Source of the DNA: Synechococcus sp. LA31
GTDB lineage: Bacteria > Cyanobacteriota > Cyanobacteriia > PCC-6307 > Cyanobiaceae
Assembly (NCBI RefSeq): GCF_018502385.1
Contig: NZ_CP075523.1
Location: forward strand, 1,674,001 to 1,738,000
Length of the DNA: 64,000 nt
Direction of reading: 5' to 3'
The notes under the pieces were generated by a model. It searched no databases. It saw only the letters and a list, made by a program, of their open reading frames with translations, and had not been told where the DNA came from. The stretch's first letter is position 1; every line of letters starts with the position of its first letter. This document shows positions 1-64,000 of this stretch, one piece after another. The position numbers and the translations under genes were made by a program.

Positions 1-348
1 ATCAGCGGCGGCGGCCTGCACGAGCGCCAGTCGCACACCCGCAGCGAGGGCGGTGTCGGCCCAGTCTTCCAGCACGAGCACCTGCGCCCGCTGAGCGGCG
101 TCGGCTGGCAGCAGCGACGGTATGGGCTGTTTGGCTTCGAGATGCTGAGCAATAGCGGTGGAATCGCTAATCACATCAGCGCCATCGACCAGCACGGGCA
201 CCTGCCGCTGACCCGAGAGGCGAAACAGCTCCAGCTGCCCCACCCCTGGGGTGACCTCCACCACGTTGTAGGCGAGGCCCTTGGCCGCCAGCACCAGGCG
301 CACCTTCTCGCAGAAGGCAGAGTGGCGAAACTGATGTAGCTCCAGCAT
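1..348 (-). CDS. Glutathione S-transferase family protein, N-terminal part (runs off window)
   Basis: The minus-strand frame starts at ATG 348 and is still open at base 1, so only the first 116 residues are visible. It begins MLELHQFRHSAFCEKVRLVL, a thioredoxin-fold N-terminal GST domain. RQVPVLVDG and ISDSTAIAQHLE follow; these correspond to the cis-proline loop and the glutathione-gamma-glutamyl-binding Ser/Thr region of GSTs. The usual CPxC-type cysteines are replaced by FCEK, as in many bacterial GSTs. It is divergently arranged with the Ycf33-like gene across about 60 bp. The substrate cannot be told from sequence. Confidence 0.85.
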   Translation of the reverse strand, partial: MLELHQFRHSAFCEKVRLVLAAKGLAYNVVEVTPGVGQLELFRLSGQRQVPVLVDGADVISDSTAIAQHLEAKQPIPSLLPADAAQRAQVLVLEDWADTALAAGVRLALVQAAAAD

Positions 349-408
349 CCAACCGGATCCCTTTGGCGGCAGAGTAGCCAGCACAGAACGGCCGGCGCTC
401 CTGAGCTG

Positions 409-615
409 ATGCGGGATTTCTTTCTCAACGTCACGCGCTACCCGCGCTATCTGATCGCGTTTGGCCTCGGCGTGGCCAACTCCGTGCTGGAGCCCCTGGC
501 CAAACGCCGTAGCAATCCGGTCACGGCCGTAGCGCTGTTAGGAGCGCTGGTGAGCGGCCTGGTCAGCCTGGGGCTGATCCTGCGTGCCATGGTGAGCACA
601 GATGTAATCGCCTAG
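409..615 (+). CDS. Ycf33 / DUF751 family small membrane protein
   Basis: This 68-residue protein begins [20 protein letters not shown] and has a second hydrophobic stretch around residues 42-62. That fits the DUF751/Ycf33 family of cyanobacteria and plastids, whose function is not established. Two membrane-spanning or re-entrant helices are likely. It lies 2 bp upstream of rbfA and is probably cotranscribed with it and the GH3 gene. Confidence 0.8.
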
Positions 616-617
616 GC

Positions 618-1028
618 ATGGCGCAGGGCAGGCGTGTTGAACGGGTAGCGGCCCTGATCCGCCGCGAGGTGAGCGAGCTACTGGTGAACGGGATCAAGGA
701 CGATCGCGTCAGCCTGGGCATGGTGAGCGTCACCAACGTGGAGGTGGCCGGCGATCTCCAGCACTGCAAGATCTATGTGAGCGTCTATGGCAGCCCTGAG
801 GTGCAACAGCAGGCCCTGGCCGGTCTGCGTTCAGCCTCGAGCTATGTGAAAGGTGAGCTGGGGCGCCGCCTCAACATGCGTCGCACACCGGAGGTGATCT
901 TCCACCTCGATCGCGGGATCGAAAAGGGCACCTCGGTGCTTGGCCTATTGAACCAACTCGAGCAGAAGCGCCAAGAACAAGGCGAAATCCCCGAGGGCAC
1001 GGGCCTCCTCAGCGATGATGAGCTCTGA
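618..1028 (+). CDS. rbfA: Ribosome-binding factor A
   Basis: RbfA is a KH-like protein that binds the immature 30S subunit and helps 16S rRNA 5'-end maturation and cold adaptation. The 136-residue product has the family's N-terminal [13 protein letters not shown] helix, the [20 protein letters not shown] strand region and the [17 protein letters not shown] signature. ATG 618 follows the DUF751 stop by 2 bp. Its last 14 bases overlap the next gene, so the two are likely translationally coupled. Confidence 0.95.
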
Positions 1029-2628
1029 TCGCCGTCGCCAATTAGCCCAACTACTCGTGGTGCGCGGCAGCGGCCACAGCCGCGATGGCCAGCGCCGCTA
1101 CCCCCGCTGGGAATTAACCAACACTGAACTAAAGCGACTGCTCGAGCAGGGCGTGGGTGGCGTGATTCTGCTAGGGGGAAGTGCCGAAGAGCTGCGGCTC
1201 CGCTGCGCCCAGCTGCAGGCCTGGGCTAATCAGCCCCTGCTGCTCTGCGCCGATGTTGAAGAGGGGGTGGGCCAGCGGTTTGAGGGGGCCAGCTGGTTGG
1301 TGCCACCGTTGGCCATTGGCCGGCTGCATCAACGCGACCCGGAGCTGGCAGAGCAGCTGGCGGAGCGCTACGGACGCTGCACTGGCCGCCAGGCGCGCTT
1401 ACTAGGCCTCAACTGGGTGTTAGGGCCGGTGTGCGACGTGAACAACAACCCGGCCAACCCGGTCATCAACGTGCGCGCCTGGGGCGAGAACCCTGCAACG
1501 GCTGGCTGCCTAGCAGCGGCGTTTGTGCGGGGCTGCCAAGCCGAGGGGGTGCTGGCCTGCGCCAAACACTTCCCTGGCCACGGTGACACCAGCACCGACT
1601 CCCACCTGGAGTTGCCGTTGATCCCCCACAGCCGGGAGCGGCTGGAGGCGGTGGAGCTACCCCCATTTCGGCAAGCCATCGCGGCGGGTGTGGCCTCCGT
1701 GATGACGGCCCACCTACAACTGCCAGCCCTGGATCAACAACGGCCCGCCACGCTCTCGGCGGCTGTGCTCACCGATCTCTTGCGCCGCGATCTTGGTTTC
1801 GGAGGCTTGGTGGTGACCGATGCCTTGGTCATGGAGGCGATCACCCGGCAGTACGGCGCTGCTGAAGCGGCAGTACTGGCCTTTGAAGCCGGGGCCGATC
1901 TGATCTTGATGCCGGCTGATGCCGATGCTGCGCTTCGAGGGATGGAACAGGCGGTGGACAGCGGCCGGATCAGCCAGGCCAGGGTGGAGCAAAGCTTGGC
2001 GCGGCGTGCAGCCGGCCTGCAGCGCTGCCCAGCCAACCCAGACGCGAGCCTCGATCAGGTTCTCGATGCACTGGGCGGTCTGGTGGAGCCCAATGAGCGC
2101 CAGCTCGGCACGTCGTTGCTCACCTTGAGCCTGGAGCATCAAGGCGGCCAGGTGCTGCCGGCGGGATCTGGCATCAATCTGATCCGCCTCGACACACAGC
2201 TCAACACCCCCCAGTTGCCAGCCATGGCACCGGCCCTGCTGCGCCCGGCAACCGTGGGCTATCAAGCACGCCTGATCGATCGCCGCAGCCCCAGCCCCTG
2301 GAGTGGCGACAGCCAGGCCCCCCTGGCCTTGGAGCACCTTGGAGAGGGCCCCGTGCTGCTGCAGCTGCTGGTGCGGGGCAATCCCTTCCGCGGCAGCGCC
2401 GGCGGCGATGAACCCTGGCCCCAGGTGGTGCGCCAACTGCTGGCCGCCGGGCGACTGGCTGGGCTGGCGGTGTACGGGAGCCCCTATCTCTGGGAGCAGC
2501 TGCGGGACCTGCTGCCGCCCGAACTCCCAGGGGCATACAGCCCAGGCCAAATGCCCCAGGCCCAAGCGGTGGTGCTGGATGCACTAGGGCTCGCGGCCGA
2601 TGCCCTCGAGGGGGGCTTCACAGACTGA
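1015..2628 (+). CDS. Glycoside hydrolase family 3, beta-N-acetylhexosaminidase-like
   Basis: The 537-residue product has the GH3/NagZ histidine-containing loop [14 protein letters not shown] at about residues 184-197. Its likely catalytic aspartate is D269 in [11 protein letters not shown], which matches the family's SDDLxM-type nucleophile motif. NagZ enzymes release N-acetylglucosamine from muropeptides during peptidoglycan recycling. The protein is about 150-200 residues longer than a minimal NagZ, with a C-terminal region that may be a GH3 C-terminal domain. The start overlaps rbfA by 14 bases; ATG 1015 and ATG 1018 are both possible. No signal peptide is evident. Confidence 0.85.
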
Positions 2629-2678
2629 GGCGGCGCCACTGCCACTAGCCTCAGCCCGCCTGCATCCCGGCTCACGCC

Positions 2679-3872
2679 ATGCTCAGCCTCTCGATGATCG
2701 TGCGCGATGAAGCAGCGCAGATCGAGGCTTGCCTGCGCTCGGTGCAGGGTTTTGCCGATGAGTTGGTGGTGGTGGACACCGGCTCCACCGACAACACCGT
2801 GGCCCTGGCCCAGGCGATGGGGGCACGGGTGGAGCAGATCGAATGGCCGGGCGATTTCGCACCGGCCCGCAATCAGGCGCTGCAGTTTGTAAGCGGCGAC
2901 TGGGTGCTGGTGCTCGATGCCGATGAGCAGCTACGGCCAGAGGCGATGGCACCGCTGCGGGCGCTGATGGCCCAACCCGATGTACTGGTGATCAACCTGC
3001 TGCGCCACGAGCGTGGGGCCGTGCAATCGCCCTACTCGAATGTGAGCCGGCTGTTCCGCCGCCACCCAGCGATTCGTTGGAGCCGTGCGTACCACTCGAT
3101 GGTGGACGACAGCGTGGCCGCGCTGCTGCAGCGCGAACCCCAATGGCGCATCGCCGATTGCCCGGAGCCAGCCCTGATTCACGATGGCTACCGGCCCGAG
3201 CTATTGGCCCAGGGCAACAAGCCCCAGCGGCTGCGCGAAGCCATGGAGGCTGAGCTGCAAGAGCGGCCCGGCGATCCCTATGCCAGCGCCAAGCTCGGCA
3301 GCCTGGAGGTGGCCGAGGGCAACCTGGAGCGGGGCATAACCCTGCTGCGTGAGGGATTGGAGCAATGCCCGTCCGACGCGCATCCAGAGCGCTACGAGCT
3401 CTTGCTGCACCTGGCCCTGGCGGAAGCCAGCCGCGACCCGGCCGCAGCCGCGGCGCTCTACCGCCAGGCGCTTGCACTTCCCCTGGCACCGCGCCTGAGC
3501 CTGGCGGCGCGGCTCAACCTGGCAGCGCTGCTGCTGCAACAGGGGCAGGCCCAGGAGGCGGAGCAGCTCTGCCAGCGCGCCACCGCCGCAGCGCCCGAGA
3601 TCGGCCTTGGCTGGTACAACCTGGGGCTGATCCGCCGCCGCCAAGGTGACATCGCTGGGGCGCTCGAGGCCTACCGGGAAGCACGGCGGCTGACGCCGGA
3701 GCATGCCGAAACCCACCAAAATTTGGCCGTGGCTCTGCTGCTCGGCGGCGACATCGAGGGCGCCCGCACCAGCTTCCGCCAGGCGATCAGCTTGCTTGGG
3801 CAGCAAGGCCGGCGCAGCGAGGCCGAGCACTTGCGCCAACAGGCCGGCGCCATGGTGAAGTTGGAGGGCTGA
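2679..3872 (+). CDS. Family 2 glycosyltransferase with C-terminal TPR repeats
   Basis: The first 90 residues are a GT2 nucleotide-sugar-binding fold: SLSMIVRDEAAQIEACLRSV, then VVDTGSTDNT, then the LDADEQL metal-binding DxD motif near residue 88. Residues from about 200 to 390 form tetratricopeptide repeats (for example GLGWYNLGLIRRRQGDIAGA). This layout is common in bacterial glycosyltransferases related to the SunS/WaaE-like group. The acceptor is unknown. It is followed after 5 bp by hemD on the same strand. Confidence 0.85.
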   Translation: MLSLSMIVRDEAAQIEACLRSVQGFADELVVVDTGSTDNTVALAQAMGARVEQIEWPGDFAPARNQALQFVSGDWVLVLDADEQLRPEAMAPLRALMAQPDVLVINLLRHERGAVQSPYSNVSRLFRRHPAIRWSRAYHSMVDDSVAALLQREPQWRIADCPEPALIHDGYRPELLAQGNKPQRLREAMEAELQERPGDPYASAKLGSLEVAEGNLERGITLLREGLEQCPSDAHPERYELLLHLALAEASRDPAAAAALYRQALALPLAPRLSLAARLNLAALLLQQGQAQEAEQLCQRATAAAPEIGLGWYNLGLIRRRQGDIAGALEAYREARRLTPEHAETHQNLAVALLLGGDIEGARTSFRQAISLLGQQGRRSEAEHLRQQAGAMVKLEG

Positions 3873-3877
3873 TCCAC

Positions 3878-4708
3878 GTGCACAACCCCATCGCGGCCCA
3901 TGGCGTGCCGCCGCTGCAAGGGCGAACGGTTGCCGTCACCAGGGCTGAGCAACAGCTGGGGGAAGCACGCCGCCTGTTTGAGCAAGCAGGGGCAACCGTG
4001 CTGGATTGTCCAGCGCTGGTAATCGGCCCACCGGATGAGTGGGGCCCGCTCGACGATGCCCTGGCGGAACTGGAGGAGTTCCACTGGCTGGTGGTGTCGA
4101 GCAGTAACGGCGTGGATGCCGTGGAGCAGCGGCTGCAGCGGTTAGGCGGGAGCCTGGCGCGGCGGCCGCGCAGCCTCAAGATCGCCGCCGTGGGACGCAA
4201 AACAGCAGCGCGGCTGGAGGCGCTGGGCGCTCCGGCCGATTTCGTACCCCCCCAGTTTGTGGCCGACAGCTTGATCGATCACTTCCCCGTGTCTGGCTGG
4301 GGATTACGCCTCTTGCTGCCCCGTGTGCAGAGCGGCGGCCGCACCGTTTTGGCAGAGGCCTTTGGCGAAGCCGGCGCGCGGGTGGTGGAGGTGGCCGCCT
4401 ACGAATCGCGCTGCCCGGCCGCGCTGCCCGCCGCCACCGCAACAGCCCTGGCGGCGGGTGCAGTGGATGCGATCACCTTCAGCAGTGGCAAAACGGTGCA
4501 GCACACCGCTCAATTGCTGGAACAGCAGTTCGGTGCCACCTGGCAGCAACAGCTGGAGGGGGTGGCGCTGGTGTCGATCGGGCCGCAAACAAGCCACACC
4601 TGCCGCGACCTGCTGGGGCGCGTGGATGCCGAGGCTGTTCCCCACGACCTGGATGGCCTGGTTCGAGCCTGTGTTCAGGCCTTGAACAACCAGCCGCTCA
4701 AAGCGTGA
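3878..4708 (+). CDS. hemD: Uroporphyrinogen-III synthase
   Basis: HemD closes and inverts ring D of hydroxymethylbilane to make uroporphyrinogen III, the common precursor of haem, chlorophyll and bilins. The 276-residue product has the typical weakly conserved two-domain layout: GRTVAVTRAEQQLGEARRLF at the N terminus, WLVVSSSNGVDAV near residue 70, and DAITFSSGKTVQHTAQLL in the second domain. The start codon shown is GTG 3878. The gene overlaps the convergent lipoprotein gene by 11 bases. Confidence 0.9.
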   Translation: MHNPIAAHGVPPLQGRTVAVTRAEQQLGEARRLFEQAGATVLDCPALVIGPPDEWGPLDDALAELEEFHWLVVSSSNGVDAVEQRLQRLGGSLARRPRSLKIAAVGRKTAARLEALGAPADFVPPQFVADSLIDHFPVSGWGLRLLLPRVQSGGRTVLAEAFGEAGARVVEVAAYESRCPAALPAATATALAAGAVDAITFSSGKTVQHTAQLLEQQFGATWQQQLEGVALVSIGPQTSHTCRDLLGRVDAEAVPHDLDGLVRACVQALNNQPLKA

Positions 4709-5258
4709 ACACCCGGCGCTGGCCAGCCTGGTTGAGCACAAGCCTGCCGCTGGCCACATCGATGCTGGTGACACTCCAATCCGCCGGCAGCAAGGCTGGC
4801 AACCCGGAGCCGCGGCAGACCCCACGACGCCCCACACACACCGCGCCGCTCTGATCACCCACCTGCACGAGCGCCTGAGCCTGGCCGGCCGTTCGAATCA
4901 CACCGGTGAAGCGCAACGGCGATGCCGCAGCCGCCGGCGCTCCAGCAGCCGCGGGTTGCGCAAGGGGTGCAAACGGGTCGATGCGGCCGGTGGGTAAAGC
5001 TGCAACCACTTGCTGCGGGGTGGGCAAGGGGGTGAAGCCAGCAGCGGGCTGCGGATCAGCAGTCATCGGAGCCTTCGGGGCCGAGGCAGGCGGCTTGGGG
5101 GCTGCAGGAGGCAGGCTGATCGTGCCGCTATCGGGGGAGGAGCCACAGGCCGCCAGGCCAGGGATCACCATTAACGCCATGGCTCGATGGAGCAGGGCCT
5201 GCGGCCTGATCCATCGAAGGCTGATTGAATCCCTGAACTCAGGCCTGCTGTTGGCCAT
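4698..5258 (-). CDS. Proline/alanine-rich putative lipoprotein
   Basis: The 186-residue product has an Arg/His-containing N terminus, a hydrophobic stretch and a lipobox-like IPGLAAC, after which the mature part would begin at a lipid-modified Cys. A Pro/Ala-rich linker follows. Then comes a compact C-terminal domain from about residue 115 (RFTGVIRTAGQAQALVQVGD) ending in LNQAGQRRVFTL, reminiscent of small beta domains in cyanobacterial conserved proteins. The start at 5258 overlaps the end of the upstream gene by 20 bases; ATG 5180 is a shorter alternative. Function is unknown. Confidence 0.7.
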   Translation of the reverse strand: MANSRPEFRDSISLRWIRPQALLHRAMALMVIPGLAACGSSPDSGTISLPPAAPKPPASAPKAPMTADPQPAAGFTPLPTPQQVVAALPTGRIDPFAPLAQPAAAGAPAAAASPLRFTGVIRTAGQAQALVQVGDQSGAVCVGRRGVCRGSGLPALLPADWSVTSIDVASGRLVLNQAGQRRVFTL

Positions 5259-5703
5259 ACCCGCTCTGCACGAGATCGCGGAAGCGGTCCAGGTTGGCCT
5301 GGAGCTCCTTGGTCACGATCCCCCCCAGGATGGAGGGTTCCATCAAGGGTGCCAACACCCCCGGTAGCTCGTAGCTCACGGTGAGCTTCACGGCGGTGAG
5401 CTCAGGGCCCTGGGGATAAAAACGCACGGCACCTTTAGTGGGCAGGCCTCCCACCGATTCCCAATGCAGCTGCTGGGCTTCCACCCGCTGGGTAATTCGG
5501 GCTTTCCAATGGAAGCGGAAGCCTTGAGCGGCAAGGGTCCAATCGGTGAGGTCTGGATCGTTGGGTTCGGTCACCACCGATTCGATCCAGTTCATCCAGC
5601 GGGGCATCGCCTCAAGATCGCTCCACACTTCCCACACCCGCTCGGCCGAGGCCTGTACCTCAGAGGTAACGCTGTGTTCAAGCCAACGGCCCATGGAAAT
5701 CAA
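5239..5703 (-). CDS. SRPBCC (START-like) family protein, cyclase/dehydrase type
   Basis: The 154-residue protein has the ligand-binding START-like fold of the COQ10/polyketide-cyclase group: EVQASAERVWEVWSDLEAMP near the N terminus, then alternating beta strands, and a long C-terminal helix (KELQANLDRFRDLV). It lies 27 bp downstream of crtQ on the same strand and is likely in one operon with it. That association is common in cyanobacteria and suggests a role with lipid-like or carotenoid ligands, but that is inference. MGRWLEHSV at 5694 is an alternative start. Confidence 0.85.
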   Translation of the reverse strand: MISMGRWLEHSVTSEVQASAERVWEVWSDLEAMPRWMNWIESVVTEPNDPDLTDWTLAAQGFRFHWKARITQRVEAQQLHWESVGGLPTKGAVRFYPQGPELTAVKLTVSYELPGVLAPLMEPSILGGIVTKELQANLDRFRDLVQSGYGQQQA

Positions 5704-5730
5704 GCGAGGGGGTGAGCAGGCAACAGGTGA

Positions 5731-7224
5731 TCAGGCAACGGCCGCGTTGGTGGCCAATTGCGCAGTGGAGCCGAGGATGGCGGCAGCGGCCAAACGTCCG
5801 CTCATGGTGGCGCCTTCCATCGAATCGATGTAGTCCTGCTTGGTGTAGCTACCCGCGAGGAAGAAGTTGCCCACCGGGGTGGCCTGGTCGGGGCGGTAAG
5901 GCTCCATACCCGGCGCCTCGCGATAAAGCGACTGGGCCAGTTTCACCACATTGCTCCACACCAACTTGAGATTGCGGGCCGATGGGAACAAGCGCCGCAC
6001 CTGCTCATCGGTGGCCGCCACGATCTCCTCAGTTTTCTTGGGGATCCAGGGATCACCAGGGGTGAGCACACACTGCAGCAGCGAGCCCACGCCCTCCTTG
6101 CGGTAGTCCTCCGGGCTAGCCAGAGCCAGATCAGCGAAGCAGCTGAAATCAGCGTCAGCGGTGTAGAGGAGATTGTCGAGGCCAGCAGGGCGGGCCACAT
6201 CGCGGCGAGCAGCTTCTTCGATGGCGCCGTCGCCCAGTTCGGTCACCCAGCCGTCGTAGCGGAGCTGCACCGTGGCCACCGGCACCGCCTCCAGCTTGTA
6301 GAGATTCTCGAACAGTGGCCAGCGGCGCCAGGCCTCAGGGATCATTCGCTGGATGCCGGGCACATCACAGGCGGCGAGGTAGGCATCGGCCTGCACCGTG
6401 ATCTCGCCATCGGGAGTACCGAGCTTGAGGCCACTCACCTCGGTGCTGGGTTGACCATCCGCACCAGCTGTGCCCTCTTCAAACATCACCTCGGTAACGC
6501 GGTGGCGCAGGTGCAACCGGCCGCCGCGCTGCTGGATGTAATCGAGGATCGGGCCGGTGAGCCAGCGGTGCGGAGATCCCTTGAGCAGGTTGAGCTTGGA
6601 GGCTTCGGTTTTGGCAGCAAACATCATGAAGATAGTGAGCATGCAGCGAGCCGAGATCGCTTCACAGTCGATGAAGCCCAGGGCATAGGCGATCGGATTC
6701 CACATCCGCTTGATGCTCTGCTCGCTGCCGCCATGGCCGAGGAACCATTGCTGAAAGCTGATGCGATCAAGGTCGCGAATCACCTTCATCGCCCCTTCGT
6801 AATCCACCAAACCGCGCACGATTGGGCTGGTGCCCAGCGCCAGGGCATTGCGCAGCTTGTCGAGCCAGTCGAGCTGGGGGGTGGTGAAAAAGGCCTTCAG
6901 GCCGTTGAAGGGTGCGCCGAGGGCGAAGCGGAAATCCAGCTCACGCAGGTCGCCGCCGGCATTCACGAACAGGTGGGTGTGGTCTTTAGGGAGCAGGTTG
7001 TCGATCGCACCCACTTTGCGCAGCAGGGCAAACAGGTTGGCGTAGTTGAAAAAGAACACATGCAACCCCATCTCGATGTGATTGCCGCCCTCATCGACCC
7101 AGCTGCCCACCTTGCCGCCCATAAACGGCCGGGCTTCGTAGAGATCCACCTGATGGCCGGCATCCACCAGATCCACGGCCGCGGCAAGACCCGCCAGACC
7201 TGAACCCACGATGGCGACGCGCAC
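5731..7224 (-). CDS. crtQ: 9,9'-di-cis-zeta-carotene desaturase
   Basis: This plant-type desaturase (Zds/CrtQ) converts di-cis-zeta-carotene to lycopene isomers. The 497-residue frame begins with the dinucleotide-binding motif [17 protein letters not shown] and shows [13 protein letters not shown] and the C-terminal [18 protein letters not shown] signature of Pds/Zds flavoproteins. I chose GTG 7224 because it puts the FAD motif at the extreme N terminus, as in the family. The frame remains open further upstream to 7350, but that extension looks non-coding. The SRPBCC gene follows directly. Confidence 0.93.
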
Positions 7225-7328
7225 CCTGCTTCTCCCATGGAATGGGCACGACTCTATGGAGAGGGGCAGCAGAGCGGCAGGTGTGGGTTGTGCTCCATAC
7301 GATGGGGAGATCAGGCCAGAGCCTTTCG

Positions 7329-7739
7329 ATGACCAGCGATACCGCCACAACCACCGCCCCCGCCGCTCAGGCGACGCACACCGGCCGCGACGGCAAAGGG
7401 ATTCAGATCACCGAATCAGCCATGAAACAGCTGGCCACGCTGCTGCCGGCCCAGGGCGACGGCAAGGTTCTGCGTGTAGGCGTGCGCTCAGGTGGCTGCA
7501 GCGGCATGAGCTACACGATGGACTTCATCGATGCGGCTGACATCCAGGCCGATGACGAGCGCTATGTGTACGAGCCCGCCGGAGCACCCAGCTTCACCGT
7601 GGTGAGCGACCCTAAGAGCCTTCTCTACATCTACGGCATGCAACTGGATTTCTCCAGTGCTCTGATCGGCGGGGGCTTCAATTTCACCAACCCCAATGCC
7701 ACCCAGACCTGCGGCTGCGGCAGCTCGTTTGCGGTGTGA
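7329..7739 (+). CDS. IscA/SufA-type iron-sulfur cluster assembly protein
   Basis: This 136-residue A-type carrier has the three conserved cysteines: one in [10 protein letters not shown] and two in the C-terminal TCGCGSSF. Such proteins hold or transfer [2Fe-2S]/[4Fe-4S] clusters. A roughly 25-residue Ala/Thr-rich N-terminal extension precedes the core, which starts at [12 protein letters not shown] 7329 is the chosen start; the upstream in-frame codons overlap the crtQ promoter region. It is divergent from crtQ. Confidence 0.92.
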
Positions 7740-7797
7740 GCGGCTGCATCCCGCCCGGGTGCGAATCTGAGAGCACGACCAGGCCTGCCGCAGACCC

Positions 7798-8226
7798 ATG
7801 ACTGACGCCGTCGCCGAAGCACCCTCGCTATTTGAGGAGGCCCTGCAGCGCTACCAGCAAGGTGCACCGCTGCCCGAGGTGATCGACAGCTTCCTCACGA
7901 TCACCGAGCAGGAGCCGCGGCTCTCAGCAGGTTGGACCTGCCTGGCCTGGCTGCAACTTCTCGACAATCAGCCCCAGGCGGCGATGCGCTCGGCCCGCAA
8001 TGCCGTGAAGCTCAACCCCCAAGACCCCCAGGCCCGCATCAACCTCAGCCTGGCGATGCTGGAAACCAACGCCAAGGGTGTCCGCGAGCACATCGAATGG
8101 GTGCAACGGGTGCGGGTGATGGCGCCTGAGCTGGCTGAGGAGCTGGATAACTCCATCGCCGATGGCATGGCCCGCCGGCCCGACTGGCAGGCGCTTCAGA
8201 AGGTGCAGGATTGGCTCAAGGGTTGA
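7798..8226 (+). CDS. Tetratricopeptide-repeat protein
   Basis: The 142-residue protein is almost entirely helical with TPR-like units, for example AGWTCLAWLQLLDNQPQAAM and SARNAVKLNPQDPQARINLS. Proteins of this type scaffold other proteins. The partner is unknown. Its stop codon lies inside the beginning of the next gene, so the two are probably coupled. Confidence 0.8.
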   Translation: MTDAVAEAPSLFEEALQRYQQGAPLPEVIDSFLTITEQEPRLSAGWTCLAWLQLLDNQPQAAMRSARNAVKLNPQDPQARINLSLAMLETNAKGVREHIEWVQRVRVMAPELAEELDNSIADGMARRPDWQALQKVQDWLKG

Positions 8227-9443
8227 CCCCGCACACAACCGACCCTCGCCCGATCCTCCTGCTCAGCAACGGGCATGGCGAAGACCTCAGCGGCGCCCTG
8301 ATCGGGCGAGCACTGGTCGAGCGAGGGCTCACGGTGGACGCATTGCCGCTCGTGGGCCACGGCCGCGCCTACGAGCAGGCTGGGATTCGCCTGCGGGGCC
8401 GCACCCGCGAATACAGCACCGGCGGGCTGGGCTACACCAGCGCCTTTGGCCGCCTCACCGAACTGGTGCAGGGACAAGTGATCTACCTGCTCAGCCGGCT
8501 GCTGCTGCTGCTGCGCATCGCCCCTCGCTATCAGCTGATCCTGGTGGTGGGAGATGTGATCCCCGTAATCGCAGCCTGGCTGAGCGGGCGGCCCACAGCC
8601 ACCTATCTGGTGGCCTATTCCAGCCACTACGAAGGCAAACTTCGGCTTCCATGGCCCTGTGCATCCTGCCTGCGCCAGCGCCGCACCCGGGCGATCTACA
8701 GCCGCGATGCCCTCACCGCCGCCGACCTCACCGGCCAGCTGCAACGTTCAGTGCACTTTCTCGGCAATCCCTTTTTCGATGGAGCTCTCAGCCCCAGCGA
8801 ACCACTCAAGGGCCACCCCAGACAGCGGCTGGGCCTGCTGCCCGGCAGTCGGCTCCCCGAAGCCTTACACAACCTGGAGCTGATGCTGCGGGTGCTTGAG
8901 CGCCTACCCGAACCGCTCCGGCCCGCCGAGCGGCTAGGGCTGCATGCGGCCTTAGTGGGCAAGCTCACCCCCCAGGAAGTGGCCCCCCTAGCCAGCCGCC
9001 TGGGCTGGAAGCTGCAGCTGGAGGGAGAAGAGCGCTGCAGCCTGCAGAGGGGGCCACTGCAGCTGCAGCTCGAATGGGGCCGCTTCGCAGCGGTGGTGCA
9101 GCAATGCGACCTGCTCCTGTCGATGACGGGCACCGCCGCTGAGCAATGCGTGGGGCTCGGCAAACCTGTGCTTCAGCTGGTGGGGGATGGGCCGCAATTC
9201 ACGGCTAATTTCGCTGAGGCGCAGCGGCGACTGCTCGGGCCTGGCCTGTTCTGCGCCAGCGGACCTACCGGCAGCGAGGAGCAGCTGGATGGCACCGCCG
9301 CATTGCTGGAGCAACTGCTCGCACGGCTCCTGAGCGATGGCGGCTGGCGTGCCGCGCTGCAACAACTGGGCCGCGAGCGCATCGGCAGCGGCGGCGGCGC
9401 CGCCAGGATGGCCGCCGATCTGCGCACCCATCTGGATGGCTGA
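8211..9443 (+). CDS. Lipid-A-disaccharide-synthase-related glycosyltransferase
   Basis: The product of about 410 residues resembles the cyanobacterial conserved family related to LpxB. It has an N-terminal ILLLSNGHGEDLSGALIGRAL motif, a YSSHYEGKLRLPWP segment and a C-terminal nucleotide-sugar site (LSMTGTAAEQCVGLGKPVLQ). A sugar-transfer role is likely, but cyanobacteria of this group may lack canonical lipid A, so the substrate is open. The start is a TTG at 8211 or 8223, overlapping the TPR gene. Confidence 0.85.
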   Translation: MAQGLTPHTTDPRPILLLSNGHGEDLSGALIGRALVERGLTVDALPLVGHGRAYEQAGIRLRGRTREYSTGGLGYTSAFGRLTELVQGQVIYLLSRLLLLLRIAPRYQLILVVGDVIPVIAAWLSGRPTATYLVAYSSHYEGKLRLPWPCASCLRQRRTRAIYSRDALTAADLTGQLQRSVHFLGNPFFDGALSPSEPLKGHPRQRLGLLPGSRLPEALHNLELMLRVLERLPEPLRPAERLGLHAALVGKLTPQEVAPLASRLGWKLQLEGEERCSLQRGPLQLQLEWGRFAAVVQQCDLLLSMTGTAAEQCVGLGKPVLQLVGDGPQFTANFAEAQRRLLGPGLFCASGPTGSEEQLDGTAALLEQLLARLLSDGGWRAALQQLGRERIGSGGGAARMAADLRTHLDG

Positions 9444-9720
9444 ACCCACCACCAGCAGTTCTCTGCCGCTCGGCCAGAGGCTCAAGGGCTGGATCGACAC
9501 CCTGCTGGTGGTGGATGTGTTTGTGGTGATCGCCGGGGCGATCTGGTTTGGGGTAGCAGTGCTATGCCACAGCCGCGGCATCGAAACACCCCTGGATTGG
9601 TTTCAGCGGCTATGGGAGCCACTGTTCACCCCGGCGATCGGCCTGCTGATGGGGGCGGCCATCCTCAGCGGGGTGCTGGGCTGGGCCCTCAAGTGGTGGC
9701 AGCGGCGAGCGCAGCGCTGA
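9436..9720 (+). CDS. Small two-helix membrane protein
   Basis: The 94-residue protein has two hydrophobic segments, around residues 22-42 (TLLVVDVFVVIAGAIWFGVA) and 65-87 (PAIGLLMGAAILSGVLGWAL), with a basic C terminus. ATG 9436 overlaps the stop of the preceding gene by 8 bases, which indicates translational coupling. Its 3' end overlaps the convergent epimerase gene by 32 bases. No named family is recognised. Confidence 0.75.
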   Translation: MAEPTTSSSLPLGQRLKGWIDTLLVVDVFVVIAGAIWFGVAVLCHSRGIETPLDWFQRLWEPLFTPAIGLLMGAAILSGVLGWALKWWQRRAQR

Positions 9721-10618
9721 GCTCGCCATGGCGGAACTGGAAGCCCTGCGCCTGAAGACGCTGTGGCACCACCTTCTGCCCCTCGAGCACCACCTTGGCG
9801 CCATCACCAAGCAGCAGCTGCAGCAGGGGGCCCGGCACGGGCAACAGGCTGGGGCGACCCAGGCAACGGCCTAACGCCGCAGCAAAGGTGGCCATGCTGC
9901 AGGGCTGCGGGGCCACAGCGTTGTAGACACCGCTGTAGGCCTGATCCGCCAGGGCTGCGGTGATCAGGCTGCAGAGATCCGCGCGGGAGATCCAGCTCAT
10001 CCACTGCTGGCCGTCGCCAATCGGTCCACCGAAGCCCAGCCGGAACACCGGAAGCATCTTGCCGAGGGCCCCGCCATCGGCGCCCAGCACGATGCCGATG
10101 CGCAGGATCACCACGCGACACAGGGATTCAGCGCCGCGGGCTTCCGATTCCCACGCCGCGCAAAGGCGGCCAAGCACGTCGGTTCCAGCCGGGCTGTCTT
10201 CTGAAAATTGGGCGCTGCTGCTGGTGCCGTAGTAGCCAATGGCAGATCCATTGATCAGCACCGATGGACGCTGCTCTTGAGGCAGGGCAGCCATCGCTGC
10301 CACCAGAGCATGGGTGGTATCAATGCGGCTGCTGGTCAGAAGCTGCAGGTGCTGGGGCGTCCAGCGCTTCTCGGCAATCGGCTCACCAGCCAGGTTCACC
10401 ACCGCCTCGGAAGCCCGCAGGGCCTGCTGGAGCTCAGGGCGCCGCCAGCTGGCGGCTTGGGCAGGATCGGCCTGCAACCGCTGCAGCTGCGGATGTTGCA
10501 GGCCGGCCAAGGGCGCCGCAGAGCGGCTCACCAGGATGAGACTGTGGCCAGCCTCTAGCAGTTGGGGCACGAGGGCACGGCCCACAAAACCGCTGCAACC
10601 CACCAACAAAATCCGCAC
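9689..10618 (-). CDS. TIGR01777-family NAD(P)-dependent epimerase
   Basis: The 309-residue short-chain dehydrogenase-like protein begins with the nucleotide-binding motif VRILLVGCSGFVGRAL. It carries VNLAGEPIAEKRWTPQH and a C-terminal half rich in conserved family blocks (LRIGIVLGADGGALGKMLP, ISRADLCSLI). This places it in the TIGR01777/SulA-like epimerase group, whose substrate is undefined. GTG 10618 is chosen because it precedes the Rossmann motif directly. The antiporter gene lies 28 bp upstream. Confidence 0.88.
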   Translation of the reverse strand: MRILLVGCSGFVGRALVPQLLEAGHSLILVSRSAAPLAGLQHPQLQRLQADPAQAASWRRPELQQALRASEAVVNLAGEPIAEKRWTPQHLQLLTSSRIDTTHALVAAMAALPQEQRPSVLINGSAIGYYGTSSSAQFSEDSPAGTDVLGRLCAAWESEARGAESLCRVVILRIGIVLGADGGALGKMLPVFRLGFGGPIGDGQQWMSWISRADLCSLITAALADQAYSGVYNAVAPQPCSMATFAAALGRCLGRPSLLPVPGPLLQLLLGDGAKVVLEGQKVVPQRLQAQGFQFRHGELSAALAAATT

Positions 10619-10646
10619 GCGTTCAGCTCCAGCTCGCCGGCCAACG

Positions 10647-11891
10647 CTAGGGATGGCTGGCTCCCACCAGGCCGAGGCGCCGTGCCAAAGGATTGAGCAG
10701 CGTTCCCTGCAGCACCAGCCCCAACAGCACCACTGCGAGCGCAAAAGCAGGCATCGCGCTTCCCCATGACACATCCGAGGCTGCTGCTTGCAACGCGATG
10801 GCCACAGGCACCGCCCCGCGCAGCCCTGCCAGCGCGGTGAAATGGCAATCGGCCCGGCTGAACCCAGAGCGCAGCAGCAGCAGCGCTACCACCAGCCAGC
10901 GCACCAGCAGCAACACCAACAGCAGGATCAAGGCGGTGGGCAGCAGCTCCACCACCTCGGTGGGCTGCACCACCAGGCCGAGGCACAAGAAGAGCATCAG
11001 CTCCGCCAGCTTGGCGAAGCCGGCTTGGCTGGCCTCCAGCTGCTCGGGGTCCACCTCTTCGCTGTTACCGAGCACCAGACCCATCACATAGGCCGCCAAC
11101 AAAGGGCTAGCCCCCATCAAGGCCGAGCCACCGGCCACCAACATCAGAGCCGCCAGACCCATCACGGTGACCTGGCTGAGGTTGAGCGGATGGCGGCGGC
11201 GCCCCAACATCAACACTGCGGCCTTGCCGCCCAGGAAACCCAAAAAGGCACCGAGAAGAAACTGACGCACCACCTCCACCAACAACGGCGCAATGGCGGT
11301 GTCTTGGCCATGGGGAAGGGCCAGAGCAAGGCTGGCCAACACCACCGCGATCGGATCGTTGAAGCCGGATTCGCACTCCAGCAGATCCAGCAATCGCTGG
11401 GGCAGGCGGCTGCGCAAGGGCCTGAGCAGGGTGAGCACCGCCGAGGCATCGGTGCTGCAGAACATGGCACCCACGAACAAGGCACCGGCCACCCCCACGG
11501 CGAAGTGTCGCCCTGGCAGGGTTTGAACCACGACCACCACCAGGGCCAGGGCACCGGCCGTGAGCAGCGACCCGAGGGTGGCCAGGCGCAACGATGGCAC
11601 CAACACCTGCCGGATCTGCTGCCAGTTGGCCGCCAAGCCCCCAAAAAACAGCACCAGAACAAGGGCGAACTGGGCCAGCTGATCGGCATGGCCGAGGCTC
11701 AAGAGCGAAGGCGGCTGGCTGGGCCCGGGCTGCACGTTGTTGTCGATCAGCAGACCGAGCACCAGCACCAGCAGGATGCCGGGCAGGCGGATCTGAGACG
11801 CGATGTCGTCGAGGAAGAGGGCGAGCAGCAACAGGCCGCCAAACAGCACCAAGAGGAGCGCCAGGCTTGGTGGCACAGAACCAGCGATCAC
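10647..11891 (-). CDS. Monovalent cation:proton antiporter (CPA1, NhaP2/CvrA-like)
   Basis: The 414-residue product has about 12 hydrophobic helices and the CPA1 signature CESGFNDPIAVVLA near residue 175, where the Asp pair of FNDP is expected to drive cation/H+ exchange. FNDP is typical of NhaP2-type potassium/proton antiporters. The GLRGAVPVAIAL motif follows near residue 355. A cytoplasmic TrkA-C regulatory domain is absent. The start is GTG 11891. It is divergent from ndhO. Confidence 0.9.
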   Translation of the reverse strand: MIAGSVPPSLALLLVLFGGLLLLALFLDDIASQIRLPGILLVLVLGLLIDNNVQPGPSQPPSLLSLGHADQLAQFALVLVLFFGGLAANWQQIRQVLVPSLRLATLGSLLTAGALALVVVVVQTLPGRHFAVGVAGALFVGAMFCSTDASAVLTLLRPLRSRLPQRLLDLLECESGFNDPIAVVLASLALALPHGQDTAIAPLLVEVVRQFLLGAFLGFLGGKAAVLMLGRRRHPLNLSQVTVMGLAALMLVAGGSALMGASPLLAAYVMGLVLGNSEEVDPEQLEASQAGFAKLAELMLFLCLGLVVQPTEVVELLPTALILLLVLLLVRWLVVALLLLRSGFSRADCHFTALAGLRGAVPVAIALQAAASDVSWGSAMPAFALAVVLLGLVLQGTLLNPLARRLGLVGASHP

Positions 11892-11930
11892 AGGAGGGCT
11901 CTAGCCTGCCTGGGAGCACGCAAGAGCGCC

Positions 11931-12182
11931 ATGGCTGAAACGCCCGCGGCAGCACCCCAGGCTGCAGCCAAGAGCACCATCAAAAAAGGCAGCTTGGTGA
12001 AGGTGAACCGCAGCGCCTACAGCGCCAGCCTGGAGGCGCAGGCCAGCGATGTTGTCGCTCCTGACTACATCTTTGAAGGGCCTGCCGAGGTGCTGCTGAT
12101 CAAAGGCGACTACGCCCAGGTGCGGTTTCGCCGGCCCGTTCCGGACGTGTGGCTACGGTCCGACCAGCTGGAGGCCTTCTAG
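11931..12182 (+). CDS. ndhO: NAD(P)H-quinone oxidoreductase subunit O
   Basis: NdhO is a small peripheral subunit of the cyanobacterial/plastid NDH-1 complex on thylakoid membranes. The 83-residue product has an Ala-rich N terminus and then the conserved core KKGSLVKVNRSAYSASLEA followed by YIFEGPAEVLLIKGDYAQVR. The ATG at 11931 fits the usual length. Its stop overlaps the stop of the convergent J-domain gene by 4 bases. Confidence 0.93.
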   Translation: MAETPAAAPQAAAKSTIKKGSLVKVNRSAYSASLEAQASDVVAPDYIFEGPAEVLLIKGDYAQVRFRRPVPDVWLRSDQLEAF

Positions 12183-12853
12183 ATCTCAAGCCGACGACGC
12201 TCCTCATGCAGCCGGGTGCGGCGCTGTTTGGCTTCGCGCAGCATCTCGCGGCCGTCACGCAGATAACTATCCACATACCCCATCGTGTAGCGCTCCAGCT
12301 CCAGCAGAGCGTCCTGCACTTGAGAGAGGCAGTGATACACGCTCAGGCTGAAGCCATGGGCTGACGCAGGAGCCGCAAGCGAGCGATACAGGGTCTCCAC
12401 TTTCTCCATGCGGGCCTGGCTCTGCTCAAGAAAGGCGCAGAACGCCTCCATCAGCTGATCGTCATAGGGATCAGCAGAGAGGGCGCGGAGCTGAGCCGGG
12501 AAGGGATTGATCACCTGAGCCAGCAGGCGATCAATTGGGCCATACACCTGCTGCAGCCAGGCCAGCAGCTCAGCATCTCCGCGGGCCGCCTGAGCCGTGG
12601 CCTTGCGAGCAGCCCGGCTTGAGCGCACGGCCGTGCTGTGCAGACGGTCGTGTTCAGCGCGGCGGTCGGGGTCGCCCAGCACTTCCCAGGCCGCATTGAG
12701 CTCCAAGATTCGATGCTCCTCGCCACCCGCATCGGGGTGGTGCTGCTTCACCAAAGCCCGGTAAGCCGCCTTGATCTCCGCAGCCGTGGCGGAAGCGGCC
12801 ACACCAAGCACCTTGTAAGGATCGCGAGTGGAGGAAGGATTGGGCAAGAGCAA
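12179..12853 (-). CDS. J-domain (DnaJ-like) protein
   Basis: The 224-residue protein starts with a J domain: DPYKVLGVAASATAAEIKAA, the HPD tripeptide in VKQHHPDAGG, and LNAAWEVLGDPDRRAEHD. J domains stimulate DnaK ATPase activity. The rest, from about residue 75, is helical and ends in a strongly basic segment (REAKQRRTRLHEERRRLEI). No zinc-finger or substrate-binding DnaJ domains follow. The start is a TTG, since no ATG or GTG is in frame nearby; TTG 12847 is an alternative. Confidence 0.88.
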   Translation of the reverse strand: MLLPNPSSTRDPYKVLGVAASATAAEIKAAYRALVKQHHPDAGGEEHRILELNAAWEVLGDPDRRAEHDRLHSTAVRSSRAARKATAQAARGDAELLAWLQQVYGPIDRLLAQVINPFPAQLRALSADPYDDQLMEAFCAFLEQSQARMEKVETLYRSLAAPASAHGFSLSVYHCLSQVQDALLELERYTMGYVDSYLRDGREMLREAKQRRTRLHEERRRLEI

Positions 12854-13065
12854 AGCAGAGCCATCACCATCTTCACCACGGAGGGGGCGGCGATGTAGAT
12901 CTGCTCAAGTTCTGCCCATAGGCACAACGCTGCAGAGCAGCTCCCGATCACGGGCGACAGCCAACGATGCACGACATGAAACTCGCCTTCTGCAAGGCAC
13001 GAGAGCGTGCGCAAAAGCCACGCCTTCAGGCCCGAATCTACGATTGCTTAACTCAAGCAAGATTC

Positions 13066-14196
13066 ATGCGAATGCACGCATGGCTCAAACGACGCAGGGG
13101 GAAAGTCCTCTCAACGCTGCTCACATGCACCGTAACTTTCGGCGCGACAGGGGGATCACTTCAAGCTCACGAACAAACCCCCGAAGCAAAACAGCACGAC
13201 ACCGTGCGGGCGATTTGGTTTCCTAACCCTCCCTATGCCGTCGACGAGAAGGGCGTGCCATCAGGCTTGGAGATCGATCTCTGGCGGATGATCGCCGAGT
13301 CACACCAGATCCCATACAAAATCAAAAGAGCATCCAGCTTCGCCTCCTTACTTGCCGAGATCCGCTCCGGGGAAGCAGACGTTGGCATTTCTGGCATCCT
13401 CATCAATGAAAATCGCAGCAAACAATTCAACTTCTCACTACCAACAGCTAGCAGCAAACTCAAGGCCTACGCACTAGCGCCCACAGAATCCACCGCGCTA
13501 GCAATGTTACGCATCGTCCTCTCAAGAGAAGTGATGCTGATCTTTATGGGACTGACATTAATAGCCTGCCTTTTTGCTATCCCCGTTTGGGTCCTAGAGC
13601 GACATCGGCAAGACTTACCCGACCCAAGAAAAAGTCACCAGCTGATTTTCATTCTACAAAAGACACTTTTACTTTCCACAGACCATACCAAACGGAGCAC
13701 AACCAGACTGATCTCAATCGGCTCACTATTTGCACGAGTGCTGCTGACAGCCTACTTCACATCGTATGTGTTCCGCTTGGCCAGCGAGGAAGCCCTGCCG
13801 GTTAACAGGCAAACGCAACCCGATATTCAGCTAGAGGATTTAAGCCGTTTCACCTTTGCAGCCATACCCGGATCCATCCAGTCATCGATTGCGAAGAGTA
13901 ATAACGCCAAAACCATCGACTGCTACTGGACGAAAACCTGCATCGCCATGCTGCAAAGTGGAAAAGCAAACGCGATTCTCGACGACGAGGCAACGGTTCT
14001 CACCACGCTCAATCACATGCCTCCCATTCCGAAGGTTGTCGCGGCTTCCGGAGAATTGATGCCGCTACTAATGGCCTTTGGCTTCTCTAATCAATTCAAC
14101 GAAGACCCACGATCAAAAATACTTAATGCTGCCATTTCCCGGAGCTACTACGACGGAACCTACAGCAAGCTTCAGAAGCGCTGGCTCAAGGAATGA
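13066..14196 (+). CDS. Ionotropic-glutamate-receptor-like / SBP3-domain membrane protein with atypical pore loop
   Basis: From ATG 13066 the 376-residue product has a basic n-region and hydrophobic signal segment (LKRRRGKVLSTLLTCTVTFG). A solute-binding lobe follows (PSGLEIDLWRMIAE, with the ligand-site Arg in NENRSKQFNFSLP). Then come a membrane helix (about residues 145-178), a loop, a second helix (RLISIGSLFARVLLTAYFTS), and the second binding lobe. That order is the one of prokaryotic GluR0-type channels. The potassium filter TVGYG is absent: the aligned loop reads TLLLSTD (residues 200-206). Base composition is visibly poorer in GC than neighbouring genes. In-frame starts exist up to 12967. 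Confidence 0.75.
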   Translation: MRMHAWLKRRRGKVLSTLLTCTVTFGATGGSLQAHEQTPEAKQHDTVRAIWFPNPPYAVDEKGVPSGLEIDLWRMIAESHQIPYKIKRASSFASLLAEIRSGEADVGISGILINENRSKQFNFSLPTASSKLKAYALAPTESTALAMLRIVLSREVMLIFMGLTLIACLFAIPVWVLERHRQDLPDPRKSHQLIFILQKTLLLSTDHTKRSTTRLISIGSLFARVLLTAYFTSYVFRLASEEALPVNRQTQPDIQLEDLSRFTFAAIPGSIQSSIAKSNNAKTIDCYWTKTCIAMLQSGKANAILDDEATVLTTLNHMPPIPKVVAASGELMPLLMAFGFSNQFNEDPRSKILNAAISRSYYDGTYSKLQKRWLKE

Positions 14197-14279
14197 ACAG
14201 CTTCGCATGGCCTTCAGCTGGCCATAAAGCCCCCAAGGTTGACCGAAATCCACGATCAACCCCACAGAATAGCTAGATC

Positions 14280-14630
14280 CTATGAGCCAACAAGGTCGCT
14301 ACACAGGCAACCATGACGATCACTATGGTCAGGCTCTGCAAGAGTTAACGAGCTCTGGATCGGGAGATCACGAGGGCTCTCAAGGTCATAGCGGTAGCTC
14401 CAGAGAAAACTGGATTCCCCGGCATTGAGCAGCATCTCCTCCTCCTCAATTCCCCGAAACACAATTCCTGACTCTTCGCGCAGGTCGCGCGCCAGCGAAC
14501 AATAAACCAAGCCATCAATGTAGCGCATAGCATTTGAAGCACGAATCGCCACCTCACCCGTAAAAGACTGAACCGTTCCAGTTACACCAAAGATCCCGAT
14601 CTCAAACTGGCTCCTCAGAGCATTGATCAA
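14280..14630 (-). CDS. Hypothetical protein, possibly the 3' part of a decayed gene
   Basis: This 116-residue frame starts at TTG 14630 and shows no family I recognise. The segment with ARDLREESG, GIEEEEMLLNAG and FLWSYRYDLESP looks protein-like. Codon use is less GC-biased than in flanking genes. Immediately upstream in the same frame lies a TAG, and 90 bases further a TGA that ends another short frame. The two may therefore be pieces of one broken gene. Confidence 0.3.
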   Translation of the reverse strand: MINALRSQFEIGIFGVTGTVQSFTGEVAIRASNAMRYIDGLVYCSLARDLREESGIVFRGIEEEEMLLNAGESSFLWSYRYDLESPRDLPIQSSLTLAEPDHSDRHGCLCSDLVGS

Positions 14631-14720
14631 CTAAGTGAACAACTGAGCAGCCATCACGACGACCTCCGCGCAGCCCAGCTGATGCCCAGAAGTTTGCAGA
14701 AGGGGCGACACACAGCCACC

Positions 14721-14915
14721 TCAACCGGCTATCACCATCTTATTCTCTCCCAGCCTGCGGCCTTCATGACGAGCCTCATCAGCAATATCGAGCAAGACAG
14801 CTTCGAGCTGACACATGGCATCACGGCCGAACAACCGCGCATTGATCCACAGATCCGCGAGGCGCAGAATCAGATAAGAGGAAGTTCGGTCGAGCGTGGA
14901 ATAGGTCGTAATCAT
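14721..14915 (-). CDS. Small hypothetical protein, possibly the 5' part of a decayed gene
   Basis: The 64-residue frame from ATG 14915 contains amphipathic-looking helices (SSYLILRLADLWINARLFG, then LEAVLLDIADEARHEG). It shares its reading frame with the hypothetical frame at 14280-14630, separated by two stop codons 29 codons apart. No family is recognised. It sits in the GC-poor stretch between the receptor-like gene and the first porin. Confidence 0.3.
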   Translation of the reverse strand: MITTYSTLDRTSSYLILRLADLWINARLFGRDAMCQLEAVLLDIADEARHEGRRLGENKMVIAG

Positions 14916-14997
14916 GGTGAAAATGTCAGGCGTGGAAGGCTACTGGCGGCGTCTAACGGACAGATACAAACGTTTACACCTCAGTGAATTGATGCCA

Positions 14998-15016
14998 CGA
15001 CAGGGGCCCCCTGTCG
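14998..15016. repeat. Near-perfect 19-nt palindrome
   Basis: The 19 bases have two 9-base arms that are exact reverse complements around a single central C (arms CGACAGGGG and CCCCTGTCG). It lies in non-coding DNA about 160 bases downstream of the first porin's terminator on the minus strand. It could be an operator or part of a transcript hairpin; nothing in the sequence decides this. Confidence 0.4.
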
Positions 15017-15171
15017 CAGGCGTGGCATTCCAACCACAGCACGTGCAAACGATGGCCAACGCGCACAGAAAAGCTTTTGTCGCGCATTTGATGCATCCGT
15101 TCGCCCTTCCCCCGAACCACCAGATCGCTGGAAGGCCGAGAAGCCCTCATCGGCTACCGGGGATGTGCATG

Positions 15172-15199
15172 AAAAAGCCCCCGCCGAAGCGAGGGGCCT
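15172..15199 (-). terminator. Rho-independent terminator of porin 1
   Basis: On the minus strand a GC-rich stem (GGCCCC...GGGGGC with one bulge) is capped by a TTCG tetraloop and followed by TTTTT. It lies about 60 bases past the stop of the porin gene at 15258. Confidence 0.75.
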
Positions 15200-15257
15200 G
15201 TGATCTTGGTGTGTGAGTGTGCGCGAGGTGCGCGTGAGGAGTGGTCTGATCAGACGA

Positions 15258-16850
15258 TCAGAACTTGAAGCCCACCTGAACCACACCACCAAAGGCATTG
15301 AAGGTTTCGCCTTGGGGGGTGTTCTGACCAGCAGGACGGCTCAGATAGAACAGAGCGGGGGTCACGCTGATGTTGTCGGTGACTTGGAAGTTGTACCACC
15401 ATTCCCAGGCATAGTTGCCGTCGTAGGCGGTGTCACCGTTGAAGGTGGAAGTGGTGAAGGGCTGCTGACCCACGGCCATACCGGCGGAGTTGCCCTTGAT
15501 GAACACGTCGTTCCACTGCAGACCGACCATCCAAGATTGGGCGTTCTGGGTGTTGCTCAGATCCTCATAGCCATCGGTGAAGCCGGTGATACCCCAGCCA
15601 GCGCTGATGGAAGGAGCCCAGCCGCTTTGGGAAGGCTGCCAATAACCATTCAGGGCGAAGCTGTTGGTGGCTGCACCGCCGTTCAGATCAGCACACTTCA
15701 GCTTCGAGAGCGCATAGGTGTACTGCGTGCCGGAGCGGATGTCGGTGCCGCACTGGCCGTAACGGTAGGCACCCGTGAGGCCCCAGTTCTGACCGGCACC
15801 ACCAAGCTGAGCTGTGAACGAACCACCGCCACCATCGGTCATGATGCCACCCTCATTCGGGTTGCCCTTTTGAGCTTCCTTAGCCACATAGCTCACAGAA
15901 GCGGCCAGGTAGGGGTTGCCCTTCTTCACTGACTGCTTCCACACAGCTGCAACGGCTGCACCGGTTTCCTTGTTGTAGACACCAGAGGTGCCGTAGGTGC
16001 CGGTGAAGAAGTCGAGCAGGTTCGACTTATAAGCGGTGGGAGTAATCGCCAGCAGCTCAGTGTTACGAGCGCGGGCACCAACGGTGAGTTTCACACCGCT
16101 GCCCACCGGGAAGGTGTAATACAGACGGTCGATATCAACAACGTTGGGGCCAGCCTTCGACTCGAACGATTTGTCGAGCTTGGTGCCGCGGTATTGGCCA
16201 CCGTCGAAGGCTGAAGCGGCGTAGTTACCAGAGCGCAGGCGGGTGCGCAGCAGGTCTTTGCCGGTGAAGCTGGTGTCGAAGTTGAGGCGAACGTCGTAGT
16301 TGAAGACGAAGGCCGAGTAAAGGCCGTTCTCATCCACACCAGGACCGTTATTGCCCTTCTTGGCAGAACCGCCATAGGTGTAAGCACCCATGTCGAAGGT
16401 GGCTTCACCTTTCAGCTTGGTGGTGGTGGAGAACTGGGTGGCTTCCAGTTCGCCCACTTTGGCCTCGAGGCCATCCACGCGGCCCTTCAGCACGGCGAGT
16501 TCCTTTTCGAACTCCTTCATCAGGCGCTTCAGCTCGTCGGTCACGTCGGTGATCCGGTCGAGGCAAGCGTTCAGCAGGGCGGCCGCTTCAAAGCGGGTCA
16601 TCGCACGGCTGCCGCGGTAGGTGCCGTTGGGGTAGCCGGCCACACAGCCGTAGCGCTCGATCAGGTTGCTCAGAGCCTGATAAGCCCAGTCGGTGGGCTG
16701 CACGTCGGAGAACTGGGTGATCGAAGTCACCTGCTCCTCAGAGCCGTACTGGCTAACGCCAGCGATGTTGAGTTCAGAGGCGGATGCAGCCACGGGAGCC
16801 ATCAGGCCCAGGGCAGCAGGCGCCAGAAGAAGCTTCTGGAACAGTTTCAT
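15258..16850 (-). CDS. SLH-domain iron-uptake-type porin (SomA/OprB-like), copy 1
   Basis: This 530-residue outer-membrane protein has a signal peptide ending near ASASELNIAG. An SLH domain (ITQFSDVQPTDWAYQALSNL with GCVAGYPNGTYRG, about residues 40-100) would bind peptidoglycan-linked polymer. A coiled-coil (LKRLMKEFEKELAVLKGRVD) follows, and then a beta-barrel ending in FGGVVQVGFKF, whose terminal Phe is typical of outer-membrane proteins. ATG 16850 directly precedes the signal peptide. Its first 406 bases of gene and leader match copy 2 exactly, while the barrels differ. It has its own terminator. Confidence 0.9.
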   Translation of the reverse strand: MKLFQKLLLAPAALGLMAPVAASASELNIAGVSQYGSEEQVTSITQFSDVQPTDWAYQALSNLIERYGCVAGYPNGTYRGSRAMTRFEAAALLNACLDRITDVTDELKRLMKEFEKELAVLKGRVDGLEAKVGELEATQFSTTTKLKGEATFDMGAYTYGGSAKKGNNGPGVDENGLYSAFVFNYDVRLNFDTSFTGKDLLRTRLRSGNYAASAFDGGQYRGTKLDKSFESKAGPNVVDIDRLYYTFPVGSGVKLTVGARARNTELLAITPTAYKSNLLDFFTGTYGTSGVYNKETGAAVAAVWKQSVKKGNPYLAASVSYVAKEAQKGNPNEGGIMTDGGGGSFTAQLGGAGQNWGLTGAYRYGQCGTDIRSGTQYTYALSKLKCADLNGGAATNSFALNGYWQPSQSGWAPSISAGWGITGFTDGYEDLSNTQNAQSWMVGLQWNDVFIKGNSAGMAVGQQPFTTSTFNGDTAYDGNYAWEWWYNFQVTDNISVTPALFYLSRPAGQNTPQGETFNAFGGVVQVGFKF

Positions 16851-16864
16851 GGTCCTCACACCAA
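16459..16864 (-). repeat. 406-bp perfect repeat, copy in porin 1
   Basis: This segment covers 14 bases upstream of the ATG and the first 130 or so codons of porin 1. I read it base by base as identical to 18311-18716 in porin 2. Similarity drops sharply at both ends. Confidence 0.95.
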
Positions 16865-17001
16865 TTGAGGGGCCCAGGCATAAGGCCTGAGTTGTGCAGA
16901 ACTTAAGGGACAGCACCTCAAGCCAGAGAACGGCGCAGCACAGGGCCAGGTAGCCAGCGATACACAGGCATGGTGCGGAGTGCAACTGCCGTCATCTCAT
17001 C

Positions 17002-17029
17002 AAAAAAGCCCCGGCCAAAGGCCAGGGCT
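17002..17029 (-). terminator. Rho-independent terminator of porin 2
   Basis: On the minus strand the stem AGCCCTGGCC/GGCCGGGGCT (one T-G pair) with a TTT loop is followed by six T residues. It sits about 70 bases past the porin 2 stop and separates it from porin 1, so the tandem genes appear to be separately terminated. Confidence 0.8.
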
Positions 17030-17100
17030 GAAGTGAGGCAAATGTGTGAGAAATGGAGCTCGAGGTGTGTGAGAAGTGAGCTCCGGTTCAGATCAACAGA

Positions 17101-18702
17101 TCAGAACTTGAAGGTGGTCTTGATGATGCCACCGAAGTTGTTGAGGGGAGCGCTGTCGTTGCGCTTGTTGTTGAGTTCCCAGCCCAGCTGACCCAGGGGG
17201 TTGGACAGGTAGTACAGAGCGGGGGTCACGCTGATGTTGTCGGTGACCTGGAACTTGTACCACCACTCCCAGGCGTAGTTGCCGTCCTTAGGTGAGGCGC
17301 CGCAGAGGTCCTTGTCGCAAGCGGTGACGAAGGTGGGCTGGCCCACTGCCATACCGAGAGCGTTGCCCTTGATGAAGGCGTCGTCCCACTGCAGGCCGAC
17401 ATACCAGCTCTGGGAGGCCACGCCGTCGAAGTCGAAGGCGGTGTTGTCAGAGCTGTAGCTGGTGATGCCCCAGCCAAGGCTGATGGAGGGAACCCAGCCG
17501 CTCTCGGAAGGCTGCCAGTAAGCGCTCACAGCGACAGAGTTGTTGCTGCCAGCACCAGCGAAGGCGCCCTGCAGAACAGCAGCGGGAGTACCGGAGGCAG
17601 GGCCCACGCCGTTGCCGTAGTTGTAGGCAACAGCCGCACCCCAGCTGTCGCCGGCGTAGCCGAGCTGACCGGTGAAGGTCTGGGCAGCGCCGTCGGTACC
17701 AATACCACCTTCGTTGGGGTTACCAACGTTGGCGTTAGCGGACACGTAGTTGAGGCTGAAGCTCCAGCCGTTATCGGCGTACCACACACCAGCACCTGCG
17801 CCTTTGTTCAGGCTGTAGGTGCCAGGGGAACCGGCGTAGGTGAAGACGTCGAGGACGGTGTCAGCGGGGTACACGCTGGGCCACATGGCCAGCATGTCGT
17901 CCTGACGCACACGGCCACCGAAGGTGACGGTGACTTTGTCGCCAACGGGGAACTGGTAGAAGAGGCGGTCGATGCCCACCACGTTCGGGCCAGCATCTTC
18001 CTGGAAGGCCACTTCCAGAGCGTTCAGGCCGAGGTTGGCGCCATTAGCGCCCACGGTGCCGGCGGCGCCCCAGGGGGAATCACCGAAGTTGCCCGAGCGC
18101 AGGGTGGTGCGCAGCAGGTCTTTGCCGGTGAAGCTGGTGTCGAAGTTCAGGCGAACGTCGTAATTGAAAGCGGTAGCGCCTTCGAGGGTCTTGGCAGCGT
18201 CAGAGGCGTTGCTGTTGCTGCCGCCAAAGCTGTTGGCACCCATCACGAAGGTGGCAATACCCTTCAGCTTGGTGGTGGTGGAGAACTGGGTGGCTTCCAG
18301 TTCAGCAACCTTGGCCTCGAGGCCATCCACGCGGCCCTTCAGCACGGCGAGTTCCTTTTCGAACTCCTTCATCAGGCGCTTCAGCTCGTCGGTCACGTCG
18401 GTGATCCGGTCGAGGCAAGCGTTCAGCAGGGCGGCCGCTTCAAAGCGGGTCATCGCACGGCTGCCGCGGTAGGTGCCGTTGGGGTAGCCGGCCACACAGC
18501 CGTAGCGCTCGATCAGGTTGCTCAGAGCCTGATAAGCCCAGTCGGTGGGCTGCACGTCGGAGAACTGGGTGATCGAAGTCACCTGCTCCTCAGAGCCGTA
18601 CTGGCTAACGCCAGCGATGTTGAGTTCAGAGGCGGATGCAGCCACGGGAGCCATCAGGCCCAGGGCAGCAGGCGCCAGAAGAAGCTTCTGGAACAGTTTC
18701 AT
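17101..18702 (-). CDS. SLH-domain iron-uptake-type porin (SomA/OprB-like), copy 2
   Basis: The 533-residue paralogue of the neighbouring porin has the same signal peptide, SLH domain and coiled coil (residues 1 to about 130 identical) and a diverged barrel ending in FGGIIKTTFKF. In cyanobacteria these proteins are the abundant outer-membrane channels for small solutes, some linked to iron uptake. The barrels conserve blocks such as YDVRLNFDTSFTGKDLLR and NYAWEWWY, so both are likely functional. ATG 18702 is clear. It is divergent from the GT39 gene. Confidence 0.9.
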   Translation of the reverse strand: MKLFQKLLLAPAALGLMAPVAASASELNIAGVSQYGSEEQVTSITQFSDVQPTDWAYQALSNLIERYGCVAGYPNGTYRGSRAMTRFEAAALLNACLDRITDVTDELKRLMKEFEKELAVLKGRVDGLEAKVAELEATQFSTTTKLKGIATFVMGANSFGGSNSNASDAAKTLEGATAFNYDVRLNFDTSFTGKDLLRTTLRSGNFGDSPWGAAGTVGANGANLGLNALEVAFQEDAGPNVVGIDRLFYQFPVGDKVTVTFGGRVRQDDMLAMWPSVYPADTVLDVFTYAGSPGTYSLNKGAGAGVWYADNGWSFSLNYVSANANVGNPNEGGIGTDGAAQTFTGQLGYAGDSWGAAVAYNYGNGVGPASGTPAAVLQGAFAGAGSNNSVAVSAYWQPSESGWVPSISLGWGITSYSSDNTAFDFDGVASQSWYVGLQWDDAFIKGNALGMAVGQPTFVTACDKDLCGASPKDGNYAWEWWYKFQVTDNISVTPALYYLSNPLGQLGWELNNKRNDSAPLNNFGGIIKTTFKF

Positions 18703-18716
18703 GGTCCTCACACCAA
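18311..18716 (-). repeat. 406-bp perfect repeat, copy in porin 2
   Basis: This is the partner of the block at 16459-16864. It includes the start codon, the signal peptide, the SLH domain and most of the coiled coil, and it stops where the barrel sequence begins to differ. Confidence 0.95.
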
Positions 18717-18834
18717 AAGAGGAATTGGGCGCAATGCGCCGTGGAGGCATCCTGCAAGCCCTGCCACGGCAAACACAGAGAAGCTGTGCCACAAACCGCA
18801 ATGGCATGTAGCAACCAATACACAACGGCCCTCA

Positions 18835-20925
18835 ATGCCGCGCTCGCTCAGACTTCTCGCAACCCCCCACACGCCACCACCTGTGTTGAAGCGATCGCCC
18901 TGGCTGTGGTGGCTGGTACTACTGGGCATTTGGCTGTTGGCCACCGCCGCCGATCGCGCCTGGCTTATGGCTGATCAACGCCTGCCGGCCTGGGATCAAG
19001 CCGACTACCTCAACAGCGCCATTGATCACGGCCGCGCCCTGGGGCTTTTGGGCGGCGGGAGCTGGCCGGGCTGGCAAGGGCTGATGGATCTCTCGCCCAA
19101 AATCCCACCGCTGGCATCGCTGGTGAGCGGCACGGTGATGGCCGTAGCCGGCGAAACTGTGAACGGCGCCAGCTGGTCCCTGAGCCTCTGGCATGGCCTG
19201 CTGCTGCTGGTGATCGCCCGCTGGGGCCAGGAGCTGCTCAACGCGTCGTTTGGCTTACTCGCGGCAAGCCTGGTAGCCCTGGCACCAGCGCTATCCGGCC
19301 TGCGGGTGGACTTCACCCTCGACATGCCGCTCACCGCCAGTTGCAGCCTGGCCCTATGGCTGCTCTGGCGCTGGCAGCGGCGTGAGGGCGGCGGCGGATG
19401 GGGACAGGCCATCGCCGCCGCCGCCGCCATCGCCGCAGCCCTGCTGATCAAACAAAGCGCGCTGCTGGTGCTGGCTCTACCGGCCCTATGGAGCTTCGGC
19501 CAGGCCCAGGCACACCCCAGACGACGCTGGCAGGCGTGGGCTGCGCTGGCTTTGGTGCTGGCCTTGCTGCTGCCCTGGCTGCATCACAACTGGATCACCA
19601 CCCTGGGCGGCACTGAGCGTGCCGTGATCAGTTCAGGGGCTGATGAAGGTGATCCCGGCAGCCTCGATCCCCGCAGCCTGATCTGGTACCCACGCCTGTG
19701 GGCGAGCCAGCTGGGCGTCGCCACAGTCAGCGCCGGGCTGGCCGGGCTGGCCCTGTTGGGCTGGCAGCATCGCGGCCACTGGCGTCAACGCTGGCAGGCC
19801 GGCTGGGGCTGGCTGCTGGGAGTCGCGATCAGCGGCTGGCTCTGCACAAGCCTCAGCCCTAATAAAGACGAGCGCTACATCGCGCCGGTGCTGCCGCTGC
19901 TAGCCCTTCTGCTGGCGCGGGGTTGGTGGGCCCTGGGACAATGGATCGCCCGCCAGCGCTCGAGCCACTGGGCCAGCGGAGCCCTTGCTCTGGGGTTGAT
20001 CAGCGCTGGCGGGATCGCGGCCCGCGCCAGCCTGGGCGAACTGGATCGCGATCCCCCCTCCGCCGTGGTGGCAGCGATGCAGAGCCTGCGGGAGCGTGTA
20101 GGCGATGCCCCCACCACTCTGCTGATCAGCGGCAGCAGCGCCGATCTCAACGAACACAGCCTCACCCTGTTGGGCCGCCAACAGGGTGGCCAGGTGCTGG
20201 TGCGCCGGCTGGGGCGCAATCCCGGCCAGGAGGAGCTGGCTCTCGAGCAGGGGGAGTGGTGGCTGATCGCCACTGGCGACCAGGGCACGAGCCGAGCCTC
20301 CGCTCGGGCTCTCAGCCGCGCCGTACGCCGCAATGGCCGCTACGAACGCGTGCAGATCTGGCCCTGGAGCAAGCAGCGCCAGCTGGAGTTGTGGCGGCGC
20401 AAGCCTGGTGTGGCAGCACCCAGCAGCTTCCAGCAGCGGTTCATCAGCCTGGCCCGGGGGCTGGAGCAGGGGCCCCGGGGCCTGCAGCCGGTGTTTGCGG
20501 CGATCGGCCCCTGGCATCTGCTCGATCCTCGCTTCAGCTATCAGGCCGAGGTGAAGCAGTGGGCGGAGGCCCAGCTGCAGCGCAATCCCAGCCATCGCGA
20601 TGCGCTCTGGAGCCTGGCCCTGGTAGCGGTGCTACAGAACCGGCCACAACAGGCTGATCAGTGGTTTGCCCGCTTGGAGCAACTCGAGGGCAACGGTCAC
20701 TGGCCCACCGCTTATCGCAGCGTGGTGCAGCTAGCTGACTGGCGAAGTTGCAGCGCGGCCAGGGTGGCCGACGCGCGCGACAGTGATCCCAATACCACTC
20801 CGGTGCTGATGGCCCTTCGCGATCTGAGCCGCAGCCTCTGCTTCGATCCACGCGGCCCCATCGCGCTGCGCAGCAGCCTGCCGGCCGCGGTTGAACGCGT
20901 GTCGCTGGAGCTGAAACAGCCATGA
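18835..20925 (+). CDS. GT39/ArnT-like polyprenyl-phosphate-sugar glycosyltransferase, integral membrane
   Basis: The 696-residue GT-C type protein has an N-terminal helix, then an extracytoplasmic loop with acidic residues (WDQADYLNSAIDHGRA) where the catalytic Asp/Glu of ArnT/PMT enzymes is expected. About ten further hydrophobic helices run to about residue 390, and an outer soluble region of about 300 residues follows. The C-terminal part looks TPR-like (ALWSLALVAVLQNRPQQADQ). Such enzymes take a sugar from a lipid carrier and attach it to an envelope acceptor. It overlaps the next gene by 4 bases, forming an operon. Confidence 0.82.
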   Translation: MPRSLRLLATPHTPPPVLKRSPWLWWLVLLGIWLLATAADRAWLMADQRLPAWDQADYLNSAIDHGRALGLLGGGSWPGWQGLMDLSPKIPPLASLVSGTVMAVAGETVNGASWSLSLWHGLLLLVIARWGQELLNASFGLLAASLVALAPALSGLRVDFTLDMPLTASCSLALWLLWRWQRREGGGGWGQAIAAAAAIAAALLIKQSALLVLALPALWSFGQAQAHPRRRWQAWAALALVLALLLPWLHHNWITTLGGTERAVISSGADEGDPGSLDPRSLIWYPRLWASQLGVATVSAGLAGLALLGWQHRGHWRQRWQAGWGWLLGVAISGWLCTSLSPNKDERYIAPVLPLLALLLARGWWALGQWIARQRSSHWASGALALGLISAGGIAARASLGELDRDPPSAVVAAMQSLRERVGDAPTTLLISGSSADLNEHSLTLLGRQQGGQVLVRRLGRNPGQEELALEQGEWWLIATGDQGTSRASARALSRAVRRNGRYERVQIWPWSKQRQLELWRRKPGVAAPSSFQQRFISLARGLEQGPRGLQPVFAAIGPWHLLDPRFSYQAEVKQWAEAQLQRNPSHRDALWSLALVAVLQNRPQQADQWFARLEQLEGNGHWPTAYRSVVQLADWRSCSAARVADARDSDPNTTPVLMALRDLSRSLCFDPRGPIALRSSLPAAVERVSLELKQP

Positions 20926-22529
20926 GCCAGCGCCTGACCCCAGAGCAACGCGTGTGGCTGGCAGCCGGGGTGTTCACCCTGGTGGGCTGGACACTGCAGT
21001 GGTGGCGACTGCACAGCTTCGCCGCCACGATGGATCAGGGGATCCTGTTCCAAGTGCTCTGGAACGGCCTGAGCGGCCATCCATTCGAGAGCACACTCTC
21101 CTCGCAACTTTCCACCAACGTGGTTCATGGCGGCCAACTGCCGGCCATCGGCTACCACCGCCTCGGACAGCACTTCACACCCACCCTGGCCCTGTGGATC
21201 CCGCTGGTGGCACTGCTCGGCAAATGGGCCCTGCCGATGCTGCAGGTGGCGCTGATCGCCGCAGCCGGCCTGGTGCTGCATCGCATCGCCCGCCTGCGGC
21301 TGGAGGCGGATCTAGCGGCGATGCTCACCATGGCCTTTTTCGGCGCCAATGCCGTCATCGGCCCCACCCTGGGCAATTTCACTGATCTCAGCCAGCTGCC
21401 GCTGTGCGTGTTCGTGCTTCTACTTGGTCTGCTGGAGCGGCGCCTCTGGCTGACCCTGCCCGCGGCGTTCTTGATGCCCCTGATCCGCGAAGACACCGGC
21501 GTAGTGCTCGTGGGGATCGGGCTGTGGCTACTGGTGCGGCAGCGCTCGCGCTGGCCCCTCGCGCTGGCTTTGATCGCCTGGGGGGGCGGCTGGGTGGTGC
21601 TGGTCACCAACGTGCTGATGCCGCTGTTCAGCCAGGACAACTCCCGCCGCTTCATGGTGGAGAACTTCGGCCAATACCTGCAGGGCCAGGAACAGGCCAG
21701 CAGCCTTGAAACAGCCGTGCGCGCCCTGCAGCAACCGCTGGTGCTGCTGCGGGAGCTGGTGAGCCCACCCCGCGACACGCTGCTTTACCTGGCAGGCCAG
21801 GGCCTGCCTTTGTTGTTCATCCCCTGGATCGCGCTCGACAGCTGGCTGTTGATGGGCCTGCCTCTGCTCGGCCTGCTGCTGGCCCAGGGCTCCAACAACC
21901 CCCTATCGATCAACATCCGCTACACCTACCTGGTGGTACCGGGGCTGTTTGCCGGCAGTGCCCTCTGGTGGCAGCGCCACCAGCCGCTGTTCGCCTCAAG
22001 GCGACTACGGCGTGTGTGGGCTGGCTGCATCCTGCTGTCCCTGCTGTTCACCCTGGGCAGCAATCCCAACCGCAGCCTGTCGTGGCTGATCCCCGACAGC
22101 ATCCAGCCCCTGGTGTACAGCAACCCGATACGCCAATGGCAGCACAGCCAGCAGGCTCATGCAGTGCTGGGTTTGATTCCCTCGAAAGCCAGCGTGGCAG
22201 CCAGCACCCCGCTTATCCCGCATCTGGCGGCGCGGCAGGTGCTGGTGCGCTTCCCCGACCATGTCGCCTACCAAACCCGCGCTGGCCAGGCCACACCCGT
22301 GGAATGGATTGCCGTTGATCTCGATCAACAGCGTCGCTATGCCGTGGCCTTCCCCCAGGAGCAGAAAGCGTTGAAGCGAAGCCTGCGGCAGCTGAAAACA
22401 TTGCCGGGCGATGGGTATCAGGTGCAGGAGGTGCGCGACGGCGTGGTGCTACTGCAACGCAATGGCCCCGTCCAACCGGCAGCGGAGAAGCAGCTCAATC
22501 AGCTGCTGGCGGAGGCGAAGCAGCGCTAA
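20922..22529 (+). CDS. DUF2079 integral membrane protein, first copy
   Basis: This 535-residue, many-helix protein has the DUF2079 N-terminal signature: MDQGILFQVLWNGLSGHPF, and then YHRLGQHFTPTLALWIPLVA. DUF2079 belongs to the GT-C fold group, so lipid-linked sugar transfer is likely but not shown. It is translationally coupled to the GT39 gene (ATGA overlap). A periplasmic C-terminal domain of about 150 residues follows the last helix. It overlaps the convergent gene by 35 bases. Confidence 0.82.
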   Translation: MSQRLTPEQRVWLAAGVFTLVGWTLQWWRLHSFAATMDQGILFQVLWNGLSGHPFESTLSSQLSTNVVHGGQLPAIGYHRLGQHFTPTLALWIPLVALLGKWALPMLQVALIAAAGLVLHRIARLRLEADLAAMLTMAFFGANAVIGPTLGNFTDLSQLPLCVFVLLLGLLERRLWLTLPAAFLMPLIREDTGVVLVGIGLWLLVRQRSRWPLALALIAWGGGWVVLVTNVLMPLFSQDNSRRFMVENFGQYLQGQEQASSLETAVRALQQPLVLLRELVSPPRDTLLYLAGQGLPLLFIPWIALDSWLLMGLPLLGLLLAQGSNNPLSINIRYTYLVVPGLFAGSALWWQRHQPLFASRRLRRVWAGCILLSLLFTLGSNPNRSLSWLIPDSIQPLVYSNPIRQWQHSQQAHAVLGLIPSKASVAASTPLIPHLAARQVLVRFPDHVAYQTRAGQATPVEWIAVDLDQQRRYAVAFPQEQKALKRSLRQLKTLPGDGYQVQEVRDGVVLLQRNGPVQPAAEKQLNQLLAEAKQR

Positions 22530-23181
22530 ACGCCCAATGGCGTGTGTGCAGAAACAGGCCCACCGCCATCAAGAGCTCGATGCCTTCCTGATCGTTGCGG
22601 ATGCGCTCGGCATGGCTGATCCAGCTCAAATCAAAATAGGTGTAGAAGAGAGCCACGATCAGGAAATACAGGCTGTAGTGCCGAGCGGGCCAAGCCTCGA
22701 TGTGCGGCATCCAGCGCCAGCCCGCATAACCAAAGAAAAGCCCGGCAGCGATGAACGACACATGCAGGTAGTTCTGTACAGCCGGCAGGTTATGGATGTT
22801 GGTTTCCTTCTGAGCATTGATGTTGCGCAGTGCCTCCACCCCCCAGCCATGGATGCGCTCCCCCCAGCTGATCTCCTCAGCCGCCACATAAAAGAGAAAC
22901 AGGGTGAGAAGCAACCAGGCCACCCCCTGCAACGACCTCCACTGGCGACGCCGCAGCCAAAGCACACGCAGGCTGCACACACACGCACCGGCATAGGCCG
23001 CAAACTGGAGCCACTCCACCGGACCGTCCTCACCGGTGGTCCAGGCTTCAAAGACCCCGAAAGGCAGGAAATACACCACCCCGTAGAGCCCCAACATGTA
23101 AATCAGTGGTGCTGTGTCAACCGCCGGGGTGAAACTGCCCCAAGGGGTGTGGAAGGTGCGCAGCTGTCGCTCAACAGTCAT
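22495..23181 (-). CDS. Conserved multi-helix membrane protein with EEISWGER motif
   Basis: The 228-residue product (ATG 23181) has about six hydrophobic helices. Its best conserved-looking block is AAEEISWGERIHGWG followed by INAQKETNIHNL, which I recall from unnamed bacterial membrane proteins but cannot assign to a function. The charged residues EE, ER and the NxHN segment lie between helices and could form an active site. An in-frame TTG at 23205 is an alternative start. It sits between the two parts of the glycosylation block, on the opposite strand. Confidence 0.7.
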   Translation of the reverse strand: MTVERQLRTFHTPWGSFTPAVDTAPLIYMLGLYGVVYFLPFGVFEAWTTGEDGPVEWLQFAAYAGACVCSLRVLWLRRRQWRSLQGVAWLLLTLFLFYVAAEEISWGERIHGWGVEALRNINAQKETNIHNLPAVQNYLHVSFIAAGLFFGYAGWRWMPHIEAWPARHYSLYFLIVALFYTYFDLSWISHAERIRNDQEGIELLMAVGLFLHTRHWAFSAASPPPAAD

Positions 23182-23280
23182 CCAGCGGCCCAGAGGATTT
23201 GCCAAACCTTAAGGCTGCGTTAACAACCCAGATGCTTTGCTGATCCACATCACTCACGCCCGGCTGATCGGGCCTGCCGG

Positions 23281-24276
23281 ATGACCACAGCCTCGAGCGC
23301 TGCATCGCCGCCAAGCCTCTGGGTGGTGGCGGCCTGCTTCAACGAAGCCAGCGGGATCCGGGCGTTCATCACCGCCATCGAAGCCCTAGGGCTGGCGCAG
23401 CAGCTCCTGCTGATCGACGACGGTTCACGCGACAACACCGCTGCCGTGATTCGCGCCGAAATCGAGCTGAGGCGCGAATCACCCCAAGCCTTACCGATCA
23501 GCCTGATCGAACTCACCCGTAACTTCGGCAAGGAGGCGGCCATGCTGGCCGGGCTGGATCAGGCCCGGGGCCGCTGCGACGCCGTTGTGTTGATCGATGC
23601 CGACCTGCAACACCCACCAGAGCTGATCCCTGAGATGGCGCGCCATTGGCAGGAGGGCGCCGAGATGGTCACGGCGATCCGCAGCGCCGCCGATCAGGAA
23701 TCCACCCTCAAGATCCTCAGCGCCTCCGGCTTCTATTCCCTGTTCAACCGGCTCACCGATTCGGTGCAGCTGGTGGATGGTGCCGGTGATTTCCGCCTGC
23801 TCAGCCAGCCGGTGGTGCGCGCCCTCACCGACATGCGCGAGGGCACCCGCTTCTCCAAGGCCCTCTTCCCCTGGACGGGCTTCCGCAGCGTGGACATCAG
23901 CTACGACCGGTCCCAACGCAACAGCGGCGCCACCACCTGGAACGCTCGGCGCCTATTCAGCTACGCCCTCGATGGCATCTTCAGCTTCTCGGTGCTTCCC
24001 CTACGCATCTGGATTGGCGTTGGCATGGTGATCTCGCTGATCAGCCTGGTGTACGCACTGGTGCTGGTGATCAGCACGTTGCTGCACGGCATCGATGTAC
24101 CCGGCTACGCCTCGCTGATCGTGGCGGTGCTGTTTCTTGGCGGCGTACAGCTGATCGGGATCGGCATCCTCGGGGAATACATCGGCCGCATCTTCGAAGA
24201 AAGCAAGCGGAGGCCGCCCTATCTGGTGCGCCGCATCAGCGCATCGGCTTCACGGGATCGCCAGGGCGAAGCATAA
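23281..24276 (+). CDS. GtrB/DPM1-like family 2 glycosyltransferase with C-terminal membrane helices
   Basis: The 331-residue enzyme has a GT2 domain: VVAACFNEASGIRAFITAIE, then LIDDGSRDNTAAVIR, and the catalytic metal site VVLIDADLQHPPELIPEM near residue 105. Two C-terminal transmembrane helices (about residues 230-255 and 270-300) are of the type that oligomerise GtrB and DPM synthases. It should load a nucleotide-activated sugar onto polyprenyl phosphate on the cytoplasmic side. Its end overlaps the convergent GtrA-ChbG gene by 58 bases. The pairing fits a flippase plus synthase. Confidence 0.88.
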   Translation: MTTASSAASPPSLWVVAACFNEASGIRAFITAIEALGLAQQLLLIDDGSRDNTAAVIRAEIELRRESPQALPISLIELTRNFGKEAAMLAGLDQARGRCDAVVLIDADLQHPPELIPEMARHWQEGAEMVTAIRSAADQESTLKILSASGFYSLFNRLTDSVQLVDGAGDFRLLSQPVVRALTDMREGTRFSKALFPWTGFRSVDISYDRSQRNSGATTWNARRLFSYALDGIFSFSVLPLRIWIGVGMVISLISLVYALVLVISTLLHGIDVPGYASLIVAVLFLGGVQLIGIGILGEYIGRIFEESKRRPPYLVRRISASASRDRQGEA

Positions 24277-25490
24277 AAGCGGCGTGAGAGCGGGTAGGCC
24301 TGAAGCTCAGCCGCTTCAAACGAGTAGCCCTCCGCCGGGTGGGCCAGCACAAGGCCACCTTCGACCCGCAGCTGGCGCTCGGCCGAGGTGATCACCGCGG
24401 TATCCATCCGGCCCGTGAACAGCACCCCGCAGAAGCCGGCATTGGTAGCAATCCCGCGGCGGGCCAGCTCAGCGGCACGACCGCTGTTGAGCAGGCGCAG
24501 CAGCAACCACTTGAGCGGCCCGAGGCCCAAACAGCCCTGCCACCAGAGCGTCAGGGGGATACCCCGCCAGGGCCAAGGCTCGCGCAGGCTGCGGATCCAG
24601 GTGGGCTGAAGCGCCGGAGGGAGCTGGCCGATCTGCTGCCACACCAGCGGCGTGAGATGCACGTGCTGGTGGCCATCCAGCCTTAGGGACCGCCCGGGAA
24701 AGAGCCGTTGAAACCATTGAATCTGAGCCGTGAGTTCGCAGGCGAGCTGCTGCTCGATCCGGCGGCGCGCCCGCCACCAGCGGGGGAGACAACTCAGCAG
24801 CAGCAGGCGGCCAAACCCCAGCGCCAGGCGGCCCTCCCCATCGAGCAACGCCGGAATCCGCTTGGGATCCGCCGCTGGTGGACCCTCGCTCAAGCAGAGG
24901 TGCAAGGCCAATTCAAACTGAGGCCGCTGAGCACAAGCCTGCGCAGCGGCCATCGCGGCCGGTCCAGCCACCAGCACGCTGGCCGAATCAAGCGCACCGG
25001 CGTCGTGAAGGTTCAGGATCGTGGTGTTCACCGCCTCGTGCAGCCCCAAATCGTCGGCATGGAAGCGAACAGGCGCCAGGCCAACGACGGCCTCGCGCTG
25101 GCGGCGGGCCCGGCTGTGGCGGGCCGCCAGCGACCAGATCACGTAATTGATCGCGGTTGGGGTGAACACCATCACCGCCGTGCCAGCGACGCTGCGGGCC
25201 CACAGGCCCAGCCAACCCGGCAGCAGCAAGCTCACCAGCACATTGAGGCTGGTTTGAATCAGCAGCCACCGCCGCGGGAAGGGCGCTCCACCGGTGTGTT
25301 CCCGAAACGTGAACAGTGCATGAGCGAGATAACCCCAACACGACGCCAGCAGAAAACCCGAGAGATTGGCCAACGACAGAGGCCAACCCAGCCATTCGCC
25401 ACAGAGCAGCACCAGGGCATGGATCCCTGCCGCCAACACCCCAACGCCGCCGTAGCGCATTAGCTCCGCCAGCTTTGCCCGCACTCCCAC
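24219..25490 (-). CDS. GtrA-ChbG/YdjC fusion: membrane flippase-like domain plus sugar deacetylase
   Basis: The 423-residue protein joins two domains. Residues 1 to about 125 are four hydrophobic helices with GtrA features (MRYGGVGVLAAGIHALVLL, GFLLASCWGYLAHALFTF, and TAINYVIW). GtrA proteins are proposed to flip polyprenyl-phosphate sugars. Residues from about 140 to 420 are a YdjC/ChbG-type deacetylase with metal residues in RFHADDLGLHEAV and the LDGHQHVHL and LVLAHPAEG motifs. The start is a GTG. The combination ties sugar deacetylation to lipid-linked sugar handling. It is divergent from the second DUF2079 gene. Confidence 0.85.
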   Translation of the reverse strand: MGVRAKLAELMRYGGVGVLAAGIHALVLLCGEWLGWPLSLANLSGFLLASCWGYLAHALFTFREHTGGAPFPRRWLLIQTSLNVLVSLLLPGWLGLWARSVAGTAVMVFTPTAINYVIWSLAARHSRARRQREAVVGLAPVRFHADDLGLHEAVNTTILNLHDAGALDSASVLVAGPAAMAAAQACAQRPQFELALHLCLSEGPPAADPKRIPALLDGEGRLALGFGRLLLLSCLPRWWRARRRIEQQLACELTAQIQWFQRLFPGRSLRLDGHQHVHLTPLVWQQIGQLPPALQPTWIRSLREPWPWRGIPLTLWWQGCLGLGPLKWLLLRLLNSGRAAELARRGIATNAGFCGVLFTGRMDTAVITSAERQLRVEGGLVLAHPAEGYSFEAAELQAYPLSRRFYASPWRSREADALMRRTR

Positions 25491-25548
25491 AGCCGTTCAT
25501 GGCCAGCGCCGGCAGCCTATGGGAAGCTCAGCGCCTGAGCACCGATCC

Positions 25549-26946
25549 ATGCCGGACAGCCGCAACCTGCCGCCTCGCAACCTCGTTGCCACCAGTGGAG
25601 CGATCGCCCTGCTGTTGTGGATCTGCGCCGCGGCTCGTCATGCCCTGCTGCAGAGCAACGCCTACGACCTGGGGCTGTTTGACCAGTGGATCTGGCTGGT
25701 AAGCCGGGGCCTGCCCCCGATCTCCTCGATGGAGGGGGTACACATCCTTGCCGACCACGGCGCCTGGGCGCTTTACGGCGCAGCACTGCCCTACCGCCTA
25801 CTGGCGAGCGTGCAGTGGCTGTTCGCCAGCCAAGCTGCCGCCCTCAGCTTCACCGCACTGCCGCTGTGGTGGGTCGGCCGTCAGGCCGGCCTAAGCCCGC
25901 GGCTGTGCTGGCTGACCTGCGGCCTCTGGTGGCTGCAGCCGGTGGTGTTCAACGCCAACCTGTTCGACTTTCACCCCGAGGTGTGGGTGATGCCGGCTCT
26001 GGCCGGCTGTTACTGGGCCAGCCGGGCGGAGCGCCCGTGGCTCTGGTTTGCCTTGCTGCTGCTGCTGCTTGGCTGCCGCGATGGCCTGGTGCTGGTGGTC
26101 GCCGGCCTGGGGCTGGAGCAAGCCCTGCGGCGCCGTTGGATCTGGGCCGGCGCCGCCATCGGCCTGGCGCTGGGCTGGCTGGCCCTGCTCAACCGCTGGC
26201 TCTATCCCTTGCTCAAAGGCAGTGATACAGGGCCCAAAGCAGCTGGAGCGCTGTTCTCCTACCTCGGCAACAGCCTGGATGAGGTGCTGATCAACATGGT
26301 GCTCCGGCCCGACCTGCTGATCAGGCATGTGGACTGGGCCGGCGGAGTGGTGTACCTGCTGCTGATCAGTGTGGCCCTGGCGCCATTTTGGCGGCGGATC
26401 TCGCTGCCGGTCCTGGCGGGAGGGATTCCACTGGTGGTCGTGAATGTGCTCTCGGAGGAAGCACCCCAGCGCACCCTGGTGCACCACTACAGCCTGCCAG
26501 TGGCGGTGATCGCCGTGGTGGCCGCTATCGACGGCCTGGCCCTGCAGCCGCGCCAGCCGGTGCCATGGCGTCGCTTTGGATGGAGCGTGGTGTGCTGGGC
26601 GGCCCTCGCCAAACCCTGGTTCTTCACAGGGCCCTACCTCGAACGGTTGCATCAGCGACCTGCCATCCAGCAGGCAATCACTGCCGTACCGGCGGAGGCA
26701 CGGTTAAGCACCACGAGTTATCTCGTACCGCAGCTAAGCCAGCGCAAGCAAGTGAGCTTCCCTCGCGCCCGCCGCGATAAAACGCAGCTCGATCAACTCG
26801 ATGCGTTACTGCTCAATCCACTTGATCCGGGTTGGGGATCCTCAGCCCAACGCCAGAAACAACTGCTGCGCGCAGCAAAAGCTGCCGGCTGGACCTGCCG
26901 GAACTGGGCGAATGGGCTCGAGCTCTGCCAGGCGCCAGAGGGTTGA
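25549..26946 (+). CDS. DUF2079 integral membrane protein, second copy
   Basis: The 465-residue protein from ATG 25549 shows the DUF2079 signature YDLGLFDQWIWLVSRGLPPI and LADHGAWALYGAALPYRLLA, more canonical than the first copy. About ten hydrophobic helices follow, and then a soluble C-terminal portion. A GT-C fold transferase role is inferred from the family. It is only distantly similar to the copy at 20922. An in-frame start at 25519 is possible. Confidence 0.82.
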   Translation: MPDSRNLPPRNLVATSGAIALLLWICAAARHALLQSNAYDLGLFDQWIWLVSRGLPPISSMEGVHILADHGAWALYGAALPYRLLASVQWLFASQAAALSFTALPLWWVGRQAGLSPRLCWLTCGLWWLQPVVFNANLFDFHPEVWVMPALAGCYWASRAERPWLWFALLLLLLGCRDGLVLVVAGLGLEQALRRRWIWAGAAIGLALGWLALLNRWLYPLLKGSDTGPKAAGALFSYLGNSLDEVLINMVLRPDLLIRHVDWAGGVVYLLLISVALAPFWRRISLPVLAGGIPLVVVNVLSEEAPQRTLVHHYSLPVAVIAVVAAIDGLALQPRQPVPWRRFGWSVVCWAALAKPWFFTGPYLERLHQRPAIQQAITAVPAEARLSTTSYLVPQLSQRKQVSFPRARRDKTQLDQLDALLLNPLDPGWGSSAQRQKQLLRAAKAAGWTCRNWANGLELCQAPEG

Positions 26947-26977
26947 TCCAGCCCATGAATGGATCCAGCAAAACGAT

Positions 26978-27016
26978 GCCCCCGAAGGGCACAGCTGACG
27001 CTGGCTCTTCGGGGGC
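26978..27016. terminator. GC-rich hairpin, possible bidirectional terminator
   Basis: Exact 10-bp arms GCCCCCGAAG and CTTCGGGGGC flank a 19-base loop about 30 bases after the DUF2079 stop. The T tract is weak (ATCGTTTT on the minus strand), so termination in either direction is only probable. Confidence 0.5.
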
Positions 27017-27071
27017 TCTCGCCGGGTCCGCTATGGCGCGGAACCGAATGATCTAGGAATCAGGCGCCGTA

Positions 27072-27125
27072 TCAGCCGGCGTTCTCCGCGATCAGCAGAC
27101 CCTGCTTGGAACAACTGTGACTCAC
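27072..27125 (-). CDS. Possible 17-residue micro-ORF behind a strong ribosome site
   Basis: On the minus strand an AAGGAGGAGG Shine-Dalgarno-like run is followed by GTG and 16 more codons reading VSHSCSKQGLLIAENAG and then TGA. An upstream in-frame GTG (27131) would add two residues. The spacing is good and SD sequences this strong are not common in this window. No family is known to me. The 26947-27320 stretch otherwise holds no gene; it contains this frame and the hairpin at 26978. Confidence 0.25.
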   Translation of the reverse strand: MSHSCSKQGLLIAENAG

Positions 27126-27320
27126 GGGCACCTCCTCCTTGGGGGATTGATGTCAACCGGCGATGCATTCGGCCTCAAAGAAGCGCAAGCGCTGCTCTGA
27201 AACCACACCACTGCTGACGGAACCCCCAAACTCTAACGAGATCGGAGCAGTGCGCGAGCCAGCTGGTCTCTGTATGCCACAACACGCCAAACGGCACCGG
27301 CCGCTGAGCAGGCTGAACCC

Positions 27321-29507
27321 ATGCGTGAGTTACACGCCGGCGACCTTCTCCATCTCGTACCTCGGGGCGAACCCTGGCGGATCCGCCAGGTGCTCCCGCA
27401 GCGACTGCGGATCTCGAGCCCAGCGCTGCTGAACAATCCAGCGCTGCAGCAGCAGCTACTCAACGCCAGCCTGCATTTGGCCTGGGTGCAGGCAATCCGG
27501 ATCAACAGCCTGGCCGGCTGCATGGTGATCGAGCACAACGGCCGCCGCCCCCTGCGCCGCAAACAGCTGCAGGCCCTGCTGCACCTGGCGCTGCAGCAGG
27601 GCCACCACACATCGCTACAGCTCACACCACGGGCCTCGAGCTCCGCCCTGTGGCGGCTCGGTGGCACCTCTGGCGCGTTGGCCGCCGTCACGCTGCTGGA
27701 GTTACCGGCCTGGCCAGGCCTGCTGCTGTTCATCAGCCTCTGCTACCTGCCTCTGGCGGCCCGCTGCCTGCAAAGGCTCGCTCAGCGGCAACTGGCCAGT
27801 GGATGGTTGGACCTGTTTTGGTTTTCCAGCCTGCTGGCCCAGGGCAACCCCGCTGCGGTGCTTCTGGAGTGGACGCTGGAAACCACCAACCAGCTGTTCA
27901 AGGCCTGGACGCCATCACCCAGCTATGCCGAGGCCTTTGATCAGCAGCTACAGCAACGGCTCACCGACCTGAGCTTTCCTGTTCTGCAGGGCGATGGGAG
28001 CTGGCAGCCCCAACCCTTCGCCCTGCTTGAAGCTGGCGATCGCCTGCAGTTAGTAGCAGGGGATCCCATGCCGGCCCACGCCCTGGTGGTGGCTGGGCAG
28101 GCCATGGTGAGCACCCGATGGCGCGATGGGGATCCGCGCCTGCTCAGCGCCCGGGCCTTCCAACAACTTCCCTTTGGAGCAACAGTGATCGAGGGCAGGC
28201 TGGAGGTGCGCTTAGTGCGCAGCCCGCAGCTCGATCCGGAACGACGGGCCCTGCAACGACTCCTCCATCAAGCCCAACGGCAGGGCTCATCCCACGGGAC
28301 ACCCTCTCTGCTCCAGCGGGCGGAGCAATGGCACCAGAGCTCTGTGCCCTACTTACTCCTTGCAGGAGCAGCCCTTCTGGCGATCGGGCCCCACGGAAGT
28401 GCAGGGGCCCTAATGCAGTTCGATCCCGCCAGCGACTGGCAGCTCACAGCCACCCTCACCTACGGCAACGCCCAGCGGGATCTGCTCTGGCAGGGAGTGC
28501 TGCTCCGCAGACCAGAAGCTATTGATGCGCTAGCCCACTGCCGCCAGCTCCTCGTGAGTGAGGCCGTGGTGCTAAGCACCAGTAGCTGGCGCCTCGGCGG
28601 TCTGCATCCCCTGCCCTTTCTGATCAGCAGCGAGGAGCTGATTCAAATCGTGGCTGGTTTTCGCTGCCAGCAAAAACCCCATGGCCTCCACGCCTTGCGC
28701 AGTGCCCTGGAAGCCGAAGATCTGCTGCCAGCGATGGTGGAGGGAATCCATCCGCTGGGCAGCGATGGGCAACAGGGCCTTATCAACGGCGTGGTGCATC
28801 AGCTCGGAGGAGCGGCCATGCTGCGGCAACTGGGCCTAAAAGCACCTGCCGAACTGATCACTCCACCTGGGGAAACCCTGCTCTACCTCGTGCGCCAAGG
28901 CCAGGTGGTGGGAGCAGTGGGGTTCGAATTGCAACTCTCGCGAGCGCTCGTGCGGGGGCTACGGCAGCTGCAAAGCGCCGGCTGGCAATTGGATCTGCTG
29001 GTCGACAGCCAAAGCGAGCTCGTGGAACATCTGGCTGGGCGGCTGCATAGGGCTGCTGCCGCGATCCATCTCGCCGGCAATCACGTAGATCGCAGCCGCA
29101 AGTTGCGTGCATCGCACTCCACAGGCGAGCCCATCGCCATGCTCGGCTGCAGCGCCATCGATGGCCTCAACCTGGCGCAGGCTGATCTCTCGATCGAACT
29201 ACTCAGCCGAGACCGCGGCCTCAGCAGCGCAAACGCCGATCTGGTGGTGCGGCCCGAAGCACTCGGCAACCTGGTGGCCTGTCAAACGTTGGCCTTAGAC
29301 GCAGCCCAGCGCCACCGCCGAAATCTCGCCCTGGTGCTCGTGCCGCACATCTCAGTGGTGCTGCTCAATCTGCTGCTACCGATCAACCCCGTACTGGCAG
29401 TGCTCACGGTGGATCTGCCCGTTCTATTGACCGAGCTGGGCCGCATCGGCAGTGGCCAAGACGGCATTCAAAAAACCACTAAAAAGCCCCGCCGCGGCGG
29501 GGCTTGA
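27321..29507 (+). CDS. P1B-type-ATPase-like protein lacking catalytic motifs (pseudo-ATPase)
   Basis: The 728-residue protein can be followed as a degenerate heavy-metal P-type ATPase. It has an N-terminal HMA-like region (residues 1-100), membrane helices near 110-145 and 165-185, and an actuator-like domain with LLEAGDRLQLVAGDPMPAHA. The segment before the phosphorylation site (TYGNAQRDLLWQGVLLRRPE) aligns with the family. The key residues do not: CPC reads DPASD, TGE reads DGD (269-271), the phosphorylated Asp of DKTGT is Ser419 (VVLSTSSW), and the hinge GDGxND is SAIDGLN (611-617). The frame is intact, so it may have a non-catalytic role. It converges on psaL. Confidence 0.75.
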   Translation: MRELHAGDLLHLVPRGEPWRIRQVLPQRLRISSPALLNNPALQQQLLNASLHLAWVQAIRINSLAGCMVIEHNGRRPLRRKQLQALLHLALQQGHHTSLQLTPRASSSALWRLGGTSGALAAVTLLELPAWPGLLLFISLCYLPLAARCLQRLAQRQLASGWLDLFWFSSLLAQGNPAAVLLEWTLETTNQLFKAWTPSPSYAEAFDQQLQQRLTDLSFPVLQGDGSWQPQPFALLEAGDRLQLVAGDPMPAHALVVAGQAMVSTRWRDGDPRLLSARAFQQLPFGATVIEGRLEVRLVRSPQLDPERRALQRLLHQAQRQGSSHGTPSLLQRAEQWHQSSVPYLLLAGAALLAIGPHGSAGALMQFDPASDWQLTATLTYGNAQRDLLWQGVLLRRPEAIDALAHCRQLLVSEAVVLSTSSWRLGGLHPLPFLISSEELIQIVAGFRCQQKPHGLHALRSALEAEDLLPAMVEGIHPLGSDGQQGLINGVVHQLGGAAMLRQLGLKAPAELITPPGETLLYLVRQGQVVGAVGFELQLSRALVRGLRQLQSAGWQLDLLVDSQSELVEHLAGRLHRAAAAIHLAGNHVDRSRKLRASHSTGEPIAMLGCSAIDGLNLAQADLSIELLSRDRGLSSANADLVVRPEALGNLVACQTLALDAAQRHRRNLALVLVPHISVVLLNLLLPINPVLAVLTVDLPVLLTELGRIGSGQDGIQKTTKKPRRGGA
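29480..29504 (-). terminator. Rho-independent terminator of psaL
   Basis: The minus strand reads AAGCCCCGCC, GC, then GGCGGGGCTT, followed by TTT. It lies 27 bases past the psaL stop and inside the last codons of the convergent ATPase-like gene, where it encodes the tail KKPRRGGA. Confidence 0.85.
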
Positions 29508-29530
29508 ATCCAGTGAATGAGGCCGAACGC

Positions 29531-30022
29531 TCAGTTCACGCTCCAAACACCACCGGCAATGTTGACCAGCGGAGCCACGATGGTGGTGCCGGCCAGGAAC
29601 CATGCGAAGGCAGCGCCGCCGCAACCACCCAGCCAGAAGCCGCTGGCGAATTCAGCCCAGCCGGCCTTGGTGAACAGATCGGCCGGGGGGTTGTCGATGG
29701 TGGCGTCAGCCGGCTGCACATTGGGGCCACGACCAGCCGTGCCATAGATCGAGAGGCACACCGTGAGGATCGACACCAGGCCAACTGCCGCCAGCAAACC
29801 AGCGGTGCTGGCGTATTCAGTGGCGCGCAGCGGGCCGGTGATCGCGAAGGGGCCGTAGAGGAAGAAGCCATGGGCCATTCCCACTTCCAAACCGCGACGG
29901 TTGGGGGAGAGGGCAGGGCGATAGGCCGGCAGGGCGTTCAGAAAAGCGCGGCTGAAGTAGCTGCTGTTGACGGGAGTGGCCAAATTGCCGACACAGGGGT
30001 CGGCGACGGGGGTCACGGTCAT
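29531..30022 (-). CDS. psaL: Photosystem I reaction centre subunit XI
   Basis: PsaL forms the trimerisation interface of cyanobacterial photosystem I in the thylakoid membrane. The 163-residue product begins [20 protein letters not shown] and contains [20 protein letters not shown], three hydrophobic segments and the conserved C-terminal region [19 protein letters not shown]. Length and motifs match the family. psaI lies 42 bp upstream on the same strand, the usual cyanobacterial pairing. Confidence 0.97.
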
Positions 30023-30064
30023 CGTTGGAAGGAGGGTGGTTGGCGGCGATGAAGCAGGAGCGAC

Positions 30065-30181
30065 TCAGTCGCGGGCTTCGATCACGTTGAACAGCAGGGC
30101 CATGGCCACCGCAGGAGCCAGGATCCCGACAAGGGGCACGAACACCGAGGGCATCCAGGCGGCGACGAAGTCTCCGGTCAT
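30065..30181 (-). CDS. psaI: Photosystem I reaction centre subunit VIII
   Basis: This 38-residue single-helix protein reads MTGDFVAAWMPSVFVPLVGI and continues with a hydrophobic helix ending FNVIEARD. That is the characteristic PsaI sequence, including the conserved C-terminal NxIE(A/R) segment. PsaI sits beside PsaL and stabilises it in the trimer region. ATG 30181 is the only reasonable start, and the gene leads into psaL. Confidence 0.93.
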   Translation of the reverse strand: MTGDFVAAWMPSVFVPLVGILAPAVAMALLFNVIEARD

Positions 30182-30276
30182 CAGCGTGGGCCAATACAGC
30201 TACCGTTCGGCACTGTAAGGAGCTCTTCCAAACCTGTTCTCTGGCAGCGGAAGGGGCGACATAAAAGTTCAGACCG

Positions 30277-30753
30277 ATGACCCAGGCCCTCTCCGGAGCA
30301 GCAATCGCCGCCGTGATCGCCGCGTGTTGGCTGCTGGGGCGGCCACGGCCCAAGATCCTCCGCTCCACCGACGCTTCCGCGGTGGCCGCCCTGAACCGCA
30401 CCCAAATGGAGCTGGTGCTCGCCCGCGACGAGGGGCCAGCCGTCGATCACCCCATCCCGATAGCTCCGGCACTGCCAACCGCGGCCGACCGGCGCGGCCG
30501 CCTGCAGCTACTGGCCGAACTGGAGCGCCAATTCCAGGCGGGTGGCAGCCAACGCCAACAAGCCCTGGCGGTGTGCGCAGCCTGGCGCCACCGGGATGCG
30601 CTGCCCCTGATCCGCCGCGGCCTGCGCGACAGCGATCAACAGGTGGCAGCCCTAGCGGCAGAAGCAATGCAGGCCTTCCGCGGCCGCACCGCCGCAGCAA
30701 CAGCTCAGGTCACACCCGTTAAACCGCCCCGCAATGTTTCCCGCACGCGGTAG
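30277..30753 (+). CDS. HEAT-repeat protein with N-terminal membrane anchor
   Basis: The 158-residue product has an N-terminal hydrophobic stretch (ALSGAAIAAVIAACWLLG), a variable linker, and one to two HEAT/PBS-lyase-like repeats near residues 95-140 (AVCAAWRHRDALPLIRRGL, then DSDQQVAALAAEAMQAF). It probably acts as a protein-protein adaptor at a membrane. It is divergent from psaI, and its end overlaps the convergent glycosyltransferase gene by 49 bases. Confidence 0.75.
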   Translation: MTQALSGAAIAAVIAACWLLGRPRPKILRSTDASAVAALNRTQMELVLARDEGPAVDHPIPIAPALPTAADRRGRLQLLAELERQFQAGGSQRQQALAVCAAWRHRDALPLIRRGLRDSDQQVAALAAEAMQAFRGRTAAATAQVTPVKPPRNVSRTR

Positions 30754-31679
30754 ATCGGCCGGCCCTGGCTTTCGTGGTAGGTGCGCATCTGCAGCTCCGC
30801 CAACAGTCCAAAGCAGAAGAGCTGTACTCCAGCAATCAAAGCCAACACCGCGACGAGCAGCAGCGGACGATCACCGATCTCAGCCCCCATCAGCTTCTCC
30901 ACCAGCAGATAGGTACTGAGCACAGCCCCCAGCGCGATACCCACGAGGCCGCCAAAACCGAACACATACATCGGCCGGGTGAGGAATCGTTTCATGAACC
31001 ACACGGTGAGCAGATCCATCAGCACCCGGAACGTGCGGTCGATGCCGTATTTGCTCTGCCCGAACTGGCGGGCGTTGTGGTTCACCTTCACCTCACTGAT
31101 GCGCGCCCCCTCGATGTAGGCCAGGGCTGGCAGGAAGCGGTGCAGCTCGCCATAGAGGTTCATGTCCTCCACCAGCTCGCGCCGGTAGGCCTTCAGTGAG
31201 CAGCCGTAGTCGTGCAGCTTCACCCCGGTGACCCGGGCGATCAGCCGGTTGGCGACCTTGCTAGGCAGAAGACGGCTGACGGCATTGTCCTGGCGCTGAT
31301 GGCGCCAGCCGCTCACCAAGTCAAAGCCCTGCTCAAGCTGCTCAAGCAGCATCGGGATATCGGCGGGATCATTTTGGAGATCGCCATCGAGCGTGATGAT
31401 CACGCGGCCGCGACTGGCATCAAAGCCAGCTGACATGGCCGGCGTCTGGCCGTAGTTGCGTCGCAGCAGCACTGCCACCAACTCCGGTGTGGTGGTGCTC
31501 AGCTGCCGCAGTACGGCGGCGGTTGCATCGCTGGAGCCGTCGTCGACGAGCACCAACTCAAAGGTGCGACCGAGGGGGCGTAGAGCCTCAAGCAGCTTGG
31601 CCACCAAGTGCGGAAGGCTCTCCTCCTCGTTGAAGAGCGGCACCACGATGGAGAGCTCGGGGGCAACGCTTGCGCTCAC
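30705..31679 (-). CDS. DPM1/ArnC-like family 2 glycosyltransferase with two C-terminal helices
   Basis: The 324-residue GT2 enzyme shows SIVVPLFNEEESLPHLV, VLVDDGSSDATAAVLRQL and the metal site IITLDGDLQNDPADIPML. KYGIDRTFRVLMDLLTVWF and two C-terminal transmembrane helices follow. This is the ArnC/DPM-synthase layout, making a polyprenyl-phosphate sugar at the cytoplasmic membrane face. It may supply the GT-C enzymes coded upstream. The start is GTG 31679. Confidence 0.88.
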   Translation of the reverse strand: MSASVAPELSIVVPLFNEEESLPHLVAKLLEALRPLGRTFELVLVDDGSSDATAAVLRQLSTTTPELVAVLLRRNYGQTPAMSAGFDASRGRVIITLDGDLQNDPADIPMLLEQLEQGFDLVSGWRHQRQDNAVSRLLPSKVANRLIARVTGVKLHDYGCSLKAYRRELVEDMNLYGELHRFLPALAYIEGARISEVKVNHNARQFGQSKYGIDRTFRVLMDLLTVWFMKRFLTRPMYVFGFGGLVGIALGAVLSTYLLVEKLMGAEIGDRPLLLVAVLALIAGVQLFCFGLLAELQMRTYHESQGRPIYRVRETLRGGLTGVT

Positions 31680-31729
31680 AGGGTGCAGCTTGGATGGGTG
31701 GAACCTAAGCGAGAGAGCTGAAGCGGGTG

Positions 31730-32815
31730 TTAAGCGGCCAGCAGCCACGCCGCCAGCAAGCCCAGATACGTGCCCACCAGATAGCCCAGCAACCCAATCG
31801 CGACGGCGGGCAGGGCCAGCTCGGCGCGTCCGATGGCCGTGGCCAGTGCAAGAGCAGTACTGGGGCCTCCGATCGAGGCCTGGGAAGCCACCAGGGTTTC
31901 CGCCATCCCCCAACCACGCCAGCGGCGCAGCACCAACACAGCCAACGCCTGCAGGGTCACGATCAGGGCCGCATAGAACAACACCGGCAGCCCCTCTCCC
32001 AAAAGCCCAGCCACCGATGAGCTGAGACCCATCACGGTGAAGAACGGTTGGATCAACAGCAAGCCCAGCCCATAACAACCGCGCCGACTGCTTGCACCCG
32101 GCAGTTGCGCCGCCAACAGGGCGAGGGTGGTGAGCACCAAAATCGCAGGCAGAGCAGGCCAGAGCCGCTGCAACACCCCTGTGAGCCCATGGGTTAGGAG
32201 CAGCAGTGCACTCCCCCACACCAGGCCCTGCCACCAACCATCAACCGCCTCCATCGGCAGGGCTTGGGAGGGGGAAACAGCCGCCACAGCCCTCGCTCCG
32301 CATTGGCGGCCCAGCCACAAACTCACCGCGAACCAAACCGCGAACACCAAATAATCCGCGGTTGTGGCGACAGCCAAGAGGCTCTCTGGCGGCTGAAGCG
32401 CCCTCGCCACCGACACGAAGTTGAGGCTGCCGCCGGTGAAGGTGGCGGTAAACACCCCGGCCAACACACCGCGTCCTGAACCCAGCAGCGGTTGCAGCAA
32501 CCAGCCGCCAAGCAGCACCGCCCCCAAGGTGCTGAGCACCGCCAGCAGGAATGGCAGCAACAAGCGACGGGCCTCGGGCCAGAGCCGCCGCAGATCCACC
32601 GCCAGCAGCAACAGCACAATCGCCAAGGAGGTGAGCGGGCCGTTGACCCACCCTGCTGCGGCGGGCTCGGGTTGAACGCCGCTGATGTTGCTCACCAGCA
32701 AACCGAGTAGCAGCACGAGCATCGTGGTGCCGAGCTGACGGCCCGCAGCGGTGGCCTGGGCGATCCACCAGCCCAGAGCGGTGAGCACCAGGATCAGCAG
32801 CAGGGAAAGCAGCAT
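31730..32815 (-). CDS. DUF819-family membrane protein (possible carboxylate/anion transporter)
   Basis: The 361-residue product has about ten hydrophobic helices with the DUF819 features GVFTATFTGGSLNFVSVAR and ASIGGPSTALALATAIG. The two Gly-rich loops resemble those of sodium-coupled anion transporters of the DUF819/YjcL group. The substrate is unknown. ATG 32815 is preferred over TTG 32824, which would touch the upstream gene's end. Confidence 0.8.
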   Translation of the reverse strand: MLLSLLLILVLTALGWWIAQATAAGRQLGTTMLVLLLGLLVSNISGVQPEPAAAGWVNGPLTSLAIVLLLLAVDLRRLWPEARRLLLPFLLAVLSTLGAVLLGGWLLQPLLGSGRGVLAGVFTATFTGGSLNFVSVARALQPPESLLAVATTADYLVFAVWFAVSLWLGRQCGARAVAAVSPSQALPMEAVDGWWQGLVWGSALLLLTHGLTGVLQRLWPALPAILVLTTLALLAAQLPGASSRRGCYGLGLLLIQPFFTVMGLSSSVAGLLGEGLPVLFYAALIVTLQALAVLVLRRWRGWGMAETLVASQASIGGPSTALALATAIGRAELALPAVAIGLLGYLVGTYLGLLAAWLLAA

Positions 32816-32820
32816 GGGAT

Positions 32821-33573
32821 TCAAGGAAGAGGCGTGCCGTCATGGCAGCGGATCACGCGGCCGGCGCCGCGCAGCTCGAGGCGGTAGTGCACGCTCACTG
32901 GATCCTGCAGCTGGGGATCGAGGCCGTCGAGTCCGATTCCATTGCGGCCATGCTCACGGCCGCTGCTGTGCAAATAGCGGCCGCCGCCGACATACAGCCC
33001 CACGTGGGTGCAGCGCTGCGGCCGCCCAAAGAAGATCAAGTCGCCAGCGCGCAGCAGGTTGTAGCCACCCGGCGCTACGGCCACGGGCTGGCAGAAGCGC
33101 TCCTGCTGGTAAGCATCCCGCGGTAGCCAGATGCCGGCACTGGCAAAAGCAGCCTGGATCAGGCCGGAGCAATCGAAATCAGGGCCCAGGGTGCCGCCCC
33201 ATAGATAGTGATTCGGTCGCTGGCGAGCCTGCTCGGCAAAGGCCAGCACCGCTGGCAGTGCCGCCTCGATCTGCCCTGCATCCAGCAGACGCAGCGGCGG
33301 CGGCAGACAAGCGCGGGCATGCCCCAGCACTTGATCGGGATCCAGCCAGCCTGGATAGCCGTCTTCCAGCAGTTGCACCTTCAGGCGCTGGCAACCCGGC
33401 CGCAGTGGCTCCAACACGATGAGAGCTCGGCCGGCGGCCGCCTGGGTGGCCAAACCTGGCCCCCGCCAGTGGCTGGTGAGATCCACGGGAGCGCTGAGGC
33501 GCCAGCAACTGCCTGGTTGCAGCAGTTCGAGAGCCACCGGTGTGCCCTCGGCCAACCTGCCTAATCTCGCCAT
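32821..33573 (-). CDS. NlpC/P60 peptidase with N-terminal SH3-like region
   Basis: The 250-residue protein has an N-terminal portion of about 100 residues, probably SH3-like. A C-terminal NlpC/P60 domain follows, with catalytic Cys in TLGPDFDCSGLIQAAF, His in RCTHVGLYVGGG and a third polar residue in the SSGREHGRN segment. Such enzymes cut gamma-D-Glu-diamino-acid bonds in peptidoglycan; the equivalent cyanobacterial proteins are often diverged in stem-peptide specificity. Its ATG lies only 17 bp from the divergent serine-hydrolase start. Confidence 0.88.
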   Translation of the reverse strand: MARLGRLAEGTPVALELLQPGSCWRLSAPVDLTSHWRGPGLATQAAAGRALIVLEPLRPGCQRLKVQLLEDGYPGWLDPDQVLGHARACLPPPLRLLDAGQIEAALPAVLAFAEQARQRPNHYLWGGTLGPDFDCSGLIQAAFASAGIWLPRDAYQQERFCQPVAVAPGGYNLLRAGDLIFFGRPQRCTHVGLYVGGGRYLHSSGREHGRNGIGLDGLDPQLQDPVSVHYRLELRGAGRVIRCHDGTPLP

Positions 33574-33590
33574 TGCCCCCTTTGGCCGCG

Positions 33591-34514
33591 ATGGCGTTCT
33601 ACTGCCCGGATGGGGCGATGGCCCAACAGCTGGAGGCCACGATCCAAGCCCTGGAAGCCGATGGCCGGGCGGGGCTTGGGCGGCAGCTCTCAATCACCTG
33701 GCTGCGCTACAGCCATTCGCTGATCGACAGCGCCTCCTCCCGCAGCGATCTGGAAAGCTTCTGGGCTGATCAGCCTCGCGGTGCCAGCTGGCGAGGCGAT
33801 CAGGCCCGCTATCCCGCCAGCGTGGTGAAACTGCTGTATCTGGTAGCTGCCGAGGCCTGGCTGCAACGCCAGCTGATCGACGACACCCCGGAACTGCGCC
33901 GTGCCCTGGCGGACATGATCCGCGACTCCAGCAACGACGCCACGGGCCTGGTGCTGGATCTACTTACCGGCACCACCAGTGGCCCACCCCTGCCCGAAAC
34001 AGCCTTCGCGAGCTGGGCCCTGCGCCGCCGGCTGGTGAACCAGTGGTGCGAGCAGCTGGGCTGGAGCGAGTGGGCCGGCTGCAATGCCTGCCAAAAAACC
34101 TGGGGCGACGGCCCCTACGGCCGCGAACGCCAGTTCTATGGAGCAGACCTGGAAAACCGCAACCGCCTCAGCACCGATGTCTGCGCCAGGCTGCTGCATG
34201 GGGTCATGGCCAGCGCGCTCGTGTCACCGCCCGCCTGCAGCCGCATGCGCGAGCTGCTGGGCCGCAGCCTCGATGCGGACGAGCGCGCCGGTGATCCTGA
34301 CAACCAAGTGGATGGCTTCCTTGGCGCCGGCGTGCCAGCAGGAGCGCGGGTATGGAGCAAGGCCGGCTGGATGAGCCAGGCCCGGCACGATGCGGCCTAT
34401 ATCGAGGCCGAAGGGCATGCCCCCACCCTGCTGGTGGTGTTCAGCGAAGGCCACTCACGAGCCGGCGATGAGCAACTCCTGCCCGAGCTGTGCAGGCAAC
34501 TGCTGGCGGCCTAA
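33591..34514 (+). CDS. Class A beta-lactamase-like serine hydrolase
   Basis: The 307-residue protein carries the SxxK nucleophile motif in YPASVVKLLYL (about residues 77-87), an SND motif (DSSNDATGLVLD) that may correspond to SDN, and SKAGW near residue 255 at the place of the usual KTG. It therefore resembles PBP4b/class A-type transpeptidase-hydrolases rather than a resistance enzyme. No signal peptide is obvious. A peptidoglycan-related role would fit its NlpC/P60 neighbour. Confidence 0.8.
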   Translation: MAFYCPDGAMAQQLEATIQALEADGRAGLGRQLSITWLRYSHSLIDSASSRSDLESFWADQPRGASWRGDQARYPASVVKLLYLVAAEAWLQRQLIDDTPELRRALADMIRDSSNDATGLVLDLLTGTTSGPPLPETAFASWALRRRLVNQWCEQLGWSEWAGCNACQKTWGDGPYGRERQFYGADLENRNRLSTDVCARLLHGVMASALVSPPACSRMRELLGRSLDADERAGDPDNQVDGFLGAGVPAGARVWSKAGWMSQARHDAAYIEAEGHAPTLLVVFSEGHSRAGDEQLLPELCRQLLAA

Positions 34515-34532
34515 CGCAAGGGCGGCGACAGC

Positions 34533-34561
34533 AAAAAGCCCCCTCGTTAAGGGGGCTTTTT
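34533..34561 (+). terminator. Rho-independent terminator after the serine hydrolase
   Basis: The perfect hairpin AAAAAGCCCCC, TCGTTAA, GGGGGCTTTTT is followed directly on the plus strand by T residues, and it starts 18 bases after the stop. Being symmetric with A- and T-runs, it could also act on the opposite strand after tRNA-Ser. Confidence 0.9.
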
Positions 34562-34582
34562 GCTCAGGCTTCAGACCTGGAA

Positions 34583-34671
34583 CGGAGAGGGAGGGATTCG
34601 AACCCTCGACAGAAGTTGCCTCCTGTAACTCCTTAGCAGGGAGCCGCTTTCAACCACTCAGCCACCTCTCC
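34583..34671 (-). tRNA. trnS-GCU: tRNA-Ser(GCU)
   Basis: The 89-nt minus-strand sequence folds with a 7-bp acceptor stem GGAGAGG/CCTCTCC, a D arm with GAGTGGTTGAAAG, an anticodon stem-loop CTCCC-TGCTAAG-GAG giving anticodon GCU, a long variable arm and the T loop GGTTCGAATCC. The long variable arm supports Ser. CCA is not encoded. Confidence 0.95.
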
Positions 34672-34689
34672 AGCGGCTCGCTGACTTTA

Positions 34690-35880
34690 TCAGCCGCCCG
34701 GGCCAATGGAGGGCAGCCGTGGAAGCCGGTGCTTGAAGCCGCAGAGGATCTCCCAGGGGATGGTGCCGCAAGGATCACTCCAGGCCAGCGGATCGATGCG
34801 CTCGCCGCCATCGCTGCCGAGCAGTGTCACCACGCTGCCCTGATCGAGCTCGGGGGCATCGGTGGCGTCGAGCACCAGCTGGTCCATGGTGATCGCGCCA
34901 ACCTGTGGGATGCGCCGGCCACGGTGGAGCACATGCAAGCGGTTGGAGAGCAGGCGCGGAACCCCATCGGCGTAGCCGATGCTCACCACCGCCAACCGGC
35001 TGGGGCGCTGGGTGGTGAAGCGATGGCCATAACTCACTCCCACACCAGCAGCCACCTCACGGATCAGGTTCACCCGCGCCCGCACCTGCATGGCTGGTTT
35101 CAGCTCCAGGCCACCGCCGAGGTGCGCGGCAGGGCGGTGGCCGTAGAGGGCCAAACCCACCCGCACCATGTCGTAGTGGAGCTGAGGAGCGCGAAGGGTG
35201 CCGGCGGAATTGGCCAGGTGGCGACAGCCGCTGGCCAGGCCGGCCTGCTGCAGGGCCGTGAGCACCGCCTCAAAGCGCTGCTGCTGTTGCTGGGTGAGCG
35301 CATCGAGGCCGCCACCCGGAGCATCCGCATCTGCCAAATGGGAATACACGCCAGCCAGCTGCACAGCCTCCAGGCCTGAGATGGCTTCCACCAGGCGAGG
35401 ACCATCGTTCCAGGCTGCCCCGAGGCGGGCCATGCCGGTATCGAGCTTCAGCTGCACCCCCATGGGCCGGCCGCTGCTGTCGGCGAGGTTTTGGCACAGC
35501 AGCGCCTCGCGCATGCTGCTGAGGGTGGGCATCAGCTGCCAATGCAGACAGGCCCGCAGTTCATCGGGCTGGGTGAGATTCCCCATCACCAGCACGGGCT
35601 GATGCAAGCCGGCCTGGCGCAGTTCCAGCCCTTCTTGCAGCGTGGCCACCCCGAAGGACGTGGCCCCACCGGCGGCAGCGGCCCGGGCCACCGGCACTGC
35701 CCCGTGGCCATAGCCATCAGCCTTCACCACAGCCATGAGGCTGGAGCCGGGCGCGAGGGAGCGCAGCAAGCTGCAGGCATTGGCCTGCACGGCCGCTTCG
35801 CACACCTCGACCCATGCCCGCTGACGCGGGTGGGGCCAGGGTTCAGCCCCAGGGCTGATCACCGGTGAAGCTTCCGTCAT
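34690..35880 (-). CDS. alr: Alanine racemase
   Basis: Alr interconverts L- and D-alanine for peptidoglycan, using PLP. The 396-residue product shows the PLP-lysine motif AVVKADGYGHGAVPVARAA near residue 50. The C-terminal catalytic Tyr region is in GVSYGHRFTTQRPSRLAVVS. The segment QLVLDATDAPELDQGSVVTL is also typical. Its end lies 18 bp from tRNA-Ser. The start at 35880 gives a short N-terminal extension of about 20 residues, which is normal for cyanobacterial Alr. Confidence 0.96.
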   Translation of the reverse strand: MTEASPVISPGAEPWPHPRQRAWVEVCEAAVQANACSLLRSLAPGSSLMAVVKADGYGHGAVPVARAAAAGGATSFGVATLQEGLELRQAGLHQPVLVMGNLTQPDELRACLHWQLMPTLSSMREALLCQNLADSSGRPMGVQLKLDTGMARLGAAWNDGPRLVEAISGLEAVQLAGVYSHLADADAPGGGLDALTQQQQQRFEAVLTALQQAGLASGCRHLANSAGTLRAPQLHYDMVRVGLALYGHRPAAHLGGGLELKPAMQVRARVNLIREVAAGVGVSYGHRFTTQRPSRLAVVSIGYADGVPRLLSNRLHVLHRGRRIPQVGAITMDQLVLDATDAPELDQGSVVTLLGSDGGERIDPLAWSDPCGTIPWEILCGFKHRLPRLPSIGPGG

Positions 35881-35982
35881 CCAGCTACAGGATGTGCTGA
35901 GCGTAAGCGGGGATTCATAACGCCACTAGACGTTCCCCCTAGCATGGCGGGCAATTCACGGGCTGCCAGGGGACGCACTCCC

Positions 35983-36510
35983 ATGGGCCACGTTCTGGTT
36001 CTCAACGCCTCCTTCGAACCGCTGAACATCACCAGCTGGCGGCGGGCCACGGTGATGGTGCTCAAAGGGAAGGCCGAGGGCCTCGAACATGCCGCCGATC
36101 TGCAGCTGCGGCCTGGCCTGCACCGCCCCACGGTGATCCGACTGCGCCAATTTGTGCGGGTGCCATTCCGTGCCCTGCCGCTGACCCGCCGCAATCTGTT
36201 CCACCGCGACGGCCACCGCTGCCAGTACTGCGGCAGCCTGAGCGAACGGCTTTCAATTGATCACGTGATGCCGCGCAGCCGCGGCGGTAGTCACAGCTGG
36301 GACAACGTGACCACCGCCTGCCTCCGGTGCAACGTGCACAAGGGCAACCGCACCCCCCGCGAGGCGGGGATGGTGTTGTTGCATCAGCCGCGACGCCCGC
36401 TGAGCGGCCCCTTGTTTGAGGCTCAGCGGCAGATGGCCAGGGGCCAGCACCGCGAGTGGGCCAAGTATGTGCAGGGTTGGGACGAACGCGACTTGAGCGC
36501 CGCCGCCTGA
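35983..36510 (+). CDS. HNH endonuclease family protein
   Basis: The 175-residue product has an N-terminal MGHVLVLNASFEPLNI block and then the HNH core: HRCQYCGSLSERLSIDHVMP, followed by SWDNVTTACLRCNVHKGNR. The two CxxC pairs bind zinc, and the HH and N/H residues form the nuclease site. This group is widespread in cyanobacteria as a free-standing, host-conserved protein of unknown biological role. I chose ATG 35983; ATG 35944 gives 13 extra residues. It is divergent from alr. Confidence 0.88.
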   Translation: MGHVLVLNASFEPLNITSWRRATVMVLKGKAEGLEHAADLQLRPGLHRPTVIRLRQFVRVPFRALPLTRRNLFHRDGHRCQYCGSLSERLSIDHVMPRSRGGSHSWDNVTTACLRCNVHKGNRTPREAGMVLLHQPRRPLSGPLFEAQRQMARGQHREWAKYVQGWDERDLSAAA

Positions 36511-36529
36511 GCGGGACTGAGCGCACCAT

Positions 36530-37627
36530 TCAGCCGTTGGCCTGCTCCGCCAGAGCCTCAAGCTGGCGACGCTGATCGGCCGATACGCAAGCTCCAATTA
36601 CTTCAGCCAGCTGGCCCTGGAGCACCGGTTCGAGCGAAAAGTTGCGGCTGAGGCGGTGATCGGTGGTGCGGTTGTCCTTGTAGTTGTAGGTGCGGATCTT
36701 CTCGCTCCGGTCGCCCGTACCCACCTGAGCCAAACGGGCGGAGCGCTCCTCCGCGTTAGCCGCCGCCAGCTCGCGCTCATAGAGCTTGGCTCGCAAAATC
36801 TCCAAGGCCCGTTCGCGGTTTTGCAGTTGGGAGCGCTCCTGGGTGCAGAACACGCGGATGCCCGTTGGTTTGTGCAGCAGGTCGACCGCCGTCTCCACCT
36901 TGTTCACGTTCTGGCCGCCGGCACCGCCAGAGCGGGCCGTGCTGATCTCCAGATCACCGGAATCGATCTGCACCTCCACCGGATCGGCCTCAGGCATCAC
37001 CGCCACCGTGGCTGTCGACGTGTGCACACGGCCCTGAGATTCGGTGGCCGGCACCCGCTGGACGCGGTGCACCCCAGCCTCAAACTTCAACTGGCTAAAC
37101 ACACCCTCCCCTTTGATCGCCAGGATCAATTCCTTGTAGCCGCCGAGCTCAGCTTCCGATGCGCTCACCGGCTGCACCTTCCAGCCCACGCTCTGGGCAT
37201 AGCGCTCATACATGCGCGCCAGATCGCCGGCCCACAGGGCGGCCTCATCACCGCCCGCACCAGCACGAATCTCCAACATCACACTGCGCTCATCGCGAGG
37301 ATCGCGTGGCAGCAGCGCCAGGGTGAGCTGCTCCTCGAGGGCACTGATCCTCGTGGCCAACACAGCCAGTTCTTCCTGGGCTAGGGCCTCGAGGTCGAGA
37401 TCGCCGCGGCTCTCGCGCAGCAGCTCACGGGCCTGCTGCTCCTGGCCTTGGAGGGTCTGCAGTTCGTCGTAGCCCATCACCAGAGGCTCGAGCCGGGCCC
37501 GTTCGCGGGCGATCGGTTCGAGCTGCGCAGGGTTGGCGGCCACATCCGGATCCGCCAGCTGGCGCTCCAGGGTGTCGAAGGTGGTGCGCGCCGCGTCGAG
37601 GCGCTCGCTCAGAAAGGAAGCATCCAT
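36530..37627 (-). CDS. prfA: Peptide chain release factor 1
   Basis: RF1 reads UAA and UAG stops and hydrolyses peptidyl-tRNA on the ribosome. The 365-residue product has the GGQ catalytic loop in [19 protein letters not shown] near residue 230. The PxT-type recognition region is in [20 protein letters not shown]. Length and C terminus are normal. It follows rpmE on the same strand, with a terminator hairpin between the two. Confidence 0.97.
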
Positions 37628-37662
37628 GCAGGAAGAGAACGACCGAGCAACCGGTGGACAGC

Positions 37663-37692
37663 AAAAAGCCGGATGCCCTGAAGCATCCGGCT
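37663..37692 (-). terminator. Rho-independent terminator after rpmE
   Basis: On the minus strand the stem AGCCGGATGC / GCATCCGGCT is followed by TTTTT. It lies 50 bases after the rpmE stop and 36 bases before the prfA start, so it ends the ribosomal transcript or attenuates prfA. Confidence 0.85.
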
Positions 37693-37741
37693 CTCAGTAG
37701 TTACCGCACCACAGGCACGACAACCATCAAGGTGAGGGCGA

Positions 37742-38005
37742 TCAGGCTTTGGAGTCAGCCGCCTTGTTATCACCGGCAGGCGTATCGGCGTTGGAGGCGC
37801 CGGCCATGCCGTATTTGCGCATGAAACGGTCCACACGACCCTCGGTGTCGAGAATCTTTTGGGTGCCGGTGTAGAAGGGATGATTGCCGCTCCACACATC
37901 CACGTGGAGTTCGGGCGAGGTGGAGCCGGTGGTCATCACCACTTCTCCGTTGCAGATCACCTTGGCATCGGGGTACCAGGTGGGATGGATTTCGGCCTTC
38001 GGCAT
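37742..38005 (-). CDS. rpmE: 50S ribosomal protein L31
   Basis: The 87-residue protein has MPKAEIHPTWYPDAKVICNG and SGNHPFYTGTQKILDTEGRV, the L31 core. It has one Cys, so the four-Cys zinc site of the classic type is missing, which is usual for cyanobacterial L31. A short acidic/Ala tail follows. It lies 32 bp downstream of rpsI. Confidence 0.95.
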   Translation of the reverse strand: MPKAEIHPTWYPDAKVICNGEVVMTTGSTSPELHVDVWSGNHPFYTGTQKILDTEGRVDRFMRKYGMAGASNADTPAGDNKAADSKA

Positions 38006-38037
38006 GACGGATACGGGGCTGAGGAGCGGAAGCGGAA

Positions 38038-38439
38038 TCAGCGCTTGGAGAACTGAGGAGCCTTACGGGCTTTCTTCAGGCCGTACTTACGACGCTCCTT
38101 GGCGCGGGGGTCACGGCTGAGGTGGCCTTCGGTCTTCAGAGGCTTGCGGTTGTCTGGGGAGAGTTCGCACAGAGCACGGGCTGCACCCTGCTTGATGGCG
38201 TCGGCCTGGCCGGTGAGGCCACCACCACGCACGTTCACCAGCAGGTCGTACTCACTCGCGAGACCCAGGGTCTGCAGAGGAGCGTTGACGGCAGCCAGAT
38301 AAACGGGGTTGTAGTTGAGGTAGTTATCGCCGGGGCGACCATTGATGGTCACAGTGCCGGTGCCGGGAACCACGCGCACACGGGCGACCGCAGTCTTGCG
38401 GCGACCTGTTCCCCAGTAAACGACGGTGTTGGTGCTCAT
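38038..38439 (-). CDS. rpsI: 30S ribosomal protein S9
   Basis: The 133-residue protein has the S9 signature [20 protein letters not shown] and ends in [12 protein letters not shown], the C-terminal tail that reaches the P site. It overlaps rplM by 4 bases (ATGA), so translational coupling with L13 is likely. Confidence 0.96.
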
Positions 38440-38888
38440 TGGGCGGAAGCGGCGGGATCGAGGGCGAGGGCCTGGGGCTGCTGAGCGGCGTGGGGATGCT
38501 CGGCACCCTTGTACACCTTCAGCTTGCGGAACAGCTGACGACCGAGGGCGTTGTGAGGGAGCATGCCCTTCACAGCCTTCTCGATGATGCGCTCAGGAAT
38601 ACGGGCCTGCAGCGCAGCAAAGCTTTCGGTCTTCATGCCACCGGGACGACCGGAATGGCGGCGATAGACCTTCGTCGTGGACTTGTTGCCACTCACCTTC
38701 ACTTTCTCAGCATTGATCACCACGACAAAGTCGCCGGCGTCGATGTGGGGAGCGAAGTTGGGGTTGTTCTTGCCCCGGAGCACCGATGCCACTTCACTGG
38801 CGAGACGGCCGAGGGTCTGGTTCTCAGCATCCACCAGATACCACTGGCGACTGGAGGGATCCTGAGGGGGAACGAGAGTCTTGTTCAT
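38436..38888 (-). CDS. rplM: 50S ribosomal protein L13
   Basis: The 150-residue L13 begins [20 protein letters not shown] and contains [20 protein letters not shown] and [23 protein letters not shown] 38888 matches the family start; the frame continues upstream without support. The C terminus has an Ala/Gln-rich extension ([17 protein letters not shown]). Confidence 0.95.
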
Positions 38889-39068
38889 CGCACCGGCGGG
38901 CCGGATCGGTAAAGCTCCACCACTCAGCAAACGAGCAGGGGGGCGGGACAGGGTGTCTGGACGGAATGTCTGGACTGGGACGGCAGGGCGTCCGATCACT
39001 CGGACGTCTGTAGCTCGTGGAGCGACACTACCTCGCGGCCGAACCCACCCTCGGCGCGGAGGGAGCGA

Positions 39069-39926
39069 TCAGGCGCGCGGAGGAGAGTCGGACGACTCCA
39101 GCAAATACCGCGGTTGACAATCGTACCAGGCCACATCCGGGAAGACCGCTGTGGGGTACCCCACCCGCAGCAAGGTGAGCCCATGGGGCGGAGCTGCCTC
39201 TTTGACCTCATGGCGGGCACCGCTGCGCCAGCGCAGCGCGAAGGCCTCGAGGCTGAGGCGCTGCTCACCCACAGCCACCAGCTGCCCCATCACCAACCGC
39301 ACCATGCCGTAGAGAAAACCACTGGCCTGAAGCTCCACATCGATCAAATCACCACGCCGCTCCACCTTCACCTCCTGAAGGGTGGTGCGCGAATGAGACC
39401 TCGAGCTACCCGCCCGTTCAAAGGCGGCGAAATCATGTTCTCCGAGCATGCCCTCAAGGGCCTCACGCATCAGCTGCTCGTCGAGACGCAACTGGTAGCG
39501 GTGCCAGGTCCAAGGTGCCAGGAACAGATTCGGCAACCGGGCGTTGTAGAGGGTGTATCGGTACCGCCTGTAGGTGGCACTGAAGCAAGCGTGCCAATGG
39601 GGGGACACCTCGACCCCAGCACGCACACGGATACTGGCCGGCAATCGCCCATTCAGGGCGGCAGGCCAACGAGAGGCTGGGATCGGACCTTCCGCGTCAA
39701 AGTGCACCACCTGAGCTGCGGCATGCACCCCTGTGTCAGTGCGCCCAGCAGCCTGCACGCGCACAGGCCGGCGAGGATCCAAAGCGGCAATGGCCACTTC
39801 GAGAGCTTCCTGAATGCTGGGATCACGGGGTTGCCGCTGCCAGCCGCAATAAGGGGCCCCGTCGTATTGCAAGCAGAGCGCAATGCGCCGCGTTGCGGGG
39901 CTCACAGGATCAGCGCGTGGTTCCAC
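39069..39926 (-). CDS. truA: tRNA pseudouridine(38-40) synthase
   Basis: TruA makes pseudouridine at positions 38-40 of the anticodon stem. The product contains the catalytic Asp in [20 protein letters not shown], then RRYRYTLYN and the [13 protein letters not shown] region. The start is uncertain: GTG 39926 gives 285 residues and GTG 39905 gives 278. The gene lies between rplQ and rplM, as in many cyanobacteria. Confidence 0.92.
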
Positions 39927-39956
39927 AACGGCGAAGGGTACAGATCCAGACACAAC

Positions 39957-39988
39957 AAAGCCGCGCGGACCGATGGATCCCACGCGGC
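39957..39988 (-). terminator. Possible hairpin terminator between rplQ and truA
   Basis: On the minus strand the arms GCCGCG and CGCGGC enclose a further imperfect inner stem and are followed by only CTTTG. The T-run is short, so partial termination at best is likely. Confidence 0.35.
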
Positions 39989-40010
39989 CAGTTGGTGAGC
40001 CGAAGCTGAA

Positions 40011-40361
40011 TCAGACGAGCTCGATAATCGCCATCTCGGCGTTATCACCACGACGGGGAACGGTACGAATGATGCGGGTGTAGCCGCCGTTGCGATCGCC
40101 GTAACGGTCTTGTGCCTTATCGAACAGGGCGTGAACGAGCTGCTTGTCGTAGATGTAGCCGATGGCCCGGCGGCGGGCGGCGAGGCTGCCATCCTTGGCC
40201 AGGCTGATCATGCGCTCAGCTTCATCGCGCAGGGCCTTGGCACGGGCTTTGGTGGTCGTGAGACGACCTTCGCGGATCAACTGCGTCGTGAGAGCGCGCA
40301 GCATGGCTTTGCGTTGGTCAGCGGGGCGTCCCAGCTTGGGGACTCGGCACTGGTGGCGCAT
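40011..40361 (-). CDS. rplQ: 50S ribosomal protein L17
   Basis: The 116-residue L17 starts [20 protein letters not shown] and carries [20 protein letters not shown] and the end [20 protein letters not shown]. It directly follows rpoA, the common end of the alpha operon. Confidence 0.96.
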
Positions 40362-40414
40362 GACGGATGCGGAGGGTAAGCGTTAACAGGGAAGGAGTCG
40401 TGACGCGCGCTGAA

Positions 40415-41353
40415 TCAAGCGCTGGTGCGGCTCTGGGGCAGGGAGATGCCGATGCGTTCAAGCGCCTCGATCACTTCATCAGCCGACTTCGAACCGAAGT
40501 TCTTGATCTCCAGCAAATCTTCGTAGCTGAAGCCCATCAGATCGGACACGGAGTTGACCTGGGCGCGCTTGAGGCAGTTGTAAGCGCGAACCGAAAGGTT
40601 GAGCTCCTCGAGAGGGATCTGGGCCTCAGCGGAAGGCTCGGGCTCCAGGCCAGGCTCATCGACCATCGTGAGACTGGCCAGGGGCTGGAACAGCGCAATC
40701 AGCTGATTGGCCGCCTGGGCCATGGCATCGTCAGGCGTGACGGAGCCATCGGTTTCGATCTCAAGACGCAGGCGCTCGCGGGCCGAACCACCTTCGCCCA
40801 CAGCGGTTTCGTCAACGCTGTAGTTCACGCGGCGCACCGGCATGAACACGGCATCGATCTGCAATAGATCAATGGCACTGGTGTCTTCGTTGCGACGATC
40901 CACAGGGCGATAGCCCACACCCCGCTCCACGTGCACCTCAAGCTCGAGGCTGTAGCCGTCGGCCACGGTGGCAATCGGACGGTCAGCATCGATCACGCTC
41001 ACCTGCGAGGAAAACTGCAGGTCGGAGGCGGTCACAGTGCAGGGGCCATTGGCCACCAACCGGCCGATCTCCAGCTCGCGGGTGCGGCTGCTAACGGCGA
41101 TGTCCTTGCAATTGAGCAGGATGTCGAGAACGTCTTCACGCACACCGGGCACGGTGGCGTACTCATGATTCACGCCGGCGATGCGCACGGCGGTGATGGC
41201 GCTGCCCTCGAGGGCTCCCATCAGCACGCGGCGCAGGGAATTGCCGAGGGTGATGGCCTGACCCCGCTCAAGGGGGCCGATCACAAAGACGCCGGTCTGG
41301 GAACGGTCGTCGGCGATCTGGTGTTCAACCCGATCGATCTGGTACTGCAACAC
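40415..41353 (-). CDS. rpoA: RNA polymerase alpha subunit
   Basis: The 312-residue alpha subunit has the N-terminal assembly domain ([20 protein letters not shown]) and the C-terminal DNA- and activator-binding domain ([20 protein letters not shown], then [17 protein letters not shown]). GTG 41353 is chosen since [12 protein letters not shown] matches the family's N terminus; the upstream in-frame stretch is not conserved. No good ribosome site precedes the GTG. A small GC hairpin lies in the leader. Confidence 0.95.
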
Positions 41354-41410
41354 GGTCTGAAGCTCAAAAAAAGAGGAGGAGCCCCCTCTGGGGCGGGGCA
41401 AGGCGTCGGA

Positions 41411-41803
41411 TCAGACCCGGCGACGCTTGGAGCGACGGCAGCCGTTGTGGGGCAGAGGGGTGACGTCGCGAATCAAGGTGATCTCCAAACCGGCCACCTG
41501 CAGAGCACGAATGGCGGTTTCACGGCCGGAGCCAGGACCGCGCACCAGCACCTCGATCTGGCGCATCCCCTGCTCAAGGGCGCGACGGGCGGCGGCTTCT
41601 GCAGCGGTCTGGGCGGCAAAGGGGGTGCCCTTACGGGCGCCCTTGAATCCGCTGGCCCCAGCGGAGCTCCAGGAGATCACTTCACCGGCGGTGTCGGTGA
41701 TTGAAACGATGGTGTTGTTGAAGGTGCTTTGAATGTGCGCCACACCATTGGGCACATTGCGCTTCGTTTTCTTGGCGCCGGATTTCTTGGCAGGCTTGGC
41801 CAT
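41411..41803 (-). CDS. rpsK: 30S ribosomal protein S11
   Basis: The 130-residue protein shows [20 protein letters not shown] and the C-terminal [20 protein letters not shown], the S11 hallmarks. It sits between rpsM and rpoA as in the alpha operon. Confidence 0.97.
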
Positions 41804-41933
41804 GGGTTAGAGCCCTGCAGGAGCAGGGAGGTGATCAGGGAACTGAGGGGGGCAACCTGGTGACGACCGGGTCCTATGGGAACCGGACGGCAGGTGCTTG
41901 AGGAGGCAAAGAAGGCCGAAAGCAGGCCAGGCC

Positions 41934-42299
41934 TTACTTCTTCTTACCGGCAACGGTCTTACGAGCACCGCGGCGAGTGCGCGCATTCGTACGGGTGCGC
42001 TGACCGCGCACAGGCAGGCCCACGCGGTGGCGACGGCCACGCACGCAGCCGATGTCTTGGAGACGCTTGAGGGCCATACCCTCCTGGCGGCGCAGGTCGC
42101 CTTCAAGGGTGTAGCTCTCAGCGGCGCCGCGCAGCTTCTGCACGTCGGCGTCGTCGAGGTCCTTGACGCGGGTGTCGGGGTTGACCCCGGTTTTGGCCAG
42201 GATTTTTTGGGCCGTTGTCAGGCCAATCCCGTACACATAGGTGAGGGCGATTTCGATCCTCTTGTCACGAGGAATATCAACGCCGGCAATCCGAGCCAC
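41934..42299 (-). CDS. rpsM: 30S ribosomal protein S13
   Basis: The 121-residue S13 begins [20 protein letters not shown] and ends in [20 protein letters not shown], the tRNA-facing tail. GTG 42299 is the only start that fits the family; the longer frame reaching 42353 lacks support. It follows rpmJ. Confidence 0.95.
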
Positions 42300-42367
42300 A
42301 GAAACTAACGATGGGGTGAGCAGGGGAGGGGTTGGCCCAAGGGCCGGGAGCAAGACTCAACCAGGGA

Positions 42368-42481
42368 TCAACCCTGGCGCTGCTTGTGCTTCGGGTTGGC
42401 GCAAATCACCATTACCCGGCCGTGGCGACGGATCACCCGGCACTTGTCGCACATCTTCTTGACCGAGGCACGCACCTTCAT
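42368..42481 (-). CDS. rpmJ: 50S ribosomal protein L36
   Basis: The 37-residue protein, starting [20 protein letters not shown] and ending [11 protein letters not shown], has the zinc-ribbon residues of L36 (CxxC and C...H). It lies between adk and rpsM. infA, found between them in some cyanobacteria, is not here. Confidence 0.95.
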
Positions 42482-42527
42482 GGGAGCGGTCTCTCCATTT
42501 TTGCAAACGACGACCCTATCACAGCGG

Positions 42528-43076
42528 TCAAGCCAACAAAGCTGCAATTCGCGCTCCGATCTGCTCCACCGTGCCGGCTGCTTCCACGGGCGCCAACAGG
42601 TTTCGCTCGCGGTAGTAAGCGATCAGAGGCTCGGTCTGTTGGCGATACACCTCGAGGCGATGGCGGATCACCTCCTCGTTGTCGTCGGCACGGCCGCGAG
42701 ACAACAAACGCTGGACCAGCACCGCATCGTCGAGCTCCATCAGAACCACCAGTTCAATCTGCTGACTGAGCTGTTCAAGCAGCTGTGCCAGGGCATCGGC
42801 CTGGGCCACATTGCGAGGGAATCCATCCAGCAACCAGCCGCCACTGTGGGCCTCCAAACGGCTGCGCACGATCGCCAGCACCAGCGCATCGCTGACCAGC
42901 TCACCACGAGCCATCACCGTCTCTGCCTCCTTGCCGAGCGCACTGCCAGCGGCCACTTCGGCGCGCAACAGATCTCCGGTGGAGAGGTGAAGCAGCCCCT
43001 GGCTTTCGGCCAAACGCTGAGCCTGGGTGCCTTTACCGGCGCCCGGGGGGCCAAGGAAGAGAAGGCGTTGCTTCAT
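42528..43076 (-). CDS. adk: Adenylate kinase
   Basis: Adk equilibrates ATP, ADP and AMP. The 182-residue short form begins [20 protein letters not shown] with the P-loop and includes [36 protein letters not shown] and a shortened LID ([18 protein letters not shown]). It lacks the zinc-type LID insert, typical for this group. It follows secY after 68 bp. Confidence 0.95.
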
Positions 43077-43144
43077 CACGAGAGGGGTAAACAACAAATC
43101 GGAGTGGGACAACAACAGACACCTGGCATGAGCTCAGCCAAGGC

Positions 43145-44461
43145 TCACTGGCGCACCATGCCTTCGTAGCGCTGCGAGATCACAGCGGTCTGCAGCTGTT
43201 TGGCGGTTTGGATGGCCACGCCCACCAGGATCAGCAGGCTGGTGGCACCCAAGCCCTGGAAGGTTTTCACCTGGGTGGCCGATTCCACGGCCGAGGGGAT
43301 GATCGCCACGGCGCCGAGGAACAGTGCGCCCAACAGGGTGAGTCGATTCTGGACACCACTGAGATAGGTGGCGGTAGCCGAGCCAGGCCGCACACCCGGG
43401 ATGGCCACGCCGGAGCGCTTGAGGTTGGTGGCCACATCCACAGGGTTGATGGTGAGGGTGGCGTAGAAGAAGGAGAAGCCGATGATCAGCGCAAAGAACA
43501 ACAGCGCATAAACCCAGGGCGTACCGCTGTTGGGGCTGAGGGCAGAAGCGATGTTGATCAGCAGGGGCTGTTTGGTGATGTTGGCGATGGTGAGGGGCAG
43601 GAACACCACAGCCGAGGCAAAGATGATCGGCATCACACCACCGGCATTGAGCTTGAGCGGCAGGTAGCTCTGACGGGCTGAGAGGCTTGCACCGCCCACC
43701 TGGCGCTTGGCGCTGACGATGGGGATGCGGCGGTTGCCCTCCTCAACGCAAACAATGCCAACGATCGTGACGAGGAACACCGCCACCAGCACCACGATCC
43801 CGCCAACAGTGCTGCGATCACCGCTCTGGGCGAGCTCAATGGTGGAGCCCAAAGCCCGCGGCAAGGTGGCGACGATGTTGAGGTAGATCACCAGAGAAGC
43901 GCCCTGGCCGATGCCGCGCTCGGTGATCACCTCACTGATCCACATCACCACCATCGATCCCGTCACCAGGGCAACGGCGGTCTGCAGCACGAACACCAAT
44001 TCGGACGTGCCGGCGATGGCATAGGGGCGCAGGATCAGGGCGAACACCACGCTCTGCAACATGCCCCAGCCCAGGGCCACATAACGGGTGTACTGGGCGA
44101 TCTTGCGGCGGCCGGCCTCACCTTCGTTCTTCTGCAGATCCTCCAGCTGGGGCAGAGCCGAGGTCAGCAACTGCAGGATGATCGAGGCGTTAATGAACGG
44201 CAGGATCCCGAGGCCAAAGACCCCCAAAGTGGAAATGCCACCACCGGTGAAGATGTCGAGGAAGCCAATCAGCTGACCACCGCGGGCGATGAAGTCCTGA
44301 AAGGCGGCCCGATCAATGCCGGGGACGGGGATATAAATCCCCAGGCGAACCAGCAAAAGCAGGCCCAGGGTGATCAACACGCGGTTGCGCAGATCCTTGG
44401 CCTGGATCAGCTGCGTGAAAATTTCACCGGCACTGGGGTTACGACCCCGGCTGACGAGCAT
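43145..44461 (-). CDS. secY: Preprotein translocase subunit SecY
   Basis: SecY is the channel of the Sec translocon in plasma and thylakoid membranes. The 438-residue product has ten hydrophobic helices and the conserved SecY blocks GIYIPVPGIDRAAFQDFIAR, FGLGILPFINASIILQLLTS, and NAGGVMPIIFASAVVFLPLT. ATG 44461 gives the normal N terminus. A terminator-like hairpin lies just upstream of the start, suggesting read-through control within the operon. Confidence 0.97.
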   Translation of the reverse strand: MLVSRGRNPSAGEIFTQLIQAKDLRNRVLITLGLLLLVRLGIYIPVPGIDRAAFQDFIARGGQLIGFLDIFTGGGISTLGVFGLGILPFINASIILQLLTSALPQLEDLQKNEGEAGRRKIAQYTRYVALGWGMLQSVVFALILRPYAIAGTSELVFVLQTAVALVTGSMVVMWISEVITERGIGQGASLVIYLNIVATLPRALGSTIELAQSGDRSTVGGIVVLVAVFLVTIVGIVCVEEGNRRIPIVSAKRQVGGASLSARQSYLPLKLNAGGVMPIIFASAVVFLPLTIANITKQPLLINIASALSPNSGTPWVYALLFFALIIGFSFFYATLTINPVDVATNLKRSGVAIPGVRPGSATATYLSGVQNRLTLLGALFLGAVAIIPSAVESATQVKTFQGLGATSLLILVGVAIQTAKQLQTAVISQRYEGMVRQ

Positions 44462-44487
44462 GACGGGCGTGCAGAAGAGGAGAGAAC

Positions 44488-44527
44488 AAAAAACCGCCTG
44501 GTGAAGCCGTGGGGCTCCGCCAGGCGG
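44488..44527 (-). terminator. Terminator-like hairpin in the secY leader (possible attenuator)
   Basis: On the minus strand CCGCCTGG (44527-44520) pairs with CCAGGCGG (44501-44494) around an 18-base loop, and the hairpin is followed by TTTTTT. It lies 41 bases after rplO and 27 bases before the secY ATG, so it would stop or regulate transcription inside the spc operon. Confidence 0.75.
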
Positions 44528-44567
44528 CACCGACGCTAAAGGGTCGGGAGTAGCACTAAGCCGAGGC

Positions 44568-45020
44568 TCAGATCACTTCGCAGGTACCGCCGGCAGCCTC
44601 GATCTTCTCGCGGGCGCTGGCGGTAAAGGCGGCAGCCTGAACGGTGAGTTTCACCTTGAGATCACCGGTGCCCAGCACCTTAAGGGGATGCTTAGGGCTG
44701 GTCACAATGCCGTCCTTAACGAGGCTGTCGAGATTGACAGTGCTGCCGGCGGAGAGTTCAGTCAGCTTGCCCACATTGATCACCGTGAAGTTCTTGGGAT
44801 TGATCACGGTGAAGTGCTTGAGCTTCGGCACCCGGCGGTACAGAGGCATCTGACCACCTTCAAAGCCCGGACGGGTGGGTCGACCCGAGCGGGACTTCTG
44901 ACCGCGCATGCCGAAACCGCAGCTGGCACCCTGGCCTGCAGCAATGCCACGCCCCTTACGGAGCTTGCGGCGACGGGCCCCTTTCTGTGGGGCGAGGGAC
45001 TGGAGATTGAGCGACGTCAT
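44568..45020 (-). CDS. rplO: 50S ribosomal protein L15
   Basis: The 150-residue L15 has the GC-rich N-terminal repeat [40 protein letters not shown] and the C-terminal [16 protein letters not shown] region. It sits between rpsE and secY; rpmD (L30), which often lies here in other bacteria, is absent. Confidence 0.96.
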
Positions 45021-45028
45021 GGCGGTCC

Positions 45029-45676
45029 TCAGGAGTAGATCTGCTCGAGGGAGATGCCACGCTCCTTGGCGGTCTCCTTATGGGTGCGCAGGCCGGCCAG
45101 GGCATCCATGGCGGCGCGCGCGTTATTGAGAGGGGTTTTCGAGCCCAGGCGCTTGGCCAACACGTTCTTGATGCCAGCGAGCTCCAGCACCGTACGGATC
45201 GAACCACCCGCAATCACACCGGTACCCGGAGCTGCGGGACGGATCAGCACGCTGGCAGCGCCATCTCGGCCGTTACCAAGGGTGGGGATGGAGGAATGCC
45301 GGGTGAGAGGCACCTTGACCAGGTGCTTCTTGCCATCGGCAACACCCTTGCGGACGGCGCCGATCACATCGCCGGCTTTGCCGACGCCCACGCCTACCTG
45401 GCCCTTCTCGTTGCCGACGACAACGATGGCCCGGAAGCTCATTTTCTTACCGCCCTTAACGGTCTTGGACACGCGACGGATTTGAACCACGCGTTCCTGC
45501 CATTCGGAGTCGCGCTCTTGGCCGCGACGGTTGTCGCGACCGCGGCCACCGCCGCGGCGGTCGCCCCGGCCCTCGCCCCGGCCGCCACGGCGCTCCTGCT
45601 GGCCTTCGGCCGCGGCGGGAACGTCAGCAGCGCCGGGAACGGCGTTGGACTGGATCTGGTCGTTGGTTTCGGTCAT
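45029..45676 (-). CDS. rpsE: 30S ribosomal protein S5 with RGG-rich N-terminal extension
   Basis: Residues 60-215 are a normal S5, with [20 protein letters not shown] and [20 protein letters not shown]. The first 55 residues are extra: a polar stretch, then an Arg/Gly-rich run ([20 protein letters not shown]). Such low-complexity RGG segments bind RNA in other proteins; extensions of this kind occur in some cyanobacterial S5. The gene is 14 bp downstream of rplR. Confidence 0.95.
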
Positions 45677-45690
45677 GGTGAGAGCAGGGA

Positions 45691-46056
45691 TCAGAACTGA
45701 AGGCCCGCTTCCCGGGCGGCGTCAGCCAGGGCCTTGACGCGGCCGTGGTACAGGTTGCCGCCTCGATCGAAGACCACCTGTTGGATGCCCTTGGCGAGGG
45801 CACGCTTGGCGACCAACTGACCAACGGCGACTGAAGCGTCACAGGTGGCGGCGGCGTTGACGCTGGTGCGCAGCTCCTTATCGACCGTGGACGCCGAGCA
45901 GAGAGTGCTCTGGGCGTCGTCGTCGATGAGCTGAGCGTAGATGTGATTGTTGGAGCGGAACACAGCCAGGCGCGGACGCGCGGCGGTGCCAGTGAGATTG
46001 CGACGCAGACGCCGGTGGCGTTTCTGCGTCTGCTGCTTGCGGGACAGTGTGGACAT
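45691..46056 (-). CDS. rplR: 50S ribosomal protein L18
   Basis: The 121-residue protein has the L18 features [34 protein letters not shown] and the end [21 protein letters not shown]18 binds 5S rRNA. It follows rplF in the spc operon order. Confidence 0.95.
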
Positions 46057-46088
46057 GGCAGTACAGGGTAACGACGCTCAGGCAGACC

Positions 46089-46628
46089 TCATTTCTTACC
46101 GGTCTTACCGGCCTTGCGCAGGATGCGCTCACCCTCGTATTTGATGCCCTTGCCCTTGTAGGGCTCAGGCGGACGAATGGCGCGCACCTTGGCGGCTTCG
46201 TTGCCCACCAGTTCCTTGTCCGCACCGGACACGAGAACAGTGGTGTTGCCATCAACGGCGAAGGTCACGCCGTCGGGAGGCACCATCTCAACCTGGTGGC
46301 TGTAGCCAGCGCTCACCACGAGCTTCTTGCCCTGAACGGCAGCGCGATAGCCCACGCCAACGATTTCGAGCTTGCGGATGTAACCCTTACTCACCCCTTC
46401 CACCATGTTGGCGACGAGGGTGCGGCAGAGACCGTGGCGCTCACGGGAGCGACGGTGGTCGCTAGCAGGGCTCACCACGATGGTGCTGCCGTCCTGGGCG
46501 ATGGTCACACCGTCGGGGAGGGTGCGGCTCAGTTCACCCTTGGGACCTTTGACTTTGACGTCGAGGCCGCTGAGGGTAACGGTGACGCCGCCCGGCACGG
46601 AAATCGGCGCTTTACCAATACGAGACAT
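46089..46628 (-). CDS. rplF: 50S ribosomal protein L6
   Basis: The 179-residue L6 begins [20 protein letters not shown], contains two repeated alpha/beta domains, and ends [20 protein letters not shown]. It lies 16 bp downstream of rpsH. Confidence 0.97.
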
Positions 46629-46644
46629 GGATCAACCTCCCTGA

Positions 46645-47046
46645 TCAGTAGACGTAAGCGAGCACTTCGCCGCCGACGCCCTGTTTACGGGCATCGCGGT
46701 CGCTCATCACACCTTTGGAGGTGGAGATGATGGCCACGCCGAGACCGCCCAGCACCTTGGGCAGCTGGCGGGTGTTCTTGTAAATCCGCAGACCGGGCTT
46801 GCTGACGCGCTGCACGGTGCGGATCAGCGGCTGACGGTGCTTACCGCTGTATTTGAGTTCGAGCACGAGGTGCTTTTCAACGCCGTCACCCTCTTCAGAG
46901 ATCTCGGCGATGAAGCCCTCCTGCTGCAGCACCTTGGCGATGCTGCGTGCCATGCGCGAAGCGGGCACTTTGGTGGATTGGTGACGCTTCTCACTCGCAT
47001 TACGGATGCGAGTAAGCATGTCGGAAATTGGGTCGTGATTGGCCAT
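46645..47046 (-). CDS. rpsH: 30S ribosomal protein S8
   Basis: The 133-residue S8 shows [20 protein letters not shown] and the C-terminal [20 protein letters not shown]. It directly follows rplE; rpsN (S14), often between them elsewhere, is not present. Confidence 0.97.
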
Positions 47047-47065
47047 GGTCGGGTCCGAAGAGGGC

Positions 47066-47605
47066 TCAGTTACTGCGGAACGGCATTCCCATCTCGCGGA
47101 GGAGGGCCCGGCCCTCTTCGTCGTTACGGGCAGTGGTCACGATGGTGATGTCCATGCCCCGGATGGCGTCGATCTTGTCAAAGGAGATCTCAGGGAAAAT
47201 GATCTGCTCCTTCACCCCAAGGGTGTAATTGCCCCGACCGTCAAAGCTCTTCTCACTCACACCGCGAAAATCACGGATGCGAGGTAGAGCCAAGTTGATC
47301 AGACGCTCGAGGAACGCATACATGCGGTCGCCACGCAGGGTGACGGCCACACCAATCGGCATGCCCTGACGGATCTTGAAGCCGGCGATGGCTTTCTTGG
47401 CGCGAGTCACATTCACCTTCTGACCGGTGATCGTGGCCAGCTCCTCGATGGAGGCCTCGAGGGCCTTGGCATTCTGGGCGGCTTCACCGAGGCCCCGGTT
47501 GATGGTCACTTTGACCAGCTTGGGGACTTCGTGGATATTCGAGAGATTGAGATCCTTCAGCAGCTTGGGCTGGATCTTCTCCCGATAGTTCTGTTTAAGG
47601 GACAT
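47066..47605 (-). CDS. rplE: 50S ribosomal protein L5
   Basis: The 179-residue L5 has [20 protein letters not shown] and the C-terminal block [21 protein letters not shown]5 forms the central protuberance with 5S rRNA. It follows rplX after 66 bp. Confidence 0.97.
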
Positions 47606-47671
47606 GACGGGGGACAGGGGTTGCGCTTCTGGGCTTGGTCAGAAGGCGGACAAGATTGATAGAGATGGAGA

Positions 47672-48028
47672 TCAGTCGAGGATCTCGCCTGTTTTCTTGA
47701 GGCGGCGCTTTTTGGTGCCGTCTTTCTCCACAACGATTTCGACGCGGCTGACCACGTTCTTATCGGTAGAAAAGAGCATCACGTTGGAAGCATGCAGAGA
47801 AGCTTCCTCGGTCACGATGCGGCCGGTCTCGCCCTCCTGGGTGGGCTTGACGTGGCGGGTGCGCAGATTCACGCCCTGCACCACCACACGGTTTTCCAGG
47901 GGAAGGGTGCGCAGGACCTCACCGGTCTTGCCCTTGTCCTTACCGCTGATCACCTGCACGGTGTCGCCCTTTTTGATGCGCATCTTGATGCGCACCTGGG
48001 GCTTGGCTTTAGGGGTGGCAGTAGCCAT
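47672..48028 (-). CDS. rplX: 50S ribosomal protein L24
   Basis: The 118-residue L24 has the KOW motif in [20 protein letters not shown] and [19 protein letters not shown]. It starts 1 bp after the rplN stop. Confidence 0.96.
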
Positions 48029-48029
48029 C

Positions 48030-48395
48030 TCAGATCACCTCCGGAGCGAGGGACACAATCTTGGTGAAGTTGCGGTCGCGCAGTTCGCGCGCCACGGGAC
48101 CGAAGACGCGGGTGCCCTTGGGGTTGTTGTCGGTGCCGAGGATCACGGCAGCGTTGTCATCGAAACGGATCGAATTACCGTTAACGCGACGCAGGGTGGC
48201 CCTGGTGCGCACCACCACAGCCTTGACCACATCGGACTTTTTCACGCCCATGTTGGGCATGGCGTCTTTAACAGCGGCCACGATCACATCGCCCACGTGG
48301 GCGTAGCGACGGTTGGTGCCCAGCACACGGATGCACTGGATGCGCTTAGCGCCACTGTTGTCAGCGACGTTGAGGAATGTTTCCTGTTGAATCAT
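48030..48395 (-). CDS. rplN: 50S ribosomal protein L14
   Basis: The 121-residue L14 begins [20 protein letters not shown] and ends [17 protein letters not shown], with the family block [19 protein letters not shown]. It is 12 bp downstream of rpsQ. Confidence 0.97.
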
Positions 48396-48407
48396 CGGGA
48401 GATCTCC

Positions 48408-48659
48408 TCAGCTGGCGCTGCTGGTGTTCAGCACCTCGGCCACGGCCCAGCGCTTGGTGCGGCTGAGGGGACGGGTTTCGGTGATGCGGACGCGGTCTCC
48501 CACCTTGCAGGCGTTCTCCTCGTCGTGCGCCTTGTAGCGCTTGGTGCGGCTCACCGTCTTTTGATAGATGGGGTGAGGGAAGCGGTTTTCCACCGCCACC
48601 ACCACGGTCTTATCCATCTTGTCGCTGACGACGGTGCCGACCCTTTCCTTGGTTGCCAT
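48408..48659 (-). CDS. rpsQ: 30S ribosomal protein S17
   Basis: The 83-residue S17 shows [20 protein letters not shown] and [17 protein letters not shown]. It lies 17 bp downstream of rpmC. Confidence 0.96.
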
Positions 48660-48676
48660 AACGGTTACTTAGGGGA

Positions 48677-48886
48677 TCAGGAAGCGGCGGAGCGCTGGCG
48701 CTCCGTTTGCACCGTCAGCAGCTGAGCCAGCTTGATGCGGGCGGCCTTGAAGCGGTGCGGCGTCTCGAGCCGGCGGGTGGCTTGCTCAAAACGAAGGGTG
48801 AACAGCTCGCGACGGGTGTCGTCGATCTGCGTGGTGATGTCGCCGTCGGACAGCTTGCGCACCTCGGCGATGTCGGGACGTGCCAT
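48677..48886 (-). CDS. rpmC: 50S ribosomal protein L29
   Basis: The 69-residue L29 has [20 protein letters not shown] and [20 protein letters not shown]. It begins 2 bp after rplP. Confidence 0.94.
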
Positions 48887-48888
48887 GG

Positions 48889-49350
48889 TCAGGACTCCAC
48901 GGTGGTGGCCGCCTCGGCAGCCTGGGCAGATTCCTGATCCTCAAGGGACAGGAACTTGGTCTTCACGGGCAGCTTGTACTGCGCCAGGCGCATAGCTGCC
49001 TTGGCGATCTCTGGGGTGATGTCGGCACCGCCCATCTCGAACAGGATGCGACCGGGCTTGATCACGGCCACCCAGAACTCGGGGTTGCCCTTACCGGAAC
49101 CCATACGGGTTTCAGCGGGGCGCATGGTCACCGGCTTATCGGGGAAGATCCGGATCCAGATCTTTCCACCCCGCTTCACATAGCGGGTCATCGCACGGCG
49201 GCTGGCCTCAATCTGGCGGGAGGTGATCCACCCGCACTCCTGGGCCTGCAGAGCGAACTCACCGAAGGCGATGGTGTTGCCACGGGTGGCGACACCGCGC
49301 ATACGGCCGCGCTGCTGCTTACGGAATTTGACGCGTCTTGGACTCAGCAT
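48889..49350 (-). CDS. rplP: 50S ribosomal protein L16
   Basis: The 153-residue L16 has [20 protein letters not shown] and the [20 protein letters not shown] core, with an acidic Ala-rich tail. It follows rpsC after 16 bp. Confidence 0.96.
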
Positions 49351-49366
49351 GGTTCAGGCCTCCTGA

Positions 49367-50095
49367 TCACTCTTCGTTCGAACGGTCTTCGAACTGTTGG
49401 GGCCGGCGACTGGCACGGCGCTTAGGCGCTGCACCCACGGGCACCTTGTCCTTATTGCCGGGCAGCACCTCGCCCTTGAACACCCACACCTTGATTCCCA
49501 GCACCCCGTAGGTGGTGGTGGCCACTTTGGTGGCGTAATCGATGTCGGCACGCAGGGTGTGTAGAGGCACACGGCCTTCGCGGCTCCATTCGGTGCGGGC
49601 GATCTCGGCACCATTGAGGCGGCCGCTCACCTGAAGCTTCATGCCAAGCACCCCGGCGCGCTGAGCGCGCTGGATCGCCATGCGCATCACGCGGCGGAAA
49701 GCCACGCGCTTCTCCAATTGCTGAGCGATGTACTCAGCCAGCAGGTAAGCGTCAGCGTCAACGCGCTCCACTTCCACCACGTTGATCCGCACCTGACGGG
49801 CGGTATCACCAATGGTTTTCTGGATACCGCTGCGCAGATCCTCGATGCCGCTGCCTTGACGGCCAACGAGCACGCCGGGGCGGGCGGTTTTGAGTTCAAC
49901 CTCGAGCTGATCAGCCTTGCGGGCGATCACCACGTCGCTGATGCCAGCGGCGCTGTACTTCTTGTGAATGAACTTGCGGATCCGATCGTCTTCTTGAAGA
50001 AGAGTCGGGTAGGTCTTGCTGGGGGCGTACCAGCGGGACCGGTGCTCCTGGGTGATCCCCAGGCGCAGGCCGGTTGGATGGATCTTGTGTCCCAT
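49367..50095 (-). CDS. rpsC: 30S ribosomal protein S3
   Basis: The 242-residue S3 starts [20 protein letters not shown] and has the KH-domain [20 protein letters not shown] motif and [17 protein letters not shown] near the C terminus. ATG 50095 matches the family. It is 19 bp downstream of rplV. Confidence 0.97.
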
Positions 50096-50114
50096 CGGTC
50101 GGTGTCCTCGGGGG

Positions 50115-50468
50115 TCAGGCGGCAGGAGCCACAGCAATGCTGATGTGGCAGGTTTTTTTCTGAATCGCGTAGGCGCGACCCTGGGCGCGGGGGCGGAAAC
50201 GCTTCATCACCGGACCCATATCCGCCGTGGCGGAAGAGATCACAAGAGAAGCGGGATCGAGACCCAGGTTGTTCTCGGCGTTGGCCACAGCACTCCGTAG
50301 GACCTTGGTGATCGGGCCTGTGGAGCGGTAGGGCATGAACTCGAGCATGATCAGCGCGTCGCGGTAGCTGCGACCACGGATCTGATCGAGCACACGACGC
50401 ACCTTGGACACGGAGCCGCGGATGTAGCGGCCGTGTGCCTGGGCAGTGGTGGATGAGGTGTTAGCCAT
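50115..50468 (-). CDS. rplV: 50S ribosomal protein L22
   Basis: The 117-residue L22 has [20 protein letters not shown] and [20 protein letters not shown], the loop that lines the peptide exit tunnel. ATG 50468 lies 4 bp after the rpsS stop. Confidence 0.96.
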
Positions 50469-50472
50469 GTGC

Positions 50473-50748
50473 TCAGCGGCCTCCTTTCTTGTCCTTGATG
50501 TGGCCGCGGAAGTTGCGGGTGGGCGCAAATTCCCCAAGCTTGTGACCCACCATCTGCTCCGTCACGTAGACGGGAACGTGGGCCTTGCCGTTATGAACGG
50601 CAATGGTGTGGCCGATCATCATCGGCAGGATTGTGGAAGCACGTGACCAGGTTTTGATCACAGACTTGTCATCAGCCGCGTTCTGCTTTTCAACCTTCCG
50701 CAGAAGGCTGTCGGCAATAAACGGACCTTTTTTGAGTGAGCGTCCCAT
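50473..50748 (-). CDS. rpsS: 30S ribosomal protein S19
   Basis: The 91-residue S19 begins [20 protein letters not shown] and includes [20 protein letters not shown]. It lies 35 bp downstream of rplB. Confidence 0.97.
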
Positions 50749-50783
50749 AGCGGTTTAAACGAACAGCAAAGCGGTGAGTTGGA

Positions 50784-51647
50784 TCACGAATCGCGTCCGC
50801 CGCGGCTCCGCTTGGAGGTGCGGCGACGTTTCCGGAGCACAAACCGATTGCTGGGTTTGTTCCGCTTGCGGGTCTTGAGGCCGAGGGCCGGCTTACCCCA
50901 GGGGGTAACAGGGCCTGAACGACCGATTGGAGCGCGGCCCTCGCCACCACCGTGGGGGTGATCGCAGGGGTTCATCACGCTGCCTCGCACCTGCGGGCGA
51001 CGACCCAGCCAGCGGCGACGACCGGCCTTACCCAGGCTGGTGTTGCGCACTTCCGAGTTGCCCACTTCGCCGAGGGTGGCGTAGCACTCTCGACGCACCA
51101 GGCGAACCTCGGTGGAGGGCAGCTTGAGGGCGACGTAATCGCCTTCTTTCGCCATCACCTGAGCACTCGCACCGGCAGTGCGCACCATCTGACCGCCACG
51201 ACCGGCGTACAGCTCAACGCAATGAACGCTGGAGCCGAGGGGGATGGCGGAGAGAGGCAGTGCGTTGCCGGTCTCGATCGGAGCCTCAGGGCCCGACACC
51301 ACGGTGGAACCCACGGCTACACCAGCCGGAGCCAGGATGTAGCGCTTCTCGCCATCGGCGTAGAAGAGCAGCGCCAGACGGGCGTTGCGGTGCGGGTCGT
51401 AATGGATCGCGGCCACCTTCGCCACCACACCGTGCTTGTCACGGCGGAAGTCGACGAGGCGATAGAGGCGCTTGTGGCCACCGCCGCGATGACGGCAGGT
51501 GATCACACCGCGGTTGTTGCGGCCTTTGCGCTGGTGCTTGGCCACCACCAGGCCCCGTTCGCGGCCGCGGCCAGTGACTTCAGCGAAGTCACTGGCGACA
51601 CGGGTACGCGTGCCGGGGGTGATGGGGCGGTACTTACGGATTCCCAT
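50784..51647 (-). CDS. rplB: 50S ribosomal protein L2
   Basis: The 287-residue L2 has [20 protein letters not shown] and the catalytic-centre region [20 protein letters not shown]. It is 15 bp downstream of rplW. Confidence 0.97.
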
Positions 51648-51662
51648 GATTCGTTAAACCCC

Positions 51663-51965
51663 TCAGGCTTCAGGGAACAGCTGGATGGCGTTGCCATCGG
51701 CAAGGCGCACCACGGCCTTTTTCACCTGGGCACGCTTGCCGGCGAAACGGCCCACGCGACGCGTACGACGCGGGGGATTCATGGTGCTGACGCCGATGAC
51801 CTTGACGTCGAACAGCTGCTCGACGGCGGCCTTGATGTCGGGCTTGGCAGCGCGGTGGTCCACCTCAAAGGTGTACTGGTTCTGCTCAATGGCCCGGGTG
51901 GCCTTCTCAGTGATCAGCGGCCGGCGGATCACATCCGCCAGACGACCGTTAAAACGTTCAGTCAT
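51663..51965 (-). CDS. rplW: 50S ribosomal protein L23
   Basis: The 100-residue L23 has [20 protein letters not shown] and the loop [20 protein letters not shown], at the tunnel exit where SRP and trigger factor dock. Its start overlaps the rplD stop by 8 bases. Confidence 0.96.
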
Positions 51966-52593
51966 CGCCGTAGACCTCCTGAATCTTCGCGAGCGCTTCC
52001 TCGCTCACCACCAGGGCGTTGGCGTGGAGCAGGTCGAACACGTTGAGCTGATCGGCAGCGATCAGCTTCACCTTTTCAAGGTTGCGCACCGAACGGCGCA
52101 CTACCTCACTGGGGGCATCCAGCACCACCAGAACCTTGGAACCATCGGCGATGCCGAAGCGGCTCAGGGCTGCCGTGATTTCTTTGGTCTTGGGGGTGTC
52201 CAGACCAGCGGCGAATCCCTTCACCACGGTGATGTCGGCGGTGCGGCTCATCAACGCGGTGCGCAGAGCCAGGCGACGCTCCTTGCGGTTCATCGCCAGG
52301 TTGTAGGTGCGGGGCTTGGGCCCGAACACCACACCACCACCGGGGCGCAGGGGAGTACGGATCGAACCCTGACGGGCGCGACCTGTGCCCTTCTGCTTGT
52401 AGGGCTTGCGACCACCACCAGCGACTTCGGCGCGGGTGAGGGTGCTAGCGGTGCCCTGACGGGCATGGGCCAGCTGACGGACCACAGCGCGATGCACCAG
52501 GTCGTTAGCCGACGTTTCCTTGGCGACCTTCAGCTCAAGGGCGGCCTTACCGGCCTCCTTGCCCTGCCAATCGCGAACAACACAGTTAGCCAT
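51958..52593 (-). CDS. rplD: 50S ribosomal protein L4
   Basis: The 211-residue L4 has the extended loop [20 protein letters not shown] and [21 protein letters not shown]4 can autoregulate its own operon in enterobacteria; that is not shown here. It starts 11 bp after rplC. Confidence 0.96.
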
Positions 52594-52604
52594 CTCTGTC
52601 CTCC

Positions 52605-53252
52605 TCAGTTCGCGGCTTTGAAGCCCACCCGCTTGGCGGGGAGGATGTTCAGCAGGGCGCCGGGCTTACCAGGCACCGAGCCCTTCACCACCAGCAGATT
52701 GCGCTCGGCATCCACTTTCAGGATCACGAGACCGCGGGTGGTGATCTGCTTGCCGCCGTAGCGACCAGCCATGCGCTTGCCGGGATACACACGGCCGGGG
52801 GTGGTGCCGGCGCCGATGGAACCCGGTTCGCGGTGGTTCTTGGAACCGTGAGTCATAGGGCCGCGGCTGAAGCCGTGGCGCTTTTGAAAACCAGCGAAAC
52901 CACGACCAACGGTGTCGCCGCTCACATCGACCTTCTGGCCCGCCTCAAAGGCGGCCACGGTGATTGCACCACCGAGCTCCAAACCGTCGACGGTGTCGAC
53001 GCGGTACTCCTTCAGATGGCGCAAAGGCTCGCTGCCGGACTTGGCCAGGTGACCCTTGGCCGGCTTATTGACGAGCTTCTCGCGGATGTCACCGAAGCCC
53101 AGCTGAACGGCCGTGTAGCCGTCGTTGCTGTCGGTTTTGAGTTGGGTAATCCGGCAAGGACCCGCCTCGATCACGGTGACCGGGATGGATCTGCCTTCGT
53201 CGTCGAAGAACTGGGACATGCCCAGTTTCTTCCCAAGAATGCCGATGGACAT
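52605..53252 (-). CDS. rplC: 50S ribosomal protein L3
   Basis: The 215-residue L3 begins [20 protein letters not shown] and has [20 protein letters not shown] and [20 protein letters not shown]. It is the first gene of the minus-strand ribosomal cluster here; rpsJ (S10), which heads the operon in many bacteria, is not in the window. Promoter sites must lie in the 53253-53651 gap. Confidence 0.97.
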
Positions 53253-53651
53253 AAGTAGGGAGAAACGCCAGCAGGACAACCACTCCTCTGGAGTGGCGTG
53301 GCTGAATCGGGTTGCGCACTTGGACCGAATCAGATCGGCTGCATCCGGAGCGATCCGGGGGAACAGCGTGATGATTCGGTTGGGCTAGCAGCGTCGAAGC
53401 AGCGGGGGCTGGGACTTGCTGGGGCAGCGCGGGAGGCCCGCACACCAGATTCAGCAGTTTCCCGGCGGTTCATGAAGAGCCGCGCAGGCCCGGGAAGGCC
53501 GCCACCACTGGCGACCTTTGTGCAGTGCGCTGGAGGCCCGGCTAGCGGACGGGCACAGTTGCAATTGCACAAGCAAAGATGGTATCTCACCGCCCGACAC
53601 CCCTACCCAGGTGGTGTGCTGCCAGACTCGCCCCATCATCCCGCTCAGCCC
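53253..53651. promoter_or_regulatory. Divergent intergenic region between rplC and ndhN
   Basis: These 399 bases separate two divergent operons and contain no convincing gene or RNA. They must hold the promoters for the ribosomal super-operon (leftwards) and for ndhN-ldpA (rightwards). I could not identify a specific -10/-35 pair or operator with confidence. Confidence 0.5.
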
Positions 53652-54119
53652 ATGCCCCTGCTGCTCACCGGCCGAGGATTTCGCCAGGAGCTGGAGCGGG
53701 CGGGAGCCCTAGCCCTCTACGCCCCACTCGAAGGCGGCGCTGAAACCCGCCTCTTGCGCCGATTGCGCGCGGCTGGCTATCGGGCCCAGATCACCTCGGC
53801 CCGAGGCCTCGGGGATCCGGAAGCTTTCCTGCTGCAACAACATGGCGTGCGCCCCCCACACCTGGGGCATCAGAGCGTGGGCCGCGGTGCCGCAGTCGGC
53901 GAGGTGCACATGGCCGCACCGCAGCTCGGCCACCTGTTTGAAGGCAGCGCACCGGTGCTGCTCTGGTTGCTGGAGGGGCAAGTGCTCTCCAAGGCAGAGC
54001 TGGCCTCATTGCTAGAGCTCACCCGTCGTGAACCCCGGCTGAAGATCGTGGTGGAACTCGGCGGTGCTCGCGCCCTGCGCTGGCAACCCCTGGCCTCGGT
54101 GCTCAACCAAGCGGCTTGA
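53652..54119 (+). CDS. ndhN: NAD(P)H-quinone oxidoreductase subunit N
   Basis: NdhN is a hydrophilic subunit of cyanobacterial/plastid NDH-1, needed for respiration and cyclic electron flow. The 155-residue product starts [20 protein letters not shown] and has [20 protein letters not shown] and [20 protein letters not shown], as in the family. It overlaps the ldpA start by 4 bases and so forms an operon. Confidence 0.95.
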
Positions 54120-55147
54120 GCGCCAGTGCGGCTCCCGAAGCCGCCCTGGCGGCCGGCCGCTGGGTGAAGCTGATCTGCGGTGCCGGCAACCAAGATCTTG
54201 CCGCCATCGAAGACCTCTGCGCTGTGTACAGCCTGGCCGGCGTGCACTGCATCGACGTCGCCGCTGACGCCGCTGTGGCCGCCGCCGCCCGGCGAGGCAT
54301 GGCCTGGGCCGAGCAGCGCGGTGCCCAGCGCCCCTGGCTCATGCTCAGCCTCAGTGATGGCGCCGATCCCCATTTCCGCAAGGCCCACTTCGATCCGCAG
54401 CGCTGCCCGCCCGACTGCCCCAGGCCGTGCCAGCGGGTCTGCCCGGCCCTGGCGATCGGTGCCAGCGGCGGGGTCCTGGCGGAGCGCTGCTATGGCTGCG
54501 GCCGCTGCTTGCCCGCGTGTCCGCTGGGGCTGATCGAAGAGCAGCAGGCGCTGCTCAGCGCCGCTGCCGTGCCCCAGCTGCTGGCAAGCGTTCAACCCGA
54601 TGCGGTGGAACTGCACACCCAGGCAGGGCGTCAGCGACCGTTCACAGAACGCGTGCAGCAGGTGCTCGTCAGCGGCTTACAACTGCAGCGGCTAGCGGTG
54701 AGCTGCGGCCTGGAGCGCGGCGCCGCTGCGGGGCCGCAGCCGAGCCCCCTGAGCACCCACGAGCTGGCTGCGGAGCTCTGGCAGCGCCATGTTGTGGTGC
54801 GCCAGGCCGGTCTGCGCCCGCTCTGGCAGCTCGATGGACGACCGATGAGCGGCGACGTAGGGGCCGGTACCGCCCGATCCGCTGTGAGATTGCTGGAGGC
54901 GATCCGCCCCTGGGCCCCCCCTGGCCCGCTCCAGCTGGCGGGGGGCACGAACGGCAGCACCGCAGCCTTGCTACCGCCTTCCTGTGGTGCCGCTGGGGTG
55001 GCCTTCGGCGGCGTGGCCCGCAGCCTGCTGCAACCACTGCTGCTGCAAGCCGAGGTCCGCGGACAACGTCTGCTCGAATGCCCCGACCTACTGGAGCAGG
55101 CCCTCGACAGCGCTGAAGTGCTTGTGGCTCCCTGGCTGACGCGCTGA
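54116..55147 (+). CDS. ldpA: LdpA, iron-sulfur circadian-clock input protein
   Basis: LdpA binds iron-sulfur clusters and adjusts circadian period to redox/light state in Synechococcus elongatus. The 343-residue product has ferredoxin-like cysteine clusters: [14 protein letters not shown] near residue 100, and [15 protein letters not shown] near 125. A C-terminal domain beginning at about 155 is family specific. The likely start is TTG 54116, overlapping ndhN. Role by homology only. Confidence 0.9.
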
Positions 55148-55199
55148 TGGCTAGAACGCCCGTTCAGGAGTCACGGCCCCACTGCCGACTCCACCCACT

Positions 55200-56852
55200 G
55201 TGATGGTTTCCGCTCCGATCACCCCTCAGCGCATCACCGACGATCTCGATCGGCTGCTGGAGGTGCTGCCCGATCCCGTGCGTGAAGCCTTGGCGCCTGC
55301 CGAGGCCCGTGAACAACTGCTGGAGGTGGTGCTCGATCTGGGCCGGGTGCCAGAAGCCCGCTACCCCGGCCAAGCGGTGAACCTGGGCGATGCGGTCGTG
55401 GAGCGGGCCGATCTGGCGGCGGTGGTGGAACAGCTGGGCGCCTTCGGCGGCGATAACCGCGCTGGCATCGAGCGCACCCTGCACCGCATCAGCGCCATCC
55501 GCAACCGCACCGGCACAATCGTGGGCCTCACCTGCCGGGTGGGGCGGGCCGTGTTCGGCACGGTGGCGATGGTGCGCGATCTGATGGATTCGGGCGAGTC
55601 GCTGCTGCTGATGGGCCGCCCGGGTGTGGGTAAAACCACCGCCCTGCGCGAGATCGCCCGAGTGCTGGCCGATGAGCTGGGCAAGCGGGTGGTGGTGATC
55701 GACACCAGCAACGAAATCGCTGGCGATGGCGACATCCCTCACCCCGCTATCGGGCGGGCCAGGCGCATGCAGGTGGCCAGGCCGGAACTGCAGCACCAGG
55801 TGATGATCGAGGCGGTGGAAAACCACATGCCCGAGGTGATCGTGATCGATGAGATCGGCACCGAACTCGAGGCCCAGGCAGCCCGCACCATCGCCGAACG
55901 GGGCGTGATGCTCGTGGCCACAGCGCACGGCAACGAACTGGCCAACCTGGTGAAGAACCCCACCCTCAGCGACCTGGTGGGAGGCATCGAATCGGTGACC
56001 CTTGGCGATGAAGAGGCACGCCGGCGCCGCAGCCAGAAAACGGTGCTGGAGCGGGCCGCCGAACCCACCTTTCCCCTGGCGGTCGAAATGCATAGCCGCC
56101 ACCGCTGGCTGGTGCACCGTGATGTGGCCCGCACCGTGGATTTGTTGCTGCGGGGCCAACAGCCCCGTCCGCAAGTGCGCGAGCTCGATGGCGACGGGCG
56201 CTTGCACCTGCAGGAACCGGCACAGCCCCACAGCCTGATCCGGCCAGAGCCACCCCGGGAACGCGCACAGCCCCACCGGCGCTATGCCGCCCTGGCACCG
56301 GTACCCCTGCCGGATCCAGTGGCCGATACAGACGAAGCACCAAGCCCTGCGGCCCAATCGCCCCTGATGCTGTTCGGTGTGGGAGTGAGCGAACTGCTGC
56401 TAGAGCAAGCGATCCGCAGCCGCCGGCTCCCGGTGCAATGCGTCGATGCCGTGGAAGAGGCCGATGTGGTGCTGGCCCTACGCCAGCAGCTGGGACAGCA
56501 GCCGGAGCTGCGGCGGCGGGCCCAGCTGGCCGGTGTGCCCATCCTGGTGATCAAGGCCGACACCTTGCCGCAGGTGCAGCGTGGCCTGGAGCGATTGCTG
56601 CAACGGCGCGAGCCGGCGGAGCCCCCCGAACCCACTCCTGAGCAAGGCGGCCTCGACGACGACCTGGCGGCCCTAGAGGAGTGCCGACTGGCGGTCGAGC
56701 AACTGGTGCTGGCCAAGGGGCAACCGGTGGAGCTGCTGCCGCGCAGCGAGCGGGTGCGACGGCTCCAGGCAGAGCTGGCGGAGCGCTACCAGCTGGCCTC
56801 GGCGGAGTTTGGCAGCGGACGCCAGCAGCGGTTGCGCATCTTCCCGCGCTGA
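55200..56852 (+). CDS. Ycf45-like AAA ATPase with C-terminal R3H domain
   Basis: The 550-residue protein contains a SpoIIIAA-like/Ycf45 ATPase. Walker A is GRPGVGKTTALREIARVL (about residues 139-156), and Walker B is in EVIVIDEIGTELEAQAART. A proline-rich linker follows, then an R3H-like end (RRLQAELAERYQLASAE). In the R3H motif RxxxH the His is Ala here. The family is found in cyanobacteria and red-algal plastids; function is unknown. ATG 55200 and an adjacent ATG are both possible. Confidence 0.87.
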   Translation: MMVSAPITPQRITDDLDRLLEVLPDPVREALAPAEAREQLLEVVLDLGRVPEARYPGQAVNLGDAVVERADLAAVVEQLGAFGGDNRAGIERTLHRISAIRNRTGTIVGLTCRVGRAVFGTVAMVRDLMDSGESLLLMGRPGVGKTTALREIARVLADELGKRVVVIDTSNEIAGDGDIPHPAIGRARRMQVARPELQHQVMIEAVENHMPEVIVIDEIGTELEAQAARTIAERGVMLVATAHGNELANLVKNPTLSDLVGGIESVTLGDEEARRRRSQKTVLERAAEPTFPLAVEMHSRHRWLVHRDVARTVDLLLRGQQPRPQVRELDGDGRLHLQEPAQPHSLIRPEPPRERAQPHRRYAALAPVPLPDPVADTDEAPSPAAQSPLMLFGVGVSELLLEQAIRSRRLPVQCVDAVEEADVVLALRQQLGQQPELRRRAQLAGVPILVIKADTLPQVQRGLERLLQRREPAEPPEPTPEQGGLDDDLAALEECRLAVEQLVLAKGQPVELLPRSERVRRLQAELAERYQLASAEFGSGRQQRLRIFPR

Positions 56853-56961
56853 GGAGCAGCCAGGAGATTGGCCAGTCGAGATTGACGAAGGTCGACCCGC
56901 TGTGGGTAACTATCTGAGTGCTCGCACAGCAGCGCTTCGGCGCCGATCCTGAGCGACTCGT

Positions 56962-57033
56962 TGGGCCGTCGCCAAGTGGTAAGGCAGCGGGTTTTGGTCC
57001 CGCCATTCCTAGGTTCGAATCCTAGCGGCCCAG
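56962..57033 (+). tRNA. trnQ-UUG: tRNA-Gln(UUG)
   Basis: The 72-nt sequence has acceptor arms TGGGCCG/CGGCCCA with discriminator G, a D arm GCCAAGTGGTAAGGC, an anticodon arm GCGGG-TTTTGGT-CCCGC giving anticodon UUG, and T loop GGTTCGAATCC. CCA is not encoded. The next gene starts 18 bp downstream. Confidence 0.95.
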
Positions 57034-57051
57034 TTTTGAACTCCCCCAGCC

Positions 57052-57804
57052 ATGGCTGAAGCGCCGCTGCTGGTGTTTGACTTCGACGGCGTGCTCGTTG
57101 ACGGCATGGCTGAGTATTGGTGGAGTGCTCGGCGCGCCGCCCTCGCCCTGCGCCCAGAGCGGCACCTACCCGAGCAGGCCCCAGCCGCTTTCAGCCAGCT
57201 GCGCCCGCTGATCCACAAAGGCTGGGAGATGGTGCTGGCAGCCCTGGAGCTCTCCAGGCCGGACCTCAACCTGCCGGCCTACCTCGCCGATTACGACCAC
57301 CACCTTCAGACCGCGCTGAGGCGCTGGCAACTGGAGCCCCAGGCCCTGCAGCAGACTCTCGAGCAACAACGAGCCGAGGCGATCCAAGCGGCACCCGCCG
57401 CTTGGCTGTCCCTCCATCGTCCTTACCCCGGCATCCTCGAGCGACTGCAGGCCCTGGAGGCTGAAGGAAGCCCCTGGCGTGTGCTGACCACCAAGGGAGG
57501 GGCCTTCGCCCGCCAGCTCCTAAAGGCCTACGGCCTGACGCCTGAGGCGGTGGACGGGCACGAGCAGGGCAGCAAGCCCGAGGTGCTGGATCAGCTCAGC
57601 CGGCAACAGGCGCGGCCGCTGTGGTTTGTGGAAGACCGGCGACCCACGCTGGAAGCGGTGCGAGCCACGCCCTCACTGCAGGCCGTGCGCTGCTTCCTAG
57701 TGTCGTGGGGCTACCTGGCCCCAGGCGATCTGGAGCAGCTACCTGCAGGCATCACGGCCCTGCATCCCGAACAATTCGCCGCACCCCTGGCGCGCTGGCC
57801 CTGA
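57052..57804 (+). CDS. HAD-superfamily phosphatase-like hydrolase
   Basis: The 250-residue protein begins with HAD motif I in LVFDFDGVLVDGM and has motif II around VLTTKGG, a Lys in GSKPEVL and motif III in WFVEDRRPTLEAV. It is a cytosolic phosphohydrolase of the phosphoglycolate-phosphatase-like class; the substrate is unknown. It follows tRNA-Gln and precedes recA. Confidence 0.85.
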   Translation: MAEAPLLVFDFDGVLVDGMAEYWWSARRAALALRPERHLPEQAPAAFSQLRPLIHKGWEMVLAALELSRPDLNLPAYLADYDHHLQTALRRWQLEPQALQQTLEQQRAEAIQAAPAAWLSLHRPYPGILERLQALEAEGSPWRVLTTKGGAFARQLLKAYGLTPEAVDGHEQGSKPEVLDQLSRQQARPLWFVEDRRPTLEAVRATPSLQAVRCFLVSWGYLAPGDLEQLPAGITALHPEQFAAPLARWP

Positions 57805-57812
57805 TCCGTTAG

Positions 57813-57826
57813 CGTACGCCTGTACT
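57813..57826 (+). promoter_or_regulatory. LexA-type (SOS) box upstream of recA
   Basis: The 14-mer CGTACGCCTGTACT matches the cyanobacterial LexA consensus RGTACNNNDGTWCB at every defined position except the first base. It contains two GTAC half-sites separated by four bases. It lies 135 bases upstream of the recA ATG, in the promoter region. Confidence 0.6.
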
Positions 57827-57960
57827 ACAGCCAGATGGAGCCGGCAGCGGTGAAACATCTGGCGCCTGCGGTGGCACTTCTCTTGATGAGGTCGCTCAGG
57901 ATGGGGTCGGTTCCGCCGGCTCCCTGCACCGCGGCCTGCCCCCATCGCTGATTCGCAGAC

Positions 57961-59097
<1,137 letters not shown>

Positions 59098-59111
59098 GCT
59101 CAGCCAATCAA

Positions 59112-59139
59112 AAGCCCCCACCCAATTGGGCGGGGGCTT
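59112..59139. terminator. Rho-independent terminator shared by recA and the DUF1815 gene
   Basis: The long inverted repeat AAGCCCCC-ACCC-AATT-GGG-CGGGGGCTT lies 15 bases after recA. The minus strand carries TTTT after the stem, so it terminates DUF1815 well, and recA as a stem with few T residues. Confidence 0.8.
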
Positions 59140-59157
59140 CCCAACACATGCGCCTCT

Positions 59158-59496
59158 TCAGGCCGTGATAGTGGCCGCCAAGGGGGTGTGCTGGCCATGG
59201 AGTGTCGCTGCAACACGCTCCAGCTCCTGGATGGCCTCAGCCCCTTCAAACTTCACAAGCTCATGGCCGTTGCGGGATTCCACCCAACTGATGCCGTAAT
59301 CGGAGACGAGGAAGCGCACCATGTGGCCATCGCCTAGATCGGCCACGAACGAAGCACCATGACCATCACGGCCATCCCCGCAGACGTAACACGTGGCCGC
59401 AAATCCCTTCTGCTGGAGGCCGTCGGCGAGAGCGCGCAGGCTCATCACCAGGTCTTCCACGACGGATCGGTAGTGCTCAGCAAGACGCGCGAACAT
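59158..59496 (-). CDS. DUF1815 family protein
   Basis: The 112-residue product has the family pattern MFARLAEHYRSVVEDLVMSL, CYVCGDGRDGHGASFVADLG and VSDYGISWVESRNGHELVKF. The two close Cys residues could bind metal or form a disulfide. The family is confined to cyanobacteria and its function is unknown. ATG 59496 is preferred over the longer frame to 59517. Confidence 0.87.
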   Translation of the reverse strand: MFARLAEHYRSVVEDLVMSLRALADGLQQKGFAATCYVCGDGRDGHGASFVADLGDGHMVRFLVSDYGISWVESRNGHELVKFEGAEAIQELERVAATLHGQHTPLAATITA

Positions 59497-59611
59497 GGGC
59501 GCAGAGCATTGAATCAACCGATCCTAAGCTTTTCTTCAGGATTGCGCGGGTAGGACTAGCCAGCAAGCCGCCTCTGTCATCGTTCGCAAACGTGGGCGGG
59601 ATGGAGCGGGA

Positions 59612-59857
59612 TCAGCCGTCAGCCAAGTCCCACCAGCCAACTGCAGGGCCGACGAAGCGCACGATCACCCAGAACAGCACCAGGGCAGCGATCCCCACCC
59701 ACGCTCCCCGTGTGGTGATCTGAACAAATTGCTCACCCTGCTGCTGGGTGAGTGGCAACCAAGGGGCAATCCGCGGCGATGTATCAACCGCCTTGGCCTT
59801 GGTGGGCTTCGGCCGGGGTGGCAACCCCTGTTCAGCGCGGCGCTTGGCCTCTCCCAT
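59612..59857 (-). CDS. DUF2839 family small membrane protein
   Basis: The 81-residue product starts MGEAKRRAEQGLPPRPKPTK, a basic N terminus, and has one transmembrane helix near residues 52-72 (AWVGIAALVLFWVIVRFVG). This matches DUF2839, a cyanobacterial family of unknown function. It lies 36 bp downstream of the helicase-like gene's end, on the same strand direction. Confidence 0.82.
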   Translation of the reverse strand: MGEAKRRAEQGLPPRPKPTKAKAVDTSPRIAPWLPLTQQQGEQFVQITTRGAWVGIAALVLFWVIVRFVGPAVGWWDLADG

Positions 59858-59893
59858 CGAGCCTGATCGCATCAGGGCCACAGGCTAAGGGGC

Positions 59894-61327
59894 TCAATCG
59901 GGACGCAACCGGGTCAGTGCCACCCAAGGCTCCAGGGCCTCCAGCACCGCACGGCCCCAGCCGCGCCGGCGCAGTCGGCCATCCAGCACGGCCAGACGGC
60001 CACTGCTACGGCGCACACCGGCCACCGCCAGCTGCAGGCGCTGCAGGGCCTCAGGCAACAACAACTCACGAAACCAATCACGGCCTTGCAAGCGCAGCGC
60101 GGCCACCCGCGCCGCCGTTAGGGGATCTTCGATGCTGGCGATGGGCAGGGTGGCCACTACCAGCTGGACCGGCAGGGGAAGGCGCGGCTGGTGCTCCAAC
60201 CACCAGCTCCAACTGCAACAGATCACGCCATTGCTCTCGGGCGCGGTGAGTTCATGCCCCACCCGCGACCCGAATTCCGCGGCAAGGCCGCTGGTGAGGC
60301 CCAGCCTCAATCCTTCATCGTCAAGCAGCACCACCGTGAGTCCGCTCTGGCCGAGCACCAGGCGGCGGCACTGATCGAGCAGGTGAGCGGCGTAGTGAGG
60401 GGCATTCGGCAGCGGCTGCCCCTGGGGCGCAAACAACGGCAGGGGATCGAGCAGGGGCGGATCCGCGAGGCAAAGCTCCACCAGGGGCGTCAAGCCAAAC
60501 GTTGGCCCCTGCCCCTGTGGCCATGGGCCAACGAGCACCAGCCCCCGCCCCTCCAACAACCCAGGCAGCTCCACCAGGGGATTGAGCGGCTGGCGATGCC
60601 ACTGCCACTGAAGCAACGCGGCGTTGATCCTGGCCCAGCTGGTCCAGCCATCCCTGCTACTGGCCATCCACCGGGGCCACGGCTCAGGCAGCTGACCCAG
60701 CACGGAAAGCAGCTGACGCAGGGGGGCTTCATCTTCAGGAGCAATCGCCACCTGCTGCAGCGGACCGCAGGGTCGCGCCAACAGGCGGCGGCTGAGCCGT
60801 TCATGCAGCTCCAACAGGCTGGCTGACGCTGCCGGCAGGCTGCGGCGCAGCTGCTCCCAATGGCTGGTGTCGATCACCACCGCCAGGGCTTCACGCAGCT
60901 GAGGTTCCAGCAACTCCCCCTCGGGCACCACCAGCTGATGGTCGGCGAGGGTTCCCGCTCGCCAGGCCTGCACCAGCTGATCGTGCTGCAGCAGCCACAA
61001 CTGACCAGCTGGAGGCGGCTGCGGGCCTTCCCAGCAGGGAAGGCTGAGGCCAACCGCTTCCAGCCTGGGCAACTCCACCTGCAGCAACCGCTGCCGCAGC
61101 CCAGCGCTCACCACCATCGCCACAGGCTGCTGATGCAGGGCCAGGGGCACCAAGAGCCCCAACAGCCAGCTGGGATCGCTGCCGGGCGCCAGACGCACCA
61201 GGGTTTGATCAGCGCGCCGGAGGCTGCGGGCCACCAAACGGCTCAAGGTGAGGTGATGGGGCCAGCGGGGTTCACCGCCTTGCTGCAGCAAAGCCTTGAG
61301 TTGGTGGTGAGCCCGCGCTTCCAACAT
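59894..61327 (-). CDS. DinG/Rad3-like helicase homologue with degenerate ATPase motifs
   Basis: From ATG 61327 the 477-residue protein follows the superfamily-2 DinG/XPD order: a start MLEARAHHQLKALLQQ, the Walker A place near residues 47-53, a DEAH place near 153, and a motif-VI-like end QLAVAGVRRSSGRLAVLDGR. The ATPase motifs are broken: the Walker A place reads APGSDPS with no GK(T/S), and the DEAH place reads DTSH. It is full-length without frameshift. ATG 61375 is an alternative start that overlaps tyrA. A non-catalytic, DNA- or protein-binding role is inferred. Confidence 0.7.
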   Translation of the reverse strand: MLEARAHHQLKALLQQGGEPRWPHHLTLSRLVARSLRRADQTLVRLAPGSDPSWLLGLLVPLALHQQPVAMVVSAGLRQRLLQVELPRLEAVGLSLPCWEGPQPPPAGQLWLLQHDQLVQAWRAGTLADHQLVVPEGELLEPQLREALAVVIDTSHWEQLRRSLPAASASLLELHERLSRRLLARPCGPLQQVAIAPEDEAPLRQLLSVLGQLPEPWPRWMASSRDGWTSWARINAALLQWQWHRQPLNPLVELPGLLEGRGLVLVGPWPQGQGPTFGLTPLVELCLADPPLLDPLPLFAPQGQPLPNAPHYAAHLLDQCRRLVLGQSGLTVVLLDDEGLRLGLTSGLAAEFGSRVGHELTAPESNGVICCSWSWWLEHQPRLPLPVQLVVATLPIASIEDPLTAARVAALRLQGRDWFRELLLPEALQRLQLAVAGVRRSSGRLAVLDGRLRRRGWGRAVLEALEPWVALTRLRPD

Positions 61328-61368
61328 CGTGAAATCGTAGGAAGCTGGCCCCAAGACACTGTTCAGCA

Positions 61369-62259
61369 ATGACATCCAGGCAAAGGGACCTGGTCCAAGA
61401 TCCGGGCCCCCTGCGCGATCAGCCGGTGGGCATCGTGGGCCTGGGGCTGATCGGAGGATCGCTGGGGCTTGATCTACAAGCTGCCGGGGTGGAGGTCCGA
61501 GCACTGGTGCACCGAGAGAGCACGGCGCAACGGGCTCGCCAGCGCCAGCTCGCCAATGTGATCAGCATCGATCCCGCCGTGCTGCAGGGCTGCGGGCTGA
61601 TCGTGCTAGCCCTCCCCCTCGATCGGCTGCTCGAGCCTTCACCTGAGCTCCTGGCAGCCCTGCCCAGCCATGCGGTGATCACCGATGTGGGCTCCGTCAA
61701 GCAGCCGGTGCTGCAGCGCTGGCAGGGCGTACACGAGCGTTTTGTGGCCAGCCATCCGATGGCCGGCACCGCCGAAGCTGGGGTCGAGGCTGGCCTGCGG
61801 GGCTTGTTTGCGGGGCGGCCCTGGGTGGTTACGCCCGATGCCAGCACGGATCTAGGCGCCCTGGCCATGGTGCAGCAACTGGCGGGTGTCGTTCAGGCGC
61901 AGTGGCTGAGCTGCACCGCACCTGCCCACGACCAGGCCGTGGCCCTGATCTCCCACATGCCCGTACTGGTGAGTGCGGCCCTCCTGGAAACGGCCGAACA
62001 AGGCGGCCAGGCCGCCGCTGCCGCAGAGCTCGTGCGGCAGCTGGCCTCAAGCGGCTTCGCCGATACGAGCAGGATTGGAGGCGGCAACCCCGAGCTCGGT
62101 GCGCTGATGAGTCGATGCAACCGCGAGGCGGTCTTGCAAGCGCTGGCTCGCTACCGCTGCCAGCTCGAGAGCCTCGAAGAGCTTGTGCAAGACGAGCAGT
62201 GGGGTCCGCTGCAGACCCGGCTGCAACACTGCCAATCCATCCGGCCTGAATTCCTGTAA
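61369..62259 (+). CDS. tyrA: Prephenate/arogenate dehydrogenase
   Basis: TyrA oxidatively decarboxylates prephenate or arogenate in tyrosine synthesis; cyanobacterial enzymes favour arogenate and NADP. The 296-residue product has GIVGLGLIGGSLGLDL, the dinucleotide motif, SHPMAGTAEAGVEAGLRGLF and the His/Arg-containing C-terminal region FADTSRIGGGNPEL. No ACT domain is present. ATG 61369 is used; GTG 61426 would remove the nonconserved first 19 residues. It is divergent from the helicase-like gene. Confidence 0.93.
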   Translation: MTSRQRDLVQDPGPLRDQPVGIVGLGLIGGSLGLDLQAAGVEVRALVHRESTAQRARQRQLANVISIDPAVLQGCGLIVLALPLDRLLEPSPELLAALPSHAVITDVGSVKQPVLQRWQGVHERFVASHPMAGTAEAGVEAGLRGLFAGRPWVVTPDASTDLGALAMVQQLAGVVQAQWLSCTAPAHDQAVALISHMPVLVSAALLETAEQGGQAAAAAELVRQLASSGFADTSRIGGGNPELGALMSRCNREAVLQALARYRCQLESLEELVQDEQWGPLQTRLQHCQSIRPEFL

Positions 62260-62268
62260 AGCCAGAGA

Positions 62269-63771
62269 TCAGCCCCGCAGTTTGAGCTTGCGGCCGGAGC
62301 TGGCGAGCAGTTGCCGGCAAGCCGTGAAGGCCGACAAGCTCACCCCAGCAGTGCCCTCGCCGGGATAAATCGCATCACCGCAGAGCCAAAGACCTGGCAG
62401 CGGCGTGCGGCTCGCCAAGCCGAACGGACCAAAACGACTGGGATGCTGCCCTAAGCCTCCAACGAAGCCAAAGGGCCGGCCGGTCCAACCGGCGAAGCCA
62501 CGTGGCGTTGCCAGTTCGGCATGGAGGTAATCCTCAGGGGCTACAGCGAGCAGCTGCTGAAGACCGGCCTGAATCCCAGCGAGGGCCTGATATTTGCGCT
62601 GCTGATACTCAGGCTCGGGCAGGCCAAACCAAGGCTTAGCTGGCGTAAACACACTGGCGATCAAGGTGGCCTGGCCAGCGGGCGCGCGGCCATCGCTTTC
62701 GGCGCTGATCGACACAAACAGGCTGCCGGGATCGCTCCACTCCAGCTGCGCGTGCAAACCAAAATGCTCTGGCAATCGCTCCCGTTCCACTGCCCCGTAG
62801 AGCACCAGCGCACCGGAGGGATCGGGAAAGCCATGGATGCGCTTGCCGTAGCCCTCAGGCAGCGACTCACCGAGCAAGGCAGGTAGCAGCTGAGGCGGCA
62901 GGGTGCTTACCACCTGATCGGCATGGAGCACAAAAGGGCGTTGACCCGGCGCCTGGCCCTCCAGCCGCCAACCATCGGCGCCAGGCCGCAAGCTCTCCAC
63001 CCGGTGACGCAAGCGCAGCACTCCACCGGCGATGGCCAAAGCCCGCTCAAGCGAACCACTGAGCTGTTGCATCGACCCCTGCAGATGCCAAAGCCCGAGG
63101 GGCGCCTGGGCCATCGCCAACACGGTGGCGCCATAAAGCGCTGCGGTGCGATCGGCAGGCTCCTGGGAATAGAGCTTTAGCTGCAGATCCAGAAAACGTC
63201 GCAAGCGCTGATCACCGCCGCAACCAGTGAGCTGGAGCAGATCAGCGATGGTGGCACCCACCAGCACGCCACTGGCCAGGGTGCCCGGGCCCACCGCTGT
63301 TAGTAGCTGTTGCAGGTCCCAGAGGTTGCGGGGCGGCAGCACCGGATCGCGGCCAGCAAAGGCCCAGTTGCTGCGGTGCAGCCACGCACAAAGCTGCCAA
63401 AACGGCTCGCTACCCGGAAATTGATGTTGCCGCTCTTGGCGCCAGCGCTCTGGATCACGCCAGAGGTGAATCAGATCGCGCTCACCATCCAGCAGCACGC
63501 TGCAACCAGGATCCAAAGGACTGGCCTGCGGCAGCGGCACGCCAAGGTGTTGAAACAGCCGCTGGTGGATCCCGCCCTGCTCAAAACCAGCTACCTGGGT
63601 GGCGCCTGCATCAAAGGTGTAGGGCCCGCGTCGGAAGGTACCCGCACAACCGCCGCTCTGGCTATGAGCCTCCAGCAGCTCCACCTGTAGCCCTTCTGCG
63701 GCCAGCAGGGCTGCGGCGGTGAGGCCGGCGATGCCGCCCCCCACCACCGCCACATCACAACGGCTCAACAT
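62269..63771 (-). CDS. crtD: Carotenoid C-3',4' desaturase
   Basis: CrtD desaturates the 3',4' bond in the myxoxanthophyll pathway. The 500-residue flavoprotein starts MLSRCDVAVVGGGIAGLTAA with the FAD motif and ends with LCGDAIYPGEGTAGVSLSAF, as in the CrtI/CrtD group. It converges on tyrA with a 9-bp gap. The assignment CrtD versus the related CrtO/CrtH/CrtISO is by overall appearance; I am fairly but not fully sure. Confidence 0.82.
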   Translation of the reverse strand: MLSRCDVAVVGGGIAGLTAAALLAAEGLQVELLEAHSQSGGCAGTFRRGPYTFDAGATQVAGFEQGGIHQRLFQHLGVPLPQASPLDPGCSVLLDGERDLIHLWRDPERWRQERQHQFPGSEPFWQLCAWLHRSNWAFAGRDPVLPPRNLWDLQQLLTAVGPGTLASGVLVGATIADLLQLTGCGGDQRLRRFLDLQLKLYSQEPADRTAALYGATVLAMAQAPLGLWHLQGSMQQLSGSLERALAIAGGVLRLRHRVESLRPGADGWRLEGQAPGQRPFVLHADQVVSTLPPQLLPALLGESLPEGYGKRIHGFPDPSGALVLYGAVERERLPEHFGLHAQLEWSDPGSLFVSISAESDGRAPAGQATLIASVFTPAKPWFGLPEPEYQQRKYQALAGIQAGLQQLLAVAPEDYLHAELATPRGFAGWTGRPFGFVGGLGQHPSRFGPFGLASRTPLPGLWLCGDAIYPGEGTAGVSLSAFTACRQLLASSGRKLKLRG

Positions 63772-63820
63772 GGCGGCATGCTGACAGTGCCTCCGATGCC
63801 GGCGTGAGTCAGGTGCCGCC

Positions 63821-64000
63821 ATGCAGCAACAGGTGATGGCCCGTTGGCTGTCCGAGCAGGGCCTGGATCTGCAGGGGATGCAACCGGTGGGGGGCGGCTG
63901 CATCCACCGCACCTGGCGGCTGGATTTGCGCGATGGCAGCCGGTGCTTTGCCAAAACAAACCGTGCCCCGCTGCTGCCGGTGCTGCAGGCCGAAGCCGAT
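63821..64000 (+). CDS. Fructosamine kinase family protein, N-terminal part (runs off window)
   Basis: Sixty codons from ATG 63821 to the window end are open. They read GGGCIHRTWRLDL and CFAKTNRAPLLPVLQAEAD, matching the fructosamine/ketosamine-3-kinase N lobe with the ATP-site Lys in FAKTN. Such kinases repair glycated proteins. It is divergent from crtD. Confidence 0.88.
   Translation, partial: MQQQVMARWLSEQGLDLQGMQPVGGGCIHRTWRLDLRDGSRCFAKTNRAPLLPVLQAEAD

Follow-up and report, generated by a model that had tools for sequence, protein, structure and literature searches.

A conserved pseudo-P1B ATPase of Synechococcus sp. LA31 that co-occurs with one catalytic P-type ATPase

The 64,000-nucleotide stretch of Synechococcus sp. 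LA31 analyzed here (the window) encodes a P1B-type ATPase-like protein that has lost its catalytic residues and is almost certainly unable to pump. Among 300 related genomes, its family is found in exactly those that contain one catalytic P-type ATPase with a DxxTG site in M4, and the protein is regarded, with moderate confidence, as serving that specific enzyme as a partner or regulator that does not itself pump.

The P1B-type fold and its missing motifs

The gene (27321..29507, + strand) is an open frame of 728 codons from ATG to stop, and its 728-aa product is termed the A-type pseudo-ATPase. The heavy-metal ATPase model TIGR01525 matches it with an E value of 6.5e-17, although the score of 61.6 bits lies below the curated cut-off of 346.25, and actuator-domain homology spans residues 224-356 (27990..28388, +; PF00122, E 6.1e-6). 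The profile of the pseudo-ATPase family in turn matches CopA (E 1e-29). An AlphaFold2 model built from 16 members (pLDDT 77.5, pTM 0.69) has ZntA in the E2.Pi state (4umw) as its best Foldseek match (E 3.8e-30), followed by CopA, ATP7B and a cadmium ATPase. The top PDB matches are all P1B, so the P-type fold is present in the protein. The original prediction of an intact frame aligning with heavy-metal P-type ATPases is thus borne out by single-sequence, profile and structure comparison alike. The whole fold is retained (HMA-like domain, actuator, P and N domains, and membrane helices), and the protein descends from a P1B-type pump lineage.

An HMA_2-like domain lies at the N terminus (residues 21-73; 27381..27539, +); the match of the window protein to PF19991 is below the curated cut-off (E 8e-4), and the same model matches nine of the 16 members. 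Within this domain, LPQRLR and RINxLAG are conserved, and R28, R30 and N62 are invariant. The basic LPxRLR N terminus resembles the CoBaHMA domain, a likeness that is treated as a lead. That domain, reportedly described by Gaschignard and others in 2024, probably binds anionic partners, lipids among them.

Motif positions were read from an alignment that includes catalytic relatives. DKTGT is replaced by SEAVV, with Ser413 (28557..28559, +) at the position of the phosphorylated Asp (V-S413-E-A-V-V-L-S419); this position had been assigned wrongly to Ser419, which corresponds to the last T of DKTGTLT. TGE has become D269-G270-D271 (28125..28133, +), TGD has become VDS, and GDGxND is replaced by G609-C-S-A-I-D614 (29145..29162, +), in which the first Asp is lost and only the second hinge Asp, D614, is kept, as it is throughout the pseudo-ATPase members. 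The CPx motif of M4 reads P369-A-S371 (PAS) within QFDPASDW (residues 366-373; 28416..28439, +), of which F367, P369 and W373 are invariant in the 16-member alignment. M6 contains D698-L699-P700 (29412..29420, +), with P700 invariant, where catalytic relatives have NNGS. The claim that every catalytic motif (CPC, TGE, DKTGT and GDGxND) had been replaced therefore stands on the alignment, with the second hinge Asp kept, and is extended by the loss of the HP motif and of GxGxxG in the nucleotide-binding (N) domain. Such a protein cannot form an aspartyl-phosphate. In summary, it resembles P1B-type heavy-metal ATPases such as CopA and ZntA in fold, domain order, N-terminal HMA-like domain, M4 break and M5-M6 pair, but differs from them in lacking DKTGT, TGE, CPx, HP and GDG and in falling below the family cut-off.

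Family, selection and the psaL neighborhood

In a search of 201 family genomes, close orthologues (69-90%) turned up within the genus of LA31 and more distant ones (30-40%) in another three genera; the motif losses are the same in all of them. A second paralogous group, the B-type, is roughly 20-28% to the window protein and has two copies in the LA31 genome (G000:C1 about 137.0 and 257.0 kb). Together, the pseudo forms make up a single clade against catalytic relatives (SH-aLRT 100), with long branches flagged and the attachment point unsure. The M4 motif QFxPxxDW is new and common to most pseudo-ATPases across genera. Across the phylum (292 genomes searched), DKTGT is intact in the full-length proteins from other families that are most closely related to them, and the clade appears to be confined to this picocyanobacterial family within what was searched, other phyla having been scanned for close relatives only. 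The pseudo-ATPase family is old and conserved. Copies on plasmids were looked for, and none was found. Several relatives in other families (L060, L061, L069, L073 and L074) keep DKTGT but have GEG for GDG and are possible halfway forms.

Between orthologues of the window gene, dN/dS is 0.16-0.25 (Nei-Gojobori) and is lowest, at 0.04-0.08, in the M3-M4 segment (residues 336-400) that includes QFDPASDW. The corresponding values are 0.10-0.15 for the catalytic partner and 0.16-0.27 for the B-type. The window protein is thus subject to purifying selection, if of a slightly weaker kind than a working pump experiences. The disappearance of all catalytic motifs might be expected of a decaying pseudogene, but full-length, stop-free orthologues in five species, dN/dS well short of 1 and a new motif common across genera make this reading scarcely credible. 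Local decay of the window gene is ruled out by dN/dS together with motif losses common to its orthologues. Retention as a non-pumping protein, as originally proposed, is strongly supported by losses common to one clade, by purifying selection and by the P-type fold.

The gene converges, as had been described, on psaL (29531..30022, -; PF02605, 1.7e-60) and psaI (30065..30181, -; PF00796), and a DUF2079 membrane protein is encoded upstream (25519..26946, +; neighbor comparison). Five species of the genus carry the gene, and in each of them it adjoins psaL (the window, G115, G200, G507 and G537), an arrangement that would suit an accessory or assembly factor of photosystem I. However, the gene is absent there from 15 of the 20 congeners in which psaL was recovered, even though nearly all share the flank on the far side of psaL. 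The site is empty in G165 (L155), where the DUF2079 gene directly faces psaL. Outside the genus, no orthologue adjoins psaL; some accompany a catalytic P-type ATPase, and others lie elsewhere. The psaL neighborhood, seen in five species of one genus and not across lineages, is therefore a lineage-specific location. The suggested link to photosystem I was accordingly rejected on comparison of the congeners, and a function in that complex is very unlikely.

Co-occurrence and gene order with a catalytic ATPase

The catalytic P-type ATPase of the LA31 genome (824 aa; L037:9609-12083, equivalent to G000:C1 about 259.6-262.1 kb) passes TIGR01525 with 472.6 bits against the cut-off of 346. It keeps DKTGT and has NNGS in M6, and the CPx of its M4 is replaced by DxxTG (MFDLGTG). 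Cyanobacterial DxxTG ATPases are the closest catalytic relatives of the pseudo-ATPase, with which they have in common an HMA_2-like N terminus, the absence of CPx and a genomic module; unlike it, they retain DKTGT, in most cases TGES and GDGxND, and the NNGS of M6. Such ATPases (the L037 gene and its relatives in L060-L086) are widespread in cyanobacteria, with LDxxTGxRVSxPT in place of CPx. The P6 ATPases (CtpE class), a catalytic family, were set aside. As there is no Cys at the M4 site of the catalytic partner, its substrate is perhaps a hard divalent cation, and the partner points to an uncharacterized class of cation ATPase without cysteine at the metal site.

In 300 family genomes, the pseudo-ATPase profile (E <= 1e-45) and the catalytic ATPase (E <= 1e-100) match the same 27, and none has one alone. 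Weaker A1 profile matches in these 27 genomes are the catalytic protein itself, and DKTGT is missing from every pseudo-ATPase that was read by motif. Seven genera are represented among the 27 genomes, and in at least six of them other genomes lack both genes, so the pair appears, from its spread over genera, to have been gained or lost together repeatedly. About half of the genomes with the catalytic pump have the B-type and no A-type, so the A-type is not itself obligatory.

The genes of the module run in the order glycine-zipper protein, DUF5132, HMA_2-like/DUF454 protein, HSP20-tailed protein, DUF5132, catalytic ATPase, HMA_2-like/TM protein and B-type pseudo-ATPase. The last three form a unit (catalytic ATPase, HMA/TM protein and B-type) in many genomes. 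In G105 and G080 (L048 and L049), an operon consists of the catalytic ATPase, a DUF454-like gene and the A-type, and in G193 and G181 the A-type, the B-type and the catalytic ATPase lie within 9 kb. In the LA31 genome, the A-type stands alone, 1.44 Mb from the catalytic ATPase; it is also solitary in G047 and G127 (L044 and L046), beside a cation-efflux family gene. Within this genus, copies of the B-type lie directly 3' of an Na/Ca-exchanger-family gene in three loci (L038:7029-10572, L051:6478-12234 and L054:5965-9408).

The HSP20-tailed protein of the module (L037:12552-13601) matches Get3d of Nostoc and Arabidopsis by sequence in its C terminus and by fold over the whole chain (Foldseek 8egk, E 8.4e-14). 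Of the 27 pair-bearing genomes, 26 contain it, as do two others, and it is almost always encoded close to the catalytic ATPase. Known Get3d proteins (Nostoc All4481 and Arabidopsis), which have the same fold, keep the P-loop and ATPase activity (PMC10248533), whereas the P-loop pattern was not found in the eight HSP20-tailed sequences inspected. This protein is likely a second pseudoenzyme. The glycine-zipper salinity gene glzT (PMC7771541) was also considered, and no link with it could be shown.

Possible roles of the pseudo-ATPase

Regulation of active enzymes by related pseudoenzymes is well known for kinases. Exact co-occurrence, operons in common with the pump, membership of a single clade, dN/dS and the fold all count in favor of a partner of the DxxTG ATPase, and the distance between the two genes in LA31 counts against it, as does the lack of an A-type in about half of the pump-bearing genomes. 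Joint presence in genomes is no proof of contact, and the module may just be passed on as a unit. If the two proteins do interact, the basic HMA_2-like N terminus would most likely dock either on the membrane or on another HMA_2-like protein encoded in the module. The membrane domain, with QFxPxxDW and the M6 motif D(L/I/V)P holding it in place, would then associate with the pump or a related transporter. The associated pseudo-ATPase could then set the assembly, location or activity of the pump. Other copies may serve other cation transporters, e.g., those of the Na/Ca-exchanger family (L038, L051 and L054). The scaffold or sensor role of the original prediction is a possibility for which a specific likely partner can now be named. 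It is possible, if doubtful, that the association goes further and that the two form a heteromeric P-type ATPase, with the dead paralogue as an obligate subunit of the pump, in a module with the P-loop-less Get3d-fold protein; such a pump might have a new specificity for hard metals or supply a store enclosed by a membrane.

A pseudo-ATPase that acts by itself, as a metal or lipid sensor, a scaffold or a passive channel, would have only regulation and inheritance in common with the catalytic ATPase. Its solitary position in LA31 and in G047/G127, the copies beside Na/Ca-exchanger-family genes and the HMA_2-like N terminus are consistent with such independence. Exact co-occurrence with one catalytic ATPase, together with tightly packed operons containing both genes in several genera, argues against it, and this reading is considered unlikely. 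A membrane-bound storage or mineral compartment, ferrosome-like or calcyanin/CoBaHMA-like, of which the dead ATPase would be a structural component, is less probable still. The module does contain HMA_2-like proteins, a glycine-zipper protein with an HMA-like N terminus, DUF5132 and the Get3d-fold protein, an architecture reminiscent of calcyanin and the CoBaHMA domain, but NCBIfam gave no Fez or calcyanin match.

A precedent for the use of a P-type ATPase-like module in another activity is apicomplexan guanylyl cyclase alpha, which has an appended P4-ATPase-like domain and whose ATPase-domain activity is reported to be essential (PMC7858053). That module is eukaryotic, of the P4 type and fused to a cyclase, and is likened to the pseudo-ATPase by description only. 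No prokaryotic family of pseudo-P-type ATPases was found in the open literature, to which the search was mostly confined, subscription papers lying largely outside it, and a 2023 review, on a term search, makes no mention of one. The perfect co-occurrence of a conserved dead pump with a live one offers a testable system for the ATP-free reuse of the P-type fold.

The glycine-zipper protein of LA31 (L037:14441-15349) combines an HMA-like N terminus with glycine-zipper repeats, an arrangement reminiscent of calcyanin. In other cyanobacterial families, proteins with two HMA_2-like domains each (L062:272-1333, L070:4074-5105 and L072:3740-4927) adjoin the catalytic ATPase.
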